DNA from: a virus
IMG/VR virus record: IMGVR_UViG_3300027763_000088
Coordinates: 1-47,105 of that record
Length of the DNA: 47,105 bases
Direction: 5' to 3' (one strand)
This document shows positions 1 through 47,105 of the stretch, in pieces. The position numbers were made by a program, and so were the translations under genes. The notes under the pieces were generated by a model, which had not been told where the DNA came from, made no database searches, and saw only the letters and a list, made by a program, of their open reading frames with translations. Numbering within the stretch: position 1 is the first letter of the stretch; every line of letters starts with the position of its first letter.

Positions 1-64
1 CGGCCAGGACAACGATCAACGGGGTAAGCGCCCAGAACAGGACGCAGGAGATAGAGGTGAGCAT
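1..64 (-). CDS. Partial hydrophobic reading frame cut by the contig edge
   Basis: On the minus strand an ATG at 64-62 opens a frame that stays open to the contig edge and encodes 21 mostly hydrophobic residues (MLTSISCVLFWALTPLIVVL and on). It would be the first transmembrane segment of a small membrane protein. It is divergent from the serine recombinase that follows. Too little is present to name it, and a chance open frame in GC-rich DNA is possible. Confidence 0.25.
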   Translation of the reverse strand, partial: MLTSISCVLFWALTPLIVVLA

Positions 65-132
65 TGCTGTCCCCAGGGGCCGATCTGCTGGCCTCGCCTG
101 GGGTGAGCAGACCGTAGCACCTTCGCAGCGCT

Positions 133-1509
133 ATGGGTCACCTATCTAAGGAAAAGGTGGACATAGCGCACAATGGACGGGCACTTCCCGAGCCTATGGC
201 CCTCCGCCTCGGATACGCCCGTTGCAGCACCGATGAACAGGCCGACGCCCTCGCCGCTCAGGTGGCGCGGCTGGAGGGTGCCGGCTGCGACCGGGTGATC
301 CAGGAGCTGGAGTCCGGCCGGAACAACGACCGCCCCGGGCTGCTGGAGGCCATGGCCCTCGTAGCGCGGGGGCAGGTGGGGGAATTGTTGATCACCCGCG
401 CCGATCGCCTGGGCCGGGACGCCGCGTTTGCTGATCAGATGATCGCCGCCTGTGCGCTTGCTGGCACCACCATCACCGCGTTGGATGGCGGCCAGATCGA
501 AGCCGCCACGCCTCAGGGCTTTCTGGCCGCCAGGTTGCAAACCACCATGGCTGAGGTCGAGTCCCGGATGCTGAGCCAGCGGATCCGGCGGCAGTTCGAG
601 GTCTACCGGAATCAGGGACGGCACCTCCGGCGGCGGAAGCCCTTCGGCTATCGAGCCGGGTCAGATCACCGGCTGGAGCCTCACCCTGAACAGTGGCCCC
701 AGGCGTTACGGGTGATCGCTGAATTGCGTCGCCTTCGATCATTCTCGGCAGTCGCTCAACAGCTGCCGACGTGGTGCGAATGGACGCCCGCCAGCAGCAA
801 TGTTCAGGCGTGGTTCTGCTCCCCCGTAATTCGTGGCCATATCGCCCACAACTGGGACCGCTCCAGCGGGAAGGGCTGGAACCAAAGGTGGGGACAGATC
901 CTGCATGATCAGCACCCCGCCCTGATTGGCGAGACTGAATGGCAGGAACTGGCCGATTCAATCCGCCGCACCCGCAATTCGTTTGCCGGTGGCCCCACGG
1001 TGGACGCCCGCCATGGACTGACTGGCCTGCTGCTGTGCGATGGCTGCGGCCATCGGCTGAGACGCAATTCCGCCGCTGGGGTGGCGTGGTGGCGGTGCCG
1101 GCACCGGCTCTGTCAGGCCAGAGGCGGCATCAAGGAGGCGGTCGTGCTGCCCGTGGTGGTCGCTGCCTGCCTGGAAGCGGCGGATGCACTGGCGGCGGCG
1201 GCCAGCGCACCAGCTGACGATGATCCCGTGCTGATCATGAAACGCCGGGACTTGGAGCAGCTGCAGGCGCTCGCCGCTCGGAATCCCGCCCTAGACGGCG
1301 CTGTGGCGGCCCTGCGTCAGGAGGTAGAGGGGATGGCCAGGCGGGTCAGGTTTGATCCGGATCCACGAATCAGGCAGATGCTGTCAATGCCAGGGTTTTT
1401 CAAGGGCGCGACGGCAGAGGAGCAGCGGGCGATTTTCGGTGCGGCACTGTCGGCGGTGCGGGTGGGGCCTGGGGGGCAGCCGCTGCGAGCTCTGCAGCGA
1501 ACGATGTGA
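133..1509 (+). CDS. Large serine recombinase (integrase/resolvase family)
   Basis: A 458-residue site-specific recombinase that would cut and rejoin DNA through a serine nucleophile. The N-terminal resolvase fold starts at GYARCSTDEQ (about residues 27-36; S32 is the likely nucleophile) and continues with the conserved ITRADRLGRD segment. The central part matches the recombinase domain. A zinc ribbon with CDGC and a second Cys pair (CRHRLC) lies near residues 299-330, followed by an alanine-rich helical tail. Length fits a short member of the large serine recombinases. An internal ATG at 196, just before the resolvase fold, is an alternative start. It heads a module (regulator, RecE, RecT, dcm) that differs from the tyrosine-integrase module elsewhere in the window, so it may belong to a variant genome. 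Sequence just upstream (113-119, CGTAGCA) resembles the tail of the phage promoter motif, weakly. Confidence 0.85.
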   Translation: MGHLSKEKVDIAHNGRALPEPMALRLGYARCSTDEQADALAAQVARLEGAGCDRVIQELESGRNNDRPGLLEAMALVARGQVGELLITRADRLGRDAAFADQMIAACALAGTTITALDGGQIEAATPQGFLAARLQTTMAEVESRMLSQRIRRQFEVYRNQGRHLRRRKPFGYRAGSDHRLEPHPEQWPQALRVIAELRRLRSFSAVAQQLPTWCEWTPASSNVQAWFCSPVIRGHIAHNWDRSSGKGWNQRWGQILHDQHPALIGETEWQELADSIRRTRNSFAGGPTVDARHGLTGLLLCDGCGHRLRRNSAAGVAWWRCRHRLCQARGGIKEAVVLPVVVAACLEAADALAAAASAPADDDPVLIMKRRDLEQLQALAARNPALDGAVAALRQEVEGMARRVRFDPDPRIRQMLSMPGFFKGATAEEQRAIFGAALSAVRVGPGGQPLRALQRTM

Positions 1510-1553
1510 GGCGTGACTGGAGGGCTTCGCGGAGGGTCACATGCAGCGCTCTG

Positions 1554-1582
1554 ATGCGCAAACGGTAGCGCAAGCGCTTGCG
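1554..1582. promoter_or_regulatory. Operator-like palindrome with repeated GCGCAA
   Basis: The 153 bases between the recombinase and the HTH-like gene contain a perfect 14-bp palindrome CGCAAGCGCTTGCG (1569-1582), preceded by a direct copy of GCGCAA in 1554-1560. Position upstream of a putative regulator suggests an autoregulatory operator. This is inference; no clear -10/-35 pair was found in the gap. Confidence 0.35.
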
Positions 1583-1662
1583 ATCTTGAGCACCCCCAAC
1601 CCGATATCTAACAATCCGCCGCAGATATGCGGCACTACCGCTAATGGGCGCATCTGCAGGCC

Positions 1663-2337
1663 ATGATGCCCAGGCACACAGAACCACGGGCCATGGCCGC
1701 CAACGATCACGAGTTGTTCAATCGCCTGGCGGTGGCGCGGGCACGGTTCGGACGGTTTCTCCGCACCTGGCGGGCGGTCAATAATTGGTCCAGCCATACG
1801 ACAGCCGAATGGGCCACGGTTCGGCCTGATCTGCTGCCGTTCAAGATTACATCGCCGACTTGGGTTTCGTTTGAAAATGACCAGAAACCTAGCCCATATC
1901 CCGAGACGTTCATTGCATTGGAACTGCTGAATCGTGCGGTGGCGGCCGAGGATTATTCAGGCGTGACGAAGCGTGCGCTGCTGGATCGGCTGCAGGGGAG
2001 CCGCCCGGTGCGTCATGACGACGGGGGGTTGTGGACTGCGGCGGATTTTTTCGAAAGCTTCCTCGGTGGGCTGGAGCCCCCGGCGGAGTTCGCCGTACCC
2101 CGGTTTGATGGCGCTGCGGCGGGTGCGGCCTGGCGGGAGGCGTTCGCTGCGGCAACGCGCACGAGGGCCACCACCGGTGGCGCCATGGGGGCATTGTTGG
2201 CGATGGCCAGGGCAACGGGGCTGGGCCAGGAGCTGGCGGGCGCTGCGGCTGAGGTGGCCCATGGGGCGCCGATGCCGGATGAGGCAACAGCGGCGGCGCT
2301 GGGGGCAGCGCTCACGAATTGGAGCGCTGCAGGTTGA
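1663..2337 (+). CDS. Putative HTH-type phage regulator
   Basis: A 224-residue protein without a clear family. The N-terminal 90 residues (FLRTWRAVNNWSSHTTAEWA, then ITSPTWVSFEND and PYPETFIALELLNRAV) have the shape of an XRE-like helix-turn-helix: an early helix, a probable recognition helix near SPTWVSFE, and a closing helix. The C-terminal half is alanine-rich and helical, possibly for oligomerisation. ATG at 1693 is an alternative start, ten residues in. It sits between a serine recombinase and a RecE/RecT operon, the usual place of a repressor or antirepressor. A palindrome lies upstream and a host-type promoter overlaps its stop codon. Function is inferred from context and weak HTH resemblance. 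Confidence 0.55.
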   Translation: MMPRHTEPRAMAANDHELFNRLAVARARFGRFLRTWRAVNNWSSHTTAEWATVRPDLLPFKITSPTWVSFENDQKPSPYPETFIALELLNRAVAAEDYSGVTKRALLDRLQGSRPVRHDDGGLWTAADFFESFLGGLEPPAEFAVPRFDGAAAGAAWREAFAAATRTRATTGGAMGALLAMARATGLGQELAGAAAEVAHGAPMPDEATAAALGAALTNWSAAG

Positions 2338-2373
2338 CGCAATCGATCGTTAGCGGTTAATCTGCACGTGCAG
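2334..2373 (+). promoter_or_regulatory. Sigma70-type promoter with palindromic operator
   Basis: TTGACG at 2334-2339 (5/6 of the -35 consensus) and GTTAAT at 2356-2361 (4/6 of the -10 consensus) are 16 bp apart. A perfect 12-bp palindrome CTGCACGTGCAG (2362-2373) follows at once, at about the transcription start. It precedes the RecE-like gene (2403) and would drive recE-recT-dcm. A repressor bound at the palindrome would block initiation; the upstream HTH-like protein is the obvious candidate, by inference. Confidence 0.5.
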
Positions 2374-2402
2374 GTCGGCGCGTTGCCGGCCGCTGAGTTT
2401 CC

Positions 2403-3317
2403 ATGACAGAACCGCTCACACGGGCGAACTATCACAGCCACCCGGCGGTGAGTTCGTCGAGGTTGAAACGCGCCATTACTGGCACCGGCCGCGATTATTG
2501 GGCGCATTACGTCAACCCTGATCGGGCACCATTTGTTCCGTCTGATTTCATGCGTCAGGGGTCACTCTGCGACGTATTGATCAGCACCCCCGGCGACTTC
2601 CTGGATCTGTATATCGTCATGCCGGACGATGCGCCACGGCGGCCGACCGCAAAGCAATTGCTGGATGGACGCGATAGCAGGGCCGGCACAAAGGCGCACG
2701 ACGGCTATCTCGATGCTCAGGATCGGGAGACGTGGTGGCAGGCGTTCGAGATGCGGGCCAGCGGTCGGGAGATGATCTCCCGCGACTGGCATGACCGTGC
2801 CTCCACGATCCGGGAGACACTGGTCGATGACCCGCACATTGGGCCGATCCTGAGGGATGCAATCGCCAGCAGTCAGCAGCCCCACCAATGGGTCGATGAT
2901 GCCGGCCAGCAGCACCGGTATCTGCCCGACCTGGAGACCGCCTCGGGTGGGCTGTGGGACCTGAAAAAAGCCCGCTCTGCCAACCCCAGGCCGGCCGCTG
3001 CTCAGGCGTGGCAGCTCGCCTATGACGTGCAATTGGCGCATTATTCCCTCGGCTACGAGGACCGCCACGGCAGCACGCCGACCCAGCAGGGCCTGATCAC
3101 CTACGAATGGGAAGCGCCGCACAACTGCTGCCTGATGGTGGCGACCCCTGAGCTAATCCAGGCGGGGCAGCAGCGCAGACAAGAGGCGCTAGAGCGCATC
3201 GCCCGCTGGGAGGCTGAGCAACATTGGCCCAGCTATGGCGAGGCGCGCTGGGATGAACCGGCATGGCGGAAATCTGGGGGCGAGGCTCCCGCAATTGCTG
3301 AAATCGAACTGTTCTGA
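2403..3317 (+). CDS. RecE-like PD-(D/E)XK exonuclease
   Basis: A 304-residue protein resembling phage exonuclease VIII-type (PDDEXK) nucleases, which resect double-stranded ends so that a RecT annealase can load. Seen: an N-terminal YHSHPAVSSSRLKR segment typical of the family, then MRQGSLCDVLISTPGDF (the family's substrate-entry motif), and the likely metal site in YLPDLETASGGLWDLKKA, with Asp followed by D-x-K where many relatives have E-x-K. A helix-rich QAWQLAYDVQLAHYSLGY segment after the active site also fits. The stop overlaps the start of the RecT-like gene by one base (TGATG), so the two are translationally coupled. The RecE/RecT pairing strengthens both calls. Confidence 0.8.
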   Translation: MTEPLTRANYHSHPAVSSSRLKRAITGTGRDYWAHYVNPDRAPFVPSDFMRQGSLCDVLISTPGDFLDLYIVMPDDAPRRPTAKQLLDGRDSRAGTKAHDGYLDAQDRETWWQAFEMRASGREMISRDWHDRASTIRETLVDDPHIGPILRDAIASSQQPHQWVDDAGQQHRYLPDLETASGGLWDLKKARSANPRPAAAQAWQLAYDVQLAHYSLGYEDRHGSTPTQQGLITYEWEAPHNCCLMVATPELIQAGQQRRQEALERIARWEAEQHWPSYGEARWDEPAWRKSGGEAPAIAEIELF

Positions 3318-4186
3318 TGACTGATCCAACCTCACAACTTGCGACCACTGACGATGCAATGCGGGTGTTCTCCGGCATCGCTGCGTTTGATGCTGCCCAG
3401 CGGATGGCAAAAGCCCTCAGTAGCTCGACACTGGTGCCCCCCGAGTATCAGGGCCAACAGGGGTTGGCTAACTCATTGATTGCGCTGGAAATGTCCGGCC
3501 GGATGGGCCTTTCTCCGCTCATCGTGATGCAGAACCTGCGTATCATCTACGGCCGCCCCAGCTGGAGCAGTCAGTTTCTCATCGCCACGGTAAACGCCTC
3601 CGGTCGGTTCTCCCCGCTGCGGTTCGGCTTCGACCAGGAGGATAATCCGACATCATGCTATGCCCACGCCACTGATAAAGAATCGGGGGAGCTATTGAAA
3701 GGGCCGGCCATCACGATGGCGATGGCGCAGGCGGAGGGGTGGAGCACGAGATCAGGATCGAAGTGGAAGACCATGCCCGAGCTGATGCTCAGCTATCGCG
3801 CCGCTGCGTTCTGGGTCCGGTTGTATTGCCCTGAGATCAGCCTGGGGCTCGTCACCCAGGAGGAAGCGGTTGACATTGAAGCCGTCACCGTTTCCGAGGT
3901 GCCGGCACCTGCCCCGGCAGCGGTGGCCGCTATCGCTCCAGAGCCTGAGCCTGAGCTGCCGGCCGAGGTCGTGGAGGTGGCCGAGGTGGTGGCCCCGGGC
4001 GAGCCTGAGCCAGCTGCCCCACTGGCGCGGGGGTTGGAGTCGATCGCTGCAACCACCACCACAGAGGGCCTGGACCGTGCCGCTCAGCGTGTTGCCCAGC
4101 TGTTGGGAGATGGCGCCATCGATAAGGCCGGCGCAGCTGAGCTGCGGGCAGCGATCCGCGCTCGGGCGGCGGAGATTAAGGAATGA
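3317..4186 (+). CDS. RecT-like ssDNA annealing protein
   Basis: A 289-residue protein whose first 190 residues match the RecT annealase family: GLANSLIALEMSGRMGLSP, then VMQNLRIIYGRPSWSSQFLI, GRFSPLRFGF, and the signature run MPELMLSYRAAAFWVRLYCP followed by ISLGLVTQEEAVDI. These proteins bind the 3' overhang made by a RecE-type nuclease and anneal it to complementary strands. The C-terminal 100 residues are a Pro/Glu/Val-rich linker and a helical tail that varies in the family. The gene starts one base into the RecE-like stop and ends with a 4-bp ATGA overlap with dcm, giving one operon. Confidence 0.85.
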   Translation: MTDPTSQLATTDDAMRVFSGIAAFDAAQRMAKALSSSTLVPPEYQGQQGLANSLIALEMSGRMGLSPLIVMQNLRIIYGRPSWSSQFLIATVNASGRFSPLRFGFDQEDNPTSCYAHATDKESGELLKGPAITMAMAQAEGWSTRSGSKWKTMPELMLSYRAAAFWVRLYCPEISLGLVTQEEAVDIEAVTVSEVPAPAPAAVAAIAPEPEPELPAEVVEVAEVVAPGEPEPAAPLARGLESIAATTTTEGLDRAAQRVAQLLGDGAIDKAGAAELRAAIRARAAEIKE

Positions 4187-5130
4187 AAACTCTTCGCATG
4201 ATTGACGCTTTTAGCGGTATCGGAGGCTTCAGCTTGGCCGCCCGCTGGGTTGGCGGATTTGAGACCATCCAATTTGTTGAACGCGACCCCTACTGCCAAC
4301 AGGTCCTAGCAAAACACTGGCCCACCGTTCCGATTCACGATGACATCTGCACCTTTAACCCCGAGCCACATTCAGCCGACATTGTTTGCGGTGGATTCCC
4401 TTGCCAGGACATCAGCCAAGCCGGGAAGGGTGCCGGCCTGGCTGGCAGCCGATCGGGCCTGTTCTACGAACTGCTCAGAGTCGTTCGCTTGGTGGGACCG
4501 CGATACATCGTCCTGGAGAACGTTGCAGCAATCACTTACCGAGGGATGGACGACGTTCTCGGAGCGCTGGCCGAGGCAGGGTTTGATGCGGAATGGGCGT
4601 GCATACCGGCAGCGGCTGTGGGTGCCTGCCATCAGCGGGACCGCTGGTGGTGCGTTGCCTACGCCCAAGGCAAGCGATGGGGAGCGCGGCCGGGACAAGG
4701 CGCGAGCCAGACCGGATACCAAAGGCCGCGAACTGGCGACGGTGGTGCGGGATCAGATGTTGCCTACTCCCAGAACATGCTCAGCCATGGCGGCGCCGGT
4801 CAACAGCAGGGGCAACCTCAAGGGCAATCGGTTCCCGAATCTGGAAACGGTGATCGGGCGGATGCTGCCAACACCATTGGCCAACGATTCCCGCAACCGA
4901 TCCCTCCCGCCTTCGCGCCGCAAGAGGGGCAGCCTGCCTGGCCACCTGCTCCGCGACGACTCAATCCAGACTGGCGATCACATGTATCTCAACCCGTCCT
5001 TTGTGGAGGAGATGCAGGGCTATCCAATGGGTTGGACCGCCTGAAGGCTCTGGGAAATGCCGTGGTGCCTCAGGTGGCGATGGTGCCGCTGGCCCGAGTC
5101 TTGGAGCTGGATCTGTTGCCAGCGAAATGA
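4183..5130 (+). CDS. dcm: C5-cytosine DNA methyltransferase (copy 1)
   Basis: A 315-residue DNA cytosine-5 methyltransferase. Motif I is DAFSGIGGFSLAAR (AdoMet binding), motif IV GGFPCQDISQAG with the catalytic Cys, motif VI VLENVAAI, motif VIII ACHQRDRWW, and motif X RLKALGNAVVPQ near the C-terminus. All catalytic motifs are present; the target-recognition region (about residues 165-265) is Gly/Gln-rich and low in complexity. It would methylate phage DNA against host restriction. It overlaps recT by 4 bp. A second copy begins at 46808 and is identical to this one from 4357 to 4483. Downstream of the shared segment, sequence may belong to either copy. An unusual second reading frame runs inside it (4340-5044). 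Confidence 0.92.
   Translation: MKTLRMIDAFSGIGGFSLAARWVGGFETIQFVERDPYCQQVLAKHWPTVPIHDDICTFNPEPHSADIVCGGFPCQDISQAGKGAGLAGSRSGLFYELLRVVRLVGPRYIVLENVAAITYRGMDDVLGALAEAGFDAEWACIPAAAVGACHQRDRWWCVAYAQGKRWGARPGQGASQTGYQRPRTGDGGAGSDVAYSQNMLSHGGAGQQQGQPQGQSVPESGNGDRADAANTIGQRFPQPIPPAFAPQEGQPAWPPAPRRLNPDWRSHVSQPVLCGGDAGLSNGLDRLKALGNAVVPQVAMVPLARVLELDLLPAK
4340..5044 (+). CDS. Alternative-frame gene nested in dcm, resembling a phage protein family
   Basis: A second open frame of 234 codons lies wholly inside dcm, in another forward frame, with its own ATG. Its protein does not look like a random shadow. It has ESFAWWDRDTSSWRTLQQS, FSERWPRQGLMRNGRAYR, three spaced LPTP motifs (LPTPKASD, LPTPRT, LPTPLAND) and YLNPSFVEEMQGYPMGWT at the end. 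From memory, these are hallmarks of free-standing phage proteins of unknown function often found near methyltransferases. The alternative-frame ATG is kept in the second dcm copy (46962). Either this is an overprinted gene read in both frames, or one frame is coding and the other keeps an ancestral signal. Function unknown. Confidence 0.45.
   Translation: MTSAPLTPSHIQPTLFAVDSLARTSAKPGRVPAWLAADRACSTNCSESFAWWDRDTSSWRTLQQSLTEGWTTFSERWPRQGLMRNGRAYRQRLWVPAISGTAGGALPTPKASDGERGRDKARARPDTKGRELATVVRDQMLPTPRTCSAMAAPVNSRGNLKGNRFPNLETVIGRMLPTPLANDSRNRSLPPSRRKRGSLPGHLLRDDSIQTGDHMYLNPSFVEEMQGYPMGWTA
4357..4483. repeat. 127-bp exact repeat, internal copy
   Basis: These 127 bases are identical to the last 127 bases of the window (46979-47105). 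The base before each copy differs (T at 4356, C at 46978), and identity upstream drops to that of a homologous gene. An exact 127-bp match ending at a contig end is the classic trace of a de Bruijn assembly with k=127, so it probably marks graph closure or branching rather than a biological repeat. Confidence 0.9.
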
Positions 5131-5134
5131 GTGG

Positions 5135-5147
5135 CGACACCCCGTAG
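5135..5147 (+). promoter_or_regulatory. Phage RNA polymerase promoter-like site (variant)
   Basis: CGACACCCCGTAG, just after the dcm stop, matches the late-promoter motif CTGCACCCNYGTAR with one base deleted and two changes. The following GCAT is shared with the site at 28616. It precedes the first late gene and may form a tandem pair with the site at 5161. Confidence 0.4.
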
Positions 5148-5160
5148 CATGGGCTGAAGT

Positions 5161-5174
5161 CTGCAGCTATGTAA
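5161..5174 (+). promoter_or_regulatory. Phage RNA polymerase promoter-like site
   Basis: CTGCAGCTATGTAA agrees at 10 of 12 defined positions with the motif CTGCACCCNYGTAR seen upstream of other late genes. Its last A is the A of the ATG at 5174, so a transcript started here would have almost no leader. Confidence 0.5.
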
Positions 5175-5383
5175 TGCCGAAGCCCGTCAACGCGGAGGAG
5201 CTGGTCGAAAAGCTCGAATCACTTTGGCCTGACATTGCCCCGCATCCCCAAGCCACAGACAGGGAAATCCAGCAGCAGATCGGCTCCGTTCAGGTGGTTC
5301 GCTATCTGCGGACCGAGCTGCTGACCAATGATGCAGAGGACCCCACGGTCTACCCGCCCTCGTTTGATACCGGGAGGGGCTGA
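5174..5383 (+). CDS. Small protein at the head of the late operon, unknown
   Basis: A 69-residue acidic protein (MPKPVNAEELVEKLESLWPD at the start). It has one or two predicted helices (AEELVEKLESLW, then IQQQIGSVQVVRYLRTELL) and a Pro-rich tail. No family recognised. Its place, between the methyltransferase and the gp7.3-like genes and directly behind two promoter-like sites, makes it the first late-transcribed gene, comparable to the small genes between T7 genes 6 and 7.3. The ATG at 5174 is favoured because upstream in-frame codons overlap dcm and encode a Trp/Arg-rich shadow. Confidence 0.6.
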   Translation: MPKPVNAEELVEKLESLWPDIAPHPQATDREIQQQIGSVQVVRYLRTELLTNDAEDPTVYPPSFDTGRG

Positions 5384-5386
5384 TCA

Positions 5387-5794
5387 ATGTGCGCGGGCGG
5401 AGGGGGTGCGGCGACTATCTACAAACCCGACACAACGGCCTATGACGCAATGGCCAATCAACAGCTGGCCTTGATGCAGCAGGTGCAGAACACTGACGTG
5501 CTGACCAAGCAAAGCCAGCTGGATGCGTTGTTACGCGACAAAACCGGGCTGCAAGCCCAGGAGCAGGCAATCGCCACGGCCCGCGCCAACAACACCACGG
5601 CCCAGGCGGTCCGGCTGGCTGCATTGATTGGCCCGCCGCCTCCTGAAAAGTCCGCGTCGGCCCCGGTGATTGGCTCCGACCGCGCCGGCGAAAAGCGGCC
5701 AACTGGTAAGCAGGACTTACGAATTGATCGGGCAGCCGCGACGACTGCCGCCGGCCCTGGCGCCGGACTCAACATCATCACGGGGAGCTATTGA
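5387..5794 (+). CDS. gp7.3-like tail assembly protein, copy A
   Basis: A 135-residue Ala/Gln-rich protein just upstream of the portal gene. It begins MCAGGGG and ends in a basic stretch followed by AGPGAGLNIITGSY. T7 gp7.3, which sits at the same place before gene 8, ends with a similar Gly-Gly-Ile-Asn-Ile tail; cyanopodoviruses have comparable short proteins here. The middle is a helical Gln/Ala segment. The next gene shows the same MC-x-GG start and GAGLNI end, so the two look like diverged tandem duplicates. A GGGAGGGG stretch 8 bases upstream is a fair ribosome-binding site. The family call rests on position and terminal motifs. Confidence 0.6.
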   Translation: MCAGGGGAATIYKPDTTAYDAMANQQLALMQQVQNTDVLTKQSQLDALLRDKTGLQAQEQAIATARANNTTAQAVRLAALIGPPPPEKSASAPVIGSDRAGEKRPTGKQDLRIDRAAATTAAGPGAGLNIITGSY

Positions 5795-5796
5795 CC

Positions 5797-6195
5797 ATGT
5801 GTTCAGGAGGACCGCGAGCGCCAAAGCAGGTCAAGAGCGGACCCAGCCAGGCGCAGATCGACGCGCAAAACCAGCAGTTGGAGCTGGCGCGACAGCAGAT
5901 CCTGGACGCCAGCCAGCGGATGCAGAGCCAGTTGGACCAGCAGATTGCGGCTGCCAATGCCGAGAGAGAGACCGCTAACGCATCACTGGCAGCACAAGCA
6001 GCCGCCATGGCCGCCGAGGCTGCATCGGCGCAGTCCGGGCCATATGCCACCGCCACCACCCAGGCGGACCCGGCCGCTGGCATGGCCCTGGTCACCGAGC
6101 CGATCAAGCCGAAGGTGAAAAAGCCGGCTGGCCTGACGATCGCGCCAGGAGGCACTGCAGCGGCAGCCGGCGCTGGACTCAACATCGGAACCTGA
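5797..6195 (+). CDS. gp7.3-like tail assembly protein, copy B
   Basis: A 132-residue protein starting MCSGGPRAPKQ and ending KKPAGLTIAPGG, then AGAGLNIGT. The central part (QAQIDAQNQQLELARQQILD and on) is a long Gln/Ala helix, probably coiled coil. It shares the MC-x-GG start and the basic-plus-GAGLNI end with the preceding gene, and both resemble T7 gp7.3. ATG at 5797 is chosen; a TTG two codons earlier would add only MT. It lies two bases before the portal gene's start, in the late operon. Confidence 0.6.
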   Translation: MCSGGPRAPKQVKSGPSQAQIDAQNQQLELARQQILDASQRMQSQLDQQIAAANAERETANASLAAQAAAMAAEAASAQSGPYATATTQADPAAGMALVTEPIKPKVKKPAGLTIAPGGTAAAAGAGLNIGT

Positions 6196-6196
6196 A

Positions 6197-7900
6197 ATGG
6201 ACAGCACGCAAGGGCCCGCCGAACAGCGCTACGAGAAGCTGCGATCTGATCGTGACCGCTGGCTGGCCCGCGCCCGGCGGTCGTGCAGGCTGACGCTGCC
6301 CTGGCTGGTGCCGGCCGCCAACGACCCCGACCAGGGGCAGCCGGAGACGTATCCCCTCCCGTGGAATGACATCGGCGCCGAGGGCCATCAGCACCTGGCC
6401 AGCCGCTGGCTACTGGCGGTCATGCCGGCGTCCGAGAGCTTCTTCAAATACACGATCGACGAAAAGCAGCGGGCCACCCTGATCTCCGATGCCCGCCAAG
6501 CCGGGACGGCAGAGGATGACATCGCCAAATCTCTGGTGGAGTTCGACCGCAGCCTGCTGGCGCTGGAACAATCGGTGCTGCGCGAGATCAACTCCACCCA
6601 CGATCGTGCGGTGGTGCTGGAGGCGATGGTCCACCTGGTGGGTCCCGGCAACATCTTGCTTTACGACGATGAGGAAGACGGGCTCAGTTGTTTCCACCTG
6701 AACCGCTACGTGTTGAAGCGGGACCCAATGGGTCGGCCGCTGGAGGCGGTGATCTGCGAGAGCTTCGCTGAAGACAGCCTGCCAAAAGTTGTGGCCGAGC
6801 ACCTGGGCCTGCTCGATGACGAGGAGGAAGAGGACGACAGCCCCGACCCGGTGGCCACCGCCAAAATAATGAACGAGGAGGAGGTGATTAAGGTCTATAC
6901 CCATGTGGAGTGGGACTACAGCAAAGGCAAGGTCCACTGGTGCCAGGAATGCAAGGGGGAAGAAATCGACGGGCAGGAGAAGGAAGTCAATATTGAAATC
7001 TCGCCATGGATGCCACTACGGGCAACCCGTGTAGACAGCTGTGATTACGGGCCTGGCTACATCGAGTCTCGCTGTTTGGCGGCACTTCAAACTGCGGAAT
7101 CCCTCAGCCAGGCCGTGACCGAAGGGGCAATGATTGCCGCCGAAAGCAAGAACCTTGTCCGGCCCGGCGGCAGCACTTCGATCAAGGACCTGGTGGCATG
7201 CCGCAACGGCGGCTATGTGATCGGTCACCCAGACGACGTGAAAGAGCTGGGCTCCGATGGCCGCAAGGGGCAGGGTCTTGTGGTGGCAGAAGCCCGCCTG
7301 GCCCGGGTGGAGGCATCGCTGAAGCGTGCCTTCATGATGAGCAATGTCCGCGATTCAGAGCGGACCACCGCTGAGGAGATTCGGATGGTGGCGTTGCAAA
7401 TGGATGAGGGGCAGGTCGGCATCTACAGCATCCTCACGACCGAATTCCAGAATCCGTACATCACCCGCAAGCTTCACGTCCTGACCCGCCAGGGAAAGAT
7501 CCAGCTGCCCAAGGATCTGGTCAAGCCGGTGGTGAGTGTTGGCCTGGCAGCCGTTGGCCGGGGCAACGATCTGGAGAAGATGCTGCGGTTCCTCCAAGGC
7601 CTTGATGCGCTGGCCAAGATCGTTGGCCCCCAGGAGATCGCGGCTCGTGTCGATGTGAGCGATGCCATCACCAGGCTTAGCAACGGGCTGGGCCTGGAAT
7701 CGATCGACCTCGTGCTGTCAGAGCAAAAGGTCAATGAGATCAAGGCCCAGCAACAGCAGGCAGCGCAGCAGCAGCAGCTGATGCAAAGCCCCATGGCGGA
7801 CCCAGCGAAGTTGGCGACCGCTGCGGCCACGGCCCAGCAGATGCAACAGGACCCGATGCAGGGCGAACCCCCGCCCCCTCAGCAACCCCCTGAACCATGA
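6197..7900 (+). CDS. Portal (head-tail connector) protein, gp8-like
   Basis: A 567-residue portal protein of the T7 gp8 family, forming the dodecameric ring through which DNA is packaged and ejected and on which the tail is built. Seen: an N-terminal helical region with YEKLRSDRDRWLARAR and LPWLVPAAND, a conserved GAEGHQHLASRW segment, an acidic insert (LLDDEEEEDDSPD, about residues 210-222) and a Gln-rich C-terminus (QQQQAAQQQQLMQ) as in other podoviral portals. Size is close to T7 gp8 (536 residues). The stop overlaps the scaffold gene's start by 4 bp (ATGA). Confidence 0.93.
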   Translation: MDSTQGPAEQRYEKLRSDRDRWLARARRSCRLTLPWLVPAANDPDQGQPETYPLPWNDIGAEGHQHLASRWLLAVMPASESFFKYTIDEKQRATLISDARQAGTAEDDIAKSLVEFDRSLLALEQSVLREINSTHDRAVVLEAMVHLVGPGNILLYDDEEDGLSCFHLNRYVLKRDPMGRPLEAVICESFAEDSLPKVVAEHLGLLDDEEEEDDSPDPVATAKIMNEEEVIKVYTHVEWDYSKGKVHWCQECKGEEIDGQEKEVNIEISPWMPLRATRVDSCDYGPGYIESRCLAALQTAESLSQAVTEGAMIAAESKNLVRPGGSTSIKDLVACRNGGYVIGHPDDVKELGSDGRKGQGLVVAEARLARVEASLKRAFMMSNVRDSERTTAEEIRMVALQMDEGQVGIYSILTTEFQNPYITRKLHVLTRQGKIQLPKDLVKPVVSVGLAAVGRGNDLEKMLRFLQGLDALAKIVGPQEIAARVDVSDAITRLSNGLGLESIDLVLSEQKVNEIKAQQQQAAQQQQLMQSPMADPAKLATAAATAQQMQQDPMQGEPPPPQQPPEP

Positions 7901-8937
7901 GCACCACCCCAGAACAGCTCCTCAACCTGGTGCGCCCGGGCGAGGAGGACCGCCTAACAGCCGTGTTGGATGAGATCGAGGCGGAGGGCAGCCAGCCGAC
8001 CAGCGAGGCATGGGATATGTCTCACCCCCTCGATCGGATGCTGGCGGCTGAGGAGCGAGCCGAGCAGAAGCAGGCCACCCCCCCCCGGCGGCCCTGGCCG
8101 ACGAGGCCGCCGGCCGAGGGCGAGGGCGAGGGCGAAAACGCCGACGACCCGCTGGCCGATCTGCTCAGCCCGGCCGAGGACAACACCACCACCACCGATG
8201 GCGACCAGGCCACCGATGACGAGATCCCGGCCGAGTACCGGGGCAAGTCGCTGAAGGAGGTGATCGCCCTGGCGGAGGCCAAGGCCAAGACACCGATCAC
8301 CAGCAACGCCATCCCCCCGGAGTCCTACACCCCCGAGCTGGGCAAGGCCCTCTATGGCGATGCGTTGACCGGCCTGTTCACTGCTGCGGAGGTGAACCCC
8401 CTGCAGCTCGATGCAACCCTGCGGGCGGGGGGCGACGTGAGCGAGGCGGTGGAGGCACTGGCCACCAAAGCAGGCCTGCCCAAGGCCGTGGTGCAGACCT
8501 ACCTCGATGGGGTCAAGGCCGCCACGCCAGCCGCTGCACCGCAACTGAGCGCAGAGGACGGTGCGGCGATTCGGCAATCGGTCGGCGGCGACGAGAAGTT
8601 CCGAGCGCTGAGCGGGTGGGCCATTGCCAACCTGAGCGAGGGGGAGCTTGCCGGATACAACGCGGCGATCGACTCCGGCAACAAGGAGCTGGCCGCTTTT
8701 GCGGTGAAGGCCATCCAGGCGCGGGCCGCCGCCGCTGGCGGGAACCCACGGCAGCGCAGCGAGCCGCAACTGGCCAGGGGCGGACGAGGCCAAGCCCCGA
8801 TGCGCTTTGCTTCGCTGGAGCAGCAGAACGCGGCCGTCGATCGGCGCAACGCCGCCGGGGAGCGGCTGATGCACGTCGATCCCGTCTACGCCAAGCGGGT
8901 AAAGGCAGCGATTGCCAACTCGCCAAATTGGGCCTGA
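7897..8937 (+). CDS. Capsid assembly (scaffolding) protein, gp9-like
   Basis: A 346-residue acidic scaffolding protein placed between portal and major capsid, as in T7. It directs procapsid assembly and leaves before DNA packaging. Seen: an Asp/Glu/Pro-rich first third (EGEGEGENADDPLADLL), then the domain containing IPPESYTPELGKALYGDAL, a central helical part, and VGGDEKFRALSGWAIANLSE, which resembles the C-terminal part of gp9-like proteins. The C-terminal 80 residues are basic, as needed for capsid binding. A run of eight C at 8079-8086 codes for part of PPRR and could be slippage-prone. Confidence 0.88.
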   Translation: MSTTPEQLLNLVRPGEEDRLTAVLDEIEAEGSQPTSEAWDMSHPLDRMLAAEERAEQKQATPPRRPWPTRPPAEGEGEGENADDPLADLLSPAEDNTTTTDGDQATDDEIPAEYRGKSLKEVIALAEAKAKTPITSNAIPPESYTPELGKALYGDALTGLFTAAEVNPLQLDATLRAGGDVSEAVEALATKAGLPKAVVQTYLDGVKAATPAAAPQLSAEDGAAIRQSVGGDEKFRALSGWAIANLSEGELAGYNAAIDSGNKELAAFAVKAIQARAAAAGGNPRQRSEPQLARGGRGQAPMRFASLEQQNAAVDRRNAAGERLMHVDPVYAKRVKAAIANSPNWA

Positions 8938-8962
8938 AGTTGTAACATCGGCGCAACGACTG

Positions 8963-8976
8963 CTGCACCCGTGTAG
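8963..8976 (+). promoter_or_regulatory. Phage RNA polymerase promoter, capsid gene
   Basis: CTGCACCCGTGTAG fits the motif CTGCACCCNYGTAR exactly. It lies in the 196-bp gap before the major capsid gene, where T7 has its strongest promoter (phi10). The core resembles the published Syn5 promoter ATTGGGCACCCGTAA, with two extra bases before GTA. Transcripts would carry a leader of about 155 nt. Confidence 0.7.
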
Positions 8977-9087
8977 TGCTGGCCTTCCTGCGGGAGAGGT
9001 CCGCACACCATTCACCGGTCAAGTCAGCCGTTACAGCTACAGCGTCTCTGCATCGTTTGGCCCTCCAAGGGGGAACCGCTGAACACA

Positions 9088-9133
9088 GGTTGCAAGAAGC
9101 CACGGGCAAACAACCCAACAGCTTTTTGCAACC
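9088..9133 (+). promoter_or_regulatory. 13-bp hairpin ending at the capsid start codon
   Basis: Bases 9088-9100 (GGTTGCAAGAAGC) pair with 9121-9133 (GCTTTTTGCAACC) over 13 positions with one G-U pair, around a 20-nt loop. The stem ends directly before the ATG at 9134. No Shine-Dalgarno sequence is visible. It may stabilise the abundant capsid mRNA, serve as a processing site, or present the start codon. Confidence 0.65.
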
Positions 9134-10159
9134 ATGGCGGTTAATGATGCCTTGCTGGCCAGGCTTGGCCAGATCCAGGGGACGGGCGCGGTCGATACCG
9201 TGTTCCAGAAACTGGGGCAATCCGAGATCCTGAATGCGCTGAAGCGCAACACGGTTTTCAAGAACCTGGTCAAGACCAGGAACATCAAGGGCGGGAAGAG
9301 CTTCGACTTCCAGGTGACCGGCCGCGCTGCCGCGTCCTACGTGACGCCTGGTGTGCCGCTGCTGGGGGGCCTGGCCAGCAACTCCCCCAGTGACATCAAC
9401 GTCAAGAACATCGCCGTCGATGGCCTCATGGCCGCCGATCAGGCGATCTTTGACCTTGACCAATTGATGAATTATGCGGATGTTGCATCCGAGTTCTTCG
9501 AGCAGCTGGGCGTCGCCCTGGCCTGGGAGACCGACAAGCGCATCGCCCGCATCATCTACGCCGGTGCCAGCAACAGCACTGAACCCCTCACCCGCTCGAT
9601 CAACACTGGCCGAACCGGTTACAAAAAGACGCTCACGGCTGGCTATGCAGCTGCCTCGAAGTCCAGCAAGGGGGACGAATTGGTGAGCGCACTGGGTGAC
9701 ATCGTGACCCAGTTCAGGAAGAAGGACGTGGATCCCTCCACCCTGGTTTGCGTCCTTGCGCCGGAGGAGTACGACTATCTGACGGAAGGCACTCGTGTAA
9801 TCAACCAGGACTACAACAACGGATCAAGCGGCCCGAGCAACGGCACTGTTGCCAACGGCGCGGTCTACCGGGTCAAGGGGGTGCCCATCATGTGGTCCAA
9901 CCACTTGGTGCAGCCCGCCTATACGCTCAACACCTACGACAAGAACAGCGACTACGCCCAGGACTTGTCGAAGTGCAAGGGCCTTGTTTTCAGCAAGGAA
10001 GCCGTGGGCATGCTCACCCTGCGGGCCCCCAAACTCCAGATGACCAACCCCGACGGCGACTTCAACATCCAGTACCAAGCCACCCTGGCTGTGGCCACGC
10101 AGTCGATTGGCATCGGCCGGCTGCGGGATGAATGCGCTGCTGCGATAGTGATCCCCTAA
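9134..10159 (+). CDS. Major capsid protein, gp10-like
   Basis: A 341-residue capsid protein of the T7 gp10 type (HK97 fold), the main shell protein. Seen: MAVNDALLARLGQIQGTG, FQKLGQSEILNALKRNTVF, an N-arm/E-loop region (KSFDFQVTGRAAASYVTPG), DQLMNYADVASEFFEQLGVA, a later LVCVLAPEEYDYLTEGT, and a C-terminal AVGMLTLRAPKLQM. Its length matches T7 gp10A (345 residues). It is followed by a strong terminator, as gene 10 of T7 is. Its own promoter and a long structured leader precede it, so it can be expressed at higher level than its neighbours. Confidence 0.95.
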   Translation: MAVNDALLARLGQIQGTGAVDTVFQKLGQSEILNALKRNTVFKNLVKTRNIKGGKSFDFQVTGRAAASYVTPGVPLLGGLASNSPSDINVKNIAVDGLMAADQAIFDLDQLMNYADVASEFFEQLGVALAWETDKRIARIIYAGASNSTEPLTRSINTGRTGYKKTLTAGYAAASKSSKGDELVSALGDIVTQFRKKDVDPSTLVCVLAPEEYDYLTEGTRVINQDYNNGSSGPSNGTVANGAVYRVKGVPIMWSNHLVQPAYTLNTYDKNSDYAQDLSKCKGLVFSKEAVGMLTLRAPKLQMTNPDGDFNIQYQATLAVATQSIGIGRLRDECAAAIVIP

Positions 10160-10183
10160 GTTCTGATCGGTAGGAGCACCCAG

Positions 10184-10209
10184 GCCCTCGGCTCGCCGGG
10201 GGCTTTTTT
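10184..10209 (+). terminator. Rho-independent terminator after the capsid gene
   Basis: GCCCTCGG (10184-10191) pairs with CCGGGGGC (10196-10203) across a CTCG loop, with one T-G pair, followed by six T. It stands at the same place as T7 terminator T-phi and would reduce expression of tail genes relative to capsid. Confidence 0.9.
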
Positions 10210-10229
10210 GCGGCAACCGATAGCATGTG

Positions 10230-10245
10230 CTCTGCACTGCTGGAT
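10230..10245 (+). promoter_or_regulatory. Weak phage promoter-like site
   Basis: GCTCTGCAC at 10230-10238 is identical to the left half of the promoter sites at 28119 and 28614, but the right half (TGCTGGAT) fits poorly. It lies between the terminator and the tail gene at 10251. It may be a degenerate promoter. Confidence 0.25.
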
Positions 10246-10250
10246 CGCTC

Positions 10251-10910
10251 ATGGGCCTGGCCAACCAGTCGGCAACGCCAGGCCGCACCACGCTGCTCGA
10301 TGCGGTGAACATCCTGCTGGGCGTGATTGGCGAGGCCCCGGTCAACAGCCTTGACGACCCGGTGATGACCGAATCGAGCATCGCCGAGCGGACCCTGCTG
10401 GAGTTCCATAAGGCCGAGCAGACCAAGGGCTGGAGCTGGAATTCGGAGCAGGACTACCCCTTTGCCGTGGCCACGGACGGCACCATCACCGTGCCATCAA
10501 ACCTCACCCGCTTTGCCCCCGATCCGTTCCAGTGGGACGGGCGCTTCATTCTCCGCGGGCAGCGGGTCTACGACCGGGTGAACCGCACCTACGTGCTGAC
10601 GGGTGCCGCCGTCACACAACTCACGGCCGACGTGGTGTGGATGCTGCCCTGGGATGACTGCCCGGAGACCTACAACCGCTACGTCGTCATCCTGGGCGCC
10701 AGGGCCTTTGCTAACCGGTTCCTGGGGAGCGATTCGATCGAGCGCTACACCCAGCAAGATCTGCTGATGGCCCGGACTGAGCTGGACCGCAACGAGCTGC
10801 AGCAGCTGCAGCCCAACGCCCTGAGTGGCCAGCGTGGAGTGATGCCGTTTGGCACCTTCAACCCTGCCGCCGGACTGGCTGGTCGCAGCAGCTCGAATTG
10901 GTTCGACTGA
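10251..10910 (+). CDS. Tail tubular protein A (adaptor), gp11-like
   Basis: A 219-residue tail protein that would form the ring between portal and nozzle. Seen: TTLLDAVNILLGVIGEAPVNSLDD at the start, typical of the gp11 family, then AERTLLEFHKAEQTKGWSWN, FILRGQRVYDRVNRTYVL and YVVILGARAFANRFLGS. Length compares with 196 residues for T7 gp11. ATG at 10251 is preferred over an upstream GTG at 10227, which would overlap the promoter-like site. It overlaps the next gene by one base (TGATG). Confidence 0.9.
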   Translation: MGLANQSATPGRTTLLDAVNILLGVIGEAPVNSLDDPVMTESSIAERTLLEFHKAEQTKGWSWNSEQDYPFAVATDGTITVPSNLTRFAPDPFQWDGRFILRGQRVYDRVNRTYVLTGAAVTQLTADVVWMLPWDDCPETYNRYVVILGARAFANRFLGSDSIERYTQQDLLMARTELDRNELQQLQPNALSGQRGVMPFGTFNPAAGLAGRSSSNWFD

Positions 10911-13351
10911 TGGCTGAGCTTTTTACCTCCACGATTCCGAACCTGATCCAGGGGATCAGCCAGCAACCGGACGCCCAGCGGGATCCGACCCAGGCGGAGC
11001 TGCAGATCAATGGAGTCAGCAGCAGCGCGGAGGGCCTGCGCAAACGGGATCCAACGCAGACGCTGGCCCGGGTAAGCGCCACCAGCCTGGGGGACGTGTT
11101 CGTCCATGCGATCCTCCGCGACCGCACCGAGCGGTATCTGGCGGTGATCAGCAACAGCACCGTGAAGGTGTTTGACCTCGATGGCGTGGCGCAGACCGTC
11201 AACGCCCCCAGCGGCTACGGCTACTTGACCGGCGTGACAGATGCAAAGCGGCAGATCCGGTGCGGCACCGTGGCGGATTACACCTTCGTGGCCAGCTCGC
11301 TCAAGGTGGTGGCAATGGACTCGGCCCTGGCCCCCGCCGTGGCCAGGCCAGCAACCAACGAGGCACTGGTGTGGGTCAAGGCCGCCAACTACGGCCAGTC
11401 CTACAAGGTGAACGTGAACGGCACCCTGGCCACGGTGACGACCACAACCACGGTCAGCACAGCGATCAGCACGGCAGACATCGCCACCCAGATCAAGACG
11501 GCCTTGGCCGGAGTGGCTGGCGTCTCGATCGCCCAGGCCGGCTCAGTGCTGCATTTCACCAGCGCAAGCACCATCACGATCAGCGCCACCGATGCCAGGG
11601 CCAACACGGACATCACCGCGATCACCAATTCGGTGCAGAGCTTCACAAGCCTGCCGACAATCGCGCCGGTCGGCTACCAGGTGGAGGTGACGGGCGACCC
11701 GTCGAGCAACTTCGATGGCTACTACGTGAAGTTCGTGCCACGCACCGGCGCCGGCACTTTCGGGGAGGGCGCATGGGAAGAGTGCGTAGCGCCGGGGGCG
11801 CAGTACAAACTCAATCCCACCACCATGCCGCAGGTGCTGGTGCGGCTGCCAGCGGGCACGTGGTATTTCGGGCCCCTCAACGGTGCTGCGCTGACGGGCC
11901 TGACCCTGCCGACCTGGGGCCAGCGGGTGGCGGGCGACGGCGAATCAGCGCCGGACCCGAGCTTCGTGGGGCAAAGCGTGAACGACATCTTCATCCACCG
12001 CGGGCGGCTTGGGATCCTGGCTGATGAGAAGCGGATCTTTAGCCGGGCAAAGGATTTTTTCGCCTTCTTCCCGGAAACCGTGACAACGGTTTTGGACAGC
12101 GATCCGATCGACAAGACCGCCAGCAGTTCCAGGGTGAGTGTGCTGCGATATGCGGTGCCATTCCAGGGCGAAATGCTGCTGTTCAGTGATGATTACCAGT
12201 TTAGATCTTATGCGACCGATGCCGCTCTAACGCCAACAACAGATGCGATTACGATCCTTACGGGATACGAAATTGACACGGGCGTGCGACCGATTCAGAT
12301 GGGAGGCTCTGCTGTGTTCTGCCAGTCCAACGGGGACTGGAGCCAGCTGCGGCAGTTCTCGGTGCGCGGCGCTGGCACTGCGCTGGTGGGCGACGCGGAA
12401 AGCATTACTGATCATGTCAGCAGCTACATCCCATCCGGCATTTTTCAGCTTGCGGCGAATGACACAGGCAATTCGCTCTATTGCATCAGCAGCAAAGCCG
12501 GCTATACAAATAGGATCTATACCTACAAGTACTTTTATCGAAACAGCGGCAGCGGGGCAGAGCGGGCCCAGTCCAGCTGGAGCTACTGGGAACTTCCTGG
12601 GGCAGACAGCATCCTCTCGATCGTGGCGATCCAGGAAACGCTCTACCTCCTGGTCCAGCGAGGCGGGGAAGTGTTTCTAGAGAAAATGCCGGTGCTCGAT
12701 CGCCAGTCGGCGGCCGCAGCGCCGTATCCGCTGCTGCTCGACCGCTGGGTGAGCACTACTGCCGCCAGTCCGGCCGCCGTGCGGGTGCCGGCCGGCGCCT
12801 ACAACGCCGTAGCAAAACTGACGACCTGGACGATGCCGTTCACGATCAGGGCCACGACACAAGCGTGGTCGGCTTACCAAGCGGGCTACCAGGGCGGAGT
12901 GCTGCTAGGGGCCGCCAGCAGCGGCAACACGATCACAGCAAACGGGGATTGGTCGGCAGCGCAGGTCTATTTCGGGGAGGTCTACTCCTTTCGCTACCGG
13001 CCGTCGCGATTCAAGGCGATGCGAACCCAGGGCGGCGGGCAAGTGGCCAGCAACACGCTGCGGGCACAGGTCCGCCAGGCGCGGCTGCGTTACCACGAAA
13101 CCGGCTATTTCCAAGTGCGGGTCACGCCCACCGGCAACCGCGACGAGGCGGTTTACGTCTTCCCAGGCAGCACGATCGGCCTGCTGCAAGGTGCGGACCA
13201 GGGCCAGGCCGGAGTGTTCCCCATTCCGGTCTTTGGCCGGGGGGAAGGCAACACGGTCACGATCGAAAACGACACGGCCCACCCGTGCAAGTTTGCCAGC
13301 CTGGAGTGGACCGGGCTGATCACCGGCAAAGGGCGGGCGGTGCAGCAATGA
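10910..13351 (+). CDS. Tail tubular protein B (nozzle), gp12-like
   Basis: An 813-residue nozzle protein forming the distal tail tube. It starts ELFTSTIPNLIQGISQQPDA, a segment very well conserved in gp12 proteins, and continues EGLRKRDPTQTLARV. DIFIHRGRLGILADEKRIFS and FFAFFPETVTTVLDSDPIDK are also family landmarks, as is VPFQGEMLLFSDDYQF. It is close in length to T7 gp12 (794 residues). Bases about 12180-12560 look less GC-rich than the rest, possibly an exchanged segment. The ATG at 10910 follows the gp11 stop by overlap; the stop overlaps the next start by 4 bp. Confidence 0.95.
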   Translation: MAELFTSTIPNLIQGISQQPDAQRDPTQAELQINGVSSSAEGLRKRDPTQTLARVSATSLGDVFVHAILRDRTERYLAVISNSTVKVFDLDGVAQTVNAPSGYGYLTGVTDAKRQIRCGTVADYTFVASSLKVVAMDSALAPAVARPATNEALVWVKAANYGQSYKVNVNGTLATVTTTTTVSTAISTADIATQIKTALAGVAGVSIAQAGSVLHFTSASTITISATDARANTDITAITNSVQSFTSLPTIAPVGYQVEVTGDPSSNFDGYYVKFVPRTGAGTFGEGAWEECVAPGAQYKLNPTTMPQVLVRLPAGTWYFGPLNGAALTGLTLPTWGQRVAGDGESAPDPSFVGQSVNDIFIHRGRLGILADEKRIFSRAKDFFAFFPETVTTVLDSDPIDKTASSSRVSVLRYAVPFQGEMLLFSDDYQFRSYATDAALTPTTDAITILTGYEIDTGVRPIQMGGSAVFCQSNGDWSQLRQFSVRGAGTALVGDAESITDHVSSYIPSGIFQLAANDTGNSLYCISSKAGYTNRIYTYKYFYRNSGSGAERAQSSWSYWELPGADSILSIVAIQETLYLLVQRGGEVFLEKMPVLDRQSAAAAPYPLLLDRWVSTTAASPAAVRVPAGAYNAVAKLTTWTMPFTIRATTQAWSAYQAGYQGGVLLGAASSGNTITANGDWSAAQVYFGEVYSFRYRPSRFKAMRTQGGGQVASNTLRAQVRQARLRYHETGYFQVRVTPTGNRDEAVYVFPGSTIGLLQGADQGQAGVFPIPVFGRGEGNTVTIENDTAHPCKFASLEWTGLITGKGRAVQQ

Positions 13352-13794
13352 GATGGGCCCATGCCACCGGCGACGTGGTGGAGTTCATTGGCCACAACCT
13401 GCGGGAGGCAGATCGCGTTGAGGTGTGGCTGAGCCACCGCCTGAGCCCCCTCGACGCCGTGCGGCAGAGCTGGCTGGCCAGCCTCGAATGCCATGCCGTG
13501 GTGGATGACGACGGTGTGCCAGTGGCGTTGTGCGGTGTCTCCGGTGGTGGCGTGATCTGGTTGCTCTGCACTAATGGATTATTGGCCACGGCTGCCAATC
13601 GGCGGCAGTTCATTCGGGAGGGGAAATGCTGGGTGAACCGGTGCCTCCAGCGCTATGGTCCACTGAGCAACTGGGTTTACGCCAAAAACATGGGCTCAAT
13701 TCGGTGGCTGAAGTCGCTGGGGTTCACGGTTCACCCGCCGGCCCCATTTGGCCCCAGCTGCGCCCTGTTCTGCATGTTTGAGGAGGTGCCCTAA
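13348..13794 (+). CDS. Internal virion protein, gp13-like
   Basis: A 148-residue protein at the position of T7 gene 13. T7 gp13 has a GNAT-like appearance, and this protein shows the same layout: ATGDVVEFIGHNLREADRVE, a central VALCGVSGGGVIWLLCTNGL, then FIREGKCWVNRCLQRYGPLS, NWVYAKNMGSIRWLKSLGFT and a final hydrophobic strand. It is needed in T7 for assembly of an infectious core. The start codon overlaps the gp12 stop (ATGA), and the stop overlaps the next ATG by one base. Confidence 0.8.
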   Translation: MRWAHATGDVVEFIGHNLREADRVEVWLSHRLSPLDAVRQSWLASLECHAVVDDDGVPVALCGVSGGGVIWLLCTNGLLATAANRRQFIREGKCWVNRCLQRYGPLSNWVYAKNMGSIRWLKSLGFTVHPPAPFGPSCALFCMFEEVP

Positions 13795-14618
13795 TGGTGC
13801 TCGATCCGGTCAGCCTTGGGATTGCGGCCGTCAGCACGGCGCTCAACCTGTTTAAGGGCGCACAAGAAACTGCGGCCGCAAAGCAGGACTACCTGAACCA
13901 GAGCACCTTTCAAAAGGCGACCAATAAATTCGCCCGTTGGCAGGCCGATCAGAACCAGCGCTTCAGTGATGCGAACGCTCGCTATCAGTTCTGGGGGCAG
14001 CAGGTGCAGTACCAGCAGCAGCTGGGTTATGTCCACCAGCTGCAGAGCTTTGAGCTGGCGAAGCAGATCAACCAGGCCAACGTGGTGCGCGACAGCCGGG
14101 CCGCCGCTGGGGCGGAGTTCATCAACAACTCGCAAGCCGCCTCGAACCGCCTGCAAGAAGTGGCCATGCAGGCCGCGGTTGCGCAACAGCAGTACGGCTG
14201 GCGGACGCTGCAGGCCAGGGCCTCGGTGCAGGCCATGGATGCTGAAGGCAACTCCATCGATCGGCTGATCAACAACTACGCCAAGCAGGCCGGCGACTAC
14301 AACACGATCGCGCAGATCAACGACCAGCTGCAGCGCAACCAGTTCAGCCGGGAGCAAACCGCGATGGTGGGGCGTTACCTGAGCGAGTGGAACAGCCAGC
14401 AGTTCTACACGCCAACGACCTACATCGAGCCGATCGAGCCGTTTGCGCCGATGCCTGCGCTGATGCAGCCGGCGGCCCCCTCCATGACCGGCACCGGCCC
14501 CGGCGGTGGCGCTACGGCGCTGCGGATCGGGACGGCACTGCTGGATGGAGCAGGCACCTACATGAGCAGCGCGGCCGGGATGAAGAAGGCCGCTGGGCCC
14601 AAGACTGGGATCGCCTGA
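13794..14618 (+). CDS. Internal virion protein, gp14-like
   Basis: A 274-residue core protein at the place of T7 gene 14. T7 gp14 is ejected into the outer membrane to begin the DNA channel. Seen: a hydrophobic start (LGIAAVSTALNLFKGAQE), long Gln/Ala helices with FARWQADQNQRFSDANARYQ, and a small-residue C-terminus (ALRIGTALLDGAGTYMSSAA). The arrangement of a short N-terminal membrane-active helix and Gln-rich coiled coil matches the family. It overlaps both neighbours by one base. Confidence 0.82.
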   Translation: MVLDPVSLGIAAVSTALNLFKGAQETAAAKQDYLNQSTFQKATNKFARWQADQNQRFSDANARYQFWGQQVQYQQQLGYVHQLQSFELAKQINQANVVRDSRAAAGAEFINNSQAASNRLQEVAMQAAVAQQQYGWRTLQARASVQAMDAEGNSIDRLINNYAKQAGDYNTIAQINDQLQRNQFSREQTAMVGRYLSEWNSQQFYTPTTYIEPIEPFAPMPALMQPAAPSMTGTGPGGGATALRIGTALLDGAGTYMSSAAGMKKAAGPKTGIA

Positions 14619-17600
14619 TGGAAACAAACCTCCCCCTCGGCCAGGTCAACCCGGAAGCCAGGCCGGTGCAGGCCTTTATCCAGCCGGCGCAGATCCAGCC
14701 GGGGGGCATCGCGGGGCCGCCGGCCATGCCCCAACCGCAGGGGATCACCACGCTGCGGGGCCCGGAACAGGCCAGCTACGGCGGCGTTAATCGCTTCCAG
14801 GAGCTGGCGCAAGCGCTGGCGCCGTTCAATGCCAACCTGACCAATGCGCTCCAGGGCGCGGGCGAGGCCGCTGCCGGCTGGGCATCGCGGCAGGGGGAAG
14901 CGCAGGTCTTCGCCAAGAGCATGGCGCTACGGGCCCTGAGCCAGGCGGATGCGACCAACGAGGCCGGCGCCTTCGACTACGCCAAGGCCAACCGCGAGCT
15001 GGGCAAGCGCGACCCGGAAGGCGGCATCCTGATGAACCTGCTGAACCCCTACCGGGAGCAGGGGGTGCAGCGGGGGCTGGCGAAGCTGGCCGGCGCCGAG
15101 GCCGAGGCCGGGATGCTGGGCGCCTATGAGGAGATGGGGCCGACCATGTTCCTCTCGCCCGACAAGGGACAGGGGGCCCTGGCGCAGATGAAGGCGGGCT
15201 ACATCAAGCAGCTGACCGAGAAATACGGACTCGATACCGCATCGCCGGGGTTCCTGAATTACGCCCTGCCGAAGATCACCGCCGCCGAGGAGAAGATCGG
15301 CAACAGGGCCCGTGAGGACCGGGTGAAGTACCTCGACAGCACCCTGCCGGGCGTGGCTGCGGGGCAGATCCGCAGCCTCGTCATGGATGTGCAGCGGCAG
15401 GCGCTCGGCGGGGCGCCCCAGATCACGATCGGCAGCTCTGGGGTGATGCTCGATCGGAAGAGCCCCACCTTCAACGAGGACGCCCAGGCCGAGGTGATGA
15501 CCCAGGCCGGCAAGATCCTGGCTTACCACTCTGGCCTGATGGGCAACGGCGGGCAGCCGCTGAAGTTGGCGGAAACGGTCTACAAGGCGCTGCGCACCGA
15601 GGCGGCGTACTCGCAGGATCCGGTGTTCAAGAACATTGTGGATCGCATCAAAGCGGGGCCCACGTATTGGGACCCGGTGGCCAAGCGGGCGGTGCAGCAA
15701 ACGCTGGCGCAGATGTTCCCGGAGACAGCCGCCGACACGGAGATGAAATACGGCTGGGCGGTGCAGAAGCGTGCGGAAGAGCAGGGGGTCCAGGACTTCT
15801 CGGACATGCTGATCAACGGCGCCCCGGCCGCCGGGAAGTTGCCGGCGGTGGGGGGCGTCTACCAGCCGGGCGACAAGGGCCCCCTCGATCAGGCCGCGAT
15901 GGTGGAGCGCAGCAACCAGCTTCTGGCGCGGTTCCGGCAGGAGAACCCAAACGCTCCCGTGGCGCCGCTGCTCAAGGCGATCAACGACCAGCTGGGCCTC
16001 CAGATCGACATCAAGGGGAAGGGCTATGCCCCGGACGCTGGCGAGGATGTGCTGGCCAAGGCCCGCGATACCTGGGGCATCGACTTCGATCCGGCAGCAC
16101 TGCGGCGGGATCTGGCGGCGATGCGCGGGCAGATCAACCCGGCGAAGTTCGGGGAGGTGGCGTCGAAGCTCGAATCGATCATCCGCAGCAAGGACGCTAA
16201 GGCCAGCACCCTGGCCCCGTCCGAGGTGAACCGGGCGGTGGAAGCCGCCAAGGCTGCAGCGCTCTCGGCCAACTACGGCGCCGACTACAAGGAGCTCCAG
16301 CGGGCCGGCAGCATGAATGCCAAGACCGAGCGGGCCGCCAACCTGGCCGAGTCGGTGCGGCGGTACAACGCTGCCCTCTACCCGGCCGTGAACAGCGCCG
16401 TCGCTGCAGCTGCCGCGAAGAAGGGCGGGCCGCTGGACCCCGGTGAGACCTACGAGGTGGCCAGCCGTGCCGCCGCAGACTTCGCCACCAAGAACCAGTC
16501 GGCATTCAATCTGCTGTTCCCCGGCGGGCGCGTCTCCGGTGCCCCCTCGCTGCCGGGGCTCAATGCCATGGCGCCGGATCCCAACGCACCCAAGCCCAGC
16601 GGCAAGCCGGCCGGCCCCCCTGCCCCGCCGACATGGGACACCAGACAGCTCGATTCGATGCCCAACCGGCAGCAGCGGCTCCGCAACTACCGGAACGAGT
16701 CGATCCTGAGCAAGGAGGCGATCGGGAAGGAGCTCGTCAACGCTGCAAATGGCGGCAGCTTCTCCCCCCAGCTGAGGCGTGCCGCCATGGATGCGCTGGC
16801 CCCATCGCCGGCCGAGTTCCTGCGGGTCCAGGGGGCCCGCTACGGAATCAACGTGCCACCGGAGGCGATGAAGCACCTGAACGATCAGAGCAGCGCCATC
16901 ACAACACCGCAGCGGCACCTGGTGGCGATGGCAGCGCAGGGGCAGTCAGCGCTGAGTGGCTTCGCCGGCTGGGCCCTCAATGCCGCCACGGGGGCGCAAC
17001 CGGCTTCCGCTGCCGAGTGGCCACGGTTCGGGGCCCGCAGCGCAGCACCCGGCCAGTTCACGATCTCGATGCGTGCCCGTGGTGGCGGAGGCGGCTGGGA
17101 TGGCGAAGGCCCTTTTATGGGTAGCGGTGGCATCGGCGGGGGACAGTCCGGCGACCACGGAGGTCTGGCTGCCCTGGTTAGCAGCGGCGAGGGCGGCTTC
17201 AATTCGGTCAACTACGGAACCACCGGGTCCGGCAGGCAAATCAACCTCACTTCAATGTCGATTGGGCAGGTTGAGCGGATGCAGGCCGCTGGGCAGGTTT
17301 TTGCTGTTGGGTTTGCCCAGTGGATACCAGGGAATCTCACAAAGGCGCGGCTGGCGGCCGAGCTACCCCCTGATGCCCCGATGAGCCCCGGCAATCAACA
17401 AAAGATGTTCTGGGCCTATGTGCTCAACAGCGATAAGCAGCCAGCACTTCGTGACTACCTGACAGGGCGCAGCAACGACCTTGGCGCCGCTCACCGGGCG
17501 ATGGCGGCGGAATGGGCGGCAGTCAAAGGGCCCAATGGCAGAGGCAACTACGACAACGACAGCGCTGGGAACATGGGGACTATTGACTCCGCCAAGGTGC

Positions 17601-18232
17601 GGAAGGCGCTGATCAGTGCCCGCCAATCCATCATGGGGCAGGCAATGCAGCGGCCCGGGCCGCCTGAAGGTGGGGGATACGGCATGGGGGGGCAGGCCAT
17701 GCTGGTGTCCCCAAGAGGTGTGAAGCCTGATGAGTTGGGCAGTGAATTTGGCGCTCGTGAATCCTTCCGCCGCCGCCCTCACGAAGGCCGGGACGTCAGG
17801 CTTTCGCATGGAACACCGCTTGGGTTGGCTGTCGGCGGGACCGTGATTCGTGTTGCAAGAACCAACAGCAGGGCCTCTGAGGCGAATGAGGGCTATGGCA
17901 ACTTCATTGACATCCGCCTGGCCAATGGTTCCGTGATTCGCATGGCGCACCTTTCGAGCGTCCCCGGCCACATCAGAGATGGAGCGCGAATCTCGCCCAA
18001 CCAAATCGTTGCGTATTCCGGTGGCGCGAAGGGGGAAGCTGGCAGCGGCAGGAGTACGGGGCCGCACCTTCACTTTGAGCATTTGAACCACGGAATGGGG
18101 ACTGCCGAAACGACTCGTGGCAAGCAGAACCCATCCAGAAGCGGTGCCATCAGCCTGCTGCGCGTTGGAGGAGCTGACTCTTCACAAGCGGCAGGAGGGC
18201 GTGTCCGTCAATCCATCACGAGGAGACCCTGA
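14618..18232 (+). CDS. Internal virion protein gp15-like with two C-terminal cell-wall hydrolase domains
   Basis: A 1204-residue core protein. Residues 1 to about 800 are helical and match gp15-type proteins (NRFQELAQALAPFNANLTNA, then EMGPTMFLSPDKGQGALAQM). After a Gly-rich linker, residues 850-1010 look like a lytic transglycosylase or lysozyme domain: ALVSSGEGGFNSVNYG with the likely catalytic E858, then FAVGFAQWIPGN. Residues 1045-1165 are an M23 endopeptidase with all zinc ligands: HEGRD (H1055, D1059) and GPHLHFE (H1152). In T7 the transglycosylase is in gp16 and no M23 domain exists. The start at 14618 overlaps the gp14 stop. The protein would open peptidoglycan at infection. Confidence 0.88.
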   Translation: METNLPLGQVNPEARPVQAFIQPAQIQPGGIAGPPAMPQPQGITTLRGPEQASYGGVNRFQELAQALAPFNANLTNALQGAGEAAAGWASRQGEAQVFAKSMALRALSQADATNEAGAFDYAKANRELGKRDPEGGILMNLLNPYREQGVQRGLAKLAGAEAEAGMLGAYEEMGPTMFLSPDKGQGALAQMKAGYIKQLTEKYGLDTASPGFLNYALPKITAAEEKIGNRAREDRVKYLDSTLPGVAAGQIRSLVMDVQRQALGGAPQITIGSSGVMLDRKSPTFNEDAQAEVMTQAGKILAYHSGLMGNGGQPLKLAETVYKALRTEAAYSQDPVFKNIVDRIKAGPTYWDPVAKRAVQQTLAQMFPETAADTEMKYGWAVQKRAEEQGVQDFSDMLINGAPAAGKLPAVGGVYQPGDKGPLDQAAMVERSNQLLARFRQENPNAPVAPLLKAINDQLGLQIDIKGKGYAPDAGEDVLAKARDTWGIDFDPAALRRDLAAMRGQINPAKFGEVASKLESIIRSKDAKASTLAPSEVNRAVEAAKAAALSANYGADYKELQRAGSMNAKTERAANLAESVRRYNAALYPAVNSAVAAAAAKKGGPLDPGETYEVASRAAADFATKNQSAFNLLFPGGRVSGAPSLPGLNAMAPDPNAPKPSGKPAGPPAPPTWDTRQLDSMPNRQQRLRNYRNESILSKEAIGKELVNAANGGSFSPQLRRAAMDALAPSPAEFLRVQGARYGINVPPEAMKHLNDQSSAITTPQRHLVAMAAQGQSALSGFAGWALNAATGAQPASAAEWPRFGARSAAPGQFTISMRARGGGGGWDGEGPFMGSGGIGGGQSGDHGGLAALVSSGEGGFNSVNYGTTGSGRQINLTSMSIGQVERMQAAGQVFAVGFAQWIPGNLTKARLAAELPPDAPMSPGNQQKMFWAYVLNSDKQPALRDYLTGRSNDLGAAHRAMAAEWAAVKGPNGRGNYDNDSAGNMGTIDSAKVRKALISARQSIMGQAMQRPGPPEGGGYGMGGQAMLVSPRGVKPDELGSEFGARESFRRRPHEGRDVRLSHGTPLGLAVGGTVIRVARTNSRASEANEGYGNFIDIRLANGSVIRMAHLSSVPGHIRDGARISPNQIVAYSGGAKGEAGSGRSTGPHLHFEHLNHGMGTAETTRGKQNPSRSGAISLLRVGGADSSQAAGGRVRQSITRRP

Positions 18233-21200
18233 TGCCACAAACACTCGTCCAGAAGAATGGCCGCTGGCAACTGGTCGGCGATGACCACTCGCACGACCAC
18301 ACCCCACCCCCTCCGACCCCAGGCGCAAAGCCAAAGGCCAAGCCCCAGAAGCCGAAGGCCAAGGCTCCGCAGAAACCGTGGTGGCATGCGATCACCAACG
18401 AACTTCGCTATGCCGGCAAGCAACTGCGCAGCCTTGAGGCAACGCAGAAGCCGGGCACTGTTCGGTCACAAAACCCGGCGCTTAGCGCCCTGACATTGCT
18501 GGCCCTGGGCCCCACTGGCATGTTGGTAAATGAGGCGGCCCGGCGATCGCCCGTGGTGCGCCAGCTGCAGGCAGCCATTGGGTTCGGGGCCCTTCAGACA
18601 GCAGGGGAAGGAGTGATCTCTCTGGGCCAGAAGATCCTGGCGCCTGGCAAGTACGCCGATGCCCGTCGATCCCCACCTGGTCGAGCATTAAATGCGTACG
18701 TCAGGGCCGGCTACCAGGCACTGGGGGCCAAGCAGCCGGAAGACTTGACCGAGGGGCAGCGCGGCGTAGTCGATAACACGGGCCGCATGATTGGCGTTGA
18801 GGTCGCCACCTCGCTAGTCGGCGGGCCGATCGGCAAAGGCCTGACCGTTGGCGTCAAGGGCGCGAGCTGGGCCAGCAGGGGCGTGCGCTGGGGCACTGCG
18901 CTGGGGGTAACGCATGGCCTGAGCTCCTTCTTGCAGGACTCGACCCAGGGCAACCCGAGCAACATGCTGGAGGCCGCCACCGGCATCAAAGGGATACCGT
19001 TTGCGGTGGACCCGACCAAGGACGATCGGGTTACATCGGGCTTCAAAAGCATCTTCCCCAACATCGCCGTCGGCGAACTGATAGGCCTGGCCGGATCGGC
19101 TGGCGCCCGAGCTGCTGGGGTGGGCGCCAAAGCTGCCGGAAAGCAGTTCGAGAACATCCGCCGATGGCGACGGGCGGCCGGCGCCAACACCACCCATGTG
19201 ACCGCAGGGGAGAAGCTGCAGGCCCGGGGCCTGGTGGAGGACATCGAGGAGCAGCAGCGCTTCACCGAACAGGCGCTGGAGAAGCCGGCCCCGGTCCCGA
19301 TCCCACAGACCCCCGACGAAGCCCGCGACGCGGTGCTGGCCCGCTGGGGTCGTGGTGCGCAGCAGCCGGCCGACCAAGTTCGTGGCGCCACGGAAATGGT
19401 CACCACCCCCGTGGAGGCCCCGGTTCCCGCGGCAGCCCCGGCAGCTGCCGAGCAATCCTCGGCAACTCCTGCAGCAACGGCCGAGACAGCTCCCCTGCCT
19501 GATCCGTGGTTCTACGACCCGGCGCTGCCAGAGGTCGCCGATGCACAGAAGCTGGTAAGCCAGCTGGACCCAGCCGAGCTGCGGGCGGTGGCTGCCGTCG
19601 GCGCCGATGGTGGCCCGGTGCTCCAGCACATCGAGGAGGTCATCGCCTCCCGGCCGGCGCCGCAACCACGGGAGGAGATCAGCGAGGCCTGGGCCGGCAT
19701 CCCGACCGACAAGATCAGCGAGATCTACCTGAATGGCGCTGGCGACCTCCAGCCCTGGTCGGCGCAGCTCGACAGGCTGCCGGCCACCACCTTGGAGGAG
19801 TTGTCGCACCCGGACGCCAGCCCCGCCCTGGCGCAGCGGATCGGCGACGACACCGGCAAGACGTGGCCCTTCTCCCGCGAGGAGGTGATCAACGGGATGC
19901 AGGCCCTGTCTGCTGATGGCACCACGATCGTGCCGAACCGGCTGCGCGGCGACATCCGCACCATGCGGACCGAGGACATCTACGCAGCGCCCCAGGAGTT
20001 TCAATACAAGGAGGGCATCAACGCGCAAGGCGAGCAGCTGGGGCAGTCGCTGGGCGGCGTCGAGCGGTGGGACCCCAACGCCGAGGGGGTCCTGCAGGTG
20101 TTCACGGATCCCCGCGACGGCAAGACCAAGGTGGTCAACGGCCACAACCGCCGGGCACTGGCCGACCGCCTTGGCGTCCCGACGCTGCGGGTGGAGGAGG
20201 TGAACGCCACCACCCCCGCGGCAGCCCGGGCGGCCGGAGCGATCAGCAACATCAGCGCAGGCAATGGCACCCCGTTCGATGCGGCGAAGTTCATCCGATC
20301 CACCGGACTGACCGATCAGGCGCAGCTGCAGGCCGCCGGCATCCCCCTCGACAAGGGCTGGGGGCGGCAGGGCCTGGCCCTGAGCCGACTGCCAGATGAC
20401 ATCTTCCAGCAGGCAGTGAACGGCGAGCAGCGGCTGGGCCGCTTCGTGGCCCTGGGTGAATCTGGCCTGGATGAGCCGGGGATGCGCGGCGCCTATCAAG
20501 TGCTGAAGCAGCGGCCGAAGATGACCGAGGACACCTTCCGCGAGGTGCTGGATCAGGCCAAGCAGCAAGGCAACGTGGTGGCCTCGTCGGCGCAGGGCGG
20601 CCTGTTCGGCGATGAAGTGCTGAACCCGATGCTGCAGCGTGCCGAGCTGGTCGCCGATGTCCGTTTGGGCCTGGCCAAGGACCGCCGCCTATTCGGATTC
20701 GCCACCAGGAACGCCGATGCCCTGAGTGAAGCCGGGGCAACCACGATCGACACGGCCGCCGCCGGCCAGCGGGTGGCCGATGCCCAGCAGGCCCTGGGCC
20801 TGTTCGACACCCTCAAGAACCAATCCGGTCCGGTGGGGGAGCTGCTGAGCCAGGGAGCCGAGCGGATCGCGCAGGGCGAGAACGCTTCGATCGTGGCCAA
20901 GCAGATCCAACGGGAGATTGGCGACAGCATCGAGCGGGAACTGGCCAGCAGTGGCATGAAGGCCACCCCACAGGAGCTGGCCCCTCCGCCGCCGGCGCCG
21001 CCACCGATCCCCGAGCCCGATCGGGCAACGCTGGAGGCCCATGCCATCCAGCGGGCGATCGCCAACGGCGAGGTCCGGCCCACTGAAATGGGGCCGCTCG
21101 ATCTCCCCCCGGCCCCGTCGGCAGACATCAGGGCGGTGCAGCGGGAGCTGGCCGCCATGGACCCCACGCTGCCGCTGGAGGATCAGCTGCCGAACATGCC

Positions 21201-22557
21201 CGCCACCCGGCAGGCGGCGGCCGATGAGCTGCGACTAGCGGCGGAGTACGCCCGGCAGGATGCCGAGATCGCCTGGGCGGCGGAGAAGGCGGCGCGGGAG
21301 GCCGAGGGCTACGACCTCCTTTCGCTGCAGGAGAAGAAGGCGCAGGGGCTGGGGCAGGAGTGGACTACCCCCAACGGCAGAAAACTTTCCCTAGAGACAA
21401 AAGACAAGCTGCGCGTCATACTCACAAATACGATCCGCGAAGTAGCAGGCGACGATGTAGTGATCCGCTTTAATGACACCTATCCAGTCGGGCCGGCCCC
21501 CAAGGAATGGGGTGGCATGCCAGGGGAAGCTTGGGCAGTAAAAGGCTCCTACACTCCGCATCAACCCCCAGATTTTGAGCAAGACTACATCACGATTAAC
21601 GGATTAGATAGCCCCGCTACCCTAATTGACGGGACAGAAACGGCCTACCACGAAGCATGGCACCGCATTCAGTACTTAGCGCTTGGCGAGAGTGAAGCGA
21701 AGATACTCGACTCCACCTGGGCACGCCTCAAGATTGCCATCGGTAGCGGCCATCTACTGGACAGCGCCAAGATCTCCTATGGTGAATCCCAAGCAGTTGC
21801 GGTACAGCGCTATGCAGCAGCAAGAAGAGGTGGCACGGACCCGACGCAGTACCTCCTTGCGGAGTACCCGCCAGACGGCAAGATTGGGAAACTGGCGCTC
21901 AAGTTCTTCTCCGGTGTCGACCGTGTTCTTGATTTTGGTGAAAAAGTTTGGAACGCTCTTAGCGGCAACGGGTTTATGTCGACACGCTCGATCTTCGAAG
22001 ACTTCCGACAAGGCAATCTTATAGAAAGATACGATTTCTCAGCGGCACCTCTTAGGACATACCACCAAGACGGATGGTTTGAGCAGACGTGGAGCCGGGA
22101 TGCAGTGCCCACGTCTGATGGCCTTGGGGCCTTGTCGTCGATATTCCGCGAGGTCTCCGGAGCTCCCGAGTTCACCCTGCCCCCCGAGCTGACCAAGAAT
22201 CCCCCTACCTACGGACGGAACGCCCTGCAGTTCGAGTCCGATCTGGACCGGGCTGCCTACGTGCTGGCGACCAAGCCAGTGGATGGTCGGCGCAAAGCGG
22301 CCAACAAGCTTCGCAACGCATTGGCTGCCGCAGGGTTTGATCCCGACCAGGTGGCCGCTCACGGCAAGGCCGTGCAGCAGGCGGTGGAGTCTGTTTCGCG
22401 GGATACTTCGGGCGGTCAAGTGGTGGTGCCGGTGCAGGACTTCGCCGCAGGGAGCCCCCGGCTGCCGCTGCCTGAACAGCAGCGCCAGATCGATGGCACC
22501 AGGGCCCAGATCGATGACCTGCAACAGAAACTCAACGAAGGAGGCTGCGGCACATGA
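18232..22557 (+). CDS. Giant internal virion protein (gp16 position) with ParB/DdrB-like and HEAWH metallopeptidase domains
   Basis: A 1441-residue protein at the gp16 position, so probably ejected into the host. A basic Pro/Lys linker (residues 20-50) and small-residue hydrophobic helices come first. Residues about 570-660 resemble ParB-like domains of phage polyvalent proteins: IYAAPQEFQYKEGINAQGEQ, RWDPNAEG, FTDPRDGKTKVVNGHNRRAL. Residues about 1043-1290 contain YHEAWHR (H1140, E1141, H1144), an HExxH zinc metallopeptidase motif. That segment (about 21361-22130) is visibly poorer in GC than its flanks, suggesting an acquired domain. The C-terminus is a short coiled coil. It overlaps the next gene by 4 bp. 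Domain names are from motif recognition only. Confidence 0.8.
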   Translation: MPQTLVQKNGRWQLVGDDHSHDHTPPPPTPGAKPKAKPQKPKAKAPQKPWWHAITNELRYAGKQLRSLEATQKPGTVRSQNPALSALTLLALGPTGMLVNEAARRSPVVRQLQAAIGFGALQTAGEGVISLGQKILAPGKYADARRSPPGRALNAYVRAGYQALGAKQPEDLTEGQRGVVDNTGRMIGVEVATSLVGGPIGKGLTVGVKGASWASRGVRWGTALGVTHGLSSFLQDSTQGNPSNMLEAATGIKGIPFAVDPTKDDRVTSGFKSIFPNIAVGELIGLAGSAGARAAGVGAKAAGKQFENIRRWRRAAGANTTHVTAGEKLQARGLVEDIEEQQRFTEQALEKPAPVPIPQTPDEARDAVLARWGRGAQQPADQVRGATEMVTTPVEAPVPAAAPAAAEQSSATPAATAETAPLPDPWFYDPALPEVADAQKLVSQLDPAELRAVAAVGADGGPVLQHIEEVIASRPAPQPREEISEAWAGIPTDKISEIYLNGAGDLQPWSAQLDRLPATTLEELSHPDASPALAQRIGDDTGKTWPFSREEVINGMQALSADGTTIVPNRLRGDIRTMRTEDIYAAPQEFQYKEGINAQGEQLGQSLGGVERWDPNAEGVLQVFTDPRDGKTKVVNGHNRRALADRLGVPTLRVEEVNATTPAAARAAGAISNISAGNGTPFDAAKFIRSTGLTDQAQLQAAGIPLDKGWGRQGLALSRLPDDIFQQAVNGEQRLGRFVALGESGLDEPGMRGAYQVLKQRPKMTEDTFREVLDQAKQQGNVVASSAQGGLFGDEVLNPMLQRAELVADVRLGLAKDRRLFGFATRNADALSEAGATTIDTAAAGQRVADAQQALGLFDTLKNQSGPVGELLSQGAERIAQGENASIVAKQIQREIGDSIERELASSGMKATPQELAPPPPAPPPIPEPDRATLEAHAIQRAIANGEVRPTEMGPLDLPPAPSADIRAVQRELAAMDPTLPLEDQLPNMPATRQAAADELRLAAEYARQDAEIAWAAEKAAREAEGYDLLSLQEKKAQGLGQEWTTPNGRKLSLETKDKLRVILTNTIREVAGDDVVIRFNDTYPVGPAPKEWGGMPGEAWAVKGSYTPHQPPDFEQDYITINGLDSPATLIDGTETAYHEAWHRIQYLALGESEAKILDSTWARLKIAIGSGHLLDSAKISYGESQAVAVQRYAAARRGGTDPTQYLLAEYPPDGKIGKLALKFFSGVDRVLDFGEKVWNALSGNGFMSTRSIFEDFRQGNLIERYDFSAAPLRTYHQDGWFEQTWSRDAVPTSDGLGALSSIFREVSGAPEFTLPPELTKNPPTYGRNALQFESDLDRAAYVLATKPVDGRRKAANKLRNALAAAGFDPDQVAAHGKAVQQAVESVSRDTSGGQVVVPVQDFAAGSPRLPLPEQQRQIDGTRAQIDDLQQKLNEGGCGT

Positions 22558-25500
22558 GCAACTGCGACGACCTGCTCCGGCAGATTGCCGAGCTGAAGCA
22601 ACGGCTGGCCAAGCAACGGGCCGATCTGGACCACACCGAACGGGTGTCGCGGCTCCTGTTGAACGACCAAACCGGAGACCCGGCCACCCAGATGCTGCGC
22701 CGCTTCCTGGGGGCGATGGACTCCGACTCGATTCGGCGGCTGGTGCGCCGATCACTGGGGGAGCGGGAAACGCCGATGGGCGCCGATGGGCGCTTCCAGA
22801 ATTTCGCCCAGCTGGCGGACTGGTTTGACGAGCTGCCCGCCGAGGACATGGGCGCCGCGGCCGAGGTGCTGCTGGGCGACTGGGCCAGCAAGGCCCCCGG
22901 CGATCACGCCTTTGTCACCTCGCCGGTGAGTCCCGAGCAGTTCGCGGACATGGCCTCAGAGGCATTCCCCGCCGCCGGCCTCGATTACGACGCTCTGGCG
23001 CAGTTTGCTGCCCAGAACATGGTGCCGGTGCAGAACATCCTGGAGGCCACCACCCGTAACCGGGTGATCGCGGACCTCACCATGCAGAACATGCTGGCTG
23101 ACATCCGCTCGATCCGGGCCTTCATGGAAGAGGCCGGGGTGCCGGCGCCGGTGGAGCTGGGCCGCAAATTTGCGACCAGCTACCAGAAGGCCCTGCTGGG
23201 TCAGCGCAACTGGGCACTGAACCGCCGCCGGCTGGGCCAATCCTTGCAAAGCCTCAAGAAGACCCCAGGCGACTTTGCCGACCAGCTGCGGATCCCCGAG
23301 CAGGACCTGATCGTCCGCCCTGGCACCGAGGACAACCCGATCCCCACCAAGCAGGAAATCGCCGACTACAGCGACGATTCGATCTTCGGGAAGGTGGTCA
23401 ACCTGGTGGACCAGGGCCCTGATGGCGTGGCGGGCCTGAAGCAGCTGGAGCTCGACATCCAGATCGCCGGGATGGACCCCCTCGGCATGCTCGATGAGAA
23501 GTGGACATCACCGGCCGCCCGCCGCGACCTGGGCTACGTGAAGGACACGTGGCTGTTCAACGGCTTCACGCCAATCTTTAGCAGCGCCATCCCCAACAGG
23601 GTGATGGAGATCTATGGCATGGCGAAGGTGGCAGCGGAGAACGGGCCTTTGATGGCACCGTTCGGCACCAAGCTGTTCCGCACTGCCTGGCGTGATCGCC
23701 TGGAGGGCTACCAGACCGCGTGGGAGGTGTTCTGGACCACCCAGCGGGCGATGCGGCTGGGCTTCCGGGAGCTCTACTGGGAGCGGTTCCTGGATGGCAA
23801 CACGCCATTCGCCAGCGACATCGACATGCACGGGAGGGCGCTGACCCCCGAGCAAGAGCTGCAGCAGGCGCGGGAGGTGCTGCAGAGGCCAATCAACTGG
23901 GACGTAAACCCAGTCGGGGATGAAGGTGTCATCCGTGATGTGCGCGACAAGTTGCATGTGGCTTGGAAGCTGACCCAGAAATCTCTGATGGAGAAAATCC
24001 CTGGTGTCGAAAACTTCCCGGTGACTCCCGGCTTCCGAATGCTGGCGGCGGACGACAACGTGGTGGGGGCCCGGATGTACCGGTTCAAGCTCCACAACGA
24101 TCTGCTGATGGATGCCAAGCGCAACGGCATCCAGCTGGGCTTGGTGGATGCGCAAACTGGCGTGACCGATCAGGCCAGGCTGAAGGCCTACGTGGACAAG
24201 CAGCTCGAAGACGCGATCTATCAGCAGATCCCGAGCGAGCAGAACCTGATCGACTTCCGCCGCAAGAACGGCATCACCAAGGATCTGGCCAGCGACGAAG
24301 ACTTGCGGGCCTACATGGCGCAGAAGGGGATCCCCGGCACCCCGGTGCTGGCCAACGACATGCAGCAGGGGGCCTGGGACTACGCCCAGCAGATGCGGAT
24401 GCAGAACGACCCGGAGGGCCTGGCCGGCGCCGTCTTCGACATCCAGAAGCGAGCGCAGAAGGCCAGTTGGATCCTGGACTCCACGGCCTTCCCGTTCCCC
24501 CGGATCCCGACCAACAGCATTGCCTTCTTGCTTGACACTGCCTTGGGCCCGTTTGGGCCGCTCGCCAGGACGGTGCTTCAGAAGCAATTTTACGGCCCCT
24601 CGCCAACGGCAAAGCAGCTTGCCGAGTTGGAAAGCGCCTGGGTGCTGTCGGCTTTCCTGGGGGCCAGCTACTTCGCGCTCGACAACCCGTGGGGGAAGCT
24701 CACCGGCAACGGCCCGCAAGACCCCAAGCAGCGGCGGGAATGGCTGGCTGCAGGAAACATCCCCAACACGGTCTTTGGATTCCCGATCCCACTGGGTCAG
24801 GTGCCGCTGCTGAACACGCTGATGCTGTGGAAGGATCTGCGCGATGCGGCAGAGGCGGCCGGCGCCAGCCAGCAGGACAACGTGACGATCACCGCCGCGA
24901 TTATGCAGGTGATGACCGGCGCAATCGTGAGGGCCACCCCCCTGCAGTTCTTGCAGCGATTCATGGAAGTCGTCCAGTCCGGCGACGAGGCGAAATGGAA
25001 GCAGTTCTTTGGCTGGGTCGCATCAGGCCAAGGCAACCCCGTCGGCGGCCTGGTCCGCACTCTGGAGCGAAACCCGTTCAACACCAGCGGCAGCAAGGAC
25101 TTCTACCGCTACCCCGAGATCACCCCCGGCGACCGCGATCTGATGCGCAACATGCCCGAGGAAATCCGGTTCACCGAGGACGGCCTGCGCAACCTGCTGG
25201 TGACGCTGCAGCCGGCCCTGGGCCGTGTGGCAGGCGTGGCCTACCGGGAGAAGGACCACCTGGGCCGCGACATCCACCTCTCCGATGGGATGCGGCAGGA
25301 GGACCACCCGGTTGGGATGCCGGGCTTCTTCACCGGCCCGGTGCATCAGGAGCTGGACCGGCAGGATCTCCTCGACCCGCCCGAGGTGCTGCTGACCGGC
25401 CGCCTCAATGGCGTCCCCCTGGCGCCCGAGGCCCAGAAGGAATGGAACCGATACCGCTACAGCACCAAGGGAGGTGACGACTACTACCTGCTCAACGACC

Positions 25501-25964
25501 TCTACGGCCGATCGGGGGAGTTCAGCATCAAGTCGATCAGCGCACAATTCCTGAAGCGGGAAAACGGCGAGCGGGTCACGGTGAAGGATGTTGATGCGAT
25601 CGAAACGCCGCTGAGCAGCCTGGTGGCCAAGGCGATCAGGGGCCGCACCATCTACGAGGCCTACAACTGGCTGTTCCGTTCGCCCGAGTACCGGGCCCTG
25701 CAGGCCGATCCGGCCACCTCCTCCAACCCGGAGGTGAACGACCGACCGCCGGCCAAGCGGCAGCAGATGCCGGGGCCATGGGTGATCCGAGAGATCGACA
25801 CCTACTACAACCTTCGCGCCACCGGGCAGCTGCAGGCCAGCGAGACCCCATGGGCCAAGGAGTGGCAGGGCCTCGCTGCACAGGCGTACAGCAACAGCAT
25901 CCCGGAGGCAAACAACCAGTTTCGCGCCGTCACCAAGGCCCTGGTGCCGGGGAGCGCTCAATGA
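22554..25964 (+). CDS. Large internal virion protein, probable second half of the gp16 function
   Basis: A 1136-residue protein coupled by an ATGA overlap to the preceding core gene. It starts with a coiled coil (LLRQIAELKQRLAKQRADLD). The rest is helical with several hydrophobic stretches, e.g. SAWVLSAFLGASYFALDN, NSIAFLLDTALGPFGPLA and ITAAIMQVMTGAIVRATPL. Such segments suit a membrane-channel or ejected core protein, and large polyvalent-protein-associated proteins of prophages look similar. No catalytic motif was recognised. Position between the core proteins and the tail fibre argues that core protein D is split into two genes here. RYPEITPGDRDLMRNMPEEI is a distinctive segment for searching. 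Confidence 0.75.
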   Translation: MSNCDDLLRQIAELKQRLAKQRADLDHTERVSRLLLNDQTGDPATQMLRRFLGAMDSDSIRRLVRRSLGERETPMGADGRFQNFAQLADWFDELPAEDMGAAAEVLLGDWASKAPGDHAFVTSPVSPEQFADMASEAFPAAGLDYDALAQFAAQNMVPVQNILEATTRNRVIADLTMQNMLADIRSIRAFMEEAGVPAPVELGRKFATSYQKALLGQRNWALNRRRLGQSLQSLKKTPGDFADQLRIPEQDLIVRPGTEDNPIPTKQEIADYSDDSIFGKVVNLVDQGPDGVAGLKQLELDIQIAGMDPLGMLDEKWTSPAARRDLGYVKDTWLFNGFTPIFSSAIPNRVMEIYGMAKVAAENGPLMAPFGTKLFRTAWRDRLEGYQTAWEVFWTTQRAMRLGFRELYWERFLDGNTPFASDIDMHGRALTPEQELQQAREVLQRPINWDVNPVGDEGVIRDVRDKLHVAWKLTQKSLMEKIPGVENFPVTPGFRMLAADDNVVGARMYRFKLHNDLLMDAKRNGIQLGLVDAQTGVTDQARLKAYVDKQLEDAIYQQIPSEQNLIDFRRKNGITKDLASDEDLRAYMAQKGIPGTPVLANDMQQGAWDYAQQMRMQNDPEGLAGAVFDIQKRAQKASWILDSTAFPFPRIPTNSIAFLLDTALGPFGPLARTVLQKQFYGPSPTAKQLAELESAWVLSAFLGASYFALDNPWGKLTGNGPQDPKQRREWLAAGNIPNTVFGFPIPLGQVPLLNTLMLWKDLRDAAEAAGASQQDNVTITAAIMQVMTGAIVRATPLQFLQRFMEVVQSGDEAKWKQFFGWVASGQGNPVGGLVRTLERNPFNTSGSKDFYRYPEITPGDRDLMRNMPEEIRFTEDGLRNLLVTLQPALGRVAGVAYREKDHLGRDIHLSDGMRQEDHPVGMPGFFTGPVHQELDRQDLLDPPEVLLTGRLNGVPLAPEAQKEWNRYRYSTKGGDDYYLLNDLYGRSGEFSIKSISAQFLKRENGERVTVKDVDAIETPLSSLVAKAIRGRTIYEAYNWLFRSPEYRALQADPATSSNPEVNDRPPAKRQQMPGPWVIREIDTYYNLRATGQLQASETPWAKEWQGLAAQAYSNSIPEANNQFRAVTKALVPGSAQ

Positions 25965-26008
25965 GCTTGTAGCCGGCGCCAGGGGAGCCAGAATACAGCG
26001 ATACACAG

Positions 26009-28102
26009 TTGCAGAGTATCGCCTTGGCCCTTGCCTACACCACGACCCCTGGCAATGGCACGAACCGCTTGTTTTCGGTTTCGTTCCCCTACCTCGTACG
26101 AGCCCACGTCAAGGTTTACCAGAACTACAACGTCATCACGGGGAGCGGCACAGAGCTGGTGGATGGGATCGGCTTCGTCTGGCTTTCCGACACCCAGATC
26201 ACGACCACTGTTGCTCCCGCCGTGGGCACGACGATCACCGTCATCCGCAACACACCATCAGGCACGCAGCTGGTGGTCTGGGCCTCCGCCTCGCCTCCCA
26301 CGCAAACCAACCTCAACACGGCCGATCTGCAATCGCTGTACGCAATCCAAGAGCAAGCTGATCTTGCGGCCGCTGCGGCTTCCTTGGCAGTGAGCACTGC
26401 CGCGGCCGTGACAGCAGCACTGCCGTATCAGCCCATTGCGGCAGTAGCAGACATTCCGACTTCCCCGACAACCGGCCAGCGGATTGAAATCAGCAACACC
26501 ACTGGGTTGGGATCGTTTGCCCCGCTGACCGGGAAGCCGACCGGATTTGTTGGCGGCACAGATGTGAAAGCCCGATTGATTTATGGCAGCCCCATCGCTG
26601 TCTCCTGGAACTGGGTGGACTATTCCCCAGTGGATCCCGATGGCCGCTATACGCCTATGTTGATCAGCCAAGCAGGCACGGGTGCAATCGCCAGGACTGT
26701 GCAAGCAAGGATCGCAGACTATCCATCTATTCTTGATTATTCCACCCTTCAACAGGCGCTGACGACCAACAACTCAATCGAGCTGCCGCCTGGGATATTT
26801 CTACTGACTTCTGAATTGGCCATCCCGAGGGATGCGCTAAGGATTCGCGGGGCAGGGGCAGGGCGAACCATTATTCGCTGTGCATCCAGCATGGCGTCCG
26901 GCCATGCTTTTGTTTTGACCGGACGCAACAACTGCGTGTTCGAGGGGTTTAGCCTTGATTGCAATGCAAGTGCCCGCGGCTTGCTGACGGGATCTGGCTA
27001 CAACGGCTTTAGCGTGCAGGGCAACGGCAACACCTGGTCTGGCGTCGAGGTCTACGGGGCCCCGCTTTACGGCATCTTGATTGACGGAAACTCAATTACA
27101 TCAACTGAAAATTTAATTGAGCGTTGCTACGTCAAGTTGAACGGAGGGACCGGCGTCGCCCTCAACAAAGCAAATCAAACAAAAATAATCAACAATCGCT
27201 TTAATGACAATGGCTACGAAAACCTTACGGTAGACATTAGTTCGACGGGAAACATGGTGACTGGGAACCATTTCCTGAAGCACCGGGGAGGGTGCGGAAA
27301 CGTCGGATGGGACGATTCCGACGCTTCTATTTTTGCCAACAATTACATCAACAGTGAAAATACCACCGTCCCTGCCCTTGGTACGCGCAATGGCCTTGTG
27401 ATAAATAGCGAGGCCGGGACAACAACCGGAGCACTCATCGAGGGCAATATCATTATTAACTGTAACCAATATGGCCTTATCCTTAGGAACCGATCTGGCG
27501 AGGCCAATCCGTCACCACCGCCAAACTGGAATCCTTCAAAGCCGGGGGACGCAATGATCTCAGGAAACTACCTTCGCAACAACCTTACCGCAGACATCCG
27601 GGTAGAAGATACTAATGAGTTGATTATTTTTGGGTATAACAACTATCAGACAATCCAGATTACTGACCCTGATGCGGCAAACGTAAGGCTTCCCGCTGGG
27701 GATGCAAGCGCAGAACTTTACCTTAATACTACTCAATCTATTGCCGGTAACGCGTTCACTGCGGTTGCGTTTGATACGGCTGTTGCCCTGAGGGCTATCA
27801 CTGCATCTGGCGGCGTGCTCACTCTGCCCTGCGGGGGATTCTACACAATTAACACTAAGGTGCGGGTCAACCTGCTGGCCACTGGCATTACCAGCGTCCA
27901 GCTTCGCGTTGTCACCCCAAGTGGAAATAGGGTAGTAAATGCAGTTGTTCCGAGCGGGCAAACTGTCGTAGAGGTAGGTTGTAGCATTTCTAAATTTATG
28001 TCACAAGGCACTGTAAGAGTTGAGGTCTATCCCTTTGGGACCGGCACCGTTCAACTCACAAGTGGCTCGGAGAACTGGCTTACCATCGTCAATGCTGGCT
28101 AA
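26009..28102 (+). CDS. Tail fibre/tailspike, gp17-like N-terminus with beta-helix
   Basis: A 697-residue receptor-binding protein. Residues 1-115 match the T7 gp17 virion-attachment domain (RLFSVSFPYLVRAHVKVYQN, NTPSGTQLVVWASASPPTQT, LQSLYAIQEQADLAAAA). Residues about 240-540 are a right-handed parallel beta-helix with many short Asn/Gly-rich coils (FEGFSLDCNASARG, KIINNRFNDNGYENLTV, LIEGNIIINCNQYGLIL), as in polysaccharide-binding or -cleaving tailspikes. A beta-rich C-terminal knob follows. The beta-helix DNA is clearly less GC-rich than the N-terminal part, pointing to exchange of the host-range module. No ATG starts the frame; TTG at 26009 is the best start but lacks a well-placed ribosome-binding site. 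Confidence 0.88.
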   Translation: MQSIALALAYTTTPGNGTNRLFSVSFPYLVRAHVKVYQNYNVITGSGTELVDGIGFVWLSDTQITTTVAPAVGTTITVIRNTPSGTQLVVWASASPPTQTNLNTADLQSLYAIQEQADLAAAAASLAVSTAAAVTAALPYQPIAAVADIPTSPTTGQRIEISNTTGLGSFAPLTGKPTGFVGGTDVKARLIYGSPIAVSWNWVDYSPVDPDGRYTPMLISQAGTGAIARTVQARIADYPSILDYSTLQQALTTNNSIELPPGIFLLTSELAIPRDALRIRGAGAGRTIIRCASSMASGHAFVLTGRNNCVFEGFSLDCNASARGLLTGSGYNGFSVQGNGNTWSGVEVYGAPLYGILIDGNSITSTENLIERCYVKLNGGTGVALNKANQTKIINNRFNDNGYENLTVDISSTGNMVTGNHFLKHRGGCGNVGWDDSDASIFANNYINSENTTVPALGTRNGLVINSEAGTTTGALIEGNIIINCNQYGLILRNRSGEANPSPPPNWNPSKPGDAMISGNYLRNNLTADIRVEDTNELIIFGYNNYQTIQITDPDAANVRLPAGDASAELYLNTTQSIAGNAFTAVAFDTAVALRAITASGGVLTLPCGGFYTINTKVRVNLLATGITSVQLRVVTPSGNRVVNAVVPSGQTVVEVGCSISKFMSQGTVRVEVYPFGTGTVQLTSGSENWLTIVNAG

Positions 28103-28120
28103 AGGCGCAAGCAAAACGCT

Positions 28121-28134
28121 CTGCACCCTTGTAA
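28121..28134 (+). promoter_or_regulatory. Phage RNA polymerase promoter, lysis genes
   Basis: CTGCACCCTTGTAA, an exact match to CTGCACCCNYGTAR, lies in the gap between the tail fibre stop and the small gene at 28160. With the flank it reads GCTCTGCACCC, as at 28614. Confidence 0.7.
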
Positions 28135-28159
28135 AGTTGCCGTATTGCCCCAAGTCGCT

Positions 28160-28414
28160 ATGCCAGTCCCTGAGCCCATTGCGGGCATGGCGGTCCTGGG
28201 GACCGGCTGGCTGCTTGGCAAGCTAGATCGGTGGGTGCACGCTCGATCGAACACGGACACGCAACAGGCCACGGCGCTGGCCCTGTTGACACAAAGCCTG
28301 AACCACCTCAACCAGACCATCGGGCGGCTCGATGTCTCCATTGATCGCCTGTGGGATCGCTGCAACGACCACGAAACCCGCATCTCGACCCTGGAAGGGA
28401 GGCAGGAGCAATGA
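28160..28414 (+). CDS. Small membrane-anchored coiled-coil protein, lysis-associated candidate
   Basis: An 84-residue protein. Residues 5-22 (PIAGMAVLGTGWLLGKL) are a weak hydrophobic segment; the rest is a coiled coil (LALLTQSLNHLNQTIGRLDV, then RLWDRCNDHETRISTLEGRQ). Such proteins (an N-terminal anchor followed by coiled coil) are common beside phage holins and may act as spanin- or holin-like accessory proteins. ATG at 28160 follows a phage promoter by 25 bases. It overlaps the next gene by 4 bp (ATGA). Function is inferred from position and shape. Confidence 0.6.
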   Translation: MPVPEPIAGMAVLGTGWLLGKLDRWVHARSNTDTQQATALALLTQSLNHLNQTIGRLDVSIDRLWDRCNDHETRISTLEGRQEQ

Positions 28415-28605
28415 TCCTCGGCCATAGCTTCGAGCAATGGATGGTGGCTGGCGCTGTGGTTCACGCCATTGCCGTGGTGGTCGTGAACCTCACCCCGACA
28501 CCTCGCGATGACGATGCCCTGAGCACCTTTGATCGAGCCTTGGTGAAGGGCTACCGGGCGCTGGAGCTGTTGGCTGGCATCGTCACCAAGCTGGCCAAGA
28601 GCTAG
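28411..28605 (+). CDS. Probable holin (small single-TM protein)
   Basis: A 64-residue protein with one strong transmembrane segment (WMVAGAVVHAIAVVVVNL, residues 10-27), an acidic loop (PRDDDALS) and an amphipathic, basic C-terminal helix (YRALELLAGIVTKLAKS). Size, single membrane span and charged tail fit T7 gp17.5-type class II holins, and the place between tail fibre and terminase is where T7 encodes its holin. It overlaps the preceding gene by ATGA. No sequence match is claimed. Confidence 0.6.
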   Translation: MILGHSFEQWMVAGAVVHAIAVVVVNLTPTPRDDDALSTFDRALVKGYRALELLAGIVTKLAKS

Positions 28606-28615
28606 ATCAAATGCT

Positions 28616-28629
28616 CTGCACCCCCGTAG
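28616..28629 (+). promoter_or_regulatory. Phage RNA polymerase promoter, putative tail protein gene
   Basis: CTGCACCCCCGTAG matches CTGCACCCNYGTAR exactly and continues with CATG, as at 5148. It lies 26 bases upstream of the GTG at 28656, with GAGGGGAG between as a possible ribosome-binding site. Confidence 0.7.
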
Positions 28630-28655
28630 CATGAGGGGAGCCCCGCCCATCCCCC

Positions 28656-29789
28656 GTGCCCATCTACCCCGAACCCAAGCCGGCAACAACGAATGGAACG
28701 CCATTCCGCGATTCGTTTTCCGATGCCGTTATCAACACCTCGCTGTGGACCTCCACCGTAGGGGCGGGCACGATTTCGGAATCCGCCGGGACACTGACTT
28801 TAGGTAGCGGAACCACGGCAAACAACACGACCAGCCTGCTGTCCAATCAAACTTTTCTGCTACCCATAAAAGTTGCGATTGGCCTGTCGCTTAGCCAGCG
28901 GATTGCCAACCAGACATTTTTTGTTGAGCTGGTTTCTGTTGATCCTGAGACCGGCGTGCCGGACGGGCTGGAGACTGCCGGCCTGGTGTTTGACGGAACC
29001 ACTGTCACCCAAGCCAAGCACCAGGTACGGACCGGAGGGCTGGCCGTAAACCAATCGGCTGCACAAACGTATCCAACCACGGCCTCGCCTGCAAAGCTGT
29101 TTGAAATTGAAGCGTCATATGACGAAACGTGGTTTCACGGCTCTGCGGCTTTAGATAGCACCGCTGGCCGAGTCAACAGCTATCGCCAGCAATTAAGAGG
29201 TCCCAGCCCTCATGCCCTGTATAAATTGCAGTTGCGATGGCTAAATGGAGCGACTGCGCCCGCCAGCAACACCAACGCATTGGTGACTTTCCTTTCGGCA
29301 ATCGAATACGAGGAGCTGTCCACCGAAATTGTCAATGGGCGCGGTACAAACGTCGCCGGGGCTGCTCCTGCGGTGGTGGTGGCGGGCGGCAGTGTGGCTG
29401 TAACCGGCTCCGTCACCACCAGCGGCACAGTCACCAACACCCAGACATTCCCGGCCACGGGCGGGCCGGCGCTGTTCACCAACAACACTGGCGCCGCAAC
29501 CGTCGTCAAGGCAACTGCGGGCACGATCTACGCCTTGACCGCCAACAACACCACCGCAGCGGCCAGATACGTCAGGCTGTTCCAGAAGGCCACGGCGCCA
29601 ACCTTGGGGACCGACGTGCCGTCAGTGGTGGTGACGCTCCCCGCCGGCAGCTCCAAAGAAATCTCACTTGCCCCCGGCGGCCTCACCTTCTCATCCGGGA
29701 TCGGGGTGGCCGTCACAACCGACGCTGCCCAGCTGGGCAGCACGGTCGCAACGGCTGGTGATGTGCAACTGGCGATCGCCTACGTCTAA
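28656..29789 (+). CDS. Putative virion/tail-associated beta-rich protein, unknown
   Basis: A 377-residue Thr/Ala/Gly/Val-rich protein with no catalytic motif. The N-terminal 200 residues (FRDSFSDAVINTSLWTSTVG) look like a lectin-like or laminin-G-like beta sandwich. The C-terminal half, about residues 228-377, is made of short beta segments (AVVVAGGSVAVTGSVTTSGT, VVTLPAGSSKEISLAPGGL) typical of virion surface proteins. It has its own promoter after the holin gene and may be an extra adhesin or fibre tip. The GTG start follows GAGGGGAG. DNA up to about 29250 is less GC-rich than the neighbours. It meets the leftward L,D-transpeptidase-like gene tail to tail with a 4-bp overlap. Confidence 0.65.
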   Translation: MPIYPEPKPATTNGTPFRDSFSDAVINTSLWTSTVGAGTISESAGTLTLGSGTTANNTTSLLSNQTFLLPIKVAIGLSLSQRIANQTFFVELVSVDPETGVPDGLETAGLVFDGTTVTQAKHQVRTGGLAVNQSAAQTYPTTASPAKLFEIEASYDETWFHGSAALDSTAGRVNSYRQQLRGPSPHALYKLQLRWLNGATAPASNTNALVTFLSAIEYEELSTEIVNGRGTNVAGAAPAVVVAGGSVAVTGSVTTSGTVTNTQTFPATGGPALFTNNTGAATVVKATAGTIYALTANNTTAAARYVRLFQKATAPTLGTDVPSVVVTLPAGSSKEISLAPGGLTFSSGIGVAVTTDAAQLGSTVATAGDVQLAIAYV

Positions 29790-30310
29790 CCCTCCTGATA
29801 GACCGACACGAACACCGTGCCCTTGGCCAACAGGGGCACGATCTTGTCGCGCAGGTCAGCGTTGTGGACCCGGACGCAGCCGTGCGTCGTCAACAGGGGC
29901 TGGAACGGCTGCCAGCATCCGCGGCTGCCCAGCCCCGACCCTCCCCCATGAATGGCGATTCCGGCCCGGCCGTAGCGGCGTTCCTGGGCTTCCAGCTCCT
30001 CCAGGTCAAGGGTGAACCACCCGTAGGGCAGGAGGTCAGGCGGGACGGTCGCCGGGCGATCGCCAAGCCGCTCGTAGTCGCGCCACACCGACCCAACCTT
30101 GTAGAGCCCCGGCGGGGTGTCGGTGTTGGGCGATTCCCACTCGTCGTCGCCGCCCTGGCCCCGCGCCAGGCACGGGACGGTGAACAGCTTTGTGCCGTTG
30201 AAGCCGAACGCCGTCAGGGCTTCGGTTTGGTCGTTGACCACCAGGCGGGAGTCGCCGAGCTTGAAACCGAACTGATGCGGCGTCTTGGTCGGTCCGACAA
30301 GAGAAGGCAT
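29786..30310 (-). CDS. L,D-transpeptidase (YkuD)-like protein, endolysin candidate
   Basis: A 174-residue protein on the minus strand. The C-terminal half has the YkuD active-site layout: GIAIHGGGSGLGSRG, then LLTTHGCVRVHNADLRDKIV with the catalytic Cys in THGCVR, and a final VFVSVYQ strand. TDTPPGLYKVG is also typical of the fold. YkuD enzymes form or cut peptide bonds in peptidoglycan through this Cys. No signal peptide is seen, so export would need a holin or release at lysis. T7's gp3.5 amidase is not found in this genome, so this may be the lysis enzyme. ATG at 30310 is chosen. It runs opposite to all structural genes. Confidence 0.75.
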   Translation of the reverse strand: MPSLVGPTKTPHQFGFKLGDSRLVVNDQTEALTAFGFNGTKLFTVPCLARGQGGDDEWESPNTDTPPGLYKVGSVWRDYERLGDRPATVPPDLLPYGWFTLDLEELEAQERRYGRAGIAIHGGGSGLGSRGCWQPFQPLLTTHGCVRVHNADLRDKIVPLLAKGTVFVSVYQEG

Positions 30311-30326
30311 GATGGGAGCCAGAGTT

Positions 30327-30340
30327 CTGCACCCATGTAA
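30327..30340 (+). promoter_or_regulatory. Phage RNA polymerase promoter, small terminase
   Basis: CTGCACCCATGTAA, an exact match to the motif. It ends two bases before the GTG start of the small terminase, so the transcript would be nearly leaderless. It also lies in the 5' region of the divergent L,D-transpeptidase-like gene. Confidence 0.7.
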
Positions 30341-30342
30341 GC

Positions 30343-30633
30343 GTGGCCGACCACCAGGAGCTGCTGGAATCAATCCAGGCCAAGTTACTGAAGGAGGTTG
30401 AAGAGGCCCTCGATGTCCGCGTCCTTGATGACGGCAGCGTGAGAGTGCCGACCGACGAGGACAAGCGCCTGGCCCTGGCGGTGCTGAAGCACAACGGGAT
30501 CACCTCCTCGATCGGCGATTCGCAGAGGGAACGCCTGAAGGCGAAGATCAGCAGCAACATCGACAGCAGCCGCATCCGGGAAAAGCGCCGCCTGGTGGCG
30601 CTGCCCACCCCTCCGGTGGAGGGGGCGGCGTGA
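30343..30633 (+). CDS. Terminase small subunit, gp18-like
   Basis: A 96-residue acidic/basic helical protein. LLESIQAKLLKEVEEALDVR, followed by PTDEDKRLALAVLKHNGITS, is the usual pattern of small podoviral terminase subunits, which recognise concatemer DNA and regulate the large subunit. T7 gp18 has 89 residues. The only start is GTG at 30343, directly after a promoter site. The large subunit is encoded just downstream but on the other strand, with an 8-base gap between the two stops. The call rests on size, pattern and position. Confidence 0.7.
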   Translation: MADHQELLESIQAKLLKEVEEALDVRVLDDGSVRVPTDEDKRLALAVLKHNGITSSIGDSQRERLKAKISSNIDSSRIREKRRLVALPTPPVEGAA

Positions 30634-30641
30634 TCGTCCAA

Positions 30642-32549
30642 CTAAGAGGATTTTCCGGATGGTTGGGCCACGGGCCGCGGCTCCCGGCTGACGCCTCCCT
30701 GGGGCCCCCGTCGGGCTGGTCGCCGACCGCCCAGCACCAGGGTGTCGATCGCGCTCGCGTCATCGCTCAGGAACAGCTCCAGCAGGGCGTCCTCCTCTTC
30801 GTCAATTCGCCGTTGCTGCTCCTTTTCCTGGTCCTTTGCCAGCAGGTCCAGAAAGTGCTTCGCCCCAAGCGATAGGGCATCAACGCGGTCAGCCCATTCC
30901 AGGCTCCCCTTCTCCGTCGTGATGCGTGAGAGCTGATAAGGCAGTGACCGCAGGTGGCCGTGCTCCGCATCCTGCTCGGCCTCGGCATAGCTGCGCTGCA
31001 GCACCTGCTTGGCAACGATGAACCGGTGCTGCTGGATCAGCGGCGCCAGGATGTCCACGATCCGCCGCTCCTTCTGCTGGCTGACCCGCTCCTCTTCGAC
31101 CAGGACCCGGTGGATCTTGTTCATCACCGGCTGCAGCAGGGCCGCAAACATGCCGTCGCCGAAGTTCGACTCGACTTTCACGGTGACAACCCCCCAGTGC
31201 TTGGCGCGTTGGGCAAGCATCATCAGCACCTCCTCCTCGTAGCCGGCGCTGGTGCCGCCCTCATCGAGCAGGAAGACGTTGCCGTTCAGCTCTACCTGCA
31301 CGTTCCAGGCCAGTTCGTCCTTGCCGCGGCCGGAAGGATCGATGAACAGGCCGGCATTCCACTTCTCCGCCCGCGGCAGCCAGCTGCCGAGCACCTTCGG
31401 CTTGTGGTAATGCCGATCGGCGCCCATCCCCACGCACACCAGATCGCTGTGCCGCAACTCGGCATCGTCCGACCAGACCACCAGCTCCGGCAGGGCCTTC
31501 CCATCCAGCGGCAGCACCACCAGGTCACCAAGGCGGATCGGATAGCGATCGGCCGTGCTGATCCTGGTGTTCAACATCCACTGCAGCTGCCAGTTCTGGC
31601 GGCTCAGCCGGCTCTGACGGCCCAGCAGCTCCTCGTGGTCGAAGCGCTCCGGGTCGGTGGGTGCCCCCACAAGCTCCGGGTGCGTCGTCACCTCCTCGGC
31701 GATCAGCGGATCTAGGTGCCCTTCGTATGCCCCCCACTCGTCCGGCTTGCTGGGATCCGGATACCGGCAGGGCCAGAAGCGGATGGCATAGCCCCGCTCG
31801 CGCACCAGCCGCCAATAGAGGCTTGTTTCAAGGTGAGGGGTGCCCTTGTAGCAGATCTTCCGCGGGAACACCTGCCGCACCTGGTCGGCCATGTCGTAGC
31901 TGGGAGGATTCGCTGCGTCCCAGTCACGATCGGCCGGCTTGATGATCGATTCGAGCTCGCTGATTGCGTGAAACAACCGCTCGACCTTGAGCGGTGTGAT
32001 CGAGTTGTTCAGGGTCTCGATGTCATCGGGCACGATGAAGGTGGCCCGCTTCCCGGTCAGCGCTGACGCCAGAATCCCCGAGGCCCGCACGGAAGGCGCC
32101 TGCTCCGCCCCGATCCGGGCCGGCGCCACATTGAACGCACCGGCAGCCTTGAGGCCATCAGGCCGCGGCTGCAGGCACCGCAAGATGTCGATGGTCTGAG
32201 TCCAGGCCAGCATCTGCCCGGTGATCTCTGCCGCCTTCTCGTCCGTGTTCGAGGCGATCAGCACCCGCTCATTGAAGGGATCGATCCGCAGCCGCCGCAT
32301 CGCATCGATGGCGGCCAGCGTGGACTTGGCCACCCCCCGGAAACCGACGGTGATCTGGAACTGGGGGCCTGAATCGCCCCACTCGATGATGCCCAGCTGC
32401 TGCTTGGTTGGCTCATCGGCCAGGCCCAGCTCCTGCAGGATGTAGGCCGCAAACGCATCGGCCGGCCACAGCTCCTCTGGCAGCGGCTCCCAATCAGGGA
32501 TCAACGGGAAACCCCCGCCAAGGCAAGCCCGGACGGGGATCTCCTGCAC
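30642..32549 (-). CDS. Terminase large subunit, gp19-like, on the reverse strand
   Basis: A 635-residue DNA-packaging motor with ATPase and nuclease domains. Seen: the Walker A region TVGFRGVAKSTLAA, Walker B TFIVPDDIETLNNS, ICYKGTPHLETSLYW (the family's coupling motif), FWPCRYPDPSKPDEWG, and a C-terminal RNase H-like nuclease with GLFIDPSGRGKDELAWNV (first Asp) and later ADRVDALSLGAKHFLD. It matches T7 gp19 in order and length (586 residues). GTG at 32549 is the longest start. Unlike T7, where gene 19 is co-transcribed with the late genes, it faces them. It ends in a basic, Pro/Gly-rich tail. Confidence 0.94.
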   Translation of the reverse strand: MQEIPVRACLGGGFPLIPDWEPLPEELWPADAFAAYILQELGLADEPTKQQLGIIEWGDSGPQFQITVGFRGVAKSTLAAIDAMRRLRIDPFNERVLIASNTDEKAAEITGQMLAWTQTIDILRCLQPRPDGLKAAGAFNVAPARIGAEQAPSVRASGILASALTGKRATFIVPDDIETLNNSITPLKVERLFHAISELESIIKPADRDWDAANPPSYDMADQVRQVFPRKICYKGTPHLETSLYWRLVRERGYAIRFWPCRYPDPSKPDEWGAYEGHLDPLIAEEVTTHPELVGAPTDPERFDHEELLGRQSRLSRQNWQLQWMLNTRISTADRYPIRLGDLVVLPLDGKALPELVVWSDDAELRHSDLVCVGMGADRHYHKPKVLGSWLPRAEKWNAGLFIDPSGRGKDELAWNVQVELNGNVFLLDEGGTSAGYEEEVLMMLAQRAKHWGVVTVKVESNFGDGMFAALLQPVMNKIHRVLVEEERVSQQKERRIVDILAPLIQQHRFIVAKQVLQRSYAEAEQDAEHGHLRSLPYQLSRITTEKGSLEWADRVDALSLGAKHFLDLLAKDQEKEQQRRIDEEEDALLELFLSDDASAIDTLVLGGRRPARRGPQGGVSREPRPVAQPSGKSS

Positions 32550-32595
32550 CTACCGGACGGGCTACCACACCCAACCGACGAAGCCAGCATACCGC

Positions 32596-33117
32596 TCACT
32601 CCGGAACGTCCCCGTTGCCCTCGTCCACCAGGTTTTGCACCTGGGCAATCAGCTCATCCCTGGAGACCCATCGATTGAGCTTCACCCCGAACTGATCCGC
32701 GGCAAAGGTGACCAGCTGTGTCTTGGAGAAGCTGGAGAAATCGCGGTCCTCGATCTGCTGATCCACAGCGGCCGGCATTGCTTCCTCTTCGCCAGTGGCC
32801 TCCTGCACCGCCTCCTCGGCCCCTTCCTGCACGATCTCCAGCGGAGACCGCCACTGGCCGGTTGGGGCCTCTTCGGCGGCATCCTGGCCCGCTGTGGCGG
32901 GCTCGTCCTCGGCCCCCTGCGCCTCTTCGGCCCGCTGCGTTGCCAGCCGCTCCTCCAGATCGAGCGCATTTGCCAGCCGCAACCGCAGCGCTTCCTCGCC
33001 AGGGACATAGCTCCCGCGTGCCAGCGCCTGCTCAAGCCCTTGCTGCACCGCCCATGGCGGAACATCGCCGTAGCCGGTCAGCCACAAAGCCTCTTTCTCG
33101 GCGTTGCTGAGGTACAC
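32596..33117 (-). CDS. Acidic protein with C-terminal HeH/SAP-like domain
   Basis: A 173-residue protein. The first 60 residues are helical (MYLSNAEKEALWLTGYGDVP). The centre is a Glu/Ala-rich, probably unstructured linker. The last 45 residues (FSKTQLVTFAADQFGVKLNR, then SRDELIAQVQNLVDEG) match the HeH/LEM/SAP-type helix-extension-helix fold, which binds nucleic acid or acts as a small recruiting module. It lies upstream of the large terminase in the same leftward group, with 46 bases between. It might assist packaging. No closer family recognised. Confidence 0.65.
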   Translation of the reverse strand: MYLSNAEKEALWLTGYGDVPPWAVQQGLEQALARGSYVPGEEALRLRLANALDLEERLATQRAEEAQGAEDEPATAGQDAAEEAPTGQWRSPLEIVQEGAEEAVQEATGEEEAMPAAVDQQIEDRDFSSFSKTQLVTFAADQFGVKLNRWVSRDELIAQVQNLVDEGNGDVPE

Positions 33118-33158
33118 GGATGGATTGCAGCGTCAGGCGAAATCTAACGCCGCCTTCC

Positions 33159-33608
33159 TCACTCCTCCATGTCGCCGCCACAGTCGAAGGCTTCCTTGAA
33201 CTGAGCCCACAGGTGCCCTTCCTTTTGGGCCCTCCCGATCGAAAACAGGTTTGGGTCCAGCAGGTAGTACAGCTCCCCAGTCCGACGGTTTCGGCAGCGC
33301 ACCACCAGGTACTCCTTCCGCAGCCGGGTGATCGTCGTGTGGACGTTCGGCTCCTTGGTTCCCGATAGCTCCGCCAAGTACGCCACGCTCGCCTTGATCC
33401 GCCCCTGGTCCCTCCCGGCGGCCTTGCACATGCACATCTGCAGAGCTCGCACAACCACAAGGTCACGCGGCTGCAATCGCTTCTGCCGCAGCAGCAGCAG
33501 CAGCCTGTCTTCCGTGGCACTGGTGTCCGGCATGTAGGTCTTGATGAAATGCCTAGAGTCCATTCGTTGATCGCGTTTGGGGCGGTCAGACAGCCCGTTT
33601 GCATCCAC
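33159..33608 (-). CDS. Winged-helix DNA-binding protein, RepL/MarR-like
   Basis: A protein of 149 residues from GTG at 33608, or 134 from ATG at 33563. The part LLLLLRQKRLQPRDLVVVRA, then RIKASVAYLAELSGTKEPNV, TTITRLRKEYLVVRCRNRRT and GELYYLLDPNLFSIG reads as a winged helix: a helical core, a recognition helix around KEPNVHTTITRL, a beta wing, and the NPxxFxxG ending seen in RepL-like proteins. It could control the leftward operon or take part in replication. It is the first gene of the leftward group and is divergent from the early region, with the operator at 33720-33741 between them. Confidence 0.65.
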   Translation of the reverse strand: MDANGLSDRPKRDQRMDSRHFIKTYMPDTSATEDRLLLLLRQKRLQPRDLVVVRALQMCMCKAAGRDQGRIKASVAYLAELSGTKEPNVHTTITRLRKEYLVVRCRNRRTGELYYLLDPNLFSIGRAQKEGHLWAQFKEAFDCGGDMEE

Positions 33609-33719
33609 TTCTGGTTTCGCAGCCCAGTCGTGGAGAGGGTTGTCGTTTTGGTCCTATATCGGACCGGATAAAGCTACCCCCTGAAACCCCTTCCATAACA
33701 GGCCGGCTTGGTATTCGCT

Positions 33720-33741
33720 CTAATGATCTCTCTAGTGATCC
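33720..33741. promoter_or_regulatory. Operator-like tandem CTARTG site, early control region
   Basis: CTAATG (33720) and CTAGTG (33732) are exactly 12 bases apart and followed by ATCC. The same arrangement occurs at 37955 and 42049. It overlaps a -10-like TCTAAT between the divergent early operons. A 12-bp repeat distance would put proteins roughly on one helix face. Confidence 0.55.
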
Positions 33742-33831
33742 CATAGCAGCCGTCGATCCAAGGCCTCCGGTTGCCCGGCCTCAACGGTTCCCCCCACCCC
33801 CCACGCACACATCCCCTCTTCCACCGTGTGA

Positions 33832-33885
33832 ATCCCAGCGGAGCGAAGCGCAGCTGGGATGCCCCGCCGGCGAGGCGGGCTGTTT
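33832..33885 (+). ncRNA. Paired hairpins in the early leader
   Basis: ATCCCAGC (33832-33839) pairs with GCTGGGAT (33853-33860). Two bases later CCCGCC (33863-33868) pairs with GGCGGG (33874-33879) around a GGCGA loop, followed by CTGTTT. The second hairpin could be a weak terminator; together they may form a structured leader or a small RNA. Transcription across it is assumed, not shown. Confidence 0.35.
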
Positions 33886-34332
33886 AGGGGCGATGGGGGG
33901 CGAAGCCGTACGAGACACCAACCTCCCAATCACGGGATCCACTGCAGCCCTGGTGTCCACTGCTCCCCCAGCGCCCCGGAAAATGTGGCGCATTTGGTCG
34001 GGGGGTCCCCCAAGCGCTGGGCGCGGCAATCCCCCCCGGTGGGGTGGCCTATCTGCCCTGGCTGGGAGCCGTTGGCCATGGATCCGGCAGCAGTAGGGAC
34101 AGAACAGGGGCAGGGCAGGGGGTGTCGGCGGATTGAACATCCGTTGGAGGGCCAGCCTGCCGTGCTGGCCAGGGGCAGGGCCCATCCGTCAACCCCTCTT
34201 TGTAACGATTTACAACAGCAGAGCAAAAGGCCCTCCCCCCAACTATTCCACCTCTGTATTGTATGGAAGCCAGGGGAACCGCTGACGACTGCGGAGCCTG
34301 GCACCACCTACCCCAACTACCACGAGGGAACA

Positions 34333-34674
34333 ATGACGACGACGACCCGGGGCCTCAGGGCCCATCCGATTGAATTTGCTGCGGCTGGGGGCCTGGCCCT
34401 GTTGCCAGTGGCCCGTGCTGCGGTGGCAGCGGTGGCGGCGCTGGTTCTATGCGTTGCTGGCTGGAAGCCGGCAGCACCGGCAGCACCGGCATCAGTGGCA
34501 GCACCGGCAGCACCGGCAGCCGTGGCCCCTCTAGTCCCAGCGGCGGCCGCCCTGACCGTGATTGAGCTCCTGACCGTGATCGAGCTCCGCCAGCTGGCCC
34601 GTGCCGCCGGTCACCGTGCCCTGGCCCGCAACGGACGCCGCGCCGATCTGCTGGCCGTTCTGGCGCTGGCGTGA
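34333..34674 (+). CDS. Small early membrane protein with SAP/Rho-N-like C-terminus
   Basis: A 113-residue protein. Residues 16-43 are a strong hydrophobic segment (LALLPVARAAVAAVAALVL). A Pro/Ala linker built of repeats (APAAPASVAAPAAPAAV) follows. The C-terminus (VIELRQLARAAGHRALARNG, then RRADLLAVL) matches the helix-loop-helix of SAP or Rho-N domains, with TVIEL duplicated just before it. It would place a nucleic-acid-binding module at the membrane. GAGGG 8 bases upstream and a CACCTACC element mark the start. First gene of the rightward early group; T7 early proteins often target host functions, so this may too. Confidence 0.55.
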   Translation: MTTTTRGLRAHPIEFAAAGGLALLPVARAAVAAVAALVLCVAGWKPAAPAAPASVAAPAAPAAVAPLVPAAAALTVIELLTVIELRQLARAAGHRALARNGRRADLLAVLALA

Positions 34675-34701
34675 TCCCTGCTCACCTACCCACCTAGCCC
34701 A

Positions 34702-34887
34702 ATGCTCTGGTCCCTTTGGTGCCGCTCCCCTGATCTAAGCGGCTCCCCGTCTGACGGCTGGCAGCGCTGGCACCACCAGCACACAGAGGCCAACCGCTCG
34801 CGGTTACTCACTCGCGCCGCTGCCCTGGCCAAGACCTACCCGGATCATCAATTCACCGTTACCGCAGCAGACGGCAGGCCCCGCTGA
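34702..34887 (+). CDS. Small early protein, unknown
   Basis: A 61-residue basic protein rich in Trp and Ser (MLWSLWCRSPDLSGSPSDGW, then HTEANRSRLLTRAAALAKTY). One helix is likely near the middle. No family recognised. The start is supported by the leader CACCTACCCACCTAGCCCA just upstream, a pattern shared with other early genes here and used in place of a Shine-Dalgarno site. The stop lies inside the loop of a perfect 9-bp hairpin. Confidence 0.5.
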   Translation: MLWSLWCRSPDLSGSPSDGWQRWHHQHTEANRSRLLTRAAALAKTYPDHQFTVTAADGRPR

Positions 34888-34899
34888 ACAGGCCTGCCG
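34872..34899 (+). other. Intergenic hairpin spanning a stop codon
   Basis: CGGCAGGCC (34872-34880) and GGCCTGCCG (34891-34899) form a perfect 9-bp stem with a 10-nt loop holding the TGA of the preceding gene. No U-tract follows, so it is more likely a processing or stabilising structure than a terminator. Confidence 0.6.
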
Positions 34900-34958
34900 T
34901 GGCCAGTCGGGAGCCGTACCCAATCCCGGCAGCACCTACCAACCAACCAACCAACCCC

Positions 34959-35282
34959 ATGCCCTACACGATCCACGATGCAACAGCCGCAGCCGATCCG
35001 CTCTGGCAGCTGCATTCCGAAGACCGGCCCAGCTGGTGGCGACCACTGGCCCCGAATCCGTGGCCAGGCAGCCGCCGCGCCTACCCCTGCCCCTTCGGCT
35101 GCAACGGGACCGGCCACCTCCCGCACTTCCGGCACATTGCCGGCGGGGTTTGCTTCGGGTGCAAAGGCCACGGCTGGCTCTATGGCCGCAACGAAGCAGG
35201 CACTGCCGCCGCACCCCAGCAGCAGGCACCACAACAGCCCCGCCGATGGCGCCGCGATGGCCGCCGCATTGTTCCCGCCTGA
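34959..35282 (+). CDS. Small zinc-finger-like early protein
   Basis: A 107-residue protein. Its core CPFGCNGTGHLPHFRHIAGG followed by VCFGCKGHGW has two CxxxC/CxxC-type pairs and two His residues; CxGxG is the repeat unit of DnaJ-type zinc fingers. It probably binds one or two zinc ions. The C-terminus is Gln/Ala- and Arg-rich. It is followed by a J-domain gene, so the two could be parts of one chaperone-like unit, encoded separately. ATG at 34959 follows CACCTACC and an AACC repeat rather than a ribosome-binding site. The stop lies inside the first 62-bp repeat. Confidence 0.6.
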   Translation: MPYTIHDATAAADPLWQLHSEDRPSWWRPLAPNPWPGSRRAYPCPFGCNGTGHLPHFRHIAGGVCFGCKGHGWLYGRNEAGTAAAPQQQAPQQPRRWRRDGRRIVPA

Positions 35283-35337
35283 CGACAGCACGGAGGCCCC
35301 TCGGGGCTTCCCTGCTGCCCTCTGGCAGCCACCTACC
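35276..35337 (+). repeat. 62-bp direct repeat, copy 1
   Basis: Identical to 35846-35907. It contains a long hairpin (35287-35318: arms CAGCA and TGCTG outside, GGAGGCCC and GGGCTTCC inside), a second hairpin CTGCC-CTCT-GGCAG, and the leader element CACCTACC. It flanks the J-domain gene on the left. Confidence 0.9.
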
Positions 35338-35362
35338 ACCTACCACCTACCACCTACTGCCC

Positions 35363-35845
35363 GTGAACTACTTCCAAGGATTAAAAACCGTTGCCGAGAT
35401 CAAATCGAAATATCGGGAATTAGCCCGCCAGCATCACCCAGATTTAGGCGGATGCCTGGAAACCATGAAGGTAATTAATGCGCAATATCACCAGTGCCTA
35501 AAGGCAGGCCATGGACAAGAGCAGGACGGCAGGAAATACACCTACCAATCAGAGCGAGAGCAGGAAATCATGGACAAGATCGGCGAATTGCTCAAACTGC
35601 CAGAACTGCAGATTGATCTAATCGGCTTATGGGTTTGGATTCGTGGCAACACGAAACCACAGAAGGAGGCCCTCAAGGAGCAGGGTTGCCGCTGGCACGC
35701 TGGCCGGCAGTGTTGGTATTGGAAGCCGTCCGGACTAGGCCAATCCCGCGCCAATCCCGGCAGCCTTGAAGAACTGGCGTTGAAATACGGCGTGCAGGGC
35801 TTCAAGAGCAAGGCCCCGCGGAGTCAGAGCCTAGCGCCTGCTTGA
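35363..35845 (+). CDS. J-domain protein of the phage/plasmid type
   Basis: A 160-residue protein. The N-terminal J-domain reads NYFQGLKTVAEIKSKYRELA, then RQHHPDLGG with the HPD signature that stimulates Hsp70 ATPase, and TMKVINAQYHQCLKAG. After a short linker, the C-terminus (GLWVWIRGNTKPQKEALKEQ, then GCRWHAGRQCWYWKP) is a small domain that accompanies this J-domain in many mobile elements. It would recruit host DnaK for replication, assembly or host takeover. Start is GTG at 35363, behind four tandem CACCTAC heptamers. The gene is framed by two 62-bp direct repeats. Confidence 0.85.
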   Translation: MNYFQGLKTVAEIKSKYRELARQHHPDLGGCLETMKVINAQYHQCLKAGHGQEQDGRKYTYQSEREQEIMDKIGELLKLPELQIDLIGLWVWIRGNTKPQKEALKEQGCRWHAGRQCWYWKPSGLGQSRANPGSLEELALKYGVQGFKSKAPRSQSLAPA

Positions 35846-35907
35846 CGCCTGACGACAGCACGGAGGCCCCTCGGGGCTTCCCTGCTGCCCTCTGGCAGCC
35901 ACCTACC
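35846..35907 (+). repeat. 62-bp direct repeat, copy 2
   Basis: Exact copy of 35276-35337, starting at the J-domain gene's stop. It repeats the two hairpins and the CACCTACC element and serves as leader of the gene at 35927. Recombination between the copies would excise exactly the J-domain gene (570 bp). Confidence 0.9.
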
Positions 35908-35926
35908 CACCAACCACCCAACCGTA

Positions 35927-36364
35927 ATGGGCATCACCGACACCACCCCGGCAATTTTCGACCCTGCCACCGGCAGAATTTATTCATTCCTCAACGAGGA
36001 AAACCGCTGCATTTTTGAGAAGAAAACGGTCGACGAGCTCCAGATGAATGGTCGCATCAGCGCCGACGCAGTTGTGTTGCCATTCATTGAAGCCGAGGCC
36101 AGGGCCTCCCAGGCCGACCGGGCCAAATACTGCACTGGGGCCCGCAGGGTGACAGCAGAGCGAGCGGATGAAGCGTTGAATTGCCTGCCTCCGTTCCGCT
36201 GGAGAGCGACCCAATACATGGAGGCCTTCGCAATCAGTGAGCCGGTAACTGACCGCCTGTTGACGTGGTTTGTCCGGCTCGGTTCTCAGTGGTTCGAGCT
36301 CCACGAAGACCGCGCCATCAGCTTCGACGACCTGGTGGCCGTGGTGAAGGCCAGCCATGGATAG
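35927..36364 (+). CDS. Early protein, possibly DUF1419-like
   Basis: A 145-residue protein. The C-terminal half (ADEALNCLPPFRWRATQYME, then FAISEPVTDRLLTWFVRLG and FELHEDRAISFDDLVAVVK) resembles plasmid proteins of the DUF1419 type as I remember them, with LPPxRW, xxSExxT and a Trp-rich strand. The N-terminus is an acidic alpha/beta region (IFDPATGRIYSFLNEENR). Function unknown. The start follows the leader within the second 62-bp repeat. Its end overlaps a small membrane ORF by 8 bp. Confidence 0.6.
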   Translation: MGITDTTPAIFDPATGRIYSFLNEENRCIFEKKTVDELQMNGRISADAVVLPFIEAEARASQADRAKYCTGARRVTAERADEALNCLPPFRWRATQYMEAFAISEPVTDRLLTWFVRLGSQWFELHEDRAISFDDLVAVVKASHG

Positions 36365-36476
36365 CGCTCGCCTCGTGCTGGCCGTGGTGGCCCTGCTGGT
36401 TGGCCTCTGGGGGCCCCAGCAACCGCCAGGGTCAGCCATCCCACGCCAGGTCCCCAACGAGTGGCCTGGCCCCTGA
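36357..36476 (+). CDS. 39-residue membrane peptide, translationally coupled
   Basis: A short frame starting at ATG 36357, overlapping the preceding stop by 8 bp. It encodes MDSARLVLAVVALLVGLWGP and then a Pro-rich tail ending in EWPGP. The first 20 residues form one strong transmembrane or signal segment. The coupling and the hydrophobic pattern support it; no homologue is known to me. Small membrane peptides of early phage genes often act on host membrane functions or superinfection, but nothing here shows that. Confidence 0.45.
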   Translation: MDSARLVLAVVALLVGLWGPQQPPGSAIPRQVPNEWPGP

Positions 36477-36477
36477 C

Positions 36478-36528
36478 CACTGCCCGGGGCCCTGGGCGAC
36501 TTGGGCCCCCTGCAGTGCTCAGCACTGC
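36478..36528 (+). other. Two mutually exclusive hairpins between early genes
   Basis: CACTGC (36478-36483) plus GGGGCCC (36486-36492) pair with GGGCCCC (36503-36509) plus GCAGTG (36512-36517). The last arm can instead join GCAGTGCT (36512-36519) to AGCACTGC (36521-36528), a perfect stem with a one-base spacer. The two structures exclude each other, as in attenuators, though the 1-nt loop makes the second stable only as a cruciform, dimer or opened stem. It precedes the gene at 36553. Confidence 0.5.
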
Positions 36529-36552
36529 CCACTTCATCGAATAAATCAAGCC

Positions 36553-36894
36553 ATGCAATCGCCTTCTTACAGCCAAATTGCCGAAAGCTTTGAGCTGTGG
36601 CAGCAGTACGTCGATCCCCAGGCAACAACAACCCGAGAAGAGTTTGAGGCCATGAGTCACGCTGACCGCGTTGATCTGCAAATTGAGACGTTTGGGCCTG
36701 AAGCAATCGCTCCCACCGTTGACACGGTGTTGACCAACTGCCAACGAGGCCACATCGTTGACGGTAAGCAAACCCTCGTTTGGGTTGAAGGCGGCCGGGC
36801 CTTCATTCCCGCCAGTGAACTTCGGCTGGCCCTGGAGGAGGCCTACGACCCTTGCATGCCCGACTGGCCGGCTTTGGTGGTGATTGATGCCTGA
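36553..36894 (+). CDS. Early protein, unknown
   Basis: A 113-residue acidic protein (MQSPSYSQIAESFELWQQYV at the start). It has helices around TTREEFEAMSHADRVDLQIE and RLALEEAYDPCMPDW, with a beta part between (DGKQTLVWVEGGRAFIP). No family recognised. Less GC-rich than the neighbours. Upstream lies the double hairpin rather than a CACCTACC leader, and no clear ribosome-binding site. Overlaps the next gene by 8 bp, so it starts a tight run of four or five small genes. Confidence 0.55.
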   Translation: MQSPSYSQIAESFELWQQYVDPQATTTREEFEAMSHADRVDLQIETFGPEAIAPTVDTVLTNCQRGHIVDGKQTLVWVEGGRAFIPASELRLALEEAYDPCMPDWPALVVIDA

Positions 36895-37078
36895 TTTCAC
36901 CGCTCCGGATCAGCCCATGCACCGTTACAGACAGGAGCCGCTGCCAATCAAGGGCGCCGAGCCCCGCGAGTGGTCGCCACTGGTGCAGCGCACCGAGAGA
37001 CCAGCCCAGGGCTGGCTGCCATTCAACGATGGGAGCCAGCTGGGCCCCCTGTTCAACCTCACCCCAGAAACGAAATGA
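36887..37078 (+). CDS. Small early protein, unknown
   Basis: A 63-residue Pro-rich protein (MPDFTAPDQPMHRYRQEPLP, ending FNLTPETK), probably without a stable fold. It overlaps the previous gene by 8 bp and the next by 4 bp, the pattern of a translated operon. No function can be suggested. Confidence 0.45.
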   Translation: MPDFTAPDQPMHRYRQEPLPIKGAEPREWSPLVQRTERPAQGWLPFNDGSQLGPLFNLTPETK

Positions 37079-37266
37079 TCAACCGAGAGCAGGCCAATGC
37101 CGCGGCCGCGGCGCTGGCGCCACGGGTCCAGGCGCTGGAGGAATTGCTGGCCCAGCAGGTGCAGCTGCTGCCGCCGGGCAATAGCGATTGGGCGACCACG
37201 CGGGAGCAACTGGAGCTGCATCACGGGGCGCTGATCGTGCTTCAGAACATTGGGGCGGGCCGATGA
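37075..37266 (+). CDS. Small helical early protein, unknown
   Basis: A 63-residue protein, almost wholly helical (MINREQANAAAAALAPRVQA, then LEELLAQQVQLLPPGNSDWA and TTREQLELHHGALIVLQNIG), likely a two-helix hairpin. Starts in an ATGA overlap with the previous gene and ends in another with the next. No family recognised. Confidence 0.5.
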   Translation: MINREQANAAAAALAPRVQALEELLAQQVQLLPPGNSDWATTREQLELHHGALIVLQNIGAGR

Positions 37267-37454
37267 GCCCCACCGCTGCAGCCGTGGCGATCGCCGCGGC
37301 ATTCACCCTGGGCCCTGTTGCCCTGCTGGCCTTCCAGCACCAGCAACGACAGGAGCGCCGGCGCAAGGTTCGAGGGGAACTCCAGCCGAGTCGTCGGCCA
37401 TCGGTCCGCTACCACGTCGTGGTTTTTACCAACGAAAGGAGCCGGAGAGCATGA
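37263..37454 (+). CDS. Small membrane protein, unknown
   Basis: A 63-residue protein with an N-terminal transmembrane helix (AAAVAIAAAFTLGPVALLAF) followed by a strongly basic tail (QHQQRQERRRKVRG). The positive charges after the helix predict a cytoplasmic C-terminus. Overlaps both neighbours by 4 bp (ATGA). Possibly a host-membrane-directed early protein; inference only. Confidence 0.5.
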   Translation: MSPTAAAVAIAAAFTLGPVALLAFQHQQRQERRRKVRGELQPSRRPSVRYHVVVFTNERSRRA

Positions 37455-37834
37455 ACCACCACCAACACCAAGCCGAAATCCTGCACCGGCTGCGGATGTC
37501 GGCGATCGAGACCGCCGGCTGTGGCCGGGTGACAATCGCCACCGTGGAGGCCCTGCTATGGGTCGCCGCGGGGGTGGACAACACCCGGGACCTCGGCACC
37601 GCGATGGGCCGACCGGGGCGGCCGCAGGCAGTGGCCTCCACAAACCGCATCCTCTCGGCCCTGAGGGGCCGGGATCGGATGGCGGCAGGGAGGTGGGTGC
37701 CGGCCCCCTTCCAGTTGGTCAAAACCCGGCGGCACCCGCACCGCCGCGGCTACCTCCTAGCCCTGACCCCGGAAGCTGAGGAGCTTCTGGGGGGGGGGGG
37801 GGGGGATGAATACACCCCTGCAGCAAAGGCCTAA
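37451..37834 (+). CDS. Winged-helix regulator-like protein with poly-Gly tract
   Basis: A 127-residue basic protein. RVTIATVEALLWVAAGVDNT, then RDLGTAMGRPGRPQAVASTN and RILSALRG, followed by GYLLALTPEAEELL, fit a winged helix of the MarR type: a helical core, a recognition helix near RPQAVASTNRILSAL, a wing, and the dimer-type LTxxGxxLL ending. Near the C-terminus five Gly residues are encoded by an uninterrupted run of 17 G (37789-37805), so slippage would change the last residues. A second MarR-like gene follows at 37986. May be a paired regulator. Confidence 0.6.
   Translation: MNHHQHQAEILHRLRMSAIETAGCGRVTIATVEALLWVAAGVDNTRDLGTAMGRPGRPQAVASTNRILSALRGRDRMAAGRWVPAPFQLVKTRRHPHRRGYLLALTPEAEELLGGGGGDEYTPAAKA
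37789..37805 (+). repeat. 17-base G homopolymer within a gene
   Basis: Seventeen consecutive G at the 3' end of the winged-helix gene. Such tracts mutate by slippage during replication and are also prone to sequencing error. The count here keeps the frame open to the stop at 37834. Confidence 0.85.
37810..37823 (+). promoter_or_regulatory. Phage promoter-like site, weak
   Basis: ATACACCCCTGCAG shares 13 bases (TACACCCCTGCAG) with the site before the ssDNA-binding protein gene (42078-42090) and 9 of 12 defined positions with the late motif. It lies inside the end of the winged-helix gene, upstream of the MarR-like gene. Confidence 0.3.
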
Positions 37835-37894
37835 TTATGGAAACTCAGCGCCTAATCCTTTCGATTGAGCTGCCAACTCGAAAGGGGTTGTTGC

Positions 37895-37909
37895 ACCATG
37901 CTGCATGGT
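37895..37909. promoter_or_regulatory. Palindrome upstream of the MarR-like gene
   Basis: ACCATG-CTG-CATGGT is a perfect inverted repeat in the 151-bp gap before the MarR-like gene. It is flanked by TTGCA on the left and TTGCA on the right. Possibly a second regulator-binding site. Confidence 0.35.
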
Positions 37910-37954
37910 TGCAGCAGTCCCGCAGCGGTTGCAAGATCAGTCTACAGAGGTGTA

Positions 37955-37982
37955 CTAGTGTCTACTCTAGTGTCCCCACTAG
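37955..37982. promoter_or_regulatory. Operator-like CTAGTG array, MarR-like gene
   Basis: CTAGTG at 37955 and 37967 (12 bases apart), followed by an inverted CACTAG at 37977-37982, so that CTAGTG-TCCC-CACTAG forms a palindrome. It ends three bases before the ATG of the MarR-like gene. The same tandem spacing occurs at 33720 and 42049. Autoregulation by the adjacent gene product is the simplest reading. Confidence 0.6.
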
Positions 37983-37985
37983 ACC

Positions 37986-38303
37986 ATGGATCTGGATCGA
38001 CTTGAGGCCGCTCTGGCCGCTTTCTCAGTTCTGGAGCCAACCGCGCTCCCAGTCCATCACGTCCAGGTCTATTTAATGGTTGCCAGGGCTGAGCCATGCC
38101 TTTACGAACAGATCGAGCAGGAGCTGGGGCTATCGAATGCCTCTGTAAGCCGGACGGTAAATGCGCTGTCCGATACCCACCGAACTGGACGCGAAGGCCT
38201 CCGCCTGCTTGCAGTCACCAAAGACCCCGAGGAGAGGCGCCGCTACCTGGTCTCCCTTTCGAGCCGGGGGCGGGCCCTGCTCCGCCAGATCAAAAGCCTC
38301 TGA
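37986..38303 (+). CDS. MarR-like winged-helix regulator, candidate lysis/lysogeny switch
   Basis: A 105-residue protein with a clear MarR-type winged helix: VHHVQVYLMVARAEPCLYEQ, then IEQELGLSNASVSRTVNALS (recognition helix around NASVSRTVNAL), a wing with RLLAVTKDPEERRRYLVSLS, and SSRGRALLRQIKSL at the end. It is shorter than typical MarR (about 140 residues), lacking part of the dimerisation helices. Its promoter region carries a CTAGTG array that also occurs before the early region and before the replication genes, and the integrase follows directly. It may hold early and replication genes silent in lysogens. That role is inference. Confidence 0.75.
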   Translation: MDLDRLEAALAAFSVLEPTALPVHHVQVYLMVARAEPCLYEQIEQELGLSNASVSRTVNALSDTHRTGREGLRLLAVTKDPEERRRYLVSLSSRGRALLRQIKSL

Positions 38304-38305
38304 AC

Positions 38306-38313
38306 CACCTACC
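38306..38313 (+). promoter_or_regulatory. CACCTACC leader element of the integrase
   Basis: CACCTACC lies 11 bases before the integrase ATG, with an A/C-only spacer (CACACCACACC) and no Shine-Dalgarno sequence. Equal elements stand at 34305, 34683, 34933, 35330 and 35900, each just before an early gene start. Confidence 0.5.
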
Positions 38314-38324
38314 CACACCACACC

Positions 38325-39332
38325 ATGAGCGGAGCAGTCCGAAAACGAACTGATGCCAGCGGCCAGACCCGCTGGATTGCTGATGTCACGATCGACGGGA
38401 AGCGCCGGCAGGCCAGCGGCCGCACTAAGGCAGAGGCCGAACGGAAGCGGAAGGAGCTCCGCGACCACCTGATGGCCGAGCCGGTGGTGAATGCCCAGGG
38501 CTTCACCCTGGCCCAGGCCCGGCAGCTATCGCTGAAGGTGCGATGGGCTGGGCTGCCCTATGAACGAACGGCCGCGATCTACAGCGGCGCAGCGGTGGAA
38601 TTTTTCGGGCCCTCAACACCACTGGAGACCATCAACGCGCCAGCGGTGGAGCAGTGGCGGGCCTCGCTGCGGGGCCAGGGCAACCGGCCGGCCACCATCA
38701 ACCGGAAGCTCTCCGCCCTCAAGGCGATGTTCAGCGATGCCCAGCTCCACGGGCGCATCACCACCCGGCCGGCGATGCCCAAGCAGCTGAAGCCCGGCGG
38801 CGAGCGGGACCGCGTGATGAGCGACCGCGAGCGGGACCAGCTGTGCGAATACTTCCAAGCGATCGAGGAACCCGCCGCCGCCCTGGTGCTTGTGTTCCTC
38901 CTTGAGACCGCGGCCCGATGGGGGGAAGCGGAGCGGCTGCGCTGGGGTGATGTCGATCTGGAGCGGGGCCGGGTGACGTTCTGGAAGACGAAGAACGGCC
39001 AGCCCCGCACCGTGCCACTAACCGCCCGGGCCCTCGATGCGGTGAAAGCCTGCGGCGTGCCGGTGCCCAACGCCCGGGTGTTCCCCTACGGCTACGACCG
39101 CTACCGCCGGCTGTTCGATCGAGCCAAGGAGCACCTAGGCCTGGCCCACGATCAGACCCTCACGATCCACACCACCCGCCACACGTGCGCCTCGAAACTG
39201 GCCACCAGGGGGATCAGCCTGGTGCAGCTGATGACCTTCGGGGGCTGGAGCTCCCTGGCTGCCGTGAAGCGATACCTCCACCTCTCCACCGATGCCCTCT
39301 CGGCATGCGTGGAAGCGCTGGAAGCGGGCTGA
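38325..39332 (+). CDS. int: Tyrosine recombinase (phage integrase)
   Basis: A 335-residue integrase. The N-terminus has a basic arm-type-DNA-binding part (MSGAVRKRTDASGQTRWIAD, then KRRQASGRTKAEAERKRKEL), followed by a SAM-like core-binding domain and the catalytic domain. Catalytic residues seen: Arg in TAARWGEAERLRWGDVD, Lys in WKTKNGQPRTVPL, the HxxR box in IHTTRHTCASKLA, Trp in TFGGWSSLAAV at the second-His position, and the nucleophilic Tyr in KRYLHLS. A tRNA-Leu-like fragment lies 125 bases downstream and the RNA polymerase gene follows, the same arrangement as in cyanophage P-SSP7. Translation would start from the CACCTACC leader. Confidence 0.93.
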   Translation: MSGAVRKRTDASGQTRWIADVTIDGKRRQASGRTKAEAERKRKELRDHLMAEPVVNAQGFTLAQARQLSLKVRWAGLPYERTAAIYSGAAVEFFGPSTPLETINAPAVEQWRASLRGQGNRPATINRKLSALKAMFSDAQLHGRITTRPAMPKQLKPGGERDRVMSDRERDQLCEYFQAIEEPAAALVLVFLLETAARWGEAERLRWGDVDLERGRVTFWKTKNGQPRTVPLTARALDAVKACGVPVPNARVFPYGYDRYRRLFDRAKEHLGLAHDQTLTIHTTRHTCASKLATRGISLVQLMTFGGWSSLAAVKRYLHLSTDALSACVEALEAG

Positions 39333-39346
39333 CCGGACCCCGTACT

Positions 39347-39456
39347 GTGGACGCGTCCACCCGTTCTCTGGTTGCCGTTTTTTGCTGCCGATTTGCTGCT
39401 TTTCCAAGCAGCAGAAGCAGCAACCGAAAACCCGAGAACCCAGGCCAGGACTGACC
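39347..39456. promoter_or_regulatory. Putative attP arm region
   Basis: Non-coding DNA between int and the tRNA-like fragment. It contains a perfect 14-bp palindrome GTGGACGCGTCCAC (39347-39360) and an 8-bp hairpin TGCTGCTT-TTCC-AAGCAGCA further on, plus an imperfect inverted repeat beginning GTTCTC and ending GAGAAC. Such repeats suit integrase arm sites or an int terminator. No experiment-like evidence is available from sequence alone. Confidence 0.4.
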
Positions 39457-39502
39457 GGGGGCATGGCGAAATGGTAAACGCAGCGGACTTAAAAACCGCT
39501 GC
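39457..39502 (+). other. attP: tRNA-Leu(UAA)-like 5' fragment, probable attP core
   Basis: These 46 bases match the 5' half of a leucine tRNA: acceptor strand GGGGGCA, D-arm GCG-AAATGGTAAA-CGC, and an anticodon arm with loop CTTAAAA (anticodon UAA) on a strong stem GCAGCGG/CCGCTGC. The 3' half (variable arm, T-loop GGTTCGA, CCA) is absent, so it is not a working tRNA. Cyanophage P-SSP7 carries a 42-bp piece of host tRNA-Leu downstream of its integrase, taken as its attachment site. The same reading fits here: integration into a host tRNA-Leu(UAA) gene. Confidence 0.75.
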
Positions 39503-39576
39503 CTACCTTTGCGACCCTGCAGAACAGTTCCCCCGACAGGGGTGAGGATAAGGGGACCCACCTCTACAGGGTCCCG

Positions 39577-42033
39577 GTGGATTTTCTGCCGTTCGGCCCT
39601 GTTGCCGCAGCAAAAAACGGCATGAATTCGGCAAGCAGCAAATCCACCACGGTGGACAGGGACCTCCAGCAGCGGCTGGAATGGCAGGAAGCCACCAACG
39701 CGCAGCAACGGGCCCAGGTGATGCGGCAGGTGCTCCGCCGGTATCGCCGGGAGTCCTGCACCGAATACGGGACCGCGTTATTTCAGCTATTCGCTGATCC
39801 TGTGGCCCGAGAAATTGAGGCCATTCTTTATCGCTGGGGCACCAACCCTCAGCTGGGCGGCCCTGGTTATGCGGCTCTGCCCCTGGTGGCGGCCCTCGGC
39901 AGCCCCCAGCGCATCGCAGCCGTGGCCCTGGTCACAAGCCTTGATCGGCTGAGCCATGCCACCAGCTTCCAAGGGTTGGCGCTGGCCATCGGCCTGGCCG
40001 TGGAAGCCGAGGTGAAAGCGGGCGAGATCGAGAAGCGAGCACCCGCCAGCCTTGAGCGACTGCTTCAGGGCACCACGGCAGAGAAGCGCAAGGCGGTGAT
40101 GGCGATGGCCGCCCGGCCCATCGAGGGGGGCGGCGCCATCTGGACCCGCATGGAGCGGGCGACCGTGGGACTACTGCTGCTGGAGGTCATCCGGGGCGAA
40201 ACCGGCCTGGTGCTGATCGACAAGAGCGGCCAGCCCAGCCGGCGGATGCAGTGGCGGGTGCTGCCATCGCCCCGTGCTCTGGATTTCATCCGCCGCTACC
40301 CGCCCCGCAGTCTCCGGCCCAACCGGGGGCCGATGGTGATCGAGCCAATGCCATGGGAGGGGTTGATGGGAGGGGGGCATCTGGCCAACACCTCCCCGGT
40401 GGTGCAGATCCGGGGCAGCCGGAACCACGCCGGCATCAGCTATCTGGCGGGTCGGATTGGCCCCCAGCTGGCGGCCGTCAACATCCTGCAGCGGCAGCAG
40501 CTGGAGGTGGACCCGTGGATGCTGCGAGTTCAGCGGGAGGCGTGGGACCGGGGGATCCCCGGCCTGTTCCCGGTTGAGCGGGATCCGGTTCCCGATGCGG
40601 GGCCCTTCCCCAGCAACGAACCGCCCAGTGTTCAGGATGCGTGGCGGCGCAGCCAGGCCCGGTATCACCAGGACCTGCGCGACAACAGCTGCAAACGACT
40701 GGCCGTTGAGCGGGCCCTGCAGACCGCCGAGGCCCTGGTGGGCCGGCCGATCTGGCAGGCACACTTCCTGGACTTCCGGGGCCGGGCGTTCACCGCGAAC
40801 CGGGGCCTCACCCACCAGGGCCCCGACCACCAGAAGGCGCTGCTGCGGTTTGGCGCAGGACCGGGCAGCCGAATAGGGGGGGAGGCGTGGATCCCGAAGG
40901 CCGCCGCAGGGCACTGGGGCCTGAATCGCAGCAGCTGGGACGATCGATGGAACTGGGGCATGGAAGAGGCGTGGCGACTGGAGGCAATCGCGGCCGATCC
41001 AATCGGCAAGGCCGACCTATGGCGGAGGGCCCGGCAGCCCTGGCAGTTCCTGCAGATGGCGCGGGCCTGGTCTGACCCGGGGGAGGCTTGCCGGGTGCCC
41101 ATCCGGCTGGATCAAACCTGTTCCGGGGCCGGGATCATCGCCACTCTGCTGAGGGATCGAGCGATGGCCGAGCTGTGCAACGTCTGCGGCACGGGCCCGA
41201 ACGATCTCTATTCCGCCGTGGTGGAACGCTTGCGCCACCAGCTGGAGATCGACCTGCACACCGGGGACGCCGATACGCATCAGCTCGCCGCAGGCTGGCT
41301 GGAGCTCGGCATCGATCGCGGTTGGGTTAAATCCGCCGTGATGGTCGGCCCCTATGGCGGCAGCCCGAGGACCATTGCCGACGGGATCCGGGATCAGCTG
41401 CAGCGGCGGCTGGGGCCCGTCGATGACTGGGCCAATCGGGTCCACCGGCCCAGCTGCTACCTCGCAGCCAGGCTGCGAGGGGTGCTCGACATCGAAACCG
41501 CCTCCCTGATGCAGCTGCGCCGCTGGCTCTGCGACGTGGGCCGGCTGGTGGTGGGCGGGCACCAGCAGCAGATCAGATGGACCACGCCGATGGGCTGGCC
41601 CATGCAGGTGGGGAAGCCCACGCCCTCGAAAAGCGTCGTCCGCACTCACTTGCTGGGCAAGCTGGCCAGCGTCAGCTTCGACGAGGACCCGCCGGACGGA
41701 GAGCTCAGCGCCCGGAAAACCAACGCCAGCATCACCGCAAACCTGATCCACAGCTTCGATGCCGCCCTGGTGCATGCCGTGGTATCCAGGACTGGAGAGC
41801 AGGGAGCCCCACTGCTGACCAACCACGACTGCTTTGCCACCGATCCAGCCAACGCCAGCTGGCTGCAGAAAACGCTGCTCGATGAGTTCCGGGCCCTCTA
41901 TGCCACCGACTGGCTGGGGGAGATTGCCGAGGAAATCCGCTCCAATGCAGGAGTTCAGGTAGTCCCGCCGCCCCCGGCGCGGGGAGGGCTGCAGGTCGGG
42001 GAGATCGGCGAAAACCTGTACCTGTTCAGCTAG
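39577..42033 (+). CDS. T7-type single-subunit RNA polymerase
   Basis: An 818-residue DNA-dependent RNA polymerase (T7 gp1 has 883). Catalytic elements: motif A IRLDQTCSGAGIIATLLRD with the metal-binding D512, motif B GWVKSAVMVGPYGGS with K585 and the Tyr that discriminates ribose, and motif C NLIHSFDAALVHAVV with the second catalytic D728. Upstream, DFRGRAFTANRGLTHQGPDH is the conserved finger-domain segment. It should recognise the CTGCACCCNYGTAR sites of this genome. Start is GTG at 39577 or, perhaps better, ATG at 39622; neither has a good ribosome-binding site. It follows int and attP, so integration would place int and the polymerase at opposite prophage ends. Confidence 0.96.
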   Translation: MDFLPFGPVAAAKNGMNSASSKSTTVDRDLQQRLEWQEATNAQQRAQVMRQVLRRYRRESCTEYGTALFQLFADPVAREIEAILYRWGTNPQLGGPGYAALPLVAALGSPQRIAAVALVTSLDRLSHATSFQGLALAIGLAVEAEVKAGEIEKRAPASLERLLQGTTAEKRKAVMAMAARPIEGGGAIWTRMERATVGLLLLEVIRGETGLVLIDKSGQPSRRMQWRVLPSPRALDFIRRYPPRSLRPNRGPMVIEPMPWEGLMGGGHLANTSPVVQIRGSRNHAGISYLAGRIGPQLAAVNILQRQQLEVDPWMLRVQREAWDRGIPGLFPVERDPVPDAGPFPSNEPPSVQDAWRRSQARYHQDLRDNSCKRLAVERALQTAEALVGRPIWQAHFLDFRGRAFTANRGLTHQGPDHQKALLRFGAGPGSRIGGEAWIPKAAAGHWGLNRSSWDDRWNWGMEEAWRLEAIAADPIGKADLWRRARQPWQFLQMARAWSDPGEACRVPIRLDQTCSGAGIIATLLRDRAMAELCNVCGTGPNDLYSAVVERLRHQLEIDLHTGDADTHQLAAGWLELGIDRGWVKSAVMVGPYGGSPRTIADGIRDQLQRRLGPVDDWANRVHRPSCYLAARLRGVLDIETASLMQLRRWLCDVGRLVVGGHQQQIRWTTPMGWPMQVGKPTPSKSVVRTHLLGKLASVSFDEDPPDGELSARKTNASITANLIHSFDAALVHAVVSRTGEQGAPLLTNHDCFATDPANASWLQKTLLDEFRALYATDWLGEIAEEIRSNAGVQVVPPPPARGGLQVGEIGENLYLFS

Positions 42034-42036
42034 GCC

Positions 42037-42068
42037 CTAGCGCTGACGCTAGTGGGTGCGCTAGTGTC
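42037..42068. promoter_or_regulatory. Operator-like CTAGTG array before the replication genes
   Basis: CTAGCG (42037), CTAGTG (42049) and CTAGTG (42061) lie at exact 12-base steps. It is the third and longest copy of the tandem site found at 33720 and 37955. It fills the gap between the RNA polymerase stop and the phage-promoter-like site at 42077. Confidence 0.6.
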
Positions 42069-42076
42069 CGGGAGCC

Positions 42077-42090
42077 CTACACCCCTGCAG
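42077..42090 (+). promoter_or_regulatory. Phage RNA polymerase promoter-like site, replication genes
   Basis: CTACACCCCTGCAG matches 10 of 12 defined positions of CTGCACCCNYGTAR. It stands four bases before the ATG of the ssDNA-binding protein gene, next to the CTAGTG array. A transcript starting at its end would be nearly leaderless. Confidence 0.5.
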
Positions 42091-42093
42091 AGC

Positions 42094-42744
42094 ATGGCAT
42101 CCGAAACGCTGGTCACCCCGGCCGGCGAAGTCCTGTTTGCAAACGTCCTCAAGCCCAAGTTGATCAAGAACAACAAGGGCGAGAAAATGCAGTACGGAAT
42201 TGTGCTGCTTCAAGCTGACCCCGAACAGGACCCTGGATCAAAGCTGTTTATTGGCTCCCTGCACAAAGCGTTCATGGACCATTTCGGCGGCAACGCCAAG
42301 TACGGCCCAAACGGAAAGCCGTGGAAGCGCGAAACAACCGTCAACAGTGAAGGCATTGAAATCCCTACCGGTCTGGTCAGGATCACTTTTAGCCGTGATA
42401 CGAAGACCGCCCGTGGCACCGAGCTCCCCGCACCCTTGGTTACGGACTCCAAAGGAAACCCGTGGCCAGTTGATGTAGCAATCGGCAACGGTTCTGTCTG
42501 CAGGATTGCTTATTCCCTTTACCTCTGGGACAACCCCGATGGCGGCAAAGGACTGACGGCGCAGCTGCAAATGGTTCGCGTGCTTCAGCACGTTCCCTAC
42601 ACCATGCAAGCCTGCGATCCAAATATCTTCGGCCCGCCCGAGGAGGGAGTGGACGCCACCGCCCTGGCCCCTGCTGCTGCTGTGGATCCGTTCAGGGATT
42701 TTCCTGATGCCGGCCCCGTCAGCACTGAAGAGGTGCCCTGGTGA
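42094..42744 (+). CDS. Phage ssDNA-binding protein, DUF2815-like
   Basis: A 216-residue protein with an OB-fold-like beta-rich domain: SETLVTPAGEVLFANVLKPK, YGIVLLQADPEQDPGSKLFI, GLVRITFSRDTKTARGTELP and GNGSVCRIAYSLYLWDN, then GLTAQLQMVRVLQHVPY. This fits phage ssDNA-binding proteins of the DUF2815 type, equivalent in place and role to T7 gp2.5. The Pro/Ala-rich linker and short acidic C-terminal tail (DAGPVSTEEVPW) are as in ssDNA-binding proteins that recruit partners. ATG at 42094 is chosen, behind the promoter-like site. It overlaps the next gene by 4 bp (GTGA). Confidence 0.8.
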   Translation: MASETLVTPAGEVLFANVLKPKLIKNNKGEKMQYGIVLLQADPEQDPGSKLFIGSLHKAFMDHFGGNAKYGPNGKPWKRETTVNSEGIEIPTGLVRITFSRDTKTARGTELPAPLVTDSKGNPWPVDVAIGNGSVCRIAYSLYLWDNPDGGKGLTAQLQMVRVLQHVPYTMQACDPNIFGPPEEGVDATALAPAAAVDPFRDFPDAGPVSTEEVPW

Positions 42745-42950
42745 GCCAAGAAATCAAGATCACGCGGTCATTCTCCGCCAAGGTGAACCTAGGCAACTAC
42801 GAAAACGTGGATATCTCATGTTCGGCGCAAGCGGTGGTGCCCGACTGGCAGATGGATTCGACCAGCGATGAGCTCTACAGCTTCTGCCGCGACCAAGTGC
42901 GGGAGGAGGTCGATGCAATCAAGCGTCGCAAGGGTGGCGCCAATGCCTAA
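42741..42950 (+). CDS. Small protein of the replication operon, unknown
   Basis: A 69-residue protein starting at GTG in the GTGA overlap with the ssDNA-binding protein gene. The N-terminal half is beta-rich (ITRSFSAKVNLGNYENVDIS), the C-terminal half helical and charged (DELYSFCRDQVREEVDAIKR). Proteins of this shape occur next to phage ssDNA-binding proteins and annealases; no firm family. Probably an accessory DNA-metabolism protein. Confidence 0.6.
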   Translation: MSQEIKITRSFSAKVNLGNYENVDISCSAQAVVPDWQMDSTSDELYSFCRDQVREEVDAIKRRKGGANA

Positions 42951-42972
42951 GCAATGACCTGGGAGAGGATGA

Positions 42973-43440
42973 ATGAACATCCTGGCGATTGATCCAGGCC
43001 CGGTGCAATCGGCCCTTGTGTTGCTTGGCCCTGATCGCAAGATCCTTCAGCGCAGCATTGAGGGCAACGAAAAGGTTGCCAGCATTCTGAGGACTGGCGA
43101 GACCTGGGGTGGCTGGCCCCACGTAGCAATCGAAATGATTGCCTCCTACGGGATGCCCGTGGGGGCGGAGGTGTTCAACACCTGCACCTGGATCGGCCGC
43201 TTTGAGGAGGCCTTTGCCCACAAGGCCCAGATGGCTCGCTACTTCCGTAAGGACATCAAGCTGCATTTATGTGGTGTCACCAGGGCCAAAGATTCCAATG
43301 TTCGGCAGGCATTGATTGATCTACTGGGCCCCGCCGGTGTCAAGAAGGAGCCCGGCCCTACTTACGGGATCAAAAAAGATATGTGGGCAGCGCTTGCTGT
43401 TGCCGTCTACGCCCATCACGTTCTCAACCAACCGAAATGA
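42973..43440 (+). CDS. RuvC-like Holliday junction resolvase
   Basis: A 155-residue RNase H-fold nuclease. MNILAIDPGPVQSALVLLGP has the first metal-binding Asp of RuvC-type enzymes; VAIEMIASYG carries the Glu of the second strand; and KKDMWAALAVAVYAHHVL has the C-terminal Asp in the final helix. These enzymes cut branched DNA, clearing junctions before packaging, the job of T7 gp3 endonuclease, whose position it takes. GAGAGGATGA upstream is a reasonable ribosome-binding site. It overlaps the next gene by 4 bp. Confidence 0.82.
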   Translation: MNILAIDPGPVQSALVLLGPDRKILQRSIEGNEKVASILRTGETWGGWPHVAIEMIASYGMPVGAEVFNTCTWIGRFEEAFAHKAQMARYFRKDIKLHLCGVTRAKDSNVRQALIDLLGPAGVKKEPGPTYGIKKDMWAALAVAVYAHHVLNQPK

Positions 43441-44531
43441 CCGCCACCATTCCACCGCCCGAGGCCCTGGCCACGGCGCCAAAGGCCATCGTTATCAGCC
43501 AGTTTGATGTGCTGCTTGACGACATCAAGGAGGCCGCTGCAGCTGCTGCTGATGTCAGCTTCGACTATGCCGATCCCAAAGGCAACAAGCTGGCCCGCAG
43601 TTACATCTTTGCGATTCGCAAGCTGAAGGCCCGGATCGAATCAGCACGCACCGACGCCAAGGCCTATGCGCTGGCCTATGGCCGCACGGTCGATAGCCAG
43701 GCCGCAGAGCTCAAGGACCAGGTGGATGCGCTGATCCGCCCCCACCAGGATGCGATCGATGCCATCGCCAAGGCCGAGGCCGATCGGGTGCAACGGCATC
43801 GGGATGTGATCAGCGGCATTAAGGCCTACGGCAATGTCGGGTTCGGCGCCACGTCCGAAGCCATTGGCTACTGGCTGGCCGAGGCCAAGGCCGCCGACAT
43901 CGACGGGCTGGAGGAGTTCAAGGAGGAGGGCGCCGCCGCCCTGCTGGAAACGATCCGCACCCTCGAAGCCGCCCACGCCAAGGCCCTGGCCGACGAGTCC
44001 GCCGCCGCCGAGCTGGAGCAGCTGCGCGAGCAGCAGCGGATCCAGCAGGAGAAGGAAGCCGAGGAGGCACGCCTCAAGGCGCAGCAGGAAGCCATCGCCG
44101 AAGCGGCCCGCAAGGCGCAGGAGGAGGCCGACGCTGCAGCGCTGCTGGCGATCCAGGAGGCCGAACAGAAGGTGGCTGAGGCCGAGGCCAGGGCCGCAGC
44201 GGCGGAGGCCAGGGCCGCCGACTCCAAGGCGGTGGTCGCCCTGCTGGAGGGGGAGGCCCTGTTGGCGATCACTCCGGCGGAGGCGCCGCAACCGCCCGCG
44301 ACCATGCCAGCGCCGCTCGCCCAATCGGGACTTGCCGGCCCTGTCTACCCGGCCAGGCCCCCAGTCGCTGCGATCGATCCATCGACCGCGGAAAGCGGCT
44401 ACGAAGCCAAGCGCCGGATGCGTCGGTCGCTGAATGTGGCAATCGCAGGGTTGGACCGCGGCGATGTCGTCGATGCCTTGATGGCCGGCACCCTCCACCC
44501 GGCCATCACGATTGACTGGAGCAAGGTCTGA
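43437..44531 (+). CDS. Coiled-coil protein of the recombination operon, DUF1351-like
   Basis: A 364-residue protein starting at the ATGA overlap with the resolvase gene. Residues 20-120 are helical (FDVLLDDIKEAAAAAADVSF, then RKLKARIESARTDAKAYALA), residues about 185-285 form a long charged coiled coil of Glu/Ala/Arg, and a short C-terminal domain follows (RRSLNVAIAGLDRGDVVDAL). Similar coiled-coil proteins lie beside annealase and ssDNA-binding genes in temperate siphophages. It may load or organise recombination proteins. T7 encodes its primase-helicase about here, but no Walker motif is present. Confidence 0.65.
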   Translation: MTATIPPPEALATAPKAIVISQFDVLLDDIKEAAAAAADVSFDYADPKGNKLARSYIFAIRKLKARIESARTDAKAYALAYGRTVDSQAAELKDQVDALIRPHQDAIDAIAKAEADRVQRHRDVISGIKAYGNVGFGATSEAIGYWLAEAKAADIDGLEEFKEEGAAALLETIRTLEAAHAKALADESAAAELEQLREQQRIQQEKEAEEARLKAQQEAIAEAARKAQEEADAAALLAIQEAEQKVAEAEARAAAAEARAADSKAVVALLEGEALLAITPAEAPQPPATMPAPLAQSGLAGPVYPARPPVAAIDPSTAESGYEAKRRMRRSLNVAIAGLDRGDVVDALMAGTLHPAITIDWSKV

Positions 44532-45145
44532 TGAACTGCCCCCACTGCCAGCACCCCCATAACCGGGTGCTTGAAACCCGCGATTCCCAGGGAGAGAACG
44601 CCATCCGCCGTCGCCATGCCTGCCGCGGGTGCGGCAAAGCGTTCACCACCGTTCAGAGGATCGAGGTCTACCACGACGGCGCCTGGCTGCCGGTGCCCCT
44701 GGCCGTGGTGCCCGATCCGCAGCCGGCCCCGCCAGCACCGGCCGCCCCCCGGAGGCGGGCCGCCAGTCCCGCCCCGGATCGGTTGCATCCGCTGACCGGG
44801 GACGAAGACTTCCTGAAAGCCTTTTGGACCCACTTGCCAGCGGATCTGGCTACCGGTCTACTCACCTGGTGGAACGACAGCCGCTGGGACAAACACCGGA
44901 CGCAGGCCACCTGGACCCAGGCCGCGTTCACCCTGTCCGCCAATCGGGTCAACCTTCTGTGTCAGCAGGGCCAGCACCACATAGCCCGCGCCCTAGTGGA
45001 AGCCGGCATCGAGCACGGCTGGCAGGCCCTGAAGCCTGAGTACCTGCGCGGCATCGCCTCAGCAGCCCCGCCGGCCGCCGCCCCCGCGGGCGATCCGGCC
45101 GCCGCGGCTATCCGGGACATGCTGGAGAGGACTGATGCTGCTTGA
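44531..45145 (+). CDS. NrdR-like zinc ribbon joined to a novel C-terminal domain
   Basis: A 204-residue protein. Residues 1-47 (MNCPHCQHPHNRVLETRDSQ, then NAIRRRHACRGCGKAFTTVQ) closely follow the N-terminal zinc ribbon of NrdR, the bacterial repressor of ribonucleotide reductase genes: CPxC, the RVLETR and IRRRHAC segments, CxxCGK, FTT. The NrdR ATP-cone is missing. A Pro/Ala linker leads to a helical domain (FLKAFWTHLPADLATGLLTW, TWTQAAFTLSANRVNLLCQQ) of unknown type. It may bind NrdR boxes or simply DNA. Overlaps the preceding stop by one base and the next gene by 11. Confidence 0.7.
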   Translation: MNCPHCQHPHNRVLETRDSQGENAIRRRHACRGCGKAFTTVQRIEVYHDGAWLPVPLAVVPDPQPAPPAPAAPRRRAASPAPDRLHPLTGDEDFLKAFWTHLPADLATGLLTWWNDSRWDKHRTQATWTQAAFTLSANRVNLLCQQGQHHIARALVEAGIEHGWQALKPEYLRGIASAAPPAAAPAGDPAAAAIRDMLERTDAA

Positions 45146-45677
45146 CCCGGAGGCCTTTACCCGTGGTTGCCGCATGATCGAGCGCCACATCAGGACCAGG
45201 GCAGACGCAGCTTGGAGCACCGAGGATTTCAAGCTGAAGTTTGTCAGCTTCGGCACCGATTTCCCCGAGGTCAGCACACCCCAGTTTCTCTGGGCCTGCG
45301 AGCGCTGGATCCAGGGGGCCACCGGTGAGTTTCTTCGCTTCCCGACGTGGCGACAGCTGATGGTCCCGCTCTATCGGTGCCAATCGGGGGCGCCGAATCG
45401 AGCATGGGGATTCAAGGAGGACCTGCCTCGATCGCTCCAGCCAACGCGCCAGCAGCTGGCCATGCTGCCGTCGGGCTTGGCCTCGGCTCCGCCGGATGGC
45501 GCCGAGAACCCGGCCGCCTACCGCTTGGTGTCAGCCGGCGGTGATGGACAGCGCTTGCTGCCGGCGGCCGCCTCGGATTCCCCGGGCCTCACGCGTGAGG
45601 AGTGGGCCGAGTACCTGCGGGAGCGAGACCGACTGAAAGAACAGCAGCGGCAGGACCCCCATGCCTCTGCTGCCTAA
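45135..45677 (+). CDS. Unknown protein, possible helicase-loader-like
   Basis: A 180-residue protein. The first 90 residues (FTRGCRMIERHIRTRADAAW, then FPEVSTPQFLWACERWIQGA and FLRFPTWRQLMVPLY) are helical with a final FPTxxxL, a pattern that recalls phage helicase-loader or primosome proteins of the G39P type. The resemblance is loose. The C-terminal half is Pro/Ala-rich and ends in a charged helix (EEWAEYLRERDRLKEQQRQ). It sits where T7 has helicase-primase and polymerase, so a role in recruiting the host replisome is attractive but unproven. Confidence 0.5.
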   Translation: MLLDPEAFTRGCRMIERHIRTRADAAWSTEDFKLKFVSFGTDFPEVSTPQFLWACERWIQGATGEFLRFPTWRQLMVPLYRCQSGAPNRAWGFKEDLPRSLQPTRQQLAMLPSGLASAPPDGAENPAAYRLVSAGGDGQRLLPAAASDSPGLTREEWAEYLRERDRLKEQQRQDPHASAA

Positions 45678-45879
45678 GGACAGGATTCAGAAAATCCTGC
45701 ACCGTGGCCTGATGGCGGGCCTCTGGTCGGTCGAACAGTTCAACCACGACCTACCGGCGCACGCCGAGTTCACGCTGCCCACCTGGGATTTTTTGGATGC
45801 CCATCCACGGTTCGCCGATATGTTCTTCCGGGACTTAGAGGCTTATCACAAACGCCCAAACAGCACCACCATTCTTTGA
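45661..45879 (+). CDS. Small protein of the replication operon, unknown
   Basis: A 72-residue protein overlapping the previous gene by 17 bp. KDRIQKILHRGLMAGLWSVE is helical, followed by FTLPTWDFLDAHPRFADMFF, a Trp/Phe-rich helix, and a short tail. No family recognised. The close packing with both neighbours supports translation. Confidence 0.55.
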   Translation: MPLLPKDRIQKILHRGLMAGLWSVEQFNHDLPAHAEFTLPTWDFLDAHPRFADMFFRDLEAYHKRPNSTTIL

Positions 45880-45883
45880 CGCC

Positions 45884-46066
45884 ATGAACAGCAAGCCAGA
45901 CCTAAAGCCTTGTCCATTTTGCGGAAGCTCAGACTTGATTTTTTCGGCATACACCTACATTGTCTGTAATAATTGCAGCGCTTTTGGCCCCGATCTCAAA
46001 GGCTCAAACCCTTGGGATCGGTGGAATACCCGCGCTTCTGTCAATTCCAGCGTGGAAAAGCCGTGA
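45884..46066 (+). CDS. Lar-like restriction-alleviation zinc-ribbon protein
   Basis: A 60-residue protein matching the Lar-type family: LKPCPFCGSSDLIFSAYTYI, then VCNNCSAFGPDL and a final PWDRWNTRA. The two CxxC pairs form a zinc ribbon and the closing W-N-x-R is typical. Lar of the E. coli Rac prophage reduces type I restriction, apparently by promoting modification. The gene is upstream of an exonuclease and dcm, so the operon carries two anti-restriction functions. Its DNA is less GC-rich than its neighbours. It overlaps the exonuclease start by 4 bp (GTGA). Confidence 0.78.
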   Translation: MNSKPDLKPCPFCGSSDLIFSAYTYIVCNNCSAFGPDLKGSNPWDRWNTRASVNSSVEKP

Positions 46067-46827
46067 CCGATCAACCCAGGGCCCTGGTGGATGCGGAGCT
46101 CTACCTCCGCCGCTGCACCGCCGCAGCTGAATACGAGATCGAGTGGGCACCAGATGACTGGACCTACGTGTGCCGTCACGGCCAGGCCAAGGCCAGCTTT
46201 CAGGACTTCTTGGCGTCCGTCCGCGACGCGCTGCCCGACCACCAGCTGCACCTGTGCCTCGGCACTGCCGCCAGCTTCCGCTACAGCCTGTTCAGCGCCT
46301 ACAAGGCGAACCGCAAGGCATCCCGCAAGCCGGCCGGCTACGGCGCCCTGACCCGATGGGTAATCGAGGCCGGTGAGGTGCGGGGCTGGAACATCGCCAT
46401 GCTGGCCGAGGTCGAGGCCGACGACGTGATGGGGATCCTCTGCCGCCCTGGTGATGTGATCGTCTCAGAGGACAAGGACATGCTGGGGATCCCTGGTCTG
46501 CACCTTCGAGGCACGGAATTCGTGGAGGTTTCTCGGCGCGAGGCTGACATCAATGTGTTCTCGCAGGCGCTGATCGGCGACACCACAGACAACTACCCCG
46601 GCTGCCCTGGCATCGGCAAGGTGAAAGCCGAGGGCATCCTGGCCGGACAGCCCGATGCTGCAGCGATGTGGGCGGCCGTGTTGAAGGCCTTCAAGAAGGC
46701 CGGCCTCACCCGCCGGGACGCCATCACCCAGGTGCGGCTGGCCCGCATTTTGCGTGCTGGCGAATATGACGTGGATCGAGAACTGCCGATCCTGTGGAAC
46801 CCACCTGATGACGCTGCGCCTGCTTGA
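46063..46827 (+). CDS. 5'-3' exonuclease, T7 gp6-like
   Basis: A 254-residue flap/5'-exonuclease of the T7 gp6 type, which in T7 degrades host DNA, removes primers and promotes recombination. Seen: FRYSLFSAYKANRKASRKPA (the arch region), LAEVEADDVMG with metal-binding Asp residues, VIVSEDKDMLGIPG (second Asp pair), and IGDTTDNYPGCPGIGKVKAE, the helix-hairpin-helix with its third Asp cluster. GTG at 46063 in a GTGA overlap with the Lar-like gene is the best start; upstream in-frame codons would cover that gene. It overlaps dcm by 20 bp. Place before the late genes equals T7 gene 6. Confidence 0.9.
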   Translation: MTDQPRALVDAELYLRRCTAAAEYEIEWAPDDWTYVCRHGQAKASFQDFLASVRDALPDHQLHLCLGTAASFRYSLFSAYKANRKASRKPAGYGALTRWVIEAGEVRGWNIAMLAEVEADDVMGILCRPGDVIVSEDKDMLGIPGLHLRGTEFVEVSRREADINVFSQALIGDTTDNYPGCPGIGKVKAEGILAGQPDAAAMWAAVLKAFKKAGLTRRDAITQVRLARILRAGEYDVDRELPILWNPPDDAAPA

Positions 46828-47105
46828 CACCTTCAGCGGCATCGGTGGCTTCTCATTGGCGGCCCGCTGGCTCGGCGGCTTTGAAACCGTCCAGTTCGTT
46901 GAGCGCGACCCCTACTGCCAGCGCATCCTCGCCAAACACTGGCCCACCGTTCCCATTCACGATGACATCTGCACCTTCAACCCCGAGCCACATTCAGCCG
47001 ACATTGTTTGCGGTGGATTCCCTTGCCAGGACATCAGCCAAGCCGGGAAGGGTGCCGGCCTGGCTGGCAGCCGATCGGGCCTGTTCTACGAACTGCTCAG
47101 AGTCG
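46808..47105 (+). CDS. dcm: C5-cytosine DNA methyltransferase (copy 2), cut by the contig end
   Basis: The first 99 codons of a methyltransferase nearly identical to copy 1 (4183). It starts MTLRLLDTFSGIGGFSLAAR instead of MKTLRMIDAFSGIGGFSLAA, and reaches past the catalytic GGFPCQDIS motif. The first 170 bases differ from copy 1 at scattered positions; the last 127 are identical. If the contig closes to a circle, this start joins the copy 1 sequence at 4484 and gives a complete enzyme of 316 residues. It follows the exonuclease with a 20-bp overlap. Confidence 0.88.
   Translation, partial: MTLRLLDTFSGIGGFSLAARWLGGFETVQFVERDPYCQRILAKHWPTVPIHDDICTFNPEPHSADIVCGGFPCQDISQAGKGAGLAGSRSGLFYELLRV
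46962..47105 (+). CDS. Alternative-frame ORF in dcm copy 2, partial
   Basis: The ATG of the nested frame described at 4340 is kept here, and the frame stays open to the window end (start MTSAPSTPSHIQPTLFAVDS). Against copy 1 the upstream DNA has diverged, yet this start codon is unchanged. It would continue into 4484-5044 if the genome closes as a circle. Confidence 0.35.
   Translation, partial: MTSAPSTPSHIQPTLFAVDSLARTSAKPGRVPAWLAADRACSTNCSES
46979..47105. repeat. 127-bp exact repeat, terminal copy
   Basis: Identical to 4357-4483. It lies at the very end of the window, so the contig overlaps itself by 127 bases. Removing one copy closes a 42,622-bp circle. Confidence 0.9.

Follow-up and report, generated by a model that had tools for sequence, protein, structure and literature searches.

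The outer and nested genes at positions 4183–5130 of the window (the whole stretch of 47,105 nucleotides that was analysed) very probably encode a single two-polypeptide C5-cytosine methyltransferase from overlapping frames, in the arrangement of M.EcoHK31I. The outer protein, alpha, would be the large domain, with AdoMet binding, the catalytic PCQ, motifs I–VIII and a motif X helix reached via a long unstructured linker. The nested protein, beta, would be the small DNA-reading domain, consisting of an N-terminal piece over motifs IV–VIII, cassettes headed by LPTP, and motif IX; its translation probably starts at an internal ATG of its own. This reading draws on the frame relation, the selection on both frames, the division of the motifs, the unstructured middle of alpha and the reshuffling of the cassettes, as far as sequence comparison reaches. 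We infer that the two polypeptides would bind each other non-covalently to form what amounts to a single M.HhaI-like enzyme, that the cassettes would act as recognition units, and that the complex would methylate the phage DNA at one or several sequences and presumably counter host restriction.

The two overlapping genes in the window

The gene content of the window was podovirus-like, with RecT, exonuclease VIII, a head-tail adaptor, a major head protein, a single-chain RNA polymerase and an integrase. Among named phages, Synechococcus phage S-H1 was the nearest DNA relative of the methyltransferase. Alpha matched PF00145 (2.8e-35), with the match confined to residues 5–167, and phrog_363 (2e-73). 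The features of the locus were as follows, with the subunit and domain names being those of the proposed reading.

4183–5130, + strand: alpha subunit gene, C5-cytosine methyltransferase with motifs I–VIII and X, 315 aa, no structure predicted for residues 166–286 (PF00145, phrog_363, AF2)
4204–4227, + strand: alpha motif I, DAFSGIGG
4340–5044, + strand: gene of the beta subunit, lying within alpha in the +1 frame, 234 aa, ATG start; putative recognition region and motif IX
4340–4342, + strand: beta ATG start, arising from the alpha HDD codons (CAC GAT GAC)
4390–4416, + strand: alpha motif IV with the catalytic PCQ, GGFPCQDIS; its +1 reading is beta VDSLARTS
4481–4654, + strand: beta N-domain, SFAWWDR...SSWRT...WPRQGLMRNG..., over alpha motifs VI–VIII (codon-position divergence)
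4655–4759, + strand: beta cassette A, LPTPKASDGERGRDKARARPDTKGRELATVVRDQM, 35 codons
4760–4864, + strand: beta cassette C, LPTPRTCSAMAAPVNSRGNLKGNRFPNLETVIGRM, 35 codons
4865–4987, + strand: beta cassette B and linker, LPTPLANDS...QTGDHMY, 41 codons
4988–5038, + strand: beta motif IX, LNPSFVEEMQGYPMGWT (profile alignment, codon-position divergence)
5041–5079, + strand: alpha motif X, LKALGNAVVPQVA, directly 3' of the beta end; alpha helix 296–311
46805–47105, + strand: second alpha copy, partial because the contig ends inside it; a nested beta start is present at 46962

The nested frame had been described in a sequence-only reading of this DNA, and it was found exactly there, on the + strand, with an ATG, 234 aa and an offset of +1 in the outer gene. 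The peptides quoted in that reading were present, and its correspondence between the frames was correct, as SSWRT (4508–4522) is the +1 reading of VLENV (4510–4524). The length of the frame on its own is weak evidence, because the +1 frame stayed open with P = 0.023 (about 0.02) when the outer gene was shuffled synonymously, and longer frames were present elsewhere in the GC-rich window, such as one of 663 aa in antisense. The conservation seen among related sequences was taken as decisive for the reality of the nested frame. Beta matched phrog_1008 with E = 4e-27 (residues 12–233 on profile positions 37–279 of 329), and tblastn with beta returned 159 phage records and 7 plasmid records, which bore out the claim of a conserved second protein in another frame of a methyltransferase gene. 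The close relatives carried no stop codon in the nested frame.

An in-frame ATG was found at the beta start codon or one codon upstream in 29 of 31 close relatives, while two had none, and it overlies HDD, YDD or HGD codons of alpha among the relatives. No obvious Shine–Dalgarno sequence was seen 5' of the beta ATG. The earlier reading had pointed to the ATG kept in the second copy at 46962. That ATG is present, but it is uninformative as evidence, because the two copies are nearly identical in that part: the copies differed at 27 of 123 positions up to 4312, but at just 2 of the 172 that follow. The conservation of the ATG among the relatives is better evidence. Recombination or gene conversion might account for the break in divergence of the second copy, or the assembly might have broken at a repeat. 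The related contigs L021, L028 and L029 likewise ended within the methyltransferase gene.

Selection on both frames and the division of the motifs

Divergence by codon position was determined with 31 related sequences. The third-position divergence of alpha was 0.52 before beta and 0.51 after the beta end, and inside the overlap up to motif VIII it was 0.34, 0.37 and 0.27. At motif IX it fell to 0.22, which was below that of position 1 (0.27). The dip reflects constraint on beta, because alpha position 3 is beta position 2 in the overlap. Compared with this, canonical methyltransferases without a nested match had a flat third-position profile of 0.64–0.68 with no dip. The divergence of beta positions 1, 2 and 3 was 0.353, 0.371 and 0.469 in the recognition region and 0.037, 0.036 and 0.143 at motif IX, respectively, and these two parts show the signature of a coding beta frame. 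In the N-terminal half of beta the values were 0.10, 0.26 and 0.15, and the constraint of alpha dominates there. Conversely, the alpha frame had no stops across the beta end in 150 nested loci, against only 8 loci expected to be open under beta-synonymous shuffling; without an open frame there, alpha would not extend as far as motif X.

The end of beta, LNPSFVEEMQGYPMGWT, shares the spacing of the canonical motif IX, LTPRECARLQGFPD. In an unselected profile comparison of the C-terminal regions, the best match of beta was the canonical motif IX (P = 0.017), and the best match of alpha was motif X at the right place, with a non-significant P of 0.28. The profile score of the beta motif IX was 21.4, compared with at most 15.2 in 30 shuffles. 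A motif-selected comparison, which is partly circular, gave P = 2e-5, and hhalign with six canonical sequences, which is too small a set, gave P = 0.49. In a Pfam scan of the type B and type C proteins, the match did not reach motifs IX–X, and beta had no match among Pfam models, NCBIfam models and PDB sequences. The sequence-only reading had placed beta among proteins of unknown function. This view had to be given up, as beta ends in what reads as a C5-methyltransferase motif IX, the very motif missing from the outer protein.

The AF2 model of alpha (74 sequences) had a pLDDT of about 95 for residues 1–70 and of 70–97 for residues 71–165. Over residues 170–286 it was mostly below about 50, with almost no secondary structure, and it was 83–95 at residues 291–310, where the motif X helix region (290–311) was confident. 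Against the PDB, M.HhaI led the matches of the model (E = 3e-15, about 166 aligned columns), and this enzyme has been described as having two domains, large and small (PMC3404938). The AlphaFold model of beta (14 sequences) had a mean pLDDT of 41.6 and no confident fold. Alpha looks like the large domain (motifs I–VIII and X), and beta, with the recognition region and motif IX, resembles the small one, because of the motif split, the rearrangements of the locus described below and the model of alpha.

Distribution, cassettes and variants of the overlap

In single-pattern scans, at least 503 beta relatives were found in viral contigs and at least 390 in genome contigs. The 80 best genome loci belonged to Pseudomonadota, Actinomycetota, Verrucomicrobiota, Planctomycetota, Bacillota, Nitrospirota, Patescibacteria, others and one euryarchaeal bin, and many of them may be prophages. 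In one class-wide sample, beta was present in 7 of 274 bacterial genomes. The nested gene is thus widespread, though uncommon. The locus sets were the best 80 of larger hit lists, with phylogenetically non-independent members; at the loci found with beta and holding both parts, beta lay in the +1 frame of alpha in 191 of 192. In the 192nd (L084), an indel has probably brought the two parts into a single frame; it had lost motifs VI–VIII, and either a natural frameshift or an assembly error may be involved. No case of beta without alpha was seen among loci with enough flank, and the two loci without an alpha match (L028 and L155) were both cut by contig ends.

Because the 192 loci had been found with beta, a reverse search was run with alpha motifs I–VIII alone as the bait. 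In its best 80 loci, beta was at +1 in 80/80, motif X was in alpha in 75/80 and motif IX was in alpha in 1/80. For the control set of canonical methyltransferases (best 80), motif IX was in frame in 59/80. The nested protein carried motif IX at 164 of the 192 loci, nearly always where the outer protein was without it. At all the loci compared, the nested protein is thus the partner of a methyltransferase whose gene it overlaps. The proposal of a free-standing family was not sustained, as a methyltransferase overlapped the nested protein at every locus with sufficient flank. The check for homologues outside the overlap, which found none, removes this free-standing part alone, and the protein itself stands. 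In the openly licensed literature, no paper was found on how widespread the overlap is.

After the N-domain, beta is a series of LPTP-headed units, in the order A-C-B in the window. A further class, D, was an artefact that had matched SWRTL, and the order is therefore not D-A-C-B. The orders in relatives included A-B, C-B, C-E, H-C-B, H-C-G-E and A-F-E. The number of LPTP units per beta was 1–9 across 226 proteins, counts that include false starts such as class D, and the median length of the non-terminal cassettes in these proteins was 36 residues, again with some false starts included. Such reshuffling is as expected of exchangeable target-recognition units, and the LPTP cassettes are probably target-recognition domains. 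The temperate Bacillus phages SPR, phi3T and SPbeta have multispecific C5 methyltransferases with consecutive short recognition units. The cassettes resemble these units, and this suggests that beta may determine one or several target sequences. The units are consecutive and of similar size in both systems, though putative and reshuffled here, with the median given above; however, the Bacillus-phage enzymes are single-chain with motif IX in frame, whereas here the cassettes and motif IX lie in an overlapping +1 subunit and the cassettes are read in two frames. In the Arthrobacter phage Lymara (L007), a 513-aa beta frame with many LPTP cassettes at 2920–4458 was annotated as a hypothetical protein; it is possibly a highly multispecific recognition subunit.

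Several loci were rearranged. In the actinophages Samy and Eesa (L008 and L010), alpha ended after motif VIII, and beta carried a IX-like segment and motif X. Motifs IX and X were in the alpha frame in L025, L026 and L030. These three loci and L009 and L092 have an outer frame that regained IX and X, and their nested N-domain with LPTP units, without IX, was open; L009 was assigned by eye and has one atypical residue in its motif IX. An N-domain kept open without IX suggests a function of its own. In L022 and L023, indels fused the N-terminal part of beta to the alpha C-terminus, which might be natural frameshifts or assembly errors.

Some C5 methyltransferases of streptococcal phages (L364–L443, L261, L230 and L444), which emerged from the canonical control set and have motifs I–X in frame, also carried a nested +1 ORF that is conserved and under selection. 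It had at least 120 open codons in 63/63 distinct relatives, and the third-position divergence was 0.19–0.43 over the overlap (codons 41–180) and 0.45–0.62 elsewhere in the gene. The nested protein ends in CSLSDILEEQVDEKYFLS, without motif IX; other canonical enzymes keep the CSLSDILEEQVDEKYFLS segment in the main frame. In the pneumococcal phage SpSL1 (L444), the nested ORF was at 26903–27397 and apparently unannotated; the m5C methylation of this phage has been mapped by bisulfite (PMC6755750).

Alternative explanations and comparison with known enzymes

The nested frame could be a non-coding shadow, with conserved methyltransferase motifs and the codon usage of GC-rich DNA making it look open and similar among relatives. 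Spurious long frames abound in the window, the openness of the +1 frame had only P = 0.023, and homologous outer genes automatically yield similar +1 readings. However, the third-position divergence drops in the overlap and recovers right after it, a dip that canonical genes do not have, and the recognition region and motif IX carry a coding beta pattern, with motif IX itself in frame. In addition, 79/80 loci were open, against 9.25 expected. The shadow is thus already contradicted, and its probability is close to negligible. An explanation close to that of the sequence-only reading is an independent protein that arose by overprinting, for example an anti-restriction or regulatory factor, with a chance likeness to a methyltransferase end. 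The N-terminal half is truly overprinted and selected and may have its own role, and in the type C loci (L009, L025, L026 and L030) and the streptococcal phages the nested protein is without IX while the outer has IX and X. Against this, motif IX was nested in 164/192 loci and nearly always so when the outer protein was without it, a free-standing copy was not found, and alpha alone has no folded recognition domain, so that an independent protein is improbable.

Programmed ribosomal frameshifting could instead join the beta sequence into one chain rather than two subunits. In the DNA, motif VIII, the recognition region and motifs IX and X follow one another in collinear order, and the actinophage loci L005, L007, L008, L010 and L034, where beta carries IX and X, need one shift only. 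The nested arrangement, however, requires two shifts per message, selection acts on the long stretch of the beta frame upstream, and an in-frame ATG is kept in 29/31, which leaves frameshifting very improbable. The two-subunit explanation has points against it as well: the low pLDDT of beta (41.6) with no Pfam, NCBIfam or PDB sequence match, the lack of a recognisable Shine–Dalgarno sequence before the beta ATG with 2/31 relatives without the ATG, and the recognition domain of M.EcoHK31I, which is predicted in the larger subunit, unlike here.

M.EcoHK31I is a two-polypeptide C5 methyltransferase with the specificity YGGCCR, and both polypeptides are needed for methylation. Lee, Kam and Shaw reportedly found in 1995 that the coding sequence of its small subunit lies inside the larger gene, in a shifted frame. 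Motifs I–VIII and X are in its larger subunit, together with the predicted recognition domain, and IX is in the smaller (PMC3404938). Similarly, alpha has I–VIII and X without IX, motif IX is in the smaller polypeptide, and the latter is in a shifted frame, here +1 (191/192 loci). Contrary to the prediction for M.EcoHK31I, alpha is predicted to be unstructured in the corresponding part, and beta carries a constrained recognition region with tandem cassettes; moreover, the window-type pairs sit in phage genomes without a noted restriction partner. The likeness is a shared arrangement, not membership by homology. EcoHK31I-like DNA was not found in E. coli genomes, and the window DNA had no match there. 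The cyanobacterial alpha/beta C5 methyltransferase M.AquI is split after motif VIII, and its small subunit carries IX and X. The enzyme of the window is likewise divided after motif VIII between two polypeptides, but its motif X is in the alpha frame and not in the smaller polypeptide; the five actinophage members named above are AquI-like. Beta is a member of phrog_1008 ('DNA methyltransferase', no Pfam), a label that is silent on the overlap with another methyltransferase family. Some annotators have nevertheless marked the protein, as in the Paenibacillus phage Shelly, where it is called 'g55 internal gene'.

The claim that the nested protein arose by overprinting of a methyltransferase gene was half right. 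The N-terminal half (SFAWW, SSWRT, WPRxGxxRNG) is printed over motifs IV–VIII, but the C-terminal half is no new protein: in the shifted frame it holds the recognition region and motif IX of the methyltransferase itself, and here it is the outer frame that overprints. The overprinting thus looks reciprocal, with beta the apparent newcomer over motifs IV–VIII and alpha over the recognition region and IX (residues 166–286). In the simplest history, the frame would have shifted to +1 past motif VIII and returned ahead of motif X, and the beginning of beta would have come from an open +1 leader. There is about an even chance that the locus represents a widespread phage and bacterial C5 class of such reciprocally overprinted pairs, with dual-coding cassette exchange and a second version in streptococcal phages. 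In such a class, an ancestral single-chain gene would have had one part carried over to the +1 frame by compensating frameshifts. Beta would have acquired a new N-domain over IV–VIII, while over the recognition region alpha would have acquired a new linker, and the cassettes would be swapped as dual-coding blocks open in both frames. In the streptococcal version, only the segment after motif VIII (CSLSDILEEQVDEKYFLS) would be in the nested frame.

To our knowledge, long same-strand overlapping pairs with both products understood are rare in prokaryotes. The pair described here is common and old, and with both frames in one enzyme, adaptive conflict might be followed at single sites. Among the genes that carry the annotation of a single 'DNA cytosine methyltransferase', many may be half an enzyme, with the sequence-reading half unannotated. 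In that case, neither cloning nor a prediction of specificity would succeed with only the outer protein. Should the cassettes be recognition units, the methylation specificity of phages that escape restriction would follow a natural, modular code.
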